Assembly (NCBI GenBank): GCA_008477525.1
Contig: SPDT01000013.1
Span: 1,845,501-1,909,500, forward strand
Length of the DNA: 64,000 nt
Direction of reading: 5' to 3'
Source: Hypomyces perniciosus
Lineage: Eukaryota > Ascomycota > Sordariomycetes > Hypocreales > Hypocreaceae
Each line of letters begins with the position of its first letter. Position 1 is the stretch's first letter. The translations under genes were made by a program, and so were the position numbers. The notes under the pieces were generated by a model that worked only from the letters and a program-made list of their open reading frames with translations, was not told where the DNA came from and did no database searches. Shown here in pieces: positions 1-64,000 of the stretch.

Positions 1-1403
1 GACTCTTTTTAAAGTATATCTTAAATAATTTATTTTAATAAAGGTATATTTTATAAGATTTTAAGCTTATAGTATAAAGGCTTTAATAAAGAGGCGTTTA
101 AACTTTTAGAAAGCTGCTTTTTTATACTTTTCTATTAAAAAAGGGTCTCTTTTTTAGTTAGCTTTATAAGCAGGTAAACTTTTTAAAAGAATTTAAAAAT
201 AAATATTGAATAGTAATTAATAAAGCTAAAAAAGCTTTAAACTTTTATTACTATTATAAGCGCCTGCTATTTATTAATAATTTACTGCTTTTTAAAGTTA
301 TAAACAATTCTTTTACTAATATATATAACAAACTTAAAGTATTTAATCTTTTTTCATATAAATATATACTTATTAAGATCTAAGTATAGCCTAGTATTAG
401 TAAAGGCATATAAAATTTACTAAACCTTCTTTATATAGTCTTTTTATAACCTATTAATATAGATTAAAATATTATTAAAGTATATTAACGCGAAGTTATT
501 TAAAAAAGGGTATAGTATTTAATCAATATACTATTAAAATACTATTAATAAGCTAATAAATTTAAATAGAATTACTTGCTACTTATATAGGCTATAGTAT
601 ATATAGAATACAGTTTTATATTTTTTTCTTTTCGCGACTTTAATTTTATAGAATACAGCTATTATATTTAACTTTATAAACTACTTTACTTTTATTAAGC
701 TATTAAGGGTTTTTATAAAAAAGGGAAAAAGGTAATAATTTTACTGTATTATTGCATTTAAAGTGTAATAGTTTATATAAAAGTAAATTCCTTTTTTAAG
801 TTTCTAGATAAACAGGATAAAGGCTATAGCAGTTAAGCTATTAGTTTAAATGAATCCTTTATTAAATCAATTAAAAAGGGTTTTTGATAATATTAATAGT
901 TTTTTATATAATATACTGTAAAGGGGCTTTAAAAAAGTTTTAATACTTTACTGTATTTATTAGCTTTTAAGGGAATCTATAAATTAACTTTAAGGCAGTA
1001 TAGTAAAAGCTTAATAGCTTTTTTTATAAAGAATAGTAAATAAAACTCTTTATATAGTTTAAAGGGAATATATTTTTAAGGATTTATAGGTTTTTTAAGC
1101 TAAAATGTTTTTTAATATTAAATAAATTAATAGTTTAAAGGAAGTATATTTCCTTGTTACTATTTTTTTTAAAATAGCGGTATACTGCTTATAATATTAA
1201 GGCTAATATAAGCTAAGCTTTTTATATGGTTTTAATATTCCTAGGCTCCTCTTTATTTATAAATTATAGCTATAGGCTAGCTTTTTTATAGTTAACTTCC
1301 TTTTTACCTATATTATATATTACTTAATTAGCTTTAGCTTAAGGCTTACTGAAAATTAGGTTATAGTCTAGTTTATTTACTATATATAGGCGTATTAACG
1401 TTT
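1..1403. other. AT-rich, RIP-like degraded DNA, no gene
   Basis: The stretch is dominated by A and T with TpA everywhere and has no long open frame on either strand. This fits a heavily RIP-mutated repeat copy. I could not recognise a family. It is the host sequence into which the copia element at 1409 inserted, because the 5-bp target duplication AATAT begins at 1404. Confidence 0.6.
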
Positions 1404-1408
1404 AATAT

Positions 1409-1989
1409 TGTTAAAATAACGAGGTTATACTGAACCTCATTTATGTATGGCTTCTAGGAAGCTGCATACAACGCAGCAATAAGGAAACGACTGAGAGTCT
1501 AGTTGGGTTAACAATGGATGAACAATTGAATTGTAACTGAACTAATAGCTAGAAAGCTATAGAATATCTAGTGATGTGCGGCTGGTGTAGAAGTGATTGT
1601 ATAAACAATAGCTTTGTCTTCTATAATAGTCCTCCGACTAGACAATAGGAATGCGGCGGCAGAATTGGGTTTATGGCCCCATTCCTATTTTCCGCAAAAT
1701 TCATTTATATGGGAAATCGTCCAAATCGACTCACGGCCATACAAACAGGAAACCATTTTAGTCAGATTTTTCACAATAGCCATTATGGCTATTGTATTGA
1801 GTCTAGGGTAGGCGGGGTAGCTGGTCCTAGCTCAATTGTTATCGTTGAAGATAACAGAAATTTCCCGACTTACACCAAAGTTCCTCTAGGGACTCGGTCC
1901 TAGCGTCGGGCCTAATTCAGGGTTTAGCCAGAATAGGAAGGTTACCTAAATACACTGAAATCTTTACTTTTTAGCCCTCCTTTTTAACA
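1409..1989 (-). repeat. 3' LTR of the copia element (element sense is minus)
   Basis: 581 bp, ending TG...CA when read on the minus strand (TGTTAAAAAGGAGGGC at the start, CGTTATTTTAACA at the end). It matches the LTR at 7338-7918 over its whole length with scattered transitions. The short open frames inside it recur in other LTR copies and are not genes. Confidence 0.92.
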
Positions 1990-2010
1990 CTCCCTCTGGA
2001 ATAGATACTA
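1990..2010 (-). other. Polypurine tract next to the 3' LTR
   Basis: On the minus strand the bases just before the 3' LTR read CCAGAGGGAG, a purine run directly against the LTR terminus, where plus-strand DNA synthesis would be primed in an LTR element. Confidence 0.55.
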
Positions 2011-2199
2011 TCCTATATAACTTTAAAGTAGATATAGGATCTAGATATAGGAGTAACTAGAATATAAACAATAAAAAGGATAGCTAATATAGCTAAAAAT
2101 AACAGGAATAACCAGGATAGCTAATAGCTAGGAAATAGCTAACAACTATAAGAAAGAAAGAATAAGGACCTTAGGTATAAACCTGAGGTAAAACCGTAA

Positions 2200-3950
2200 G
2201 ATTAAGGAGACTTATAAAGTTCCTTAATTTTACACCTGGAAGAGGCTTAGTAAGCCTATCAGCAACCATTTTACTGGTTTCTAGATAGCTAACTATAATA
2301 ATGCTATTTTTAACCTGTTCCTTAATATAATTAAACCGTAATAGAGTGTGTTTTATTCGATTATAAAAGGTAGGGTTATTTAAGGTAGAAATAGCACCTT
2401 CGTTATCGTTAAGTAGAGAGATTGGCTGTTTAATTGGTCGATCTACCTCTTTATATAGGCCAATAAGCTACTGAATCTCTCTGGTAGCTTCTATAAAAGC
2501 TATAAACTCTGCTTTTAGCGTAGAAAGATAGATAGTTAAGCCCTTTTTCAATTTCCAGCTAATTGGGCCATTAACAACCATAATAATATAGCTATAAGTC
2601 GATTTACTTAATTCTTTATCCCCAGCAAAATCTCTATCGCAATAACTAATAGGTATAGGATTAGATTTTCTAGTATATTAAATAGCTAGATCCTGGGTAC
2701 TATTCAAATACTGTAATAGGTTATGGGCTGTGTTTAAATGCTCTTTATAAAGGCCTTGAAATTGTCTAGCTAGCTACTAGACTAGAAAGCTAGTATCTAT
2801 TTAAGTATAAATTGTTAAGTAAATAATAGTATTAATAATAGCTTAAAAAAGCTTAGTATTAGCTTTATCCAGTTTAGTTATAGTTTTATTAGCTAAAATA
2901 AAGGGCTGTAGGGGTAATTAAATAGGCTTAGAGTTTTAAAGGTTAAAAAACTTTATAGCTTCAGTAATATACTATTTCTGGGAAAGCCAAAAAAGGCCTT
3001 TTTTTCTATCCCTAACTATTTAAACCCTTAAAAAGAAAGAGGCAGGGCCTTTATCTTTTATAGTATAGACTTTATTAAAAGCTAGCTTTAGCTAGGCTAT
3101 AGCTTCTTTATCTGGTCCAATAAAAAGACAGTTATCTATAGAAGTAACGATAAAAATACTATTGTTTAGATTATAGAGAATAGCAGAGTTAGAAATTAAA
3201 GGATTATATCCTAGTTTATTTCTTAAGGCTTATAAAGCCTGTTGCTATTCTTTAGGGGACTGTTTTAGGCTGTAAAGAGCTTTCTGTAACTGAATAACCT
3301 AATTTATATTAGGGTTATAACCTAGCTTTCTAAGAATAGACTTAATTTTAAAGGAAGCTTGACTGGCATAGTCTTTAAATCCTTTAGGGAAGTTAAGGAA
3401 GATAGTTTCTTTAAGTATCCTATTAAGGAATACACTAATAAAGTCGATTTATTTAATTTCCTAGTTATAGATAGTGGCTAGGGCTAATAGAAGCTGCTAG
3501 GTAGAAGGAATAGCTGTTAAGGCGAACGTTTAGTTGAAATCTATTCCTTTTAGTTATTGGAAGCCCCTAGTAACTAGCCTAGCTTTAAATTTAACTATTC
3601 TATTGTTTTGGTCTTTTTTAGTCTTTAAAACTAATCGACTAGTAATAGGATTCCTGCCTTTAGGAATACTATTACGCTTAATAAAAGTAAAGGTATATTG
3701 TTTGACTAGCTAGTTAAATTCACTATAAATCGCTGCTAGCCACTTAGTCTTATCAGGACTATAAAGTACTTGCTTAAGCGTTTAAGGGTCTTGTGCTGCA
3801 GCAGCTGGAAAGGCTAGCTTTCTAACGCTATTATAGAGAAAGTGGGATATATCTATATCTATTAGATCCTCTATAATAGTAGAGTCTTATATAACTGGTG
3901 TAGGAATAGGGGGAATAGCAGTAGGTACTCCCTTTAAAATAAGGTTAAAG
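2200..3950 (-). pseudogene. Copia reverse transcriptase and RNase H remnant
   Basis: On the minus strand near 2610-2645 the frame reads YCDRDFAGDKE, which matches the copia RNase H motif of the form GYSDADWAGD. Near 3140-3170 it reads IDNCLFIGP, a decayed form of the copia YVDD-loop region. Both lie at the left, 3' end of the element in the expected order. Many in-frame stops mean it is a fossil. Confidence 0.75.
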
Positions 3951-4149
3951 AGTAAGGGATTAATATCCTAAAAGCTAGGAATTATTTGATTTAATAAATC
4001 TAGCTCTATTTCTCCCTTTAATTCTTTATTATCTTAACCTATAGTAGGCTTTAAGATTTAAAGCTTAGGAATCGTATCTTTATATAGCTTTATAGTTAAC
4101 AATTTAAAGACTATATATTTAATTAGAATATAGATAAAATAGGTATTAC

Positions 4150-5000
4150 TACCTAAAACTGCTAACAGTCTCCTAGTTTTAGTCTTAAAGGCTAATTTAT
4201 AACCTTTAGCCTTTTATTCTTACAGAATAAATACCTTACAATAAAAGCCAATAATCCTATATCTTTGCAGATCAGGCTTATAATCCTTATTAAAGTCTAG
4301 GTCTTTATATAATTCTTAATAAAGGGTAGAGTTTTTATTAGTAACAGCTATATAGTTAACTAATTTAAAAACTGCAGTAATAATAAAATTCTAGAGATAT
4401 AGTGGCAAGTTAGCTGCTACAATAGTAGCCTATAGCCTATTTAATAAAACTTTAATAGAGCGTTCTATTAGACTATTCTATTTATAAATATAAAGGCTGC
4501 TATAGGAAAATGTAATTCCTAAGGAAAAGAACTAGGTCTAAAGTTCCTGATTAATTTCCTTTCTACCATTATAATGGAATTCCTTAAAATACCGGTTATA
4601 CTGCGTTTTTAGGCTATTTATAAAGCCTTATATAGTAGCTAGAAGGGTGGGTCCACTTCGATCTCTTAAAAGGAATAGCCACCTATATCTTGATTTTCTA
4701 TCGATAATTAAAAGACCAATAGGGGCATTGTTATAACGCACTGGCTTTATAGAGAAAGTATCAGCTTCTAGGCGATCTAGAGAGGCTAGTGGATTAGGAA
4801 TTGGCTTTAAATGAAGCCTTTTAATAGCTTTTCCTTTATTATACGCTAGGCAGTGGAATTTAGTCTCTTTAATAGAATTAAAGTTAGGAATTCCAATAGT
4901 TATCTTAACAGTTTTCTTTAATAGACTTAAGCTAATATAACCTAGTCTTTTATACTATAAAAGGGCTAGCTTTAACAGCTTATGGCTAGAATTACTATTA
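4150..5000 (-). pseudogene. Copia integrase remnant
   Basis: Read on the minus strand from about 4945 to 4600 there is a long nearly open stretch. It has an HHCC-like zinc-binding end (KETKFHCLAYNKGK, with the second Cys changed to Tyr), followed by the start of the catalytic core (LEADTFSI with the first acidic residue of the DDE triad, then GLLIIDRKSRYRWLFLL). Spacing and order match Ty1/copia integrases. It lies upstream of the reverse transcriptase in element sense, which fixes the superfamily. Confidence 0.8.
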
Positions 5001-7320
5001 ATAATAGTATCTCCCTTTGGTTCAAATAGCTTAACAACTTCTAAATCTTTAGTAATAGAGGATTCCCTAGGCATACGGGGCCTTTCCTCTATAAGGGTAT
5101 CCTCTATAGGCTTATTCCCCCCTATTTCCTCAGGCAATAGGGGCATATAAGGCCCCTCTTCCTCCACTTAGCCTAGGGTTTCAGGGAGTTTAAAGAGATC
5201 CTTTCCCTTAGGATTATTCTTCTTTATAAGCCTAAGACTAGATCTAGTTAATTGTTTTTTCAAAGCTGTTACTTCTGGAATAGCGATATATTCCTAAGCC
5301 TTTTCCTTGCTAATAGCAGGAATTTAAACCTATATAAAGCTATAAGCTCTATAGCTATTTATATAGCTATATAGTATAGTATATCTTTTAATTGTAAGGA
5401 AAAAAACCATATTTTAAAGGATTTAGTAGCCTTATTAGCTATATAGTTTTTATAAAAAGAGTATTATACTATATATATCCTTTAGCTTAATAATGCCTTA
5501 AACCACTTATAAAGTTTATATCTAGCTATAGGCAATAAAAGGTATTTAGCAATTTTATCTTTTTATAATTATTATCTTTATTAAAGATATTAAAAGTGGC
5601 TATACCTATTCCCTTAAAGGTAACAGGGCCCCCGCCAGTATAGATAATATTTAAGTCCCTATTATTAGGTCTATAGTCTATAAACCATTTCTTAAAATTA
5701 ACTATATAAACTATAGATCCAGTATTATATAATAGACTATCTTGAATAGAAAGTTTAAGGGGTTTAGGTTTTTTAAAAGATTTAAAAGGCTTAGAAGGAT
5801 TAAAAGACTTTTTTCCTTTTTTAGCGTTTAGGGTATATAGAAGATCTCGATTACTATCTAAACTGCTAATAGATTCAGTAAAAGACTTTTCTGATAGCTC
5901 TTTTAAGCTATGCTCCCCAGTAGCTAAATAATATATGCTAGCAAAAGCAGTATCCTCTATAGTTTACTTCTGGTTCTTCTAATTCTTCTGATTTCCTTTC
6001 CTCCTATTAGAGTTAGAAGCTGGCTTTTAATTAAGGGACTTAAAAGGGCCCAAGGCCTTATTAACCTTATATACAGTAGAAGATAGATTCCTAGTCTCTT
6101 TTAATATATCTGCCATAAGAAACTAAATATTAAAACCTTTAATTAATTGCCTAATAGCTTTACTAAATCTAATAGTTCCTTTAATTCTTTTAGCTAATTA
6201 AAGATAAGTCTTTTTTAAAGAATTTAAATATTGATTTATTTAGTTTAATATATTAATATTAACCTTTAAAATAGCTAGCTTAGCTAATAAGCTATTAAAA
6301 GTAGTATTAAATTCAGTTAAAGATCCTTTATAATTACTATAATTTGATAAATGAAATTCCCTATAAAGGGAATCTCTCTGTAAAGTATTAGAGTAACTGT
6401 ATTGTCTTTTTAATGCTAAAAATGCTTCTTTTAGGCTTTAAATCCAAGCAATAAATACAGCAGGAATAGCTGTTAAACTATCCCTAATTAGTATAAGTAA
6501 TAGGGCCTGTTCTAAATTAAATAAGGAATCAACAACTATACGATTTTCTATAAAAGTATAGTAATCCATAGCCCTTAATATAATACTTAAAGACTGTTTC
6601 CACTAATTAAAGTTATTAAGGCCCACTAGCTTATAGCTTTCTAGAAAGCTATAGACCTTTTTTAATGCCTCTTTAATAAAACTACTATTTAAAGTAGAAA
6701 TAATAATCTGGGGTTAAGGAATAGATATAAATAGAACCTAGACTAGTATAGGAATAGGAGTAGGAGTTTATATTAGCACTAAAATAGGGGCTATAGGGTT
6801 AACTTATATTAGACTAATAGTCCGTTATTAAAGCCTTAATATAGCAGCAGCTAGGCTAGCTAGAGTATTAGATAACTAAGTCATAGTGTTATTCTAACCC
6901 TCTAACTGTGCCTTTACTGTCTTAGTTAGAGCCCTCTATGCTTAAAGCTTTTATTCTATATTCTGCACCTAAATAAATAAATCCCTTTACTGTTAGGGAG
7001 AGCTATTATCCTCAATTAAGGAAATAAGGCTGCTAAGAGCGTTAATACATCGACTTATACTGCTAATATCAAACCTATATCCTATAAAAATAGGGAATAT
7101 ACTATATAGTATATAGAAAATGTAATACAAGTAGTATTACTATAACTATAACAGTATTTACAGTAGAAGCCTAGGAATAGCTTCTAGTAGCCAAAATCTA
7201 AAAATACTGATATAAACACTAGGATAAGCACTGTAAAAACCCGCTATGAGTGCTATAGTAGCGCTAAGGGAAGTGCTGTAACTACTAGAAAAATCCACTA
7301 ATAGAGACCCAAGGAAAACT
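5000..7320 (-). pseudogene. Copia gag/protease region, heavily decayed
   Basis: The 5' half of the internal region in element sense. No frame is long enough for domain calls; one surviving 70-codon frame lies at 4955-5167. Position between the primer-binding site and integrase implies gag and protease. The segment 5735-7337 recurs at 19287-20925, so it is part of the same family and not host DNA. Confidence 0.6.
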
Positions 7321-7337
7321 CTCCCAGGCTTATAACC
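7321..7337 (-). promoter_or_regulatory. Putative primer-binding site of the copia element
   Basis: Immediately inside the 5' LTR (minus sense) the sequence is GGTTATAAGCCTGGGAG. With one G-to-A change undone it would be complementary to the anticodon arm of initiator tRNA-Met (the CAT anticodon within CTCATAACC). Half-tRNA priming by initiator tRNA is known for Drosophila copia. The match is my reading of a consensus, not a search. Confidence 0.5.
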
Positions 7338-7918
7338 TGTTAAAATAACGAGGTTATACTGAACCTCATTTATATATAGCTTCTAGGAAGCTGCATACAA
7401 TACAGCAATAAGGAAATAACTGAGAGTCTAGTTGGGTTAACAATAGATAAACAATTGAATTGTAACTGAACTAATAGCTAGAAAGCTATAGAATATCTAG
7501 TAATATGCGGCTGGTATAGAAGTGATTGTATGAACAATAGCGTTGTCTTCTATAATAGTCCTCCGACTAGACAATAGGAATGTGGCGGCAGAATTGGGTT
7601 TGTGGCCCCATTCCTATTTTCCGCAAAATTCATTTATATAGGAAATCGTCCAAATCGACTCACGGCCATACAAACAGGAAACCATTTTAGTCAGATTTTT
7701 CACAATAGCCATTGTGGCCATTGTATTGAGTCTAGGGTAGGCGGGGTAGCTGGTCCTAGCTCAATTGTTATCGTTGAAGATAACAGAAATTTCCTGACTT
7801 ACACCAAAGTTCCTCCAGGGACTCGGTCCTAGCGTCGGGCCTAATTCCGGGTCTAGCCAGAATAGGAAGGTTACCCAAATACACTGAAATCTTTACTTTT
7901 TAGCCCTCCTTTTTAATA
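7338..7918 (-). repeat. 5' LTR of the copia element
   Basis: 581 bp, the same length as the partner at 1409-1989. Its outer end reads AATA instead of AACA, a C-to-T change. It is followed by the TSD AATAT. Confidence 0.92.
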
Positions 7919-7923
7919 AATAT

Positions 7924-9498
7924 AGCTATATAGATTTAGGTAAATAATAGTAATATAGCTAGTTTTTACTTTTTTATAGATTTTAGTAAATATTTTAATT
8001 TTCCTTTTAGTAATTTTAATTTATAGGAAATATAATTTCTAGGTAAAAGAGGAGTTTATAATAGTATAAAGGTTATAGCTAGTATTAAATAGTACTATAA
8101 TAAATATCTTCTTTATTCTAGCTTATAATATTATTAATTTACAGGTTATTTACTTTTTAAACTCCTTTTATCCTTTTAATTCTTCCTTTATAGGCTTTAA
8201 TACTTAACTTTATATTAAAGTTAATTTTTTAATTTATTATTTAAGTTATTATTTTCTTTACTATTAGTATACTGGTTATTATTATTAAACTTACAGTTAG
8301 TAATCTAGACTTAATATACCTAGGCTTTATAGCCTTTTTTATAAAACTAGGCAATATATCCCTTTTTCCTGTAATAATAATATATAATCTCTCTAGCAGT
8401 ATTTACCTTACTCGCTAAAAAGCTGCATTAATATTAACTCTTTATATAGTTAATACTTTTTATTTAAATATTGCCTATTTTATTAACTGCTTATATATAG
8501 TCTTTTAAAGTATAATATAATTAAAGCTTATTATATTTTTTCTATTAAAAGTAGCCTATTAAAGTAGCTTTTATACTTTATTAATTTAAATCTAATTATT
8601 TAATATAGTTAATAATATCTTAAACTTTAATAAGCTATTTACTATAAGCACATAGTAAATTTACTATTACTAAGCGGAATTATAGCTTTAAAGATAATAC
8701 TTTGTTAAAGAAAATAATTTTAGTTTAATTAATTTAATTATTATTGTCTATTTTAAAGAGTTTTTATTTAAATTAAAGAAAAAAAAATAAAAGTAAAGTT
8801 TTATCTCTTTACTTAAAAGTATATAGCTTTTATATAGTTTAGTTTTAAAGTCTTTAATCTTTATAAATATAGTTTAAATATTATATAAATTCCGCTAAGT
8901 TATAGTTTCTATTAATTCCTTTTAATATATAAAAGGTAGCGATTATTAATTTAAATATAGTATTTAAGTAAAAGTTAATAAAGTATTATTGGTTTTTATT
9001 GCTATTATAAAACTCTTTATTAAGTTTAAGCTTTTTATATATATTTTATATTTATATTATATACTTTTTTTACTTTCCTAAGAATTTAAATAGGTTAAAA
9101 AGTAGCGTCCTTTTAACTTTAAGAGCTTATATAAACTTTATTATAAAGGTAGAATAGCTTGCTTAATCTATAACTGTATATTATCGCCTTTAAAGGCTTA
9201 ATCTCTGAAATTTGCTATTTTCCTTTTACAGTAAAAGTTCTGTTCTTTATTAGCTAAATAGTAGCTAAGCTATAGATATATAATAGGTATAGCTTAACTG
9301 GAAATTATATAGTTAAGGCACCTCTATATTGTCTATTTATAGCTAAAGGAAGGAAGCTCTATATTAGCTATATATATATTATATAGTTATTTATATAGGG
9401 TTATAGCTAAGGTGGTTTCCTAATTAGGCAAGCAGTCTAGTATTGGTTGTATTTCTGGATTTGGCGTAGTCGTGATTCCGGGAGACATAGCCTAGCCT
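7924..9498 (+). mobile_element. Older LINE remnant, ORF1 side (plus sense), RIP-degraded
   Basis: AT-rich DNA without open frames. Its right end (about 9275-9503) is a recognisable but mutated copy, in inverted orientation, of 14243-14470 inside the younger LINE, so this is a second, older member of the same LINE family reading on the plus strand. It is cut by the solo LTR at 9504 and resumes at 16052, where an endonuclease motif appears. Confidence 0.55.
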
Positions 9499-9878
9499 GT
9501 AATTGTTAAACTAACGAGGTTATACTGAACCTCATTTATGTGTAGCTTCTAGGAAGCTGCACACAACGCAGTAATAAGGAAACGACTGAGAGTCTAATTG
9601 GGTTAACAATAAATAAACAATTGAATTGTAACTGAACTAATAGCTAGAAAGCTATAGAATATCTAGTATATGTGCGGCTGTTGTAGAAGTGATTGTAGAA
9701 CAATGCTTTATCTTCTACAATAGTCCTCCGACCTAATAATAGGTGTGCGGTGGCAGAATTGGGTTTGTGGCCGCATTCCTATTTTCCGCAAAATTCATTT
9801 ATATATAAAATCGGTCAAATCGACTCACGGCCATACAAACGGGAAACCATTTTAGTTAGATTTTTCACAATGGCCATT

Positions 9879-9898
9879 GATTGATTGATTGATTGATG
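9879..9898 (-). repeat. (TCAA)n tail at the LINE 3' end
   Basis: The plus strand reads GATTGATTGATTGATTGATG, that is five TCAA-type units on the element's sense strand, directly against the target duplication. Simple-repeat tails instead of poly(A) are known for some LINE families. Confidence 0.8.
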
Positions 9899-10689
9899 TA
9901 CTATTAACGTCCTATGGCAAAGGCCACCAATCCCAGTAGGGCAAAAGGACGTGCTATACTAGGTTTAACTACAGTATTACTAATAAACACATAAACTCCC
10001 CTATATAGCATTTTATCGCCTTAGCAGGCATAGTCTTTCAGCTCCACTCCCGTTAGCGGGTTAAAGAGACGCGAGAATCTCGCGTAGTATATTAGGTGAC
10101 CGAGGTTAACCCTAGGGGCTAGCTTTATTAATTTATAGGCGACTTAATAGCGAGCTCCAAGTAAATCCCTTACAGGATAAAAGAGTAATAAAGGACAGAA
10201 TTAAAAGATTAAGTTTAATATTAGGATTGGTTCGGCTTTTTAGCAGCGCGGGTATATCTTAGTAAAGAAGCTAGAGGCCTACGCTGTTTAGATAAAGTAG
10301 TTATAGCCGGAACCTAGCAGATAAAAGGTCAGTTTGCAGATTAAGGGGGCTAGTTCTTATCGTTATCTCTTGCTGATCTTCCTGCAATAGAAGATGTAGT
10401 TATATGCTTTCTTCCTGCCGCAGCTGCAGCTTATTAGTGTATCTTTATGCCTGAAGCGCTCGTAATACTGCGCGAAGTCCCTGTGCCGGGACCTGGCGGC
10501 CAAAAGATAGTGGAGTTCTCCCTATAGAATCGTTAACTCCTTAAAGCATTTTAAGTCAATAGTTAATTCAAATAGGCAGTATATATTAAGCATATTCCCC
10601 TCCTACTAGCTCTTAAAGCTAGTTCTTAGTCTTGCCTTTGCCTTTTATTAAAGGAAAGTAAATATAGGTATTGCGTTAGTTAATTCTAG

Positions 10690-11100
10690 TTATTCACTGC
10701 CTAGTTTTACTAACTGGTCTGCAGCTTCGTTGCCTTATATTCCTTAGTGGCTAGGGCACTATTAGATATATATATTCTCTTTATAGATGCTTTTTAATCT
10801 CTGAAATTTAATAAAGACTTATTGTAATAAGTTTAAGGGCGTGCCTTTAAGATAGTGTACTGTAGCTGTATTATCTAGACAAACAGTAATATCCCTTAGG
10901 TTATTATTGCTAGCTAAAGCAGCTTTAAGCCCCTCTAAGGCTTTAATTGCCTTGCCATTAAATACTTTTGCCGGGCTAAGTCGGCTATATCCTGTAAAGA
11001 CTTTTATATTATCCCGCTATATAGAGAAGCTATAGCTAACAGCTCCTATAGCAAGGTGTAAGCTATCTGTAAATACTACTATATCCTAGGGGGCCATTAT
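10690..11100 (-). pseudogene. LINE RNase H domain remnant
   Basis: On the minus strand the frame reads DIVVFTDSLHLAIGAVSYSF near 11095-11040 (first strand with the catalytic Asp), then ALEGLKAALA. Near 10770-10690 it reads GNEAADQLVKLGSE, the typical end of type I RNase H domains (GNExAD). Stops interrupt it. This domain downstream of the reverse transcriptase separates Tad1/I-type LINEs from L1-type ones. Confidence 0.8.
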
Positions 11101-11699
11101 AGCTATCTAGTTATTAAATTCTTTAGCAGCTTTAGCCTTATTACCTAAAAAAAGGGTTTAAGATCTAATTAGTTTAGGGAGAAAGGCTAGTTTTAGGCAA
11201 CTTTTAGTAAACTATATAGTTTACTGTAACTTTATTATAGGCATTAGAATAGCTTATCTATATAGGTGTTAGCCAGGATAGGTCTTATAGACTAAAGGGT
11301 ATTGGTTATTTAGTAATAGTAGTTTAACTGTAAATCGGAGCTTTTAAGCATTAAAGAGTTATATTATTAGAGGGATCTTACTTTCCCTATATAGGATTAG
11401 TATAAAAGTCGTCTTTTATACTAAAAGGATTGCCTGTATAGCCATTCTAAGCACTAGGCTTATATAGTTAAAGAGGTATTGCATTCTATATACCTCTAGG
11501 CCTCTATATTATACTTTTGCCCTATAGCAGAGTATTAGCTTAATATACGCGCAAACAGCTTAATGCACAAGGTATAGTATAGCCTTTTATATAAAGTTTG
11601 AGATGCCGCGGAGTATATTTATTACTGTATAGGCTTTTATAGCCTATTCCTTAACGTATATCTTAAAGCTGAGCTTTCAGTTAAGGAAAACGCTAAGCC

Positions 11700-12900
11700 A
11701 TTTAATTGCACCCTTTTTAAAGGCAGTTTTTTTAGTATTGTTATATATTACTAGCAGGTTATTTTAAGCGTAGCGTTTTAAGAAGTATATTACTTTTATT
11801 TTCCCAGGATTAAATAATATCGCGTTATTGCTGCCTTATTGCTGGAGCTTTTAGAGTGCAGCTATTGCTGAGGCTGCTGTCTGGTTAAAGGTATCGCCAA
11901 TAAACAGGAACGCTGTATTGTCTGGATAGCCAAACCTCTATAGCTTATTAATAAGGGATTATTTAATTGCTGCTGTATAGAGCTAGGCAGGGGCAGTGAA
12001 TAAGTAGTATATCAGGGCTGTATAGAGCAGAAAGAGAATTGGGGATACTGGTAATCTTTAAAGGAGACTATAGCTTAGCGGAAGCAGTTAAGTTATTATC
12101 TCTTATAGTTTTACCTAAACTTTACAGTCTATTATAAAAGAGAAAGCCTACTAGGCCATACAGTCAGGCCAGCTTTATTTATATAGTCGAAGTATTAACC
12201 TATTAGCGAGGACTGTATTAAAGGCCTTTTAGATATTAGCTGTAATTAAGGTAGCCACTTTACTGTTATAGAAAGCCAGCTCGACTTTATAGATTAAAGC
12301 TATAATTAAATTAATGCCAGATCTCTTAAAGAGGGCGCCAGCTTATTTGGCGTATAGTATTTGCTGCGCAATTGCAGTATATACTATCCTTTATACAATA
12401 AAGCATTTAAATCCTTTACTTAAATATAAAAGGAGAGAGATTAGCCTTTAGGCCTTTAAAGATAAAAGATCTCTTTTCCTTAGCTTAAAGATTATTACTA
12501 CTTCAGCTAATTTAAAAGCAGATAAGTAATGCTTGATTTTAAGGCAAGTTTTATAAAGGGAGTAAATGTATTTTCCGATTACTGGCCAGTAAAGGCGTAA
12601 AAGGTTTATTGTAATATTATTAATGCCTAGGGATATATTTCCTATATATATTATAGCTGCTGCTGCTTTTTCTAGCGAGACTGTTATAGGGAGAGCGATC
12701 TGCTATTATTAGTTAATTAGGGTCTATAGGTCTTTAATATTATCAGCTACTATATATCTTTTAAGTATAGTATTATAAAAGGCTATAGCCCTCTCCTCCT
12801 AAAAGGTAAAGACCTAGTTGTTTATTTATAGTAGCAGTAGTTAAAAGATTAGTTTTAGCTTAGCTTAGCGGGCTATATAGAAAATATCTTTGCTTTCTTT
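11700..12900 (-). pseudogene. LINE reverse transcriptase remnant
   Basis: On the minus strand near 11950-11840 the frame reads GYPDNTAFLFIGDTF, matching the catalytic GY/F-x-DD block of LINE reverse transcriptases with the second Asp changed to Asn (a G-to-A change). It is followed by NAILFNPGKIKVIYF, the post-catalytic thumb segment. It lies between the endonuclease and RNase H segments, as expected. Confidence 0.75.
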
Positions 12901-13499
12901 AGCTATACTGATTATATCTTGCTAGTATGCCCTTTTAGTATTCTTTACTGCTTTCTTAAAGGACTTCTAAGCGTTATAGAGACAGGCGTTTAGCGGCGTA
13001 GCTATTATTCTTTTAGCTGTTAAGAAAGCCTGGTAGCTCTTTTTACATTTAAGACCCTATTATAGCTTAGGAGGTGGTTAACCTAGTGGTCGGCTTATTG
13101 TCTTAGCAGATTTATAGAGGAGAGACAGTAATGCCTTAGCTGCTTAGTCTGCAGCTACTGCTATTAGTTAAAGGGGGGGGAAGAGTAGGATCCCTTCCCT
13201 GACTAATGCTAGGAAGCGTTCTCTGTTATTATCCCCTTTAACCTTTAGCCCTTTAAGTAGTATTAAATAGTAGGCTAAAGCTAGGATTATAATATTTAAT
13301 GTAGTATAGTTAGAGTTAGTTAATAGGTATTCTTTTAGTATAGCTTTTATTAATAGTATATTTAAGAATGCTAGGTTAATTATATTGCCTAGTATATAAG
13401 TTAGGGTATTTAGTGGGTTAAAGAGAGAAAGGCTAGTTTTAAAGGCTTAATTAACTATTAATATACTTTAATTGCGGTTATTAATTGCCTGCTATAAAA

Positions 13500-14220
13500 A
13501 GTAAATAGTATTAAAGTCCTTAACTACTATATAGTTTTTAGCGATTAGCTATATAAATAGAGTATTAAAGGCCTTAAATATACTATATTCTCTATAAAGG
13601 TTAATAGTCATAATTCTATTAATATAAACCTAAAAGAGATCCTGAATAGTTTTAGCGAATAGTTATTTGGCTTAAATTCTTATTTTCCTGTTTATATATA
13701 TAAAAACTTATAGGCGGGTACTATAATTTACCTAAGTTATTACTGGGGAGAAGGTCTAGAATCCTTTATATTATATTATATAGCAGTATCCCTTTTAGGT
13801 AATATCTATATATAGTTTTTATATTAAAATAATATTATAGCCCTCTCTGGCTATAAGAGTAAAGGCAGTATTATATACTGGCTCTGATTTGCTAATATTA
13901 GCCTGGAATATTCTCTAGGTTTTATTATTTTTTTTATTTTAGTTAGACTTTTTAGGATTTATTTAAGTTGCTAGGGGTTATTGTTTTTAGGTATTGCCTT
14001 TTTCTAATTACTTAAGACTATAACAGCCTCTCTGCTGCTGCTGTATATAGTGATAAAGGGGGGCCAGTCGCTGTTATATTGTTTAGGGGCCTGGGGACTA
14101 TAGGGTAGGTTTATTAGGAGATCTCTGCTTTTTATTATCGAAGTTCCTATAATTTCGCGTTTAAGAGATATATTAGCTTTCCGTAGCTGCAGAAAGGTCT
14201 AGCCGGGCACTATTAGTATA
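13500..14220 (-). pseudogene. LINE endonuclease domain remnant
   Basis: At about 14200-14000 on the minus strand the frame (with stops) reads ANISLKREIIGT followed by INLPYSPQAPKQ. This resembles the N-terminal strands of LINE apurinic-type endonucleases (the N..KR..V and I..EPY blocks). The assignment rests on position and loose motif fit. Confidence 0.5.
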
Positions 14221-14242
14221 TAGCTTTATATAGCCCTAATGT

Positions 14243-15826
14243 CACAGGCTAGGCCATGTCTCCCGGAATCACGACTACGCCGAATCCGGAAATACGACCA
14301 ATACTAGACCGCTTACCTAATTAGGAAACCACCTCGGCCACAACCCTATACGCACAACTATATAACGCATACATAGCTAGTATAGAGCTTCCTTCCTTCA
14401 GCTATAGATAGACAATACAGAGGTGCCCTAACTGCGTGCTTTCCAGTTAGGCTACACCCGTTACACCTAAGCAGTTAACGCATTAAATATTCGATAGGCA
14501 GACCTATATTTCATACTTAAGGCCGCTGCAGAGGCAGTATTTAGGTTTCCTCTAATATACTTGTTAAGGGTAAAAGTCCTAGCAGGTCTTACACTATAGT
14601 AAAGGAGTAGTTTTTTATATTAGTTTTACTATTCCGCTAAAGTTAAAGAGGGTGAATTTTTTATTAAATAGTTTAAAGAAAGAGAGTAGTATTATTTTCC
14701 TTTACTAGTTTTAATTTAATTGTTTAAGGAACCAGATATTAACTAGGTTTTATCTAGTCTATATCTTTACTTTTAGCTTAGCAGCTTTAAGGTAGTTTAC
14801 TTTTATATTATTAAAAGAACTTAAAATTTTCTCTAGGCAGCCTAGGACTATATATATAAACTATCGCTAGGCTGCTTTAACCTTTATAGCGCCTAGACAG
14901 GTATTAATCTTAATCTTTTTATTAAAAAGCTATTATTTAATCTTTTAATTGGCTAGGGTTACTGACTATCCTATCTTTATTAATAACATTTAAGGGATTA
15001 CTTTAAGTCCTTTATCAATAATTCCTATAACTATTATATAAATATAATACGCTTTATATTACTATACTATTAATCCCAGGTCTAGCTTAATAAAAACTTA
15101 TAGGTTATCTTTAACGCCAATTAAAGGGATTCCTGTCTAATGCGCCTTGATAGCAGTATATATTTAAAAGCGCGTTTAGTGTAATGTGTTAAGCGGGAGG
15201 CTAGTATAAAGTTTACTGGCATAAGAGTTTTAAGTGGCTTTAAGCTATAGTTTAGCAGTAATGTTATTATTGCTATAGTAGTTAATAAAGCTTTAGGTTA
15301 TTTAAGTGGCAATATTATATTTTTTGCCTGCTAGAAACTAAGCAATAGCGTTATTAAATGCTTTATAGACTGTATAAAGAATAGCTATATAGTCTTTAAA
15401 TAAAGCCTAGTTATTAGCTTTAATGCTTTTTAGGGCTTTAAAAGCATTAATTCTAGCGGTCAGTTGTATAAAGGATAATAGTAGAGAGCTCGGCAGATTA
15501 GATATTAAGGAATTGCAGTTACTGTCAGTATTAAGCTCTGAGCTCAAGTATATTTCGATATACTGGCCTTCCCCCGGCTTAGTGCTAGGCTTAGTAGTGA
15601 TAGTATTGAAGCAGAGTTCTATTTCTGCCCCTGTAAGGATAATGTTCTTTGCTTTCTGCTAAAGCTTCCTAGGCGTATGCGTTCTTAGGTTAAAGGAGCC
15701 ATTGCTCGCGGGCTTTAAGGCTATTGTAAGTAGAGGTTTTAGTGAATTATTAGTGTATTAGTGGTATTGCGTGCGAAAACGTTAATACAAGGTGCCAAGA
15801 CCTAGTGTTATAGGAGGGAAGTTTTA
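14243..15826 (-). pseudogene. LINE ORF1 (gag-like) region and 5' end
   Basis: This is the 5' third of the LINE in element sense and the least AT-shifted part of the left cluster, with GC-rich stretches at 14243-14500 and 15660-15800. Remnant frames are Ala/Leu/Lys-rich, as in LINE ORF1 proteins. Cys codons cluster around 14430-14480, where zinc knuckles would sit, but I could not reconstruct a clean CCHC motif. Confidence 0.5.
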
Positions 15827-16051
15827 TTTCACAATAGCTATTATGCCCATTGTATTAAGTCTAGGGTAGGCGGGGTAGCTGATCCTAGCTCAATTGTTAT
15901 CGTTGAGGATAACAGAAATTTCCTGACTTACACTGAAGTTTCTCCGGAACTCGGTCCTAGCGTCGGGCCTAATTCCGGGTCTAGCCAGAATAGGAAGGTT
16001 ACCCAATTACACAGAAATCCTTGCTTTTTAGCCCTCCTTTTTAACAGTAAT

Positions 16052-17649
16052 AAAATTAGAAATTAAACTTCCTGTAATAAACACTTTTTCTATAAATTAA
16101 AGTTTACTAAAAAAAAGATAAAATTAAAGGAAGTAGAATATTAATAAACTTTTATAATATAAAAAGTCTTTTATTACTTTATTAATATAAAAAGGATTTG
16201 CTTTATTAACTTTTTAGTCGCTATAAAAGTATAGCTTTAAACTAAATCTAATACCCCCCCTATTAAATATAAACTATTATAATATAAAAAAACATTAACT
16301 TTTAAAATTATTTTATTTTATTTAAAGATAAAGTTAAACTTAACTTTAAGCTATTTAAATACTTTACCTTTATAAAACAGTTAATTTAAAAAGTATAGAT
16401 TATTTAATATAACTATTACTTAAACTTTTATAATTTTAAAGCTTATAATTATATAAAATCTTATAAAAAGTATAGTAGGCTATTATATAGAGAATATATA
16501 AACTTTAAATAATATATTAACTATAATAAGCTTTATTTATTTATAGCGCTAAACTATATAATATATTTAAAATATAAAAATAATAAAATTAAATAGCTTA
16601 TTAAAGATTAACTTTAAGTTATTTAGTAACTTAAAATAATTAAGTTTATTAAAATATACTTAAATACTAGTATAAATAGACTTAAAGTAATCCTTTAAAA
16701 AATAACCTAAAATAAAACCACTTGCATTTATACCTACTCTATAAAAGCTGCAAGAATAGTATAAAACCTATATATAAAAAATACCTTTACTCTAGCCCTT
16801 TAAAGCTAAAATAAAAGGCCTGCCGCAAATAATAATAAAGGTAAATTAATCTTTTCCACTTTAATAAAAAGCTTATTTATACTTTAACTTATAGGCCCTA
16901 TAAACCTTTATTTAAGCTAAACTCCTGCCTTATCGCGACTAATACTAAAACCCTTAATAAAGTCCCTTATTTATATCCTATTAAGTGCCTTATCCCTATT
17001 AGAGTTAGCTATTTAAATTACTAATAATAATATTAATATACATATTAAATAAATGATATACTCCAGCAATTAAACCGTTAAAATTATAGCTTTTAAATCC
17101 TATAAATAAATATAATATAAAGGCTAGAATACTATAATTCTGCACTTTCCTTTATATAAAAAGGCAGTTTTAATATTATTTTAATACAGGAACTATAAAT
17201 AAAGTAAGATTATACCTGTATATATAAATAAATGAAAAGCTACTTAAAGTATAAAACCTTTAACCCTTTAAAGGACTAAATATAAAACCCCCCTTTAATT
17301 TTTATATATATTAAGATTTTACTTAATTTACTAGCAATTTAATTTTAATTAATTAGCCTGAAAGACTATAATATATATTAAATATAAATCTGCAATTATA
17401 CTATTATTAATATTTACTATAAAATAACAGAAACTATTATAATAGATATTTTTAAAAGATAAAGGCGCCCCCCCTTAAAAACTATTATAGCAGGGGACTT
17501 TAATGTAATATATTAAACCTAGTAACCTAGTAGTAGGATTAATACTGCAGGAAATTAAATAAAAGAATAAATAAAAGGAGCAGATCTCTCTTCCTCTTTT
17601 ATTAATATATTAACTAACCGATATAACAATATAATTAATTTAATCTTTA
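16052..17649 (+). mobile_element. Older LINE remnant, endonuclease side (plus sense)
   Basis: Continuation of the old LINE after the solo LTR. Near 17475-17500 the plus strand reads IIAGDFNV, the GDFN metal-binding motif of LINE endonucleases, in a frame otherwise full of stops. TpA-rich throughout, so older or more strongly RIP-mutated than the LINE at 9879-15826. Interrupted at 17655 by another solo LTR. Confidence 0.65.
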
Positions 17650-17654
17650 TTAAT

Positions 17655-18235
17655 TGTTAAAAAGGAGGGCTAAAAAGCAAGGATTTCAGTGTAACTGGGT
17701 AACCTTCCTATTCTGGCTAGACCCGGAATTAGGCCCGACGCTAGGACCGAGTTCTAGAGGAACTTCGGTGTAAGTCAGGAAATTTCTGTTATCTTCAATA
17801 ATAACAATTAAGCTAGGACCAGCTACCCCGCCTACCCTAGACTTAATATAATAGCTATAATAGCTATTGTGGAAAATCTGACTAAAATGGTTTCCTATTT
17901 ATATAGCTATAAGTCGATTTAGCCGATTTCCTATATAAATGAATTTTGCGGAAAATAGGAATACAGCCATAAACCTAATTCTACTGCTGCACGCCTATTA
18001 TTAGGTTGGAGGACTATTGTAGAAGATAAAGCTATTATTTATACAATTTACTTTTATATTAGCCGTATATTACTAGATATTCTATAGCTTTCTAGCTATT
18101 AGTTTAGTTACAATTTAATTGTTTATCTATTATTAACCTAACTAGACTCTCAGTCGTTTCTTTATTACTGCGTTGTATACAGTTTCCTAAAAGCTATATA
18201 TAAATAAGGTACAGTATAACCTTGTTATTTTAACA
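17655..18235 (+). repeat. Solo copia LTR
   Basis: 581 bp, starts TGTTAAAAAGGAGGGC and ends TTATTTTAACA. It is flanked by the perfect 5-bp duplication TTAAT (17650-17654 and 18236-18240). No internal element sequence, so it is a solo LTR left by LTR-LTR recombination. Opposite orientation to the full-length element. Confidence 0.92.
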
Positions 18236-19027
18236 TTAATATAACCGCTTAAACAGTAATAGATAAATAATTAGATATAAGGTTAGATTACTTTATATTT
18301 ATTATTACTCTGCCAGATTTAATAGTTTTATTAATTATTAAAGGTAAACTTTATATTTTATTTAAATCCCTTTTAAACTTTAGTTAATTAATATATAGCT
18401 ATAAATTTTATTTACTAGACCTAAACCCTAATAGTATTATATAAAAGGATTTAAATAAGGCCGCCTAAACTTTATAAAACCTCTTTACTACTATTAAAAT
18501 AGGTACTAGGAAAAGAAAGTATTAAAATGGCTATAATGCCTTATAGTAGGCCTATAACTATAAAGAGGCATAAAAGGCTATAATAGTAACTATTAATATA
18601 TTTAAAAAAAGAAACTATTAAAAAAACCCTGTATATAACTATTTTATAAAAAGAATTAGGCTATTAAAACTTAATTATTACTGTAGTAAAACTAAGTAAA
18701 GGTATATTTTAAATAGTTAAATAAAGGAAGGCTATTAATTAATTTTAACTATTACCTTTAATAAATAAAGATTATTAAGTTATAGACTTAATAAATAAAG
18801 CCGCCCTTTTATAAAGGCTAGTCTTTAAATGCGAGGAAATACTTCAAGATATAAATAACCTTTAAAATTATTTAGTCTACCCCTTTAAAAATATCTTTAA
18901 AATAAAGAACTAAATAAAGAAAGAGTAATAAAAGCTATTATTAAAGTAGGGAATACTGCATTTAAAGCAGATAAAATTTTAATAAAACTTTTTAAAATAA
19001 CTTAACTAATAGTCTGCGATTTTATAT
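18236..19027 (+). mobile_element. Older LINE remnant continuing after the solo LTR
   Basis: The plus strand near 18500 reads RKRKYxNGYNAL, resembling the linker between LINE endonuclease and reverse transcriptase. No open frame survives. It ends where the deleted copia copy begins. Confidence 0.4.
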
Positions 19028-21507
19028 TATTAAAATAACAAGGTTATGCTAAACCTTATTTATATATAGCTTCTAGGAAGCTATATATAACACAGTAATA
19101 ACGAAACAACTAAAAGTCTTATTGGGTTAACAATAAATAAACAATTGAATTGTAACTAATCTAATAGCTAGAAAGCTATAGAATATCTAGTATATATACG
19201 GCTAGTGTAGAAGTAATTGTATAAATAATAGCTTTATCTTCTATAATAGTCCTCCGACTAAATAATAGGAATATAGCGGCAGAATTAGTATTATATAATA
19301 GATTATTTTAAATAAAAAGTTTTAAAGATTTAAGTTTTTTAAAAGATTTAAAAGATTTAAAAAAATCAAAAGACTTTTTTCTTTTTTAATATTTAAAGTA
19401 TATAAAACATTTTAATTACTATTTAAACTATTAATAGATTTAATAAAAGACTTTTTTAATGGTTTTTTGAATTACACTCTTTAATAGTTAAATAATATAT
19501 ATTAATAAAAGTAATGTTTTTTATAGTTTACTTTTAATTTTAATTTTTTTAATTTCTTTTTTTTTTAAAAAATTAAAAGTTAACTTTTAATCTTTAAATT
19601 TAAAAAGTATTAATTAATCTTTAAAAGATTTCAACAGCTTTATAGTGTTATTAACTTTATATAATAAAAAATAAATTTTTAATTTCGTTTAATATATTTA
19701 TTATAAAAAATTAAATATTAAAACTTTTAATATATTATTTAATAGCTTTATTAAATTTAATAAATCTTTTAATTTTTTTAATTTATTAAAAATAAATCTT
19801 TTTACAGAATTTAAATATTAATTTATTTAGTATAATATATTAATATTAACCTTTAAAATAGCTAATCCAGCTAATAAACTATTAAAAGTAGTATTAAATT
19901 TAATTAAAAATCTTTTATAATTCCTATAATTTAATAAATAAAATTCCCTATAAAGGCAATTTTGTTATAAAGTATTAAAGTAACTATATGATTTCTGTAA
20001 TAGTAAAAATACTTTTTTTAAGCTTTAAATTTAAATAATAAATATAATACAAATAGCGATTAAATTATTTTTAATTAATATAAATAATAAAGCTTATTTT
20101 AAATTATATAAAGAATTAATAATTATAAAGTTTTTTATAAAAGTATAATAATTTATAGCTTTTAATATAATATTTAACGACTATTTCTATTAATTAAAAT
20201 GATTAAAACCTATTAGTTTATAGCTTTTTAAAAAGATATAGATTTTTTTTAATACTTTTTTTATAAAACTATTATTTATAGTAAAAATAATAGTTTAAAG
20301 TTAAAGAATAAATGAAAATAAAACCTAAATTAATATAGGAATAAAAGTAAAAGCTTATTGTAGCATTAAAGCAAAGGCTATAAAATTAATTTATATTAAA
20401 CTAATAGTCTATTATTAAACCTTTAATATAATAGTAGCTAAATTAATTAAAATATTAAATAACTAAATTATAATATTATTTTAACCCTTTAACTATACTT
20501 TAACTATTTTAGTAAAAGCCTTTTATACTTAAAGCTTTTATTTTATATTTTATATTTAAATAAATAAATCCTTTTACTGCTAAAGACAGCTATTATCTAT
20601 AATTAAAGAAGTAAAGCTATTAAAAGCTTTAATAGGTTAACTTATACTATTAGCGTTAAACCTATATTTCATTAAAATAATGAATATATTATATAGTATA
20701 TAGAAATAGTAATATAAATAATATTATTATAACTATAATAGTATTTATAGTAAAAGCCTAAAAATAGCTTTTTAGAGCTAAAATCCTAAAAGTGTTAATA
20801 TGAGAATTAAAATAAGTACTATAAAAACCTGCTATAAGTATTATAATAGCATTAAAGGAAATGCTGTAACTACTAGAAAAATCTATTAATAGAGACTTAA
20901 AGAAAACTCTTTTAGGCTTATAACCTTTTAAAATAATAAAGTTATACTAAACTTTATTTATATATAGCTTTTAGGAAGCTATATATAATACAGTAATAAT
21001 GAAATAATTAAAAGTGTTATTAAGTTAATAATAGATAAATAATTAAATTATGACTAAACTAATAGCTAGAAAGCTATAGAATATTTAATAATATACAGCT
21101 AATATAAAAGTAAATTATATAAATAATAGCTTTATGTTTTATAATAGTCTTCTAATTTCATAATAGGTATATATCGGTAGAATTGGGTTTGTGGCTATAT
21201 TTTTATTTTCTGTAAAATTTATTTATATAGGAAATTGGCTAAATCGACTTATAGCTATATAAACAAGAAACTATTTTAGTTAGATTTTTTATAATAGGCA
21301 TTATGCCTATTATATTGAGTCCAGGGTAGGCGGGGTAGCTGGTCCTAGCTTAATTGTTATTGTTAAAGATAATAAAAATTTCCTGACTTACACTAAAGTT
21401 CCTTTAGGAACTTGGTCCTAGCGTCGGGCCTAATTCCGGGTCTAGCCACAATAGGAAGCTTACCCAGATATACTGAAATCCTTACTTTTTAGCCCTCCTT
21501 TTTAACA
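19028..21507 (-). mobile_element. Internally deleted copia copy
   Basis: A truncated left LTR (19028 to about 19285) runs directly into sequence matching 5735-7337 of the full-length element (19287-20925, the gag side), followed by a right LTR (20926-21507). About 320 bp of LTR and 3.7 kb of internal DNA, including integrase, reverse transcriptase and RNase H, are missing at a single junction. The flanks do not match (TATAT on the left, AGAGT on the right), unlike the other copies. It is more AT-shifted than the full-length copy. Confidence 0.85.
20926..21507 (-). repeat. 5' LTR of the deleted copia copy
   Basis: Full-length LTR of the family with many C-to-T and G-to-A changes (for example TTTTAAAATAATAAAG at the start instead of TGTTAAAATAACGAGG). 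The inner border is preceded by TTATAACC, the same decayed primer-site sequence as at 7331-7337. Confidence 0.88.
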
Positions 21508-23384
21508 AGAGTAAAAGCAGTAAAGCATTTAGTTGAGGCAGTTTAAAAAGCTCCTCTTTTAAATATACTAGATTTAAGCTTAAAAGTAAAGGGGGTAAAG
21601 TTTCTTTTTTAAAATTCTTAAATTCTAAATTCTCTAATACTTTTAAATTATTCTTCAATAGTATATATTTTTATACTGTCTTTAATAGTTAGGTATATAT
21701 AATAATTTAAAGTATTAAATTAATAAAGTCTAAAGCAGTTAATATATTAAATAAAATTATTACAGTTTTTATCTTTATTAGTATATTAAAAGAGAGGTTT
21801 ACTATACTTTTTATATTATACAGTTTTAATATATCTTTAAACGTTATAAAAGCTAAAGTATTTATTGCATTAAATTACTTATACCTTTTAAGTTTAAAGT
21901 TTTATTAAGGCTAAACAGTTAAAGAGTTTAAAGTTTATTTTAACTTCCTTTTTAAAGGAAATAAAGTAATAGTAGGTATTAATAGTTTCATTAAAGGGGG
22001 CCTTTTAGTAGAAAATTAAAGGTTTTTTAAATTTAATACTCCTTTAAGCTTTAATTAAAACTAATATATTAATAAAGAAAGTGTTTGAAGTATTAATATA
22101 ATATTTAAAAACGCTTTATATAAAGAAACTCCTTTATTTATATACCTCTTTAATTTTTAAGGTATTAGCCTTTATAATTAAACTTAAAGTAAAGATTTTC
22201 TTTTTAGTTGTATTATTATTAGTTTTTAATATAAAGTTTAACTTTACTTTTTAAAAGTAAGTAATATCTTTATTTTTAAGTTTTCCTATTTCAATAATAT
22301 TTTATTTAGCCTCAATAGCAGTAATTTTCTTTTAACTATAATTTAAAGGGATTTAAAGGAAAATCCTATTATTTAGCTTCTTAGAAGTTATAGTTTATTT
22401 ATTTATATTAATTTTTATAGTAAAGGCTAACCTTTTATTATTTTATAAAGTAAATTTACTTTTTTTTCCTATTTAAGGGTTTTTATTTATACTTTTAGCT
22501 ATAACAATAATTTATATAATTTACTTTAAGCTCTTAATTGCTAATCAGGCGTTTAAGTTAATTTAAATTAAAAGGTAGGGTTTAGTTTATTATTATTTTT
22601 TATTTTAATCTTTTTTTTTATTAACTGGCTATATAGTTATTAATTAAATTAAAAGGGGGTTTTTATTTAACTTTTTAAAGTCTATAAAGGCCTTTAAAAA
22701 AAAGGCCTTTAAAAGTATTAATAAACGCTTTATTTACTTATAAGGCGGCTAAAAGATAGTATTTTTTTTAATATTTAGCTAGGCAATTATTAATAGTTTG
22801 GGCTATTAAAAATAAAACTTTTTATCTAGCTTTTTAAATTATATTAATTTCTTGAATTTATATAAAGATTTTATAAGCTATAATAAACTATTTATTATTA
22901 TTAAAGGCAGGTACTTTTATTAGCTTGCTTTAAAAAAAAGAAAAGAAGCTTTTTTAAATCCTTTTTAAAAAAAGAAAGATACTAGGTTTTATATTGAGAC
23001 TAAAATTAAATCTAGGGATATTAATTTCGATGCATTTATTGTTAATATAGTGTTTTTTAAGTATAAGCGGGAAGATTATAGTCCCTTTTTATCTTAAGAG
23101 TAAAAAAGTACCCTCCTTTTTAAATTACTATATTACTGCCTACCTAGCAGTAATAAGGTTTAATTATCCTTAATTCACTTAAAGTCTAATAATATTCGCT
23201 ATCTTTCTTTAAATGCCTAAAAGGGGCAAAGAAATATTATTAAACTTATTTTTCTTAATAGTTAGTTAAAAGGTTGTGAATTTTAGTAAGTAGGCACCTA
23301 AAAGGTGGGGTACCTGTAGGTATAGGAGGGGAGCTTAAGGTAGTAGCAGTAATAGTAGAGTTAAAATAAATATTATAATATTAT
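21508..23384. other. AT-rich degraded DNA, family not recognised
   Basis: No open frames, strong T and A bias, short GC-rich relics (for example GGTGGGGTACCTGTAGG near 23310). It is host to the solo LTR at 23385. It may be another dead transposon, but I see no diagnostic motif. Confidence 0.5.
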
Positions 23385-23965
23385 TGTTAAAAAGGAGGGC
23401 TAAAAAGTAAGGATTTCTGTGTAATTGGGTAACCTTCCTATTCTGGCTAGACCCGGAATTAGGCCCGACGCTAGGACCGAGTTCCGGAGGAACTTCGGTG
23501 TAAGTCAGGAAATTTCTGTTATCCTCAACGATAACAATTGAGCTAGGATCGGCTACCCCGCCTACCCTAGACTCAATACAATGGGCATAATGGCCATTGT
23601 GAAAAATCTGACCAAAATGGTTTCCCGTTTGTATGGCCGTGAGTCGATTTGACCGATTTTACATACAAATGAATTTTGCGGAAAATAGGAATGCGGCCAC
23701 AAACCCAATTCTGCCACCGCACACCTATTATTAGGTCGGAGGACTGTTGTAGAAGACAAAGCTATTGTTTATACAATCACTTCTACACCAGCCGCATATA
23801 CACTAGATATTCTATAGCTTTCTAGCTATTAGTTCAGTTACAATTCAATTGTTCATCCATTGTTAACCCAACTAGACTCTCAGTCGTTTCCTCATTGCTG
23901 CGTTGTATGCAGCTTCCTAGAAGCTATACATAAATGAGGTTCAGTATAACCTTGTTATTTCAACA
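23385..23965 (+). repeat. Solo copia LTR
   Basis: 581 bp, flanked by the perfect 5-bp duplication ATTAT (23380-23384 and 23966-23970). It keeps more GC than the other copies (less RIP damage), so it is probably a recent insertion. The minus-strand 65-codon frame within it is an LTR shadow shared with other copies. Confidence 0.92.
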
Positions 23966-24177
23966 ATTATTAATATAATTAAACTGCTTTTTAATAAGTC
24001 TATAATTAAGGTTAACTGCACTATAGCCCCTGCTAAAGTTTACTTTATATATACAGTTTAAAGACAGTTTGCCTTAAAGTAGGTATTAAAGATATTTTAT
24101 TACCTTTTAATTTAAAGAAAATTAATCCTTAAACATAAATAAATCAGGTTATTAAATTATTATTATTATCGTTATTA

Positions 24178-24208
<31 letters not shown>

Positions 24209-25100
24209 AATAATAATAGCTTTATAATTAAATTAATAAAATATTTAAGTTAAATAAAAACAATAAAAGGGGATACTTTATTAATATTAAAATTATTAAA
24301 AAAACCTATAAATTAATACGCTAAATATTCAAATAGAGCTAGAAAAGGCAGTATAACTCTTAATTAATATAAATCACGTTTACACTTAATAAAAAGTGCT
24401 TTTATATAATATAAAGTTATAAAGTTATAAAGATAAAAAAGGTAAAAAGAACAAAAGGGAGGGAAAATAAATAATATACCTATTCCTTCTTTATATTAAA
24501 AGTAATTGCCATATAGTAAAAGTAATTAATTGTCTCATATTTAAAGCTTTAAACTTTTTCTTTATTTATAAAAGGAATTTTATTTTTCCCCCTCTTTAAA
24601 GTAAACCCTCTATAAAGGGCTTTATTTATAACAGGCTCTTTTACTTATAGCAGGCTTTTGCCTGCAGCGCTTAATTTATTAATATTTATAATATTTATAA
24701 TATTTATAATCTTTATTATTTTATAAAAGGCTACTTTTTAGTCTTGCAGCTTATAGGCAGGAATAATAAGGGTTTTGCAAATAAGCGGCGGGTCTAGGCT
24801 TAAGCCACATCCTCCTTTAAGTACAGCTTTTACCTAAAACTACAACTATATTTCAATACCCTTTTTTACAGTTATACCAACACTAAAACATAAAGTTAAT
24901 ACTATATTATTAAGCAGTTAAAGTAGTCAAAATAACTAATTGCCAGTAAATATTCCAATTTATAGCTAGTGATTATAGTGGCTAGTTAGTAAAATGTCCT
25001 ATTAAAAAAGGAATTCCAGAAGCTACGCTTTATACTCGGTTACCACCTACGCAAAGCAGCTTCGCGGCTTTGCTTGATTATTACATTTACTTAAATAGGT
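23966..25100. other. AT-rich remnant and edge of the left transposon block
   Basis: TpA-rich DNA with a short (TTA)n run near 24166-24210 and no gene. Base composition changes to near balanced between about 25020 and 25150, marking the edge of the RIP-affected block. Confidence 0.6.
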
Positions 25101-25149
25101 AATTACAAGGTTATAGTTTTCTTATAAATATATATTCAAAAGGTAGGGT

Positions 25150-28100
25150 GTTTATTCGTGTAAAAGGGTAGCTTGGTAATCTCGTTATACCTAAACCTTT
25201 TCTCCAGCTATATGAAAATATTCAGAATGTCTTTGCCATACACGATCCGCATCCCTGGCTAAAGAGCTTTGAGATAGCCAGTCAGCCTAAGAGCCTTTAA
25301 ACTTTGGACTTGAAAATCTTTCTGTTTTAATGTCCGACATGGCGTTATTGAGCATCTGGGTGGCTCTACAGGTGAGTGCGAATCGCCCGAGACATCTATA
25401 TTCTGCGTGCCGCGAAATAAAGCCAAATTGATCTTGATTTTGGTAACCCATCATGTATTCGGAGAGGAGTGATTGGACCGAGTCTCAACGGAGGGTGTGG
25501 TAAAGCCGTCCCTCACAACACCTCACTGTCCTAGATTCGTTAGATAGAGGCAAATTGATGTTTAACCGAAGCAGTCGCTCATCGTCAAGATCAGGGAAGG
25601 GTAGGATCTGCTGGCGAGGTTTCTCGGTAAACCAGTACTGAAACAGCCGTGTCTGTAAGCAAATGACTCTGGACACGTACAGAAGTATCATCTTCCATGA
25701 ATTCGACCCGATATGGGTTGTAGCCGTGGGTGATTGGAGTTGTAGCGTGGAAGGGCTGGCAGTTTAAAGGCAAGTCAAGATGTACTAGTATTCCGAAGTC
25801 GGAAGCACGGAGTAAACAGACTTAGATCACGATCCGAATGGATTGTCAAGCCTACCCTTGCTGCACGGTTACTCGTAAAGCCATTGCCATATCAGAATTA
25901 TCAAATGGAGCTTTATTCATATCACTAATACGAAGTAAATGACGGTATAATAGCCACTACTTAACTTGTGGTATAATACGTCCCGGATCGCATGACACGG
26001 CTTGATCCCCGTCTTATTACCCTAGTGCTAAAAAGGGAACTTGTGCGGCCCTATCGGCCAACACCGATAGATCCGAAGTACCGTACTCCGTACTTCGTAT
26101 TCCATTATCACTAGTGCGGAATGACAGTGTTGCCCCTGCTACCGTATCCACTCCGAGTTTGATACAATATCTTCAAGCAACCAATTGATATTAATACAGC
26201 TCCACACATCCATGTCAGCGTTTTAGTACATAGTAGTACGCCTAGATCAGAGTACAGTGTAAAGTCATGTTGACTAACAGTGTACCTACCTAATCCTAGT
26301 AATAGTAGGAGTATTTATTTTTACTGAGGTTGAAAGGAAACTAAATAGCTTGTAGGGATTCGGGAAAGAGGGCGGGGTAGGACCGGGATTTCATTGCTCT
26401 ATTGTGGCTTTAATGCAATATATGGCCTTGAGGTGGATGGTCTTGAGGTATGTGTTGTATTGAAGTTGAGATGTTGAATAAAGGGGTTGAAGTTGAAGGA
26501 AGCTCGATCACATCACATACACAGGATCATGTGCGCCTTGATGTGCATAAATACGAGTATAGTGGTTCCCTTATTGTACTCGTATATTAATTCCGCGAAC
26601 GGGCGCAAATGGCGCTAAAAAGTGCCGTGCCATTAATTACAGACTTAAAATAAGGTAGGATATCCGGATCGGGACATAATAAACATGAGCTTTGTGCCAT
26701 TGGTTTGTGTGAATTGGGTACTCCAATGACAGGGACCTATAGGCTTTCTTTTGTCTCCAAGGAGGATCTATCAGTGACACTAGCGTGAATGTAGATGCCA
26801 TACATATTAGTATTGATAAGACGCTTGGTCAAGTACCTGATTGCTTGGTGGATCATGGCCTTGTTTCACTTGTTCAGTCAACATATTAGGATATATGATT
26901 ATGGGTACTATATCAGGGGACGCAGACTTTTCGTAATTAGTCCTTGTTAAGATTATATGCTTCTAGGCTCCCAAATTGTGATTAGAGTGCTAGAGAAGAA
27001 ACTAAGTAATTGAGACCCCAGGCCGTGCAGCGCAATGAGCTATTTACTCATATATAGCAGCAAGGAGATGAAATTCTATCGGCTTCGCCTATATGAAAAA
27101 TGTAACACTGAGGTAAGAGGTGTGAAAAATGGCGTGCCAACCTTCACAACCTCGTACTCACAGGTTTACAAGTCTCCGGATCCTCCATGGAGTAATAATA
27201 CTCGGCGAGATGATCGCTATAGCCGCCTTGGGTCCACTTCAGCCCTTCTAGCTACAAGTGTTGCCTCCGAGGCCACAATCCAGTGGATCCAATGCCGGAT
27301 GACCTTCTCCTCGTATACAGTAACTCATGGATTCAGTGTAATAGTACCTAGTCATTATGGAACCTGCTTAGAAACTCATTTTTCCTTTTCAGTCCCGTTG
27401 ATTTTCAGAGTCCTCTTTGGACATTGAAGGTCCGTCCTTAGCCCATACGAGTATTTATCATATTACCAAAAAAAAAAAAAGAATAAGCAGTGTGTGGTGA
27501 TCTGTCAGCTTACAAGTTGAGCAAGCTGATACATGATGTGAATCGATGCAAACGGTGAGACCCCTGATACCATAATTTGTGATACTACGAGTACTATACT
27601 ATCCGAAGTACGGCCAGTGAGGGGAAGTTGTATAACTTTGTACTCCGTACTCGTGGAGCGAAAACATCCTAGTCATTGACATTCTAAATGCTCCAAGCGT
27701 CTATGGAGTTATACTACTTGGGCGCCTCCATGCCTACCAGAGGCCTATTATTAGGTCTTATGATCTCCTAGGAATACGTGTCTACCTTTTTTCTCTTCTT
27801 ACCGCGGGTTCAGTCTTTGTTATTATGTAGTATATTAAATCGAGGCCTCATGATCCCTATACTAAGTGACACATCAGAGCGCGAGGAGGATTACTAGCCC
27901 GGGCGCTCCTATCTGCGCGTTCGCCCGGGTTCAATGTTATCCTTCACACTAAAACTTTCCTGTCTGATCGCGCCACAGCCAAAAACTCTGCGGCATTGAA
28001 TACGCCATCCTTGAAGCTTATTGGCGGAAATGGCCATATATCTCACCGAGCCCAAGTTATTTAAGGTGGTAAGCAACACACGTATTCGGTTAGTACAACA

Positions 28101-28600
28101 TTATCACGCTGATCAGGGTCTTCCTTGCCTCTCGGGGCTTGTATCTGAAAGATACGTTATTTCCGTAATATACAGTTGACACTTCGTTGAGCTTGCAATA
28201 TAATCACCAGCCATTAAATTGTCACGCAGGTACAGAGCAGTACTTGCAAGTGCCTATCTACATACTTCCTATCGCCACACACTGGTAATACGCGACAAGC
28301 ACCGGGACCACAGAGGCTACTCCATACTCCAGTAATGGTAATAGTAGTGGTGGCACGACAATAGGGGAACTAACAATACCGAGTCACCATCTCCTAACCA
28401 TGTATGGAAAGCGTCAAGACATGCCGAAGCCTTGGCATCTAGGTATGGGCGGGTACATTATTTGATTTGGGCTTGACTCGTTGTATCCGATTGGATAGTA
28501 TACCCATAGAATAGGAAATCGCACTGACAGTACATCACTAGGAAGTGTGGGACGTTTCGTAATTATTATCTATAATTCCGGGCGATCGATACGTTCTCCA
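25150..28600. other. Island of normal composition with no convincing gene
   Basis: Balanced base use, unlike both flanks. Frames are short: a 130-codon frame at 27035-27427 and two overlapping minus frames at 25485-25773. None shows a recognisable domain, signal peptide or splice pattern. The two minus frames could be one frameshifted relic, because the C-terminal part (LDDERLLRLNINLPLSNES) looks protein-like. I see TACTCCGTA-type motifs near 26085 and 27640 and an A-run at 27468. Confidence 0.5.
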
Positions 28601-28619
28601 TAATGTATAGAGCAATGAG

Positions 28620-28626
28620 TATATAT
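28620..28626 (+). promoter_or_regulatory. Possible TATA box of the repeat-peptide gene
   Basis: TATATAT about 105 bp upstream of the ATG at 28732, followed by a CT-rich leader (CATCTCCCTCCTTCACA), the usual layout of a mould core promoter. The match is weak because such motifs are common. Confidence 0.4.
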
Positions 28627-28731
28627 CGTGGTCATCTCCCTCCTTCACATATCCAGTATCATCTCTCTGCATAGATTCACCAGCGTCAAACAAACTCGTT
28701 GCGTCAACTCTACTCGCAATTCCTCAACACT

Positions 28732-29025
28732 ATGCGTAGCATCGCTCTTATCGCCCTCATGGCTGCGGCCCAGGTTGTGGCCTTGCCGACTATCCTTACT
28801 GTGCGTACCATCACTTCATATAATGCATCGATGATCTGGCCTCATACTAATGTGAAGATAAAGCGTGAGGCAGAGGCTGAAGCTGGTCCGCCTGGTCGTG
28901 ACTGGAAGCGTGAGGCAGAAGCTGGTCCTCCTGGTCGCGACTGGAAGCGTGAGGCTGAAGCTGGTCCTCCTGGTCGCGACTGGAAGCGTGAGGCTGAAGC
29001 TGGTCCGCCTGGTCGTGACTGGTAA
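28732..29025 (+). CDS. Secreted Kex2-processed repeat peptide precursor (orphan, pheromone-like layout)
   Basis: 97 residues, single exon. Residues 1-18 form a signal peptide (MRSIALIALMAAAQVVALP). Residues 20-43 are a short propeptide with an N-glycosylation site (NAS, 31-33). From residue 44 there are four copies of KR-EAEA-GPPGRDW (the first has an extra EA), ending exactly at the last Trp before the stop. KR is the Kex2 cut site, and EA pairs are what Ste13-type dipeptidyl aminopeptidase removes in yeast alpha-factor, so the predicted product is GPPGRDW or EAEAGPPGRDW, released four times. It lacks the WC...CW core usual in Sordariomycete alpha-pheromones and the Tyr of ustiloxin-type RiPP cores. 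No RiPP tailoring gene is visible nearby. An in-frame TTG lies upstream at 28699, but the ATG places the signal peptide at the N-terminus. Function unknown. Confidence 0.82.
   Translation: MRSIALIALMAAAQVVALPTILTVRTITSYNASMIWPHTNVKIKREAEAEAGPPGRDWKREAEAGPPGRDWKREAEAGPPGRDWKREAEAGPPGRDW
28861..29022 (+). repeat. Four 39-bp coding repeats
   Basis: The unit encodes KREAEAGPPGRDW. Units differ only at third positions (CCG/CCT, CGT/CGC, GCA/GCT). Because 39 is divisible by 3, all other frames also look repetitive; those are shadows. Confidence 0.9.
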
Positions 29026-29877
29026 AGCGGTCTCTGGAGGAGATAACACTCTAGGCCCTGGTGGATAAGGTTTTATAAGGGAGAAAGATTCTAGTAGTGC
29101 TAAAGTAGATTCTTAAAATCAGAGTCCATGATCTAGTTTGTTTGCTTAAGTGATCGGCTACAGGTATAGATACCTTCTACTTATAATCTCGGCTAATCTC
29201 ATTTACCTTAATTGAATCGCTTTACAGTAATAAAGGGATATGTATATTCTTTTTCCTTGCCTATTCAATCCTATAAATTTAAGAGGCTTATTATTAACGT
29301 TTTAATTAATATTTCGTCGGGGGTAACTGACACACCTAGCGCACCTGCATTTCTTTATTAGCTTACCCGAGGAAAGTTGGCTGCTTATTAAAGCAGCTAC
29401 TGCATTAAGAAGGCAATAAAGTATAAACATATACAGATAGACCTACCCGTTGGTGGGTCCTCTGGAAACCAACTGTTAGACTTCGCCCAATAGTTGGCCA
29501 CGAAAGTCCTAATATACCACAAAAGTCCGATATACTTTTTTCCTACAGAGCTACAGCTAAAGTTCATATACATTTCTTTACGCAATAATTATTTCTATTT
29601 TATTACAGTATATTAAAATTTATTAAAAATCCTTAATTTATTTCTAGCTATTTATTTATTTAATTCTCAGCTTACCCGCTACTTAGCTATCTCTTTTATT
29701 ATCTTTTTATAGCGCTCCCTATTTAATAAAGGAAAAGGCAGCAGCATTAGCGATAAAGGCATCTCGATATAGTCGTTAAATTAACTAGCTAGTGGGAATA
29801 ATAGGATATTAATAATATCTTTATTCAGTAGTTATATAGGCTTTTATATCGGCTCTGATATCAGCTCTTATATTAGC

Positions 29878-30102
<225 letters not shown>

Positions 30103-31006
30103 AAGGGGCTAAGTCTAATATTAATAAAGCTGTAACTTCTATTACCTTAAAAGGCATCTGACATTTAGCTAAAAATAATAGGTTATTATATAGTATATTA
30201 AACCACTATTTTAGTATTAAAGGTTTATCTTATATTGATAATAAAAAGATCCTCTTTAGAGTTAAGCAGCTAAGTATATTCTTTGTTTCTAACTTTAAAA
30301 GGAATAAACTTTTAATCTTTTCCTATAACTTTAAGCTATTTTTTAAATAATATACTTTTCTTTATACTATTAATATTATTAAATTGATTTTCCCTTTACT
30401 ATACTTGAAGTTTATCTATTTTAATCTTAATATAACGCCAGGCCTTTTATAGCTATTATTTTTCTTATCTTTTTATATTCTCTATTTAAAAAGCAGTATC
30501 CTACTGGCAGATTTATTTAAAGTTAAAGGCAATAATAAACTAGCTAGCTAGTTATATAGTTTTACTGCATTTCCTTATACTAATAAAGTTCTTAATTTAC
30601 TATATTTAATTAATAATAAAATAGCTAATATATAATACTAAAGTAGCAGCTTCTATTACTATAAGGTTTACTTAATAAAAGCCTTTATAGGTTAATAAAC
30701 TTAGAATAGTATTATATTATTTATATATACGATGTAATATTTACTATTTAATAGAACTGACTAGCTTTTAAAAGTAGTAAACTATAAGCTAGATTTACAG
30801 CTTCCTGCTTTTTTTACTATATACTTAAAATTTATGATATAGTAGGTTTATAATTAAAAGGGAATATTCTAGTTTTCTTAAACCTTAATATAATATTATA
30901 TACAGTAAATCCCTTTTTATAAATAGCTTTAAAAGTATATATAAACTTAAAATAAAGGAAAGTAAAGTTACCTTTAAAAAGCAATTACTATAATACCTTT
31001 TAATAT

Positions 31007-31819
31007 AGAGTAATGTTATTAGAACAGACAAAAATTACTACTGGAACAGATAGTCCGTGCGCAGCTGCGAAATTCTCCCAGCAATTTCCCTCAACATATA
31101 AAACTTACTCTTTTATATAACACTCAATTACAGTATATCATATAGCATCTACAACTAGCTATTCTAACACCATTAACTTACTTTAAATAACAGGTCTTTA
31201 GCATATATTCTATCTATTTATGTACATTCCCTTAGCCAACTATTCTTCCAGCTGCGAGCTTTTAATCTTTAACTGTAAGGGGACCTGTTGTATACTGGGG
31301 TTAAGCCATTGTGTAGGTGGTCGTCCCCGGGGCCGACCTCTTGGCTGCACCTGTGACTGTTGTGATAATTCTTGTATAGCAGCCCTACTGCTGCTGCTGC
31401 TTCCTTGCCCTTGTGGCCGCCCTCGTGGCCTCCCTCGTTATGGCTGCTGTAATAATTGTTATATAGCAACAGAGCTGCTGCTATTATTGCTGCTATTATT
31501 GCTGCTATTATTGCTGCTATTATTGCTGCTGTTATTGCTGCTGTTATTGCTGCTGTTATTGCTGCTGTTATTGCTGCTGTTATTATTGTTACTATCAAGG
31601 GGTTAAAGTATAACCAGCACAGGGAGCTTTCTATTATTTAATAGTCGTGGTCTTCCGCGAAGATTTCGTACAATATCGGGGTCTCGAATATAAACAAGTG
31701 GTTCATTGATTGAAAGTGTTGTGGAAGATCGAGGAATTGAAAGCTAGGACGATTTCTATATGCGCGCACGGACTATCTGTTCCAGTAGCAATTTTTATCT
31801 GTTCCAATAGCATTACTCT
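31007..31819. mobile_element. MITE-like TIR element, copy 1
   Basis: About 813 bp with inverted ends of about 54 bp (left AGAGTAATGTTATTAGAACA..., right the reverse complement with few changes). Both flanks read TAATAT (31001-31006 and 31820-31825), a possible 6-bp target duplication, though chance is likelier in AT-rich DNA. Each TIR holds two GGAACAGATA boxes 22 bp apart, like transposase-binding iterons. No transposase frame. The interior is unusually GC-rich for this block and contains a 12-bp minisatellite. Confidence 0.75.
31476..31586 (+). repeat. 12-bp minisatellite, about nine units
   Basis: GCTGCTATTATT repeated about four times, then GCTGCTGTTATT about five times. It gives Leu runs, Ala-Ile runs or Ser-Asn runs depending on frame, so the low-complexity frames over it on both strands are not evidence for a gene. 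Confidence 0.9.
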
Positions 31820-32632
31820 TAATATATACTTTTTAATAATTAAAAAGTCTTAATATTAAAAGGCTAAAAATATCTATATTAAATAAAGTGGGGAAATAGT
31901 AATAATAATAGTAAAATTAATATAATATTTAATAGATTGAAGTAATATATAACCTATAAAGCTATTAATAATTAAAAGTTAATATATTTTCTCTTTATTA
32001 GTTAAATTAAAGACTTTAGGTTATTATAAATGCATTATTTAAATAATAATAACTTAAATTTATGCTTAAAAATAATTAATATAAATGCTGTATTTATTTT
32101 TATTTTAACACTTTAAAGGACTGATTTAATATTTTTTAATAATCTTTTTAAGGTTTTTAACGAAAAGTATTAAGTTTTTAATATTAGATATTTTAAAAGC
32201 TTTATAGGATTTCTTTATAGCTTTAATATAGGTTTTCTGTATTTTAGGATAATCTTATAATTATTTAAAATACTATATTTTTAATAAATTAAAGATATTA
32301 AAGCTTTATTATTACTAAAGTTAATTAACCATATTAATAATCTATACTTTAATAACAGGAAAACCACTTTATTAAAGTTAATAGATATATACAATAAAAG
32401 AATTATCTTTATTATTTATAAAAGCCTATAGCCAACTATTAATATAAAGAAAAAAGTCTAGCCAATTAAAAAAGACAATTACCCTTTATATACTTAATAT
32501 ACTAATATAGTATTAAATAGTAGTAGTATAAAAAGAAAAAGGTTTTCTAGTACTGCAATAAAAAGGTTATTTATAGTCTTATAAAATAGTTATCGCAGCT
32601 TTAAATACAGTACAGTTAATAGTTATTTTAAT

Positions 32633-32796
32633 ATAGGTAGGTTATAATAGTTAAGATAATATGTATTATTGTTTTAAGTATATATAAATTTATATATAAC
32701 TAGAATAAATATAGGTAGGTTATAATAGTCAAGATAATATGTATTATTGTTTTAAGTATATATAAATTTATATATAACTAGAATAAATATAGGTAG
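32633..32796 (+). repeat. 78-bp tandem duplication
   Basis: Units 32633-32710 and 32711-32788 differ by a single transition (AGTTAAG versus AGTCAAG), and the first 8 bp of a third unit follow. It lies just inside the right TIR of the TA-flanked element. The near identity contrasts with decay all around, so the duplication is recent; the unit is far below the size RIP needs. Confidence 0.9.
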
Positions 32797-32896
32797 CGGC
32801 TAAGTGTATTAGACTTTGATAGTGTATTAGGACTTTTATGGCTAACTGTTAGGCAAAGTCTAACAGTTGGTTTCCAGAGGACCCACTAACGGGTAG

Positions 32897-34371
32897 TTTA
32901 ACTCAGAATTAACCTTCTTTCCCCTTTTAATATATAACCCCACCTATAGCTTTATAGTTGCTGAGGTGTATAAAGGAAACTGTTAGTTGCTTTCGGCTGC
33001 TGGCATTATGATTAAATGATCCGCAGTATCTCTTAGTCTCTATATTACTTAATTGCCGCTTCGTGGTTCTGTCAGGAGCGCGGTTTCCGAGCTCGATACC
33101 GGTCATTATGTGCGTGTGTATATGTATGTATATGTGTATGTATGTTTGGGAGTGTCATTTCCCCCTCGACAAAATGGTAAGGTTTATAGGGCTGGATTAA
33201 GATTACCTAATTAACTAAGATATTAATTAAAAACTCCTTGTTTAAATACTATAAACCAGACTTTAATATACTGCAGCTTGAATAAGTAAAACTATTAAAC
33301 CTATACTTTTCGCTTAAAAGTCTTTTTATATAATCTTTAATTTAAATTTAAAGGGCAATAGTAAAATAATAACAGAAAAAGAAATATTTAAAAATATCAA
33401 AGTCTCTCCCTCCCTTTATAATTATAATATATTCTAATAAATCTTAAATTAAAGGAAATTTAAATTAGAGAATTGCTATTTATACAGGTCTAAATATTTA
33501 TTTATATAGGAAATACATTTTTAAACCTATTTCTTTACTGCTATACCCTGCCACTAAATTGTCATAATATTATATAAAAAAATATAAAGCAGCCTAAATA
33601 TTGTTTTAATAATCTATTTCAATTATAATATAAAAGCTCCCTATTTATTAAAACTTTAAATTGCTTAAATAATATATTTCTATAGTTATAAGTATATTAC
33701 AGCTTTTAATTAATCTATACTAAGCTTAGCTTAATTGCCTTTGCCTTAGTGGCGATATATGCTGTGGCCTTTGCGTATACTTTATTAGGTTGCCTGTAAC
33801 GCCTCGGGCAATGCCTGGGTTACTGGAATAACCTCTTTTATCTGTAAGGCTGTTATTAATTGTTGCGATAGTGTAATTGCTGCCCTATTATACCCTTGCA
33901 CTTGCCCGCAGTTTTATAATACCTGTGATGCTTATGATGCTCGTGATGCTTGTAATTTTCTGTATCTTAACTAAATTTTCTTTCAAAAAGCAAAATACCA
34001 ATTAATAATTAAAAAAAGGCAAACTTTACAGCTATAATAAAGCATTTAGAGCTTAAAGAACTACTTAATAAATATAATTATTAAAAAATCTAGGTTTAAA
34101 TTAAGAATGTTTTATTAAAAGGCAGTAATTATTTATAAAAGGTTAAGGTTTTCTAGTATATTTGCTTTTTCCGACTTAATAGTGTTGTTAGTATAGGTAA
34201 TAACTTTTGGTTTCGTCCTTTATAGAGACTGTTTTAAAAGCTATAAAATTAATAATAAAGTATATAAAAAAATCACTTAATTTAAAAAGCGTTTTTCTTT
34301 TAAATGATTTAATAATAATTAATAAATCATTTAATAACCCCCCCTGCCCCTTTAATAAAAATTATATATAT
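32897..34371. other. Mixed remnant DNA without recognised genes
   Basis: A patch of higher GC at about 32930-33180 contains a (TATG/TGTA)n purine-pyrimidine run and a CCCCCTCGAC segment. The rest is AT-rich. A GC-richer relic at 33740-33960 has GATGCT/CGTGATGCT repeats. Probably transposon debris; no family call possible. Confidence 0.4.
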
Positions 34372-34372
34372 A

Positions 34373-35106
34373 AATAATACTATTAAAACAAATAAAAATT
34401 GATACTGGAAAAAATAATCCATGCACGCATATAGAAATCGTCCTAGCTTTCAATTCCTCAATCTTCCACAAACAATAACTTAAGCAGCAATCACAGTAGC
34501 AATAACAGCAGCAGCTTTATTATTGCTACACAACAATTATAATAGCAGCTATAACGAGGGCGGCTATAAGGGCAAAGACGCAGCAGCAGCAGTAAAGCTG
34601 CTATACAAGAATTATAATAACAGTTACAGGTGCAGCTAAAAGGTCGGCCCTAGGGCCAACTACATTATATATCAGCTTAACCCCAGTATATAATAGGTCC
34701 CCTTACAGTTAGAGATTAAAAGCTTACAGCTAATATTACAGGGGCCTAGAATATCTAATTAATATTCTAAAGGCTATAGTAGATTGCAGATTATAAAAAC
34801 TTCTAGCTAATAAAGCTATATCTTTATTATAGCAGTAGCGGCAATAGTAGTAATATTTTAGATTAAAAAGATTAAAAAGATTATACTAGCTATATACCTA
34901 AAAGAATAATTAGTTTAAGGGAATATATATAAATAAATAAAATATATATTAAAAACCTATTATTTAAAGGAATTTAATAGTGTTAGAATTAAGTATTATA
35001 TAAAGATGTAAGTTATATATTAAGGGAAATTGCTGGGAGAGTTTCGCAGTTATATATAAACCATCTGTTCTAGTAGCAATTTCTATTTATTCCAATAGTA
35101 TTACTT
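34373..35106. mobile_element. MITE-like TIR element, copy 2 (inverted relative to copy 1)
   Basis: About 734 bp. The left end (AATAATACTATT...) and right end (AATAGTATTACT) are inverted, and the interior at 34440-34735 is the reverse complement of 31270-31740 in copy 1. It is more AT-shifted than copy 1 and has lost most of the minisatellite. Two copies in opposite orientation 2.5 kb apart. Confidence 0.75.
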
Positions 35107-35808
35107 ATATGTATACTTATAAAAGTTAATATAAAGTATTTTCCTTTATATAATTTATATGTTATAGGTGTTAAAATATAAGGATATTATAGGTAATAAA
35201 GAGGTTAATTAATTTATTAAATAAAGCGCTGCCCTCCCTATTATTTTATAATATTAAATAATAATTATATATATTAAAAGATAAATAACGGAAAGTACTA
35301 TTAACATATAGGAATAAAAGTAGCTTAACAGGACTTTAAACTACTATAAATAATAAAGATTTTAAGCCTTTAAATCCCTTTTAAAACTAAAACTCTTATA
35401 CTTTATTTTATATAGGTTATTAGCGGAAAGGTTAAAATATAGTAACTTTTAAAAATACTATAAGCACTTTAAATATAATATAAAACCTATCTGTAAATAC
35501 AGTAAATTAAAAGAATCAAGTTATTTTATAAAGTATAGAATAATTAAACCTTTTCTATTAAATATTCTATAAAGGGAGACCCCCTATTACGGCATTAACT
35601 ATAACGCAATACTAACGCTTTATTATATAAACTCTAGTTATATAACCAGGCCCTAATATATTCTTAACTATAGCTTTCTGTAAAGCCTTAAAGCTTTCTC
35701 GCTCTTTATAGTATAATAATAATATTTACTTTAACTTACCTATTTATACTATAATAGTTTATATTATCCTTTAATTTAGCTATATTATTATAAAGTATAT
35801 ATTTAATT

Positions 35809-36427
35809 GAGTAATGCTATTCATACAGATAAAAATTGCTATTTATATAGACAATCTATGCGCTACCTGCAACAATCTCCCTATAGCTCCTTGCATAGAG
35901 ATAGATATCACAGAACTAACAGTCATAAAAGTCGCAATAACTAGAACAGTCACGGCCAATACAGCAGTTACAAAGAGAGCAAGGGCGACCACTTATATGC
36001 CGACTAGACCCTAATATCCAGCAAGCCCCTTTACTATTTAAGATAAATGACTCTGCTGGCTTACAGCAGGCGCTACAGAGCTCTAGATCATCGTCTTAGA
36101 GTTTTAAGGGCCACGGAGGCTCGCAGGTTGCTAAAACATTACAACAATAAGCTATACCTCGGCTACAGCTTTCGCTTAAATTAAAGAGGGGATTAATACA
36201 ATTACCTATACTAGCTATAAAGCCGGGAGAATAGTCAGTCTTTATATAGAGTAGATAAAAAGGTTAATAAAGACCTATTACTTAAAGTAATAATCGAATA
36301 TACTATTATTGACTGTTATATAAAGGATTAAGTTATAGAGTATAAGGAGCTGTAGGGAGATTATTGCGGGTAGTGTATAGACTATCTGTATAAATAGCAA
36401 TTTCTATCTGTATAAATAGCATTACTT
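35809..36427. mobile_element. MITE-like TIR element, divergent relative
   Basis: About 619 bp with inverted ends of about 90 bp (left GAGTAATGCTATTCATACAG..., right its near complement). It has the same architecture as copies 1 and 2: GAGTAATGCTATT terminus, then two ATACAGATA-type boxes 22 bp apart. The box sequence differs (TATACAGATA instead of GGAACAGATA), so it is a sister subfamily. Confidence 0.7.
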
Positions 36428-39400
36428 ATATTTAAATATATAAAATAATAGCAGCTATAAGCTCTGTTATATTTTATTTTTAATTCTATATTTATATAAT
36501 AACAGTAATTTAAAAAGAGATTAATTAAACTATTTAAATTCAAGAATTAATATTTATTATTTTATTAAAGCTTTTAAATAAATCTTTTAATAAATATATA
36601 TAAAGTAAAGAAATTATATTAAAATAAAAATAATAAATAAGCTTTTTTATAATAAACTTAAAAGTATAAAATTAAAATACTATTAAAAAAACTTATTATA
36701 TTAAAAGATTAAACTATTTTTATTAAATAAATTATAAATAATGAAACAGTAATTAAATAATAATTTAATAAACAGATTTCTTTATAAATTATAAATATAA
36801 TATATTATTTCTTTTAACTATAAAATTAAAAGTTTAGATTTATTTAAACTATTAAAAGTTAAATAATATTATTATTAAAAGTTAATATTTATTATTATTA
36901 ATTTAAAAAACCTTTAATACTTTAAACTATATAAAGGTATATATAAAATTTAATATTATCACTGCATTTAATAACCCTTATATTAGTAAAAGGTATATAT
37001 AAAAAGTAATATTTATTATAAGGTTTAGTATTTTTAAAATATTAAATATACCTTTAAGCCTTTCTAATATATTTACTATATTTTAATATTATATTAATTA
37101 TACTTTTTACAACCTTTTTAACTATATTTATATAATATACTTTAATAATATTTTTATATATTTATGACATTAAAAAGAATATTAAATATATGTATATATA
37201 ATTTATTTTTAAAATATAAATTTCCATATTAATAGTATTAAATATAAATTTAAAATAATAAAGATAAAATATTTTAATTTAATTATTACTTTAAAAGGAT
37301 TAAAAATAAATTGTAAAAGAATTAAAGGTATATTAAATTAATAATTATTTACAAAGGTAGAAGACTTATAAAAGTTCTTTAACTTTATTAATTTCTATGA
37401 TTACTTTATTTAAAAATACTTTAAAATAACTATATTATGAAATAAACTTTTAAAGAGAAATTAATTATATAGTTGAAAAGAATAAAAATAAAAAGCTTTT
37501 AATGAAATTAAATATACTTTTAAATTAACTTAAATTTTAACCCTTTTTAACTATAATTAATAAATAGTTGTTAAAATTAATATGTTGAATTAAATATTAA
37601 ATAGTATTTTATTATAATATAATAAAAAAAGTATTCTGTATTTTATTATATTTTCTTTTATAAAATATAATATTTAAGAAATATAATTATAAAATTTATA
37701 ATCTAAAACCTTTAACTATTATTTAAATAATAAAAGAATAACAGTTAAAATTATAAAGTGTATAAAAGTTTAATATTATTATAAACTATAAAAAGCTTGA
37801 ATATTTCACTTTAATTAAAGCTTTAAATTAATTATAACTTTAATAGTTTAAATTCCTTTTTAACTTTAACTTTTATATTATTTATTAATTTAGTTTTAAA
37901 GTTATAAAGTTTAATATTTTATATAAAAAAGTTAAAAATAAATTTATAAAATTAAATCCTTTTAATAATTCAATTCAAAATAAAGAATATATTTTTTTAT
38001 AAAGTTTTTTTACTTTAAAAGTTTAAATAATATTTTAAAAGGAAGTTTTATTAAATATAAAACTATTGATAAAAGCTGCTTTTATAACTATAATAATATT
38101 TATAAAGGATAAATTAATTAATAATTTAATTATAGTAATATATAAATAAAATATTATAGCTAAAAAAATAATAACTATACTTTAAAACTTTAATATTTAT
38201 TAATAGTTAAAATAACTTTATAAAAAACTTTAAATTATAATAAATAACTATTAAATAATTAATAATAAAATCTATTATTAAAAGCAGCTTTTTATTCCTT
38301 TTAATAATAAGCTTTATATATAAGTTTTATTTAAACTATATTAATAGCTTAATTAAATACTTAAATAAATTTAAAACTTGAAACTTTATTAATTAAATAT
38401 ATTAATAGTTATAAATTTTAAAAGATATTAAAGTATTTATATAAACCTATAAACTATAAATTAAAATAAAGGCTTTATAATTTTTATTATAAAGTTTCCT
38501 TTAACTATTATTAGTTTTATTTTATATATAATTAAATATTTTTATTAATTATATTATATTATTATTTAAATCCTTTTAATATAATATTATTTTTATATAG
38601 TTATTAATAATAGTTTACTGCTTTATAAAAATATATTATTTTATATTTATTACTTTATTATTAATAAAGAAGCTAACTAATATATTTATTAATAGGATTT
38701 ACTGCCTTTATAATATATTTAATATTATTATATTAAACTGTAGTATATAATCTATATTAATATTCTAAAAATAACTTTTAAAGTAATTAAACGTTATATT
38801 AAAATAATTACTAGCTGTTTACTTTAAAATTAATAGTTAAATTCAAAGAATTAATATATAAATATAAAATAATATTTATAAGCTTTTATTAACTTTTATT
38901 AAAATAATTAAGTGTATTAGCTACTATTAGCTGAATTTACTGTCAATAATATAATATTTAAAACTATTAATATATTATTATTTTTATTAATAATAGTTTT
39001 AAGCTTTATTTAAAAATAAAGCCTTTATAGCTTTATTTATTAAACCTTTCTATAGTAAAGAAAAAGAGGTTTTTTTATATTAATACTATTATTAAGCAAT
39101 TAAAATATATTATTATATAGTTAAAAGCCTTTATTAAAACTTTAAAGGAATATAAAGAAAATGTAAATATATAAAAAAATAGATTATTAATTTATATTAT
39201 TAAATTAAAACCTTTTATTAATATATAATATATAAAGATTAATTAATTTATAAAACAGCTAAATAATAAAGAAATAAAACTTTATATAATAATAAAAGTA
39301 TATTTATAAACCTATATTATTAACGGATTAAAAGGTATAAAGATTTTCTTAATTTTATATAACTCCTTTTAATAATTTGAAATAACTATTTTACTATACT

Positions 39401-39896
39401 TTAAATAAAAAATAATTAATTGAATTAAATTAAAAAATATTTAAAGTAAAGTATTAAAAAAGGAAAAAAATATAAAAAAAATATAAAAAGAATAAAAATT
39501 TAAAGTATTTTTAAATTATTATAATAATAAATTCTATTATTTTATTAAATAAAAATACTATACTACTATATAATTATTGATTAAAAACCTATAAAGTTAA
39601 AAAAGGTAATATAAAACCTTTATACAGGAAACTTAAAACAACTAAACTTATTATAATAGGCATTAAAAAGAATTATAAAAAGGGAAAAAAAAGGAAGTAG
39701 TTAAAAAAAGATTAAAGCCTATAAAACACTAACTAAAAATAATATTATATTAAAGCCTATAATTAAACTATATATTATTAATATTAAAAATTATATCATT
39801 TACTTTATTTACCTTTATATTAAAAGTATTAAAATAAATTTCTTATAATTTTAATTTATATCAATAATATAGCTATTTGCAGTTAAATAATATAAT
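36428..39896. other. Extremely AT-rich interior, no surviving gene
   Basis: One of the most A+T-dominated stretches of the window; almost no CpA or GpC survives. I see no domain. It is probably the interior of the short-LTR element plus nested material. Confidence 0.55.
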
Positions 39897-40083
39897 AAAG
39901 AGGGGGGGTATTATTATAGTATTAACTGTAACGCGATATTAATGCCCTATTATATAAGCTTTAGTTATATAACTAGGCCCTAATGCATTCTTAGCTATAG
40001 CTTTCTGTAAAGCCTTAAGGCTTTCTCGCTCTCTATAGTATAACAACGATATTTGCCTTAACCTGCCTTTCTATACTATAATA

Positions 40084-40985
40084 ATTAAAGTTATACTTTT
40101 AACTTTAAAATTAATTAAAAATAACATTAAAAAACTATTGAAATTTTAGCACTTGAAGCTATAAAGTTAAATTATAAGTATTATTATAAACTTTTAGAAT
40201 AATATAAATATAACGGTAATTATAGAAATAATTAATAAATTTTACTTTTGAATTAAAGTCCCTTTTATACTCTTTATTTTTATTTTAATATTTGTAAATT
40301 CAATATAGGCTAGGGAATTAAATATAAGCTAAAAAACTAAACCAAAGTATATTTTTATTATAAAGGTATAAGCCTTTTAGGCTTAAAGGTTTTGCTATAA
40401 TTAAAGATTAATAAATTTCTTATATAGTATAAGGCTTTTTATAATATTATAATTAAGCTATTAATAACTTTATTAATGTTTTAAGGCAAAGTTAAAGGCT
40501 AAAGGTAATAGTATAGTTATTATAGGAAAGCATAAACTATTATAGTATATAGAATAGCAGGTTAAAGTAATATTTTATTATATCTTAAATCAGGCAAAAA
40601 GCTATAAAAGTATAGTTTAAAGGTATAGGATTAAGTTATTATATAAAGATACATATAATACTAATAAGTTATTAGAGGGCAAGTTTAGTGCTATAATAAA
40701 CTAACTTATTTACTAGATGCAAATAATAAAATAAGCAAACAAAAACAAACAAATAAATTAATTAAGTAATATTAAATTATTTAAATTACAATAAACTATA
40801 ACGTAATCCTAGTATATTAATCGAAATATTTAATATAAATAACTAGGAAAATAAATATAATTTAAAGTCATTTATAATTATTTCATTTATATATATATAA
40901 CTGGTTTATTATTTATTTAATATAGTTATTTAAATAGTTATTAATAAATTGCATTTATTAGAACCGCCTATTGTATAGAATTACA
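40084..40985. other. Right edge of the AT-rich block
   Basis: AT-rich DNA with no gene. Composition becomes balanced at about 40970-41040, again a sharp border. Confidence 0.6.
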
Positions 40986-41727
40986 ATTATATTACCATAC
41001 TTAGTATTTATCCCTAACCTCTCTGTTAATATAAACCTATGAACCTTGGTTTATCCCTTGAGAATCAACCTGGATCGTTACAGCGCGGTAGTGCGTTGTA
41101 CTATGAATCGGGAAAATAGAATTCAATAGAAATAAGGCATCGTTTGACCATAATGAACACAACCTAATTAACGCACAAAGGCAACCTTCAGGCCGAATGG
41201 GCTCTCAATAGCAAGGTAGGGTCAAAATTGAAAGAGCAAAAAAAGTTATTTTTAGACTGACTAGGCCTTTGGGATGGTCTTTTATGAATGCCGTTACGAC
41301 TGAGGGTAGCAAACGGGTAACTACTATTTAATGAAACATAGTGCCACCAATACTCCCAACAGACCAGGGACGAACAGATGAAATTCAATGTGATGTTTTA
41401 AACTCTAGAAGCAGACTTGAGATCCTATTCTTTTTTCTTTTTTTTATCCTTTTCCGCTATAAGCCCTCTCTTACCGCGCGTGATCGATGCGGCCTTCCGA
41501 TGGTAGCTACTTGTTCAGTGAATTCAATGAGGGTGAATGGATGTCCTGGAATCTGACAACTCACGCTTGGAAAGCCATTAACCCTTTCTTGCTCAAAGGA
41601 ACCCCCGTCATATATTTTGATGTTGAACTCATTCCTTCCATTCATGGTTTTGACTTCTAACCTTTCTTACGCATCAAGTTGGCCAGGTAGACATTGTCAC
41701 TTCTTGTCTAATCCTTGGCCGGGTAGA

Positions 41728-42846
41728 ATGGATCTCTCATTCATCTCCATCGATCCTGATGGGGATGCCCGGATTATCCTGCCACATTCTCCTGACCTAC
41801 CCGAGGGCGAGACCAGGCAAGGAGCTTCAACTAGAGGTATTAAATGCATAGGCCCCAAGCGCCACGAAACAACAAACATCACCTCCAAGTCAACGACATG
41901 AGAAGAGGTGCCGCTATCCCGTGGCTTATCTTGGATACTAATGACATCTCCAGAAAATGGTTCCAATATTCCAAGTCCCCCCGAGCCAACCGAAGTACAC
42001 TTCACAGTGTCTATGGAGCGTCTGTCAGCGGCCTCCCTTCGCGCAAAAGTCATCTTTAAAGAGGAAACCAAACCAGCATCCGATGGTCTTCGTCATTGGA
42101 AAATCGAGTCCATCTTTGAACGTAAAGCCTTCGGAACTGTCATGAAGATCATCCATTTGCAGACCGATAATATTCCCGAGGAGGTGAGCCTCGAAGAAAT
42201 GGCCAATATCGCTGTTGTGGTCGATGAATTGGGCTGTCATGCAGCTGTGAACTTCATTGCAAAGGTCTGGATAAGCAAGTTGAAAGAAAGAGTACCAAAT
42301 GAGATCTGCCATGATCTTGCGCGAGTCATATTGATCAGCTCAGTGTTTCGTCACACCGAGTACTTCTCTTCATCAACAAACAGCGCGATATCCAATAGCG
42401 AGGGCCTAGTGCCGAAATTTGAGCTTCCTATTAAGCCAAAAATCCTGGGTAGATTATGTTCTAGATCTCAGCAGTTTACGAGTGTACTAATTCTGTTTGT
42501 AGATAGGATAGACCTCGAGAGACAGCGTCTCATCCGCGAGATGCTTGACGGCCAAGAGCGCATGATGCGTAACCTATGCCACAGCAAGTGCCGTTGCACC
42601 GTTGAATGCAGAGAAATGACGATTGGTACAATAATGCGACATCTGACGAAAAAGAAGTTGTACCCGCGGCCATCTGAACCATTCCTGGGTCATAGCCCGT
42701 TGTCGGTGAAGCGTGAAATCAGCAAGTTGAGGTCTCTGTCGCGTCCTTCGGAATTCATTGAGAAACACAGGTGCCGCCTCAGACACCCAATACCAGCTGT
42801 CAAAACACCTGCCATCGTGGGTCTCGATATTGCCAAGTGCCTATAG
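41728..42846 (+). CDS. BTB/POZ-like domain protein
   Basis: Two exons (41728-41836, 41903-42846) joined across a 66-nt GT..AG intron; the join removes an in-frame stop and gives 350 residues. Start: the ATG reading MDLSFISIDPDGDARIIL, which matches the usual first strand of fungal BTB proteins. The body (about residues 65-175) has the VHFTVSMERLSAASLRAKVIF block, then a helical part with IIHLQTDNIPEEVSLEEMAN and VVVDELGCHAAV, as in the large family of mould BTB-like proteins of unknown role. The C-terminal part carries a Cys/His-containing segment (CHSKCRCTVEC) and TIGTIMRHLTKKKLYPRP, seen at the end of this family. BTB domains mediate protein-protein contacts; no partner is evident. Confidence 0.75.
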
Positions 42847-42849
42847 GCA

Positions 42850-44150
42850 TAGAGCCTGCTATGGTGACTAAACAGTCTCATCACCCTCAACTCTTTCATT
42901 CTTTCCCTTCTCTTTTTAATTTCCCTTTTATGGTATACGTTTTATTATATATAGATATGAACATTTGACTGGGAGGCAATTACAGAACAGAGCAATTAAT
43001 ATCCGAAGTCCTTTGCAACCATCATGGCCCAAAGTAGTGCAAACTCGACGAGAAGCAAACTTCGCAAGTCGTTTATTCACCGTTTATGCCTACCCCACAT
43101 TGCATCCACCGCTGTTCATACCGTATGAATGAGCAGATAATGTCTTTTTCTGTGAGAGCGCTTTGGGGGCGCGCAATGACCTGAAGTCTGTAGAAAAGAC
43201 ACTCCAAGGTTTATGCCTCCTACCAGAAACTGGAAATATCGTATAATTCGCGCATTCAGGGAATCAGCAAGACTCTTCACTTAATATTGATATTCTATGA
43301 TGCAATACCTATCAATTCTTTTGCAGGGTGCGTCTGTGGCGAGTTGCACAACTCGCAGTTAAGGAACTAACTGCTACACATCACACATCGATGTAGGAAC
43401 AGGTGGCAAAAGTACAAAAAACCGCCGTTGAAAGACTCAGATAGAAAGAGATTGAAGGAGTCGCAAGTCAAGATACCTAATTTTAACGCAATTTAATCTG
43501 CCGTGCCGTCCAGCTTGCGCTCCGAAGGTGGTGATGGCCCCTCCTCCACTCCCACAACATACCTATGCACAGATAGTCTTCCACAGATGGCCTTCCCACC
43601 ACTGTACTCCCTCTATAGACAGCTTTTCTCCAAAGTTTCTAAGGATCTGCTAATCAGAAGCAAATGTCTAGTCCACCCCACAACAGTACGGCCATGTTCA
43701 CGAGACCATCGAAGCAGTGTCTATCCGCTGACAGCCCCATCCCGTCCAAGCTCTGGGGGTTCATTGGCTCGGGGAGACTACAATCAGTATATTTCATGAG
43801 TTGTGTTACTTCCTGTAACTTGACCACTGCTCGTGATTCTTGTGTGCGATGCAAGAGTGCGATTTCCCGGGCGAGATGATACAGCCTCTGTACCTATGTG
43901 ACCCGTGTATCTAAGAAGGTGATTCAAGCAGCTCAGTCCTTTGTGTGTTATAGGCTGTTCAGCGTATTTATTGAGCAAATCGAGTCAGATGATACAACAT
44001 GTTGGCGACAAAGCGGTCTAGTGGACATCGACAAAGGGCGGTTGAGAATGCTTCATTGTAGAACGGTCGCAGCACAACGTCAAAGTCTTTGTGGTACTCA
44101 TGCGCAACTACCATGATCACACAAATGGACCTAATTTTTATTTATAGATA
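42850..44150. other. Intergenic DNA, no supported gene
   Basis: Normal composition. Overlapping frames of 60-98 codons at 43503-43880 lie on both strands, without domain, signal peptide or convincing splice sites. Probably intergenic. Confidence 0.45.
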
Positions 44151-44629
44151 GACAATTGAGAGAACAGATGTCGATTCTCGATGAGAAGAACAGGATGGCA
44201 AAGAAGGTCAAGTTTGCGCTCAATGAAACAAAATGTAGCCTCTTTTCACCCAGAATTGAACACGAGCGTTCTTCTCGAAAAAAGAGAAAGGCATACCCAA
44301 TTTTGGTCATATAGACTTATATATACTGGCCATCTCAAGCTGCCATGCCATTCTCATACTTCATTTTCACTACTCTTGACCATTGCGATACTTCTCATGA
44401 TAGCACTAACACATAGCCAATTGCCGCAACGATGTCGTTAAACATGTCATTAACAAAGCTGCCACCGTAAGAGGTCTTCTAAACACTATCAACTAGCATT
44501 GTATTAACTTGGGCTGATCCAGATTCGACTACTTCTTCGGTGAGTTGGCTCCGTCCATCCAGCGCATTGCATCGCCCGATGTCGTGACGGCATTCTCACA
44601 CGGAACTACGTCGTGATACTGCTTCGCGG

Positions 44630-45190
44630 ATGATTCTAACAATAACCTGTCTCATAATAGACTACAATGATGACCTATGTATGCGGGACCAGGCGTTTGA
44701 CTTGATCCTCAAACGCGCCTCACAGGGCTACGGGTACGAACAGATGCTCAACCAGGCCTACGAGAGCGCATGTTGGCAGACGAAGGGAGACGGCGTGTGG
44801 GAATTTTACAACGCCATCGTGGTGGAACTTGAGCTTCTGTATGTTGTTGGCTATGATTTCCCCTTCCCTGCAGTGCTGAAGCGAGATGAGACTAACACCT
44901 TCAACTGACCTCTGTACATGATGTCTGCAGGTATCAAGGATTTCCCTTTTACGTGTCCACGGTAGGTCTGAGTGGGGACGCATGACCGATAATGTACATA
45001 GGTAAACGCACTGCACTGCAATTGTTGTTTGGTCTGGAGCAGAGGCGGAGAATTGGTGAATGGTCAAGATGGTGTAGCTATCCACATAGACCCAACTACT
45101 ACTGTGCTAGCAATGACTTGCTCCTTCGTACTACTGCAACGAGTACACCATCTCAGTGAATGTGAATCGTCTCAGTCGCAGGAAAAAGTA
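44630..45190 (+). pseudogene. Possible gene relic, unrecognised
   Basis: The frame at 44630-44908 has protein-like composition, with RDQAFDLILKRASQGYGYEQ, then CWQTKGDGVWEFYNAIVVEL and LLYVVGYDFPFPAVL. There is no ATG at its beginning. Further protein-like bits follow in other frames (GYQGFPFYVST near 44930 and YCNEYTISVNVNRLSRRKK near 45130-45190), separated by candidate short introns or frameshifts. I do not recognise the family. It may be an intact multi-exon gene I cannot assemble or a decayed one. Confidence 0.35.
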
Positions 45191-45199
45191 AGACAATGC

Positions 45200-48100
45200 A
45201 GCGGTCGGGGAACAAACAGCCGAAGATGCAGACCGCCGCGTGGAGGCTGACACTTGAGCCTTTGATCCAGGTTGATGCCAGCGTGTGCATCACGGCATCG
45301 AAGGTACGTACGAGTATGTGTACACGTATGAGCCCCAACGATTTCACCTGTTTGTCAATAGTTCAATAGTACTGCTATAATAGCAGTGATGCTGGTGGTG
45401 GTTCATCTCAACAATCCGCTCCAAGTCAAACTACAGGTGTCAATAGACCCATCAATCGGGGATTTTCCGACTGCAGGCCTGTCCAGTGTCGTGACCGACA
45501 ATTGATGCGAACTCGGTGTTATTCTGGCGGTCAAGACGTCTGTCGTTCGGTCTGTTCCACATTGCTTCTTCGAAGCCCAACATCAGCCAGTCAGCCAGCC
45601 AGCCAGCCTCTTGAAACGCCGTTCCCGTCAGGCGGCGGCGCATCTACCCGGTAGGATTGCCGCAAACACGCGGGCGGGCAGGCCAGACAAGACCAGAGCG
45701 AGTGCCAGCCAGGCCTGGTCTGGATAGTGGACAGCGGACAGCGGACAGTGAACAGTGGACAGACAGACAGACAGGGCTGTGTTGCAACAGGAAAAGGCTG
45801 CAAAGACCCATCCATTCTCCTCCCTGGTCTGGGCTCTCTGGAGGCGAAACGGGAGGTCTTCCGATGGGCCCGTCGCCTCTCCCTCCTCTGTCCCTGGTCT
45901 CTCTCCCTGGTCTCTCTCCCTGGTCCTCCCCATCTCCCTGCCTGTCCCCCTCACTCTCTCACGCTCTCCCCCTCTTCACCGTTTCCTTGTTCGACTTGAC
46001 AACGCACAGAGATGCAGAAAATTTTAATGGTCGGTCACCAGCCGGCGAATGAGCTGTCGCCACACCTCGGTGGAGACACCTCTGAGCCTTACAAGGCCAA
46101 GACGAACAATGGCCCTCTCCCCTCCCTTTGTCCCTTTGTGGGATGAGAGGGATTGAGGGGGAGCTGCAGCGGTGAGGGTCTAGATCTGGTGTTTCCGAAT
46201 TCTAGTTCACAGCGCTCTTTTTTTCTTTTCTTTCTTACAGACAGGCAGACAGGGTTTCTCTACTACTACTACTACTCCGTACTACTACTACTACAAAGGT
46301 GCTGGGGCGGGTTGCCAAGTGGCAAGCGTCGGATTTGACCGAGTCGTTGAGAATGCCAACAAACACTGAAGCCGTTCTTATCGCCTTGCGGGTGCCTAAT
46401 GGTCAGGCCGGATCAGAGCCTATTGGCACAATCAATGGTTTATTGATATGGACTACTCCGTACTCCGTAGATAATGCCATTGGTAGCCAGCGGAATGGTC
46501 TTCCGTTCGGACCATCCATGTTGTTATGTTATAGACGGCTGCTGTTGATAGGCCGATAAACGGAGCTCAATGAACCCACCGTTCATTCATGTTGACACAG
46601 ACAGACATCATCTGTTCCTTTTTTTAGATCCATTGATCCCATTTGTTCGTTTCTAGCTGACCAACAACGATCAATTAGCCACAATGAGTGATTTGTAAGA
46701 GTCGTTCTCCGAACATTCCCCCGTCAACGAAAAGCAACGCAAAGAAGAAAAAAGAAAAAAAGAGTTCGCTCCATCACGCCACTAGTCCTTTCACAGCCCA
46801 GAATCGGGTCTCGGTAACAGAAAAGAAAAAGAAAAAAGGGCTCTGGAGCCACCTACCAGACCTGGCAGTGGTTCCGTATGGATGGCGCAGTTTATGTGGA
46901 TATTCCATTAAAAACGGAGCCCATTTCAAAGAAACTAACGGAAGACCCTTTTATTTTTTTCTCCATCGCGGATTATCTAAGATTCCGAATGGCCGGCGCA
47001 AACCGTTAGTGGGGCCGATGTGCAAAAAGGGAAAATGACGAGAGAGAAAAAAAAGTTTGCGATTTTGACAAGCATGTGAAGGAAAACAAACGAGCGAGAG
47101 AGTGAGCCCTCTCACGTCAGCATTGGTTGGCTTACCTTACTGACTGACCTCTTTTGCACAGGCGGAGAAAATGGGTTTGTCCGCGTCAGAATTGTCCATT
47201 ATCACGCATGTTCTAGGCTGCTGCTTCTCGCGTAACACTGCTGCATTTCCCCCCTCAACTTGTAACCCTTATTATCCCAGCACCAGAAGAAGTCGTGTAA
47301 GCCAATTGATCAATTTCACCCGCATCATCGTCACCTCTGATTAGTGCTACTCCGTACTTCGTACTTCGTATACTATATACTCCATACCTAGATAGAAACC
47401 CTCTTACTCGCACAGCTTTCCCTCTTGTTTCCGGCAGATAAAATAAAATAAATTGACTGCCCCTCCTTTCGCCCGCGATCTGCTGCTCGGTAAAGCCTTA
47501 CCCATCCATCAAGCTTTGTTTTTTTGTTGGGCTCTTCGGGAAAAGCCACGCGAAATGCAAATGCAATGGAGCCCTGTGTGACGCTGGCAAATGGCATGGC
47601 GGGACAGCCCTCCCTTTCGACGTTGCTAATGCAAGGTACGGACACGGGAAATGCAAAAATACCTCGCTACTGCTGTAAGGGCGATTGGCAAGCTGGGCCG
47701 GGCAAAGGAAGCATTTTGAGGAAAGGTAAGGTAAGGTAGGGTGGTGTTTTGAGTCGGGCCAATTTGGGACTTGCATGAGGGCTGTCGTCAGCATCTTGCT
47801 CTGTGTGTCCCTGCTTGTGTTGCTTCCCCCTCATTGAAAGAGCTTACGAAGAGGGTTCAGCAAGCATTGGATCTCCAGGGAACGACGCAATGCTTCAGTT
47901 ATTGTCAGACATCATATACTGCAATCAATCAAGGTGTTGTGCTTCTTGTATACTTGTACAATCCTTCCAAGCTGAGCAATGGCTTCACTGCAGTCAATGG
48001 CAAGCTGTTGGATCTCCCCTCCCGTTAGCTAGCTAGTAGCTAGCTACCCTCCATCACCAACATCCTTGCTCAAAACCGCTGTGTTGTCGGTATCCTTGCC

Positions 48101-51100
48101 ATCTTTGGCCAGCACACGTCAAGTGGAGATGCCTAGCAGTCCTCTGGACAGGCAGAGGAGTCATTCATGTCAAAGAGGGCAATGCCCGTCCTCGGAGTGC
48201 CTGGGAGTCCACATCACCAATCACGATGCTTCTCATTGCAGAGTTTTTTTCCTTCCCTTTCCACTTCCGTCCATCGTGCTGCGTTCACATGTAAGATGTA
48301 AGCCACCGATAGTATCCGTACGGGGTACGGGGTATTACGGGGTACATGCCGTTGCTGAGGAGAAGGGCACTGGATACTTGCTACTACGTTGGAATATTCT
48401 CTCAGAGAGCTGTAGTCTTACGACTTCGTAGGCCTCCCCGATGCTTCCCATGTACAGCTTGGCAGTTTTCTGTGCGATGCCTCGGCTCGGAATCATCTCC
48501 GTTGTTGCTGGCACTCAACTGATCAACGGGTATTGCGATTTTGCCGTCACTATTGCGGAGTATTATCACTCATACTCGTAGTGCACAGCAGCAGCGTTGG
48601 TCCCAACAGGGTAGTCCATGAAATCAACCTCTCCCCAGATCCTCAACAACTCAAGCCATACCACAAAAAGAACATACCGAACGAGCCTTTTGCCTCACAG
48701 TCTTACTTCATAGATACATAGTATCAAACTCGGCACACAATTCCCCCCTCGTCTGATCTTGGCTTGCGCACACATTACTCGTAACAAAATCAAGAACGAA
48801 CTTTCTTCCACTGACCAACCACATGGCAGCCCTGTCTGCGCCTCCACTCCCCTCATCGACCCTATCCTAGTGGCGCATCTCCATCGGCTGTGGCACTTCT
48901 TAGTACTACTAGTAGTACTACTACCAGTACTACTGCTATGTATGTACTCCGTACTAATCGTAGGAATTAGTTCTAGAACGCTTGTTTCAATAGCCTTGTT
49001 CGATGGACGCCCGCAAACAGTTTTTTTTTGTGCCCGCCGTGTATTACAGAGTAGAACAGACAGACATGAATTGCCAGCGACTGACGGGTCGGACTAGCAA
49101 GAGAGGGTTACAAGACAACGACCATTGCGAGACGACAAAAGCTGGAGAGTTGGACAGGCACGGGAAGCTCTTCGGCTCGACCTTCTGCTTCCACGGATGG
49201 GGCTGCAACGTGGACGAGAGACGGGTAGACAGCCCTGTGCAATGTGCTAAACCGAGAGAGATGGAGACGCGGCGTGTGCAGCAGCTTTCAGGCTGCGTCC
49301 ACGTCGTATGGTCAAAACGTCTAGATCTTATAGTGCCTGCAGGCAGCCGGATCAAGAATGTGGGACAGGGTTACATAGTCCTCTTTTTCGTTTCTTGTAG
49401 AATCTGATGAAAGGGACCAACGGATGTGTCTGGAAGAAAACGCCCTATGAGTAAAAATGTTGGGAATATTAAGACTGTGATAACACGGTAGTAGTACTAT
49501 TCTATTAGTGATATTGGATTCAGTGATAGACGCCGTTCATGACGCTATTGCGCTTCGTCCAAGTGTTAGCTTTTGCTGGCGGCGGGTAAATAGCAAATAG
49601 GTAAGCAATAACTAGGTGGCTTTTCTTTTTAATTCGCCCATGGGAAAATCTAGAAAGCAAAATCGAAAACCCGATATCTTCCATGAGAAGCGCGCGGGTG
49701 AAGATTGGCGTGAAAGTCAACCGCCTCAGCGGGGGCCACCAAGGTGAGAATAGGAACCCTATAATACGCTTATGCCCAGCACAGCGCGTCTCAAAACAAG
49801 TATTCGTAAGCAGGGAAAAACGAATGCTTCAAGTTTCGTGATAATAACAAGCTGCTATTAAATAACGCAATTAAGCTGCAGGCTTGGGAGAGGGGTTTCG
49901 GCAGTTCAATTTACATTTGTCAGTGCAATTGCGTCAATCATGTTACCCATGCAAGAAAAAACATGTTGTGCTGACACGGATTCTGGGGGCCTCCTTGCTT
50001 ATATCCCTTATATGCTTTCAATAACTTCAACAGCGCAGACGCCCCTATTCGTCTTAACTGTCCAGCATGAGAACGATGTGCATACTAGCGCATTTCCTAG
50101 AACGAAAGCGAGCGCATTTGAGTTGCTGTTAATTGAGCTGAGCATCCAAAAAGGAGGGACAGGTCCATCATCATCATGACGTTCATCTTGCAAACAGGCA
50201 GCATCCCTCCTCCGTAGTTTAGCCAGCCTGGAGGAAGCCAACCACCATACCTACCTACCTTGGTAAGCACCAATACACACCACAAGCACCATATGAGAAC
50301 AGGGGGATCCCAAGGAAGGATGAAGAAAAAAAGCCACCGACAAAACTGGGGTCAATTGAGTTTCCCAAGCGCCGGAGTGAGCCCGTAACAATCCCATGTA
50401 AGGGGGAGTGTCGTCAGGATGACAAAAAGGGCAAGAGAAAAAAAGATTACGAGGACCGTTATTACGGAGTACGGTACGAGTAGTACGAGTAGTAGTAGTA
50501 GAAACGGAAGAGAAGCGAGAAGCGAGCGTGGATCATTAATATCTGGTGAGAGCTTCCCAGCGGGACGGTGCGCCGCGGAACGCCAAACGGCGTATCCGAG
50601 GTAATTTTAGATTGACACAGCGATGGTGAAGCCTGCAAATTGAGACATTCCCTTACTCGGGAGCACGGAGACAAGCAGAAGCTTCCGCTCACAAATGAGC
50701 TGTACTCCGTAGTATGGGGAAGATTTGTGAGGATCGGAGGCGCTGTGCCATGTTTGGCTATGATCCGTCATGCCTCCCCTGCTGGTGTCTTCCCAGAACC
50801 TCAGCACTGGGACTGGGAACCTGGTTTCGCCTAGGGAAGAGGACCAGGGCCAGTCCCATGGAAGGGGTACTAAAATATTAGAAGAAGCTTGTTCTGCTGC
50901 CCTTGTTTCTCGAGATGAAGGGATCGAATTCATTGATTACCTGTCTGTGCATTGGGAGGCAGGCAGGCGTACGAGCACTCGTAAGCAATCCCCGAGCCAT
51001 GCCATGTCCCTCTCTCCCTGGCTTCCCCGCGGACATTACGATGCTGTGACCACTGAGCACGGGATTGTTCTTGTGAGGCCGTTGATACGGGCCCAGGCGA

Positions 51101-52550
51101 AGGAGGGGGGGGGAGGTCGTTTGTCCAATCGACTTTGATGGCGTCTAAATGCGATGCTCGTCGTCACAACCACTGGTAGCGGCAGGGTTGTTTCTTCATC
51201 GCTGTATTCGCATTCGCACCACGTCAGCGTGCAGTGCTGGCAGACACGCGCAAAACTCCTCACGTGCGGTGCGTGGCTCCGGCACATCTCAGCCAGTCGC
51301 CTCGAGGAGAAGCGATTATTGGATCCCTGCTGCTGGCTGGCTGGCCTGGCCTGGCTGGCTCATGCTCTGGCTCAACCTGAATCTGGCGCTGGCTGGCTAA
51401 CCTAGCCACGCGCGCATGCTTGTCTGCATCATCCCTCCAATTCCAATTCCCAATCGTAGCGAGCGAACGAGCCAGGCTGGAGAAACGTGCATGCGTGCGT
51501 TGGTTGATGTGGGCAGAGCGCAGAGAACCGCTCGGAGGCTGGACGGCACAAGGCCCTGGACGGACGAGTAAGCCTCCCTCTCCCTTCACTTCCCTTCTGT
51601 AAGTGTGCTGTAGCCTGTAGCCTGTAGCCTGTAGCCTGTAGCCTGTAGCAGGCTCTCAAGCAACACCAGACACTGCATTGGAGCGTTCTGGCACACCGGA
51701 TTTCTGGGCGCCCAACCTGCTGCTAATGCTAAACACGTGGACTGGGCGCCGCACCCCGGCACTTTGTACATACCGTGGTAACAAAGTGGCAAGAAATCCG
51801 CCCCAACCTTTCGTCTTGGAAGCTGGAACAAGACTATAATAATCAATCGCCGCTTTGGTAGTTACGAGTAGTATCATATCGTCTTGTTTCAATCAATCAA
51901 TGCCACTGCGCAGCTCTTGGGACCAATTTCTTCAACTGGCAGAGTGCCAAAGCGCCTAGGTAGGTATCTTCTACGAGTTCTAGCTTCTTTAGCAACCCGA
52001 GACACAGCACAAAGAAGCCCCAAGAAAAAATAAAAATAAAAAAAAGCCATCGCCTCCTTTGTCTTAGTCTTCACGCCCACTTTTCCTTTCCACAACCCAC
52101 AACCCACGGGCAACCACGCGTTTCCGCCGCCTTCGCCAACGTTAACACCACCGCCCCGCCGCGCAATACTTGTGAGCCAGGTACTGAAAACGCGCCACAC
52201 CGCCTGCATACTACCGTGTGCCCGTGTCAGCAGTACACAAACCGCCGGTACTGCTCGGAGTTACACGCCACCGTAGAAACCTGACAACCACCCCACCATC
52301 GCATCGAGCAAGAAAAGAGAACGAAAAGGTACGTACCCTCTTCTAGCTTCTGGGCTAGGGTTGCGGGTTGGTCCCCAAAAACAGTGCGACCCACGCTAAC
52401 ACCTTCTGAGAAGAGAAGCGGCGCTTGGACAGGGCCTTGTGCTTGGGTCTGCTGCTGCTGTGGCTTCAGTGCAGTGCAGTGCAGTGCAGTGCCCACTAAC
52501 GACTCCACTGCCACTCCGGGTATCTTCTGCCACAGACCTCCATCTCATCT
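45200..52550. other. Gene-poor stretch with simple repeats and CT tracts
   Basis: No frame has a recognisable domain. There are CT-rich tracts and GACA/CAGACAG and CCTGGTCTCTCT repeats at 45580-45950, (ACT)n near 46262-46292, several TACTCCGTA motifs (46280, 46455, 47350, 48945, 50462, 50705), a CCTGTAG heptamer array at 51604-51650 and a GTGCA array at 52470-52490. The open frames here overlap on both strands and are probably chance. It could hold a non-coding transcript or long 5' leaders. Confidence 0.45.
51604..51650 (+). repeat. Heptamer array CCTGTAG, about six units
   Basis: Perfect 7-bp units (TGTAGCC phase). Short satellite in intergenic DNA, no coding role. Confidence 0.9.
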
Positions 52551-52554
52551 CATC

Positions 52555-52650
52555 GTGACTCTCCTCTCCTCTCCTCCTCTTTATCCCCTCCTCCGTTTCT
52601 CTCCCCCAGCTTCTTCTCCCCCCTCCTCTGCTCTCTCCTCTTTCTGTCGT
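52555..52650 (+). promoter_or_regulatory. CT-rich tract upstream of the Pro/Ser-rich protein gene
   Basis: A pyrimidine run (CTCTCCTCTCCTCC...) ends about 115 bp before the ATG at 52767. CT boxes of this kind precede transcription starts in many mould genes. The leader downstream is rich in ACAACA. Confidence 0.5.
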
Positions 52651-52766
52651 TACCTCAACATCAATCACACTGGTCCGCAGCCTCATTCATATACGACGAG
52701 CACCACCCGCCACTGACAGACAACACAACAACAACAACACATACCCAGACAGCAAAGGCCTTCCGC

Positions 52767-54555
52767 ATGCTGTCCACCAGCTGCGCGTCCGACTTGCCGC
52801 CCGCCCCCGGAGGCATATCACCGAGTCTCAGGCCGTTGCTTCTGCCGCAGTTGGTTCAGGATCGCAAGAGCAGGATGCTGGAGGAGCGAATCGTTGGCCT
52901 GGAGGGATGTGACCTGACGTACGTCTACTACACTACGAACTCGTCGTCTTCCGATGTCGCCTCACCCGTCACCCCGACCTTCTCGACCCGCGGCGGCCAC
53001 CTTCGCTATTCGAGCTCGGCATCGTCCCTCGAGCTGCCACCGCTTGTTACCCAGGAGGGACCTACTTCGCCGACGCAGCAGCATGTGGCCACCAAGTCAA
53101 GTATACGCCAGTTGCCTGATGTTCAGGAGGAGCCGCTGGAGCTTGAGCGCGAGGACGAAGACGACATGAGTGATAGCTTTGGGCTGTACAGCTGCTTGTG
53201 TAAGTGTAGTCTCTGACGGTGCAAGACAAGTTTGGCAACTAACCACCGTCTTTCCACCAGGCGACCAAGCATGCGAGCACCGCGACAGCTCCGATGTTCT
53301 GCCTCCCGATGTGCTCAGTGAATACGATATCGACTACGATCAAGGTTTTATGAGCGATAGCGACTTTACGGCCGATCCGCGATACCCCAGGAAGAAGCGA
53401 GTTATGAGCGGCGAGTCCACATTGATGGCTCTGACTTCACGATTCGGCTCTCGTTTCCCTGGCATCACCCGCTGGAAGTCAGCCCGAAGGGCAAACGTCA
53501 TGACATCGCCCACTACGCAGCTCAGTCTCGAAAACGTCCTGTCTGGAGCGCCTTCCAGTCGATCGTCATCCATGTCCGCACCGATCCGCCAGTTTCCCGA
53601 CCGAATCCAGGAGGTTCATATGCCTCCCAACCCCGCGATGCCGTTCTACGAGAGCAGCGATAGCCTCGACATGCGCGACATTAGCCGAGAGGAGCGCTCA
53701 AGCATCGAGCGTGACCGTTCCATGGCCACCACCCCATTGCTACCCCCCCTAATGACTGATCCTCTTGGCAAGCCTCCGCAGCCTTCCCCTCTTCAGTCTC
53801 CCAGTATTATGCCGTCGCCTGCCGCCATGGAGATTCACTCCCCTCGTCTTCCACCGGCTCAGCTTCCTAGGCAGTCGCTCAGCTCCAAGCCGTCTGTGTC
53901 GTCTCTCCGACAGGTAGCTGTTATGGCTGAGCTGCCACTGCCACTACCGCCGTCAATCGTGCAGGAGCAAGACGAATGGTCTGACCGACTGGGCCATGCC
54001 AACTTCACCATCACGCCTATGCCATACGAGCTCCAGATCATCAATGCCGAAACCGTTACCAAGTTCCACGATGATTGGGATGCCGCACGAGTCAACTATA
54101 CCAAGCATCTTGTGCGCACCGGAGATAACTACGGCCAGACGAGCAAGATCTATGCTCTGACAGAGGCCAAGTGGGCTGAGATTGAGAGGAAGTGGAAGGC
54201 CACTTACGACAGAATTATCCGACAGACCGAGCCGGCAGCCCCAGCTATGATGGCCTCGCGCAGCCGCAGCAGAGGGCGTGGACGGGGTCGGACCGAGAGC
54301 CTCAGTGCTGCCTACAAGAGCCATCGCTCGCAAGATGATGTTTTTGCGGCGGTGCAGTGGCGGCGCATGGATGATTGCCTGCCCAGCGCCGTTCCTCAGA
54401 TGCTTGAGGCACTGGACGCTGAGGGCAAGTTTCCCGGACGAGGCGACGAGGATATTGTCGGACCGATGCAGCGGGATGAGTTCATGATACGAGCGCGAAG
54501 CGAAGAGACGAAGACACGATTCTGGAAGCACCTGGCGGAAAAGCTGCGGCGGTGA
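52767..54555 (+). CDS. Pro/Ser-rich conserved-type fungal protein, unknown function
   Basis: Two exons (52767-53199, 53261-54555). The 61-nt intron has GTAAGT, an ACTAAC branch site and CAG, and splits a Cys codon; 575 residues result. The N-terminal half is Ser/Pro-rich and probably disordered, with an acidic patch (EREDEDDMSDSFG) just before the intron. Around residues 330-435 there is an ordered block (LGHANFTITPMPYELQII, then FHDDWDAARVNYTKHLVRTG and TEAKWAEIERKWKATYDRII), likely helical. Then follows an Arg/Gly/Ser tract (SRSRSRGRGRGR). A conserved-looking tail ends in TRFWKHLAEKLRR. I recall similar annotated hypothetical proteins across Sordariomycetes, but I know no function. No signal peptide or membrane segment. 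Codon use is normal, so it is probably core genome. Confidence 0.85.
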
Positions 54556-57460
54556 CTACATTGCCCCTTCAGCAGCCACAGGCGATGATTGCTATTTACG
54601 ACTTGGATTCCCGTCACGAATTCGACGACATAGACATGAAGCGCCAGCACTCACACGATATGATGCTATTAAAAATCTGACGACCTTTACTATCTGTTAC
54701 TACTTAATTCGAAAAAGATACCCGAATTTTGTCGCTCCTTTTTTCCTATTTTTCTTTTCTTTTTTGGCGCTGGTTTCGCCCTTTCACTGCGCAATGGCAG
54801 AACGGGGGGCAACAGACGAATCGCAGCGGCAATGACATTCACCATGTCATTTTTCATGTTACATAGACCTACCTCCTGTATGTAGATAAGCGGGGCGGCG
54901 TTTGAACAAGAGGGAACTTGGGACACACACGCACTCACGCACACACTCACACAATGGGAAAAGCGTTTTCTAGACGAGGCGGGGAAACGGAACTTGCATG
55001 GCACCCTTGGAGTTATTTTTCAACTTGCCCGGATTTGGGAGGGCAATCATGGCACAGCGCCGAGCGGCAGGCCGATGGCTTGTTTGCTGGCAGGCTCGGA
55101 ATGGAATGGAACGGTATGGGATAGGATATGATGGGATGGGATGGGATGGGATGACGACTGAACGAGATGCAACGAGGGGGAGAGGGGGGATACGTAGGTA
55201 GTTAGTTAGTTAGACAGATGCTACAATAGCTAGCCCTCTTGTGCTCATCAAACGAGAAAACAAAGAGGATGGTTTATTGTACAACTCGGGTTCCCTTTCT
55301 TTTCGTTTGTGCTGTGACGTACTTGAAACGACGCTGTGTGGGCGTATGTAAGTATGGGCAGATGTGCTGCTACCTTACCTATGTATAGATGGACAAAAAG
55401 GACAAGACGTCACATTCATATTACTACTACGAAGTTTACTACACTACTTTCGACCGATACAACGTGAGAGAGGCTCGGTATGCACGTCCCGTAGGATAGG
55501 ATAAGTCATTTACCATCGTGCATGAAAGAAGAAGTGGTGTGTGTTACATCTGCACTGCAGCACTGCACTGCATTTGCATGCGCCTTCTCCCCCTCCCCTC
55601 TTTTTTCCTTGGTTTTCTTACCTTGTGGGTGGTGGGTGTGTTCTCGTGCGTGTTGATTCGCTATCGGGTGTTTTTTTTTTCTCGTCTTTGCGCGCGTGAG
55701 GTTTGTCTTTTTTGTTTTCTCTTTTGCATGGTGGTGGGCTTGTGAGGTGTCATGATGTAATTTCGGCCCAAGAGGGGTGGTGGTGAGATGTGGGTGAGGT
55801 GAGTGAGTGCCCAAGGTGGGAGAGAGGGATCCGCAGTTACAACGCATACGACATGGACGGCTTACGGTGAGTGAACTAGAGGAATCTACTAGTAGGCCAT
55901 ACTACGTGCTTCGTACGTGCTAGAGAGAAAAAAAGGCCGTCATGGCTTGGTTTCGGGGGTGATGTAGAGTTAGGTGAAGGGACCCCGTGGGGAGAGGGGG
56001 GGATACTGCATACAGAGGATTGAAGCACTGCATAATACGGAGGGAGAAGGAATGCGGTGGGACGTCGGGCGGGAGATGGCGTAGAGACTTGTTTTCTTGA
56101 TTTTCGTATTCAGGCGATGTACGGAGTACTATGGATAGTTCGCTATGTGCACTTTATTTATGTGTGGATCATTGAACCGGGTGTTTTGTGGTTTATGGGC
56201 ATATGGATGGTGATGTGATGAGACGGTGTTGTGTTTAATTTGTCGATGGTGTTTACGGGACTGTGGGCCACATGGCGGTGATTGAGGATTAGTAATATTA
56301 ATACGTAACATGGTCTTACATGAACGAACGAATCAATTAAGCAGAGAATAGTTTTCAGATTCTCGTCGTCTCTTTGACGGGAGAGGCCCGCGTTTGTGAG
56401 ACTTGACAGACAGAGCCTTAGGTTGTCTTTGACACGCGGGGAAGAAAATGTCGTGTCGTGCTCGTACAATCAGCTCCTCGGATGGAAAACTACTAGATAG
56501 CTAATAGCTCATAGCTAGCCACATTCAAAAAACATCCCCAAAGTACGGCGTAAAGATCCGCTACTTCGATAAATACGGGCACGTTGCTCGGGTGAAATTG
56601 TACGATACGAAGTGAAGAGTCACTCACGTACTCCGCATTTCCGGAGCCGCTGAGAGGCTGCCACGAGGGCAGACGAACCCACAGCGCCGGAAACCTGATG
56701 CCCAACTTACGGGCGTTTGATGAAATTTTTAAGCCAGTTAGAAGGCTATGGCGTATCGTATGATGTTTATTTTTACCCGTAACGCTTTTTTTTTTTTCGC
56801 TTTTTTTTTTGATGGGGGGGATCGGGTATGTGCGCCGGAATGGGAGCGTGCAGTATGCATCATGTCCGATAGTGGTGGTGGAATTGCGACAGGTAGAGTG
56901 GCGAGATGGGTCTGGTCTGGTCTGGTCTGGGAGGCGGATTTGTTTGCGGAGATTGGCGAGGAGATGCTATTTTAAGAATGGCCATGACGATAACGAAAAT
57001 TGTATATTTGAGAGTGGTGGAGCGAAGTGGAAAACCGAGTTGCACCAGCTGATCTATATACGAGAGGTGTCGAACTAGACATGCAAAATAGCCAATGGCT
57101 TGTTTCGATACGATCCGTTTCGTGGGCTATGATGAGCAATGCAGGATATTAGCTTGACAGGCACAAGGAAGGGCCCTCCAAACATCCATATAGAATCCCA
57201 ACGCCTCCGTTTCGGCACTTCTTCCGAGCTCAAACGGGTGGGGGATCCACATTCGGCCATGGACCGGATCCGCGCCATCGGCGCCACCCGAAAGAACGAA
57301 CGAACGGACGGGGTGAACGTCAGAGTGACGGACTGCCGCTGTCTAGCCACGTTTCTGGGTCGAGCCGGAGCCGTGATTCTTGGTTTCCGAGGCATGGCGT
57401 TGAACTCTGTCTGAAAATGTGTATATCCATGACGCGGAATGTGCTCATTATAGGGATTTT
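54556..57460. other. Intergenic DNA, no supported gene
   Basis: Frames up to 113 codons exist but lack domains and overlap each other. A (GGGAT)n array is at 55110-55152, with T-runs at 56787 and 56804, and TACGGAGTA-type motifs near 56118 and 56630. GT-rich tracts at 55630-55810 explain the long low-complexity minus frame. Confidence 0.5.
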
Positions 57461-57464
57461 GTGG

Positions 57465-57472
57465 TATAAAAG
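57465..57472 (+). promoter_or_regulatory. TATA box of the OBAP-like gene
   Basis: TATAAAAG, a perfect TATA match, 75 bp upstream of the ATG at 57547. This suggests a regulated, inducible promoter. Confidence 0.6.
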
Positions 57473-57546
57473 GGTGAAGCGTGCTGAAGTTCCAACTTGG
57501 GACTTTGCTCTCTCCAGCAATGTGGATATAGCGGCTTATCTTTATA

Positions 57547-58414
57547 ATGGCCCAGTCGCGTGAGGACCAGAACGTTACGAATGAGACACTTGGGGAGCCT
57601 TTGTCCACTAGGAACAAGGTACTCGCCTCCGGAGCGTCCATAATACAAGTACGTCGTGACCCAGTCGAACTGTATTAGATGCTCGACAGTCCTCACGCAA
57701 TGAGCAGGACTTTGGTCCCATTAAGAGTGTATGCGCTCATCTCAATGCCTTCCACACGTACGCGGACGATCCGAGTCGAAGCGTCGAGACGAACCACTAC
57801 TGCGCTCCTTTGAGCAAGTCCACTACCCTGGGCAATGTAAATCGGGGGCTAGGTTGACCAAAACATATCAGATGATGACGTCCGCCAATGTCTCCTCTAC
57901 GACTCCCATAAACCCAACGCCCGCCTCATCGGCATCGAGTACATGATTACCCCCCGCCTTTACGAGACTCTCCCCGCCGAAGAGCGTCGCCTCTGGCACT
58001 CACACGTCTACGAAGTGAAATCCGGAATGCTCATCATGCCCAGCGGCGGGATCGTCTCCCAAGCGGCATGGGAACTTGCTGAGAAACTCGAAATGGAGCA
58101 AATCGTGCATCTGTACGGCAAGGCGTTTCACCTATGGCAGACGGATAGGGGGGATAAGTTACCCCTGGGCGAGCCCAGCTTGATGACGAGCTACACTGCT
58201 GAGGGGCAGCTTAGTTTTGAAGGTGCTGTGAAGGCGAGGGATGAGAAGTTTGGGACGGATTGGAGGAGGAAGAGGGAGATGAGGGTGGATATTGAGGAGC
58301 TGAGGATTCATCCAGGTAAGTGCCGATATGTTATTACTACTATTGATACGTGAGGATGATGCTAACATGGCCCTTTCACTGCACTTAGATGCGGACCAAA
58401 CGTGGAAACTTTGA
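57547..58414 (+). CDS. Oil-body-associated protein-like (DUF1264 family)
   Basis: Four exons by eye: 57547-57648, 57708-57813, 57872-58315, 58389-58414; 225 residues, the usual family length. The second intron begins GCAAGT (a GC-AG intron), and only with it does the text read [17 protein letters not shown] without a stop. Family blocks in order: TKVL-type N-terminus (residues 24-34), [18 protein letters not shown] (41-58), [18 protein letters not shown] (60-81), [15 protein letters not shown] (108-123), [19 protein letters not shown] (150-170), and the end [11 protein letters not shown] on a 26-nt last exon. Plant members associate with oil bodies; fungal members are uncharacterised. The His-rich WHSH and HYC segments suggest metal binding, but that is inference. 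Intact. Confidence 0.85.
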
Positions 58415-58839
58415 CATGTTTCGTGTTCTGCAATAATCGCATCTGAGATTGACTGGACTAGTTCTATTTAAAAGTTTAAGCAGAATCAGAATTGAGGGAA
58501 TGAGAGTATGCCATGCTCGACGATGACTCTTGCGACGTCTGGGACAATAATACGTACGTTGTTGTCTCAAACAAGCCCCAATGCTCCCGAGATAAGCAGG
58601 CAAGAGAGCATGTGGAGAGAACACCTCCTCTTACCAGGCATACAAGCTTTCAATGCTTGAAGCATGACAAAACTCAATCACTGTTTTCTTCATCTGCAAA
58701 GTCGGCCTCGCATACAAACGGCTACCATGTACATACTTCACCTTAGCTGCTGTCTCTTGATTTGGCTGCAAGCAACATAAAGACAGGAACGCACATGGCG
58801 CCAATATGTTTGTTTCCATAGCCTTTATTAAGACTACAT

Positions 58840-59446
58840 CTACCCCTCTTCCTCGTCTTCCTCTTTCTTGCCTTCCTCTTGGGGCGCAGCCATCGTGACC
58901 ACCCGGCCTTTTGGCTTGAACCTCCAGTAGGTTCTTCGTAGGACCTCGGCTTGGACAAGCTGTTTTTGACCATCTTTCCCTACATATGTCAGTCTACCCC
59001 CGAAATTGGGCTCACCCTTGCCCTTGCCCTTGCCCTTGCCCTTGTTGGCCCTCTTCTTCTGCTGGTCCTTCTGGGCCTGTTCGAAGGCCGCCAACGTAAT
59101 GTCTCCCACGACAATGAGGCCCTTTGACTGGTCAGTAGTTGTGGGACGATATCAGACAAATGGGCTCACCGATTTCTGTCGCGATAGCATGACATTAAGG
59201 CGATTCGCCTTGCTGGTGAAGCCCGACCCAGACTTTCTGGTGGTCCCTAGGATGACACACATAATGTCCGCCTTTTGACCTTGGTAGGAGTTGACGGTCG
59301 CAGGCGGAGCCATCCCTCAGAGCACAGAGTACTCTGAGCTGTGTGTAGTCCCTAGGCGCATGCGCTAGAGCCGCCGTCGCTACCTTAACCTGTTGCACCC
59401 AAAGTAGCAAGCGAGTGACAAAAAAGAGAGACCGCAAAAGATACAC
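58840..59446 (-). pseudogene. C-terminal remnant of an SF1 (UPF1/NFX1-type) helicase
   Basis: The minus strand reads VQQVKVATAALAHAPRDY (59400-59340), then after a one-base shift near 59315 PPATVNSYQGQKADIM (motif V) and SKANRLNVMLSRQKS (motif VI with the arginine finger). A 42-nt segment with GT..AG ends (59128-59169) follows, then SKGLIVVGDITLAAF and a charged tail (KGKGKGKGKG, EEDEEEG) to a stop at 58840. Walker A/B motifs and the first RecA domain are absent upstream, and another gene starts 230 bp away, so this is a truncated and frameshifted copy. The proposed intron is short for this genome (others are 58-73 nt), which may itself be a sign of decay. Confidence 0.7.
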
Positions 59447-59671
59447 ATCTCATCAGACAGTTAGCTGACAGAGCAATAGGGGAAAGAGCTATCTATCGTA
59501 ATAGTAGTAATCTATTGCAATGAGAGTAATCTATCGCAATAAGAGTAAATATAAAGACAATATATAGCCCTCCGCGCTTCACTCTTGGAGCGAGAGTTCT
59601 CCCATGCTCCAAGTATTTCAACTGATCTCAGACCATGATGCCACAGCCATCTCCCCCAAGCTCCGAAGAGA

Positions 59672-61249
59672 GTGAGCTCTACTACTACGGGCTGGCTTGT
59701 TGCGCGTTCAAGCACAGATCTTTGGCGGAATCCACAGATGCCTGGGTTTACCACGTTCACGGGCACCATGAACATGTATCCGAAATCGCTTCGACCTGTT
59801 GGAATACACCCATTACTCCACCAACAGTGGAACGACGCGACGTCTTCCCTCAGAGTTCAGATCCTGGAAGCCGTCAGCGCGGCAGATTGGACCGCAATCG
59901 AGATTCTGCGTGTCGGTCTGAATGGAGAATATCATATCACGCTTATGGTATCTGTTAAACCAGATTCACTATCTTGGAACTGCGGGCATAATATCGCACT
60001 ACGATGCAAAGCGATTTTGGAAGAACACCATATCCATCATGTTCACTGCGAGATACGCGAATCTGTTGTTACCCTATGCACTAAAGCTTCCCCGACAGAT
60101 TCCACTGCTATGGCCAGTATGCCGGGCCATTTCCAGCTGTCCCCGATGCCAATCACAGGCCCTTATGAGGATATCCGTGCGGACCTATCCGACTGCCTTG
60201 GCACCAAGATAGCCATGAAACATTTGGATGGTAGAGCTTGTACTAAAGGCCTTTACCTCGCCCTCTCTTCGCCTTCACCTGCCGGAGGCGAGCCCATAAT
60301 CGTGGGCTTGACTTGCAGGCATGTGGTAATTGACCCTAAAACAGAGGGCTTGCAGAGATACGATCGTCAACAAGTTGAACCCGTCAAAGAAGTCATTCAA
60401 GTGGACCAGCCTACCTACGAAGAGACGCTCGAGCACCTTGCCCATACTGCCACGAGCTATCGCGATAATGTTGACAAAGCATTCGAACGTGGCAAAGCCG
60501 ATGCAGCCGCTGTATACGGCCGCCTCGCTGACAACACAAAGACTCTTGCACAAACCCTGAAGCCGTATGAAATCTCTTCCTCGAGAGTGTTTGGTCGACT
60601 TCTCTACTCGCCAGAGCTTGGATCTATGTCATCTCAGCATGGGGCTACATGGTTGAGAGATTGGGCACTAATTGAACTATTGCCTAGCCGCCACCAAGCT
60701 GACCTTGGTTTGCTCAAGAACAAAGTCTTTGTTGGACCACTGGAATCTTTCAGCTCTTTCATTCGAAAGAACAAAGAGGGATGGAAGGGACTTCCAAAGA
60801 CAGGCAATCCAATTGTGGAAAACTGCACTATTGAGCTGCAGAAAGTCGTTGTTCCTATGGAAGAACTTTACAATCCCGTTCATACTGATGACTCTACTGA
60901 TGAGCCGGGAATACTCGTGGCAAAATATGGAGCAAGAGGGGGATTGACGCTCGGTCTCGGTAATACCTTGAAATCAGTCGTTCGGTATACCGAGACTGCA
61001 GATGGGGCTAAAACAAGCATAAGCGAAGAATGGGCCATAACAGCGGTTAGCAACGTTTCCAATCGTCAAGCGACGTTCTCGGAAGAGGGCGATTCTGGTT
61101 CATGCATCTGGGATATGGAACAACGCGCTGCCGGAATTCTAATGGGAGGCAATAGTGTCAATAGGTTAAATGATGTCACGTATGCTCAACCTTTGGAGCG
61201 CCTGCTTGCTGACATTCGAGCCCACGGCTTTGACGTTTCGCTTGTTTGA
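59672..61249 (+). CDS. Trypsin-like serine protease domain protein
   Basis: 525 residues, intronless. A chymotrypsin-fold triad can be placed: His217 in LTCRHVV, Asp330 in RDWALIEL, and Ser475 in EEGDSGSCIWD, the classic GDSG. No signal peptide or membrane segment, so intracellular. The N-terminal ~170 residues have no domain I recognise. Start is uncertain: a frame opening at 59635 (MMPQPSPPSSEESELYYYGL) looks like a natural N-terminus but is out of frame with the body. Either a one-base change shifted it or the start is the ATG at 59672. Such orphan proteases are scattered in mould accessory regions, sometimes near heterokaryon-incompatibility genes; that role is only inference. Confidence 0.8.
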   Translation: MSSTTTGWLVARSSTDLWRNPQMPGFTTFTGTMNMYPKSLRPVGIHPLLHQQWNDATSSLRVQILEAVSAADWTAIEILRVGLNGEYHITLMVSVKPDSLSWNCGHNIALRCKAILEEHHIHHVHCEIRESVVTLCTKASPTDSTAMASMPGHFQLSPMPITGPYEDIRADLSDCLGTKIAMKHLDGRACTKGLYLALSSPSPAGGEPIIVGLTCRHVVIDPKTEGLQRYDRQQVEPVKEVIQVDQPTYEETLEHLAHTATSYRDNVDKAFERGKADAAAVYGRLADNTKTLAQTLKPYEISSSRVFGRLLYSPELGSMSSQHGATWLRDWALIELLPSRHQADLGLLKNKVFVGPLESFSSFIRKNKEGWKGLPKTGNPIVENCTIELQKVVVPMEELYNPVHTDDSTDEPGILVAKYGARGGLTLGLGNTLKSVVRYTETADGAKTSISEEWAITAVSNVSNRQATFSEEGDSGSCIWDMEQRAAGILMGGNSVNRLNDVTYAQPLERLLADIRAHGFDVSLV

Positions 61250-61556
61250 AGCAGCCTATTGGTAATGGATACTCCATTTAATCTGGCCTGTACTTGACAG
61301 TTGATACTAATACATAATTAATCAACCCTTCTAGTATTAGAAGTCACTAGCAAATAATTGGACTTGCTCGCACTTCATAATGGGGGTTAACAGCATGCCC
61401 TGCCTTGGTGATTCGGGCTTCTCATTCTTATCTTTTGTTGTGTTTTTGTCTAACCCTGAATCCTTGGAACTGAGCCTTCGCACAATCTGACTGCCGAATT
61501 TTGGAGCTCGTTGTTCAACAGTCGGGGTTTGTAGATGTCGTGGGTGCGGATCGTGG

Positions 61557-61852
61557 CTGTCGACCTCAGTTTTTTTTTTATTTTTTTATTACTATTTACG
61601 ACCACTCTGTATCTAGGTACAACAGCCTCGTCTGGGCAACAGGTCGGTAGGAGCCAGGGGGCTAGACCCTGTTCGCTACGTTTCGCTGGACAAAGGAAAG
61701 TTTTGGTGTGTTCTCAATCTATGTCTTGTAGAGGGGGGCCGTATGGGTTTACCTCCTCCACCAGCTTCTGGAAAGCCTCGCTTCCTTTGGGTCCTAGTAG
61801 GTACGTGACTGGTCTCTCGCCTCTCGGTGTTTCGGGGACTGTCGACCTCAGT
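61557..61852 (-). mobile_element. Short poly(A) retroposon with 14-bp target duplication
   Basis: The direct repeat CTGTCGACCTCAGT occurs at 61557-61570 and 61839-61852. Between them lie 268 bp that begin, on the plus strand, with a T-rich run (poly(A) tail when read on minus). This is the signature of LINE-mediated insertion of a SINE or a 5'-truncated LINE on the minus strand. A weak pol III B-box-like string (GGGTCTAGCCC) is present, but no clear tRNA body. No RIP-type AT shift, so it looks recent. Confidence 0.7.
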
Positions 61853-61859
61853 AACGGAT

Positions 61860-62478
61860 AGTTCCACATCACGGCACATTCCTCCATTCTTCCTTTATTC
61901 CTAACTAGCTTGCAACAAAAGCAGGATCCGTAAGTCTATGGCGATATCATGGTAACTAGATTTCTTAGTTCAAGGACCCCGATAGTCAAGATCAATTAGT
62001 TAGCAGGTTTTCGCGTACTTAAGCAGCAGGCTTTCCCACCTAACTTGGGATCAGCAAGAGTGTCAAATTCAATCATTTCAAATCAACCTATGAGCCCTCA
62101 TACTGTTGATCTGTGGTTGATAGTGGTGCCGAGTGCGCATAACCATCACCAGTCGAATTGCCAAGATGGAACCGCCGCAGGAAAGCATATAGAACTATAA
62201 TAGAAAAGAGGTAATAGATTAAATTTCTCGTTCGGCGTAAGTCAACTTGGGGTTTCGGCCAGCGAAGGAAGGTTAGAGGCCACATTCTTGAGGGCGGCAC
62301 TGCAGCCAATAATTGTATGCATTTTACTGTCTAGCAGGGCTTTTTAGAACCGACAAGACCACAGTGCAGTGTTAAGCTCGATATAAACGCCAAGTAGAAG
62401 AGAGTAGAAACGCGTAGAAACCCATAGAAACGCATACGACAGCAGACATAAACAGGGGCAGCTAGGACATAGTAGTTA
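61860..62478. other. Intergenic DNA with a possible small membrane-protein frame
   Basis: The minus frame at 62088-62309 (73 codons) contains one hydrophobic helix (NLIYYLFSIIVLYAFL) flanked by basic residues. No homology is evident and no intron model extends it. It could be a small tail-anchored protein or chance. Confidence 0.3.
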
Positions 62479-63147
62479 CTACAACCGACGTTGTGCCCTG
62501 TTCCGCGCCCTCGCCTGCGCCAACCGCACATACAGTTTGACAAACGACAAAATCGTCATTAACGCAAACGCATCCCCCAACTCGCCCGTTGCGCCTATAT
62601 TCACAAAACGAAACTCGGCCGCCCTGCTCAGGCTAAACGACGCATAGGACCAGGCGGCCAGCACCTCAGAATGGCTCTCGGAATCTCCGCGGACGAGCTT
62701 CCAGCCAGCGAACGACTCGCCCAGACTGGCGACTTCACCCCCTTGGCTCCTCCGCCACTCAAACTTCCCAACATTCTTCTTCGGTCCTCTTCCCACGGGG
62801 ACTTGAAATCCATAGGCATTGTCGCTCCAATACGACAGGGAGAATTCGCTGGTGAAGCCCGGTAGGCCTGGTTCCACGGGCGGGAGGACGATGGTGGCTT
62901 TGGTGCCGTAGCCGCCGTCAACGGCTGCGAGTGGCGGGTGATCTTTCGTCGGGCCGTTGTGAATGATGATGTCGCCGCGGTTTACGCTGAAGAAGTAGAT
63001 GGGTCCGGTTTGTTCCGTTCCAAGGGAGTAGGCCCTTCTTCCGATGCTGTTGTTCACGAAGAGGGTGAATGAGATCGGCGGGTGAAAGCCGGCGCAGGTG
63101 GCGCGCTCGACTTGGTCGTACACCTCTTTTGAGTTGCCAGAGCCCAT
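62479..63147 (-). CDS. LURP-one/tubby-C-like protein with N-myristoylation motif
   Basis: I chose the ATG at 63147 (222 residues); an in-frame ATG at 63255 would add a Ser-rich 36-residue leader (MHENPNISSSSSSV) that looks like leader sequence. From the chosen start the protein begins MGSGNSK, a textbook N-myristoylation signal (Gly2, Ser6). The body has the beta-rich pattern of fungal tubby-C/LURP-one relatives: GFHPPISFTLFVNNSIGRRAY, IIIHNGPTKDHPPLAAVD, GTKATIVLPPVEPGLPGF, KFEWRRS and GWKLVR. A hydrophobic helix (FALMTILSFVKLYV) and a basic tail (RARNRAQRRL) close it. Probably a peripheral membrane protein; function unknown. Confidence 0.7.
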   Translation of the reverse strand: MGSGNSKEVYDQVERATCAGFHPPISFTLFVNNSIGRRAYSLGTEQTGPIYFFSVNRGDIIIHNGPTKDHPPLAAVDGGYGTKATIVLPPVEPGLPGFTSEFSLSYWSDNAYGFQVPVGRGPKKNVGKFEWRRSQGGEVASLGESFAGWKLVRGDSESHSEVLAAWSYASFSLSRAAEFRFVNIGATGELGDAFALMTILSFVKLYVRLAQARARNRAQRRL

Positions 63148-63255
63148 TTTGTCGTCGTAGAAGGGTGAGTGAGTGAGGTGGTTTGAAGGAGGAAGAATTG
63201 CGGTGAGATTTATTACTGAGGAGGATGATGATGAGATATTTGGATTTTCGTGCAC

Positions 63256-63590
63256 TGCCTCGGTGCCATAAGCACTGTGATTGCTAGTCTAAAACGAGCC
63301 CATGCCGAGTGGCTGACACGTCTTTGGAGCTCTTCAATTGGCGTAGTACCCGAGAATGAGGACTAAAAATAAGTGAATCCAATACTTCGCTTCCAACCTC
63401 TCGGCAATGCTGACGGGAGCACATGAAACAGACAAGGGAGCAGCGCAATGTCTCTGGGCATCTCCAGGCTGAGCGTCAGGCGAAGTGTGTTAGTGGCCCT
63501 GTCTGTGCGCCCTCTCGGCACTTCCCGTTCCGCCAATTCTAGGTTCAAAACCAGGACTCATGGCGGTAGCACAGTGAAAGAGGTGATTAG
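63256..63590. other. Intergenic DNA, nothing recognised
   Basis: Only short frames; one minus frame of 61 codons (63363-63548) has no features. Confidence 0.5.
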
Positions 63591-63930
63591 TTATTTTGTT
63601 TGAAGATTTTTGATGGGATGATGTACGCGGTAGTTTGGGACAACCATGATGGCGTCACCCTTCGCTTGTTGAACGATGAACTTGCCATCATATATGCCAA
63701 AAGCAATTGCTTGATCATTTAATCCGAGCACATATCTGTACATGAAGGTTAGGTCATGATAAGTTGGAATTTGAGAGAAAAGTCTGTACACTTCACCATA
63801 AAGCCACACGATAACAGGCAATCTTCCTATCGTCTGCTTCCGTATTACCTTGCCTAGAACATAATGGTCAAGAGGGAGGCAGTCTATAACCAGGATACCT
63901 GTGTATCGTTTTCCTCGCTCTCTCCGTCTT
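63591..63930 (-). pseudogene. Type B carboxylesterase/lipase fragment at the window edge
   Basis: On the minus strand, from about 63930, the frame reads ENDTGILVIDCLPLDHYVLG, then RLPVIVWLYGEVYRLF and YDGKFIVQQAKGDAIMVVPN, ending YRVHHPIKNLQTK-stop. The order matches the N-terminal third of type B carboxylesterases (EDCL, then LPVIVWIYGGG, then YDG.., then NYR). The oxyanion-hole glycines are changed (GG to GE), the Ser/His/Glu catalytic part is missing after the stop, and the N-terminus is uncertain near the window edge. Probably a dead copy. Confidence 0.6.
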
Positions 63931-64000
63931 AGAAAATATAGTAAAGGTTACCCTCGCTCTGGACAGAATTAACCGGTAGAAGACCAAGCAGGACATCACC

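Follow-up and report, generated by a model that had tools for sequence, protein, structure and literature searches.

We find that KEP1, a reading frame in Hypomyces perniciosus, a parasite of mushrooms, very probably encodes a genuine peptide precursor belonging to a described class, the KEX2-processed repeat proteins (KEPs). Judged from its sequence, it is likely to be one of at least three local genes for KEX2-processed repeat precursors, with the linear, unmodified heptapeptide GPPGRDW as its product. The gene lies in the window, by which we mean the whole stretch of 64,000 nucleotides analysed, and is 139 kb from the end of the contig, C14 (Table 1).

Table 1. Features of KEP1 and its surroundings, its paralogues and the alpha-pheromone precursor gene. 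Positions without a prefix are those of the window.
Feature	Position	Strand	Description
KEP1	28732-29025 (C14:1874232-1874525)	+	ATG to TAA, 97 aa
Exon 1, predicted signal peptide MRSIALIALMAAAQVVALPTILT	28732-28800	+	23 codons; translation, paralogue alignment
Probable intron, GTGCGT...ATACTAATGTGAAG	28801-28857	+	57 nt, in frame, stop-free; position and phase match paralogue introns
Exon 2	28858-29025	+	IKR, four units (EA pairs and GPPGRDW, KR between), TAA
First Kex2 site, KR	28861-28866	+	translation; KR-pair DNA pattern match at C14:1874361
Ste13-type spacer of unit 1, EAEAEA	28867-28884	+	translation
Core 1, GPPGRDW	28885-28905	+	translation
Core 2, GPPGRDW	28924-28944	+	translation
Core 3, GPPGRDW	28963-28983	+	translation
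Core 4, GPPGRDW	29002-29022	+	translation; then stop at 29023-29025
Island without RIP signal	25001-29100		TA/AT 1.01, substrate index 1.06; AT-rich blocks affected by RIP on either side
KEP2	C14:1826280-1826534 (L018:1327-1581)	same as KEP1	QNAAPW, DSPAW, QNAAPW; needs splicing
KEP3	C14:1835257-1835452 (L063:1471-1666)	same as KEP1	SNSDW, PTDW segment; short
PPG1 alpha-pheromone precursor	C16 (L007:1240-2199)	-	three WCFRVGMPCW cores and two variant segments

In translation, the frame has a hydrophobic N terminus and four identical GPPGRDW cores, with KR preceding every unit and then EA pairs, which form EAEAEA in unit 1 and EAEA in the remaining three. The TAA stop directly abuts the last Trp of core 4. 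An independent run of Tandem Repeats Finder on the array gives a period of 39, 3.8 copies, and a 94% match. The preliminary description of a signal peptide and four KR-EA-GPPGRDW repeats ending on the last Trp is thus confirmed by translation and by repeat finding. By eye, the N terminus starts with MR, continues into a hydrophobic stretch, has small residues before ALP, and resembles those of the paralogues. The four EAGPPGRDW stretches vary in two columns, both of them synonymous third positions, and the GCA/GCT difference among the spacers is also a synonymous third position. Among single changes of the unit, 28/117 are synonymous, and three out of three would be synonymous by chance in ~1.4% of cases; this evidence is modest, as common descent of the copies could account for shared changes.

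Identical cores between dibasic sites are a feature of the KEP class, and KEP1 has four, each GPPGRDW, with KR sites. It also has features of the STE13-signature subclass: EA pairs occur in 4/4 units, and a DPP-IV-type enzyme is encoded in the genome.

The first exon of KEP1, KEP2, and KEP3 has 23 or 24 codons and is followed by a phase-0 intron-like stretch, which is 66 nt long in KEP2 (where an acceptor six bases earlier is also possible) and 67 nt long in KEP3. In all three genes, a GT donor is present in this stretch along with a branch-like site, [A/G]CTAAT. The KEP1 stretch carries signals for a donor, a branch point, and an acceptor where both paralogues have an intron, and a donor at position 1 together with a branch site and an acceptor arises in 16 of 100,000 shuffles of the segment. 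The stretches of KEP2 and KEP3 contain stop codons and must be spliced out if the predicted signal peptides are to be connected to the cores. The KEP1 stretch contains no stop codon and its retention also leaves the frame open, which is why it had previously been read as a short propeptide. Because its splice signals match the site of the stop-bearing paralogue introns, we consider that the KEP1 residues VRTITSYNASMIWPHTNVK are probably intron rather than propeptide, and we infer that KEP1 is spliced.

KEP1 had also been described as an orphan, which is wrong within the genome: KEP3 and KEP2 lie 39 and 48 kb upstream, respectively. Each of the three KEP2 cores (the second of which follows EPEP) has KR sites on both sides. 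KEP3 has a single KR-bounded core, SNSDW, after EA; its PTDW segment comes after exon 1 and is not preceded by KR. KEP2 and KEP3 are evidently duplicates of each other, with 65% DNA identity over 627 nt (E 2e-42). The alignment of KEP1 exon 1 to each paralogue has a score that 0/20,000 shuffles reach, and signal-peptide scores are 43 to 81 within the family versus 3 to 27 for eight other signal peptides. A tblastn search of the joined KEP1 protein against five stretches gives E values of 7e-5 and 0.002. The base identity of KEP1 exon 1 with KEP3 and KEP2 is just 65 to 68%, and the flanks of KEP1 have no blastn match to those of KEP2 or KEP3 at E 1e-3. The predicted relationship of KEP1 to the other two genes is therefore through exon 1 and intron position, not through flanking DNA.

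KEP2 and KEP3 are identical at 61/69 bases of exon 1 versus 120/164 in the 3' flank (P = 0.010), and at 35/60 aligned bases of exon 2 (with 57 gapped positions) versus the same flank (P = 0.049). These small numbers are suggestive only of a family that keeps its signal exon and replaces its Trp-ended cores. KEP3 may be decaying or shrinking, because it has one KR-bounded core and there is some RIP signal at its locus.

Matches to two of the expected processing enzymes are present. A single DPP-IV-type match, on C22, lies in a 949-residue frame that has a strongly hydrophobic stretch near its N terminus and a GWSYGG motif, features that a membrane enzyme of the STE13 kind should have. On C4, a partial P-domain match (58/86 positions, E 6e-16) would mark a KEX2-type enzyme; the one stop inside it is perhaps an intron. 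Together with the anatomy of KEP1, these two matches back the earlier assignment to Kex2/Ste13-type precursors.

We infer cleavage, secretion, and role of KEP1 from these features, as follows. The precursor would enter the secretory pathway via its predicted signal peptide, and Kex2 would cut after KR. Kex1 would trim KR off cores 1 to 3, core 4 already ending at the stop, and a STE13-type dipeptidyl aminopeptidase would take off the EA pairs. Such enzymes are not known to cleave Gly-Pro before Pro, so trimming would halt at GPP and leave the linear, unmodified heptapeptide GPPGRDW. Across the family, the signal peptide would be kept while the Trp-ended core changed.

We searched the whole genome (23 contigs; 44,002,379 bases) for further arrays. 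The DNA pattern for KR-E[A/P]-E[A/P] has 15 matches versus 10 in a reversed control. Four belong to the KEP1 array and one to a paralogue. None of the remaining 10 shows repeated cores when read on the correct strand, although one has a single AWKREAEAEAG, without further repeats, in an 89-residue frame (L023; C16:1471065, minus strand). The W-KR pair pattern has 42 matches versus 34 in the reversed control; among the 30 that were read, five are in KEP1 to KEP3, and the other 25 were judged not KEP-like. The signal-exon pattern has 15 matches versus nine in the control; the 10 that were read comprise KEP1 to KEP3 and seven further plus-strand matches that are not KEP-like, and the remaining five are on the minus strand. 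Exon-wise protein searches with KEP2 return nothing new besides KEP3. Searches of this kind would not detect a paralogue whose signal exon has diverged or whose spacers differ.

At C3:21776, C9:1140467, C12:6270, and C16:27214 (L030, L046, and L053 among the loci), near-identical DNA contains a short frame carrying W-KR pairs, with three copies near contig starts. The pairs appear as SRMQVTLWRRQITLWKRTQANPWKRHRNI in L046 and L053. We judged this DNA not to be a KEP; in L030 and L046, it is antisense to a frame of ~210 residues.

In the preliminary description, KEP1 lies between transposon blocks on an island of normal GC. Such an island is there, with a GC content of 0.42 to 0.48 in 1-kb windows across ~25.0 to 29.1 kb. 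Both of its flanks, putatively transposon blocks, are rich in AT and have strong RIP indices. RIP signal is strong in L075, present around KEP3, and weak in L076; it is absent around KEP2 and over the KEP1 island. Between KEP3 and the window, an open frame of 783 residues encodes a hAT dimerisation domain (L076:2267-4615, plus strand). On the 3' side of KEP1, window positions 29443-29537 and 32802-32896 form an inverted repeat of 95 nt with 85% identity, perhaps a transposon end, and positions 29878-30102 hold a TTA repeat of 75 copies (99% match). Two segments match the upstream flank of KEP3 and are perhaps dispersed repeats: 61571-61799 on the minus strand (67% over 240 nt, E 2e-10) and 40699-40750 on the plus strand (83% over 52 nt, E 3e-8). 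The GC-normal right part of the window encodes a DUF1264 protein (57853-58350, plus strand; Pfam E 8e-60).

KEP1 shares its precursor architecture and presumed Kex2/Kex1/Ste13 processing with MF alpha and PPG1. However, its core has no Cys pair, and a canonical ppg1 is separate in the genome. Finding such a gene had been set beforehand as the test that would exclude a pheromone, and the three WCFRVGMPCW cores of PPG1 support the earlier view that KEP1 is not one. This core sequence has no mention in a full-text literature search. The variant W...W segments of PPG1 are WCLKH...SSRW and WCFHH...MPNW. We find one STE2 receptor gene (two exon matches), with its nearest named homologue in Cladobotryum mycophilum (60% identity) and a position in or beside Hypocreaceae in a tree with moderately supported forks; taxonomy places H. 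perniciosus in Hypocreaceae. With a separate ppg1 and one STE2, a mating pheromone role is unlikely, and we rejected it. A further pheromone, for mating type or sexual development and derived from ppg1, would have the same processing logic, and in PPG1, too, each core has Trp as its last residue, followed by a basic one. Yet KEP-family signal peptides, the part that was compared, score only 11 to 20 against that of PPG1 versus 43 to 81 among themselves, and GPPGRDW has no Cys at all, unlike the WC...CW core. The first PPG1 core comes right after the signal region and the two later ones directly after KR, with no EA pairs. These differences and the single STE2 make such a derivation very improbable. 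Strain HP10 has three MAT1-2-1 copies and no MAT1-1, from which heterothallism was deduced (PMC6627653; this and the other papers are cited from the portions available). A modified cyclic product of the dikaritin kind can be set aside with even greater assurance. Precursors of ustiloxin and phomopsin resemble KEP1 in having a signal peptide and Kex2-cut repeats, an architecture that KEPs have in common with ustiloxin-type precursors (PMC7329392), and there are 17 UstYa (DUF3328) matches in the genome. These are on C4, C7, C8, and C23, however, with 0/17 on C14, and Tyr is absent from all cores of KEP1, KEP2, and KEP3. KEP1 also differs in its EA pairs, and, in the available text of PMC6339444, the Ascomycota precursors of toxic cyclic tetrapeptides are said to lack STE13 signatures. 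The UstYa map and the lack of Tyr make a dikaritin unlikely, in agreement with the preliminary description, and we rejected this identity. Finally, the position of KEP1 among RIP-affected blocks and its lack of a known orthologue could suit a repeat arisen by chance, or a dead gene, in DNA rich in AT and transposons. We rejected a chance array and regard either as highly improbable: in combination, a predicted signal peptide, phase-matched intron signals, a stop exactly after the last core, differences between units that are all synonymous, and two paralogues would not be expected by chance.

No orthologue of KEP1 was found among 5.8 billion proteins with either KEP1 alone or a three-gene profile, and Pfam has no family for it at E 0.1. 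The search with KEP1 returned five matches at E 10 or better and the profile seven, with one in common. By eye, nine of the 11 distinct matches are KEP-like and two (P0005 and P0006) are not. Only P0002 falls below 1e-3, at 6.9e-6 with KEP1 alone and 2.7e-2 with the profile. Four of the nine KEP-like matches are assigned to a species, in Termitomyces, Sanghuangporus, Phellopilus, and Lentinula (E 8e-3 to 0.24). All are Agaricomycetes, as confirmed by taxonomy for Sanghuangporus and Phellopilus and as we take Termitomyces and Lentinula to be. Their cores include GPPGW, SGKDW, PSKDW, and APDW. There is no named ascomycete KEP among the matches, though the database includes Hypocreales proteins in large number; small genes often go unannotated. 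The search begins with a word-based step that gives preference to words in common, DWKRE among them, and the shared -DW ends are partly built in for that reason. The Termitomyces hypothetical protein (P0003) has the core EAGPPGW between dibasic sites, the closest named match to EAGPPGRDW; it lacks RD, has an E value of only 8e-3, and its signal peptide scores 8 to 10 against the family.

Published mushroom KEPs provide further parallels. Coprinopsis KEP 490115 and Pleurotus KEP 1091723 resemble KEP1 in their dibasic Kex2 sites, XA/XP pairs, and short, linear, Trp-ended cores (QYKAPSW and SGVAADW, respectively); they are from another phylum and have different cores, and KEP1 has four identical repeats (PMC9769878). 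GPPAPSW, from Coprinopsis KEP 447393, is like GPPGRDW a heptapeptide that starts with GPP and ends in Trp, but comes from a non-repetitive C terminus (PMC9769878). It was detected in Coprinopsis cinerea culture supernatant, in large-volume extractions only (PMC9769878), and thus a GPP-starting, Trp-ended heptapeptide can occur as a secreted product. Peptides ending in -AADW were detected in Lentinula and Pleurotus, and in Pleurotus the STE13-signature KEPs that yield them are processed (PMC9769878). STE13-signature KEPs and an XSDW motif are described in Basidiomycota (PMC6339444), and many KEPs, 2560/7878, are stand-alone (PMC7329392). The suggestion of an undescribed peptide family therefore needs dividing: the precursor class was already described, with its nearest members in Agaricomycetes (PMC6339444, PMC9769878), while the three-gene family and its cores are unfound in the protein database, and GPPGRDW has no mention in a full-text literature search. 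Titles and abstracts on KEPs and mycoparasites contain no description of the family.

The KEP1 product looks more like a mushroom peptide than like the mating pheromone of its own species. H. perniciosus parasitises Agaricus, and strain HP10 was counted with 630 secretory proteins and 186 putative effectors (PMC6627653). The peptides might then imitate Trp-ended KEP peptides of Agaricomycetes at a host receptor, or the genes might have come by horizontal transfer, as could fit the uniformly Agaricomycete species-assigned matches, with their cores, and the published GPPAPSW, -AADW (PMC9769878), and XSDW (PMC6339444). We regard this as rather unlikely: the named matches are weak, part of the -DW likeness stems from the search, and the four mushroom KEPs with species names have signal peptides that score 3 to 27, against 43 to 81 within the family. 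The role of GPPGRDW is most likely, on the sequence features above, that of a secreted signal outside mating, acting between parasite hyphae or towards the mushroom host.

KEPs with pheromone-type processing are widespread, and in the available text of PMC9769878 no specific function is reported for any KEP-derived peptide examined. The interest of KEP1 is in its three-gene family, its occurrence in a mushroom parasite, and cores that resemble mushroom ones. Keeping a signal exon while replacing cores is what one would expect of peptides subject to changing selection. In wet bubble, fruiting bodies become deformed. It is conceivable, if doubtful, that the parasite evolved or acquired a fast-diversifying cluster of Trp-ended peptides that imitate mushroom alpha-pheromone-like peptides and interfere with host development. 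A three-gene family of mushroom-like peptides, in a fungus that parasitises Agaricomycetes, provides a testable handle on KEP function.
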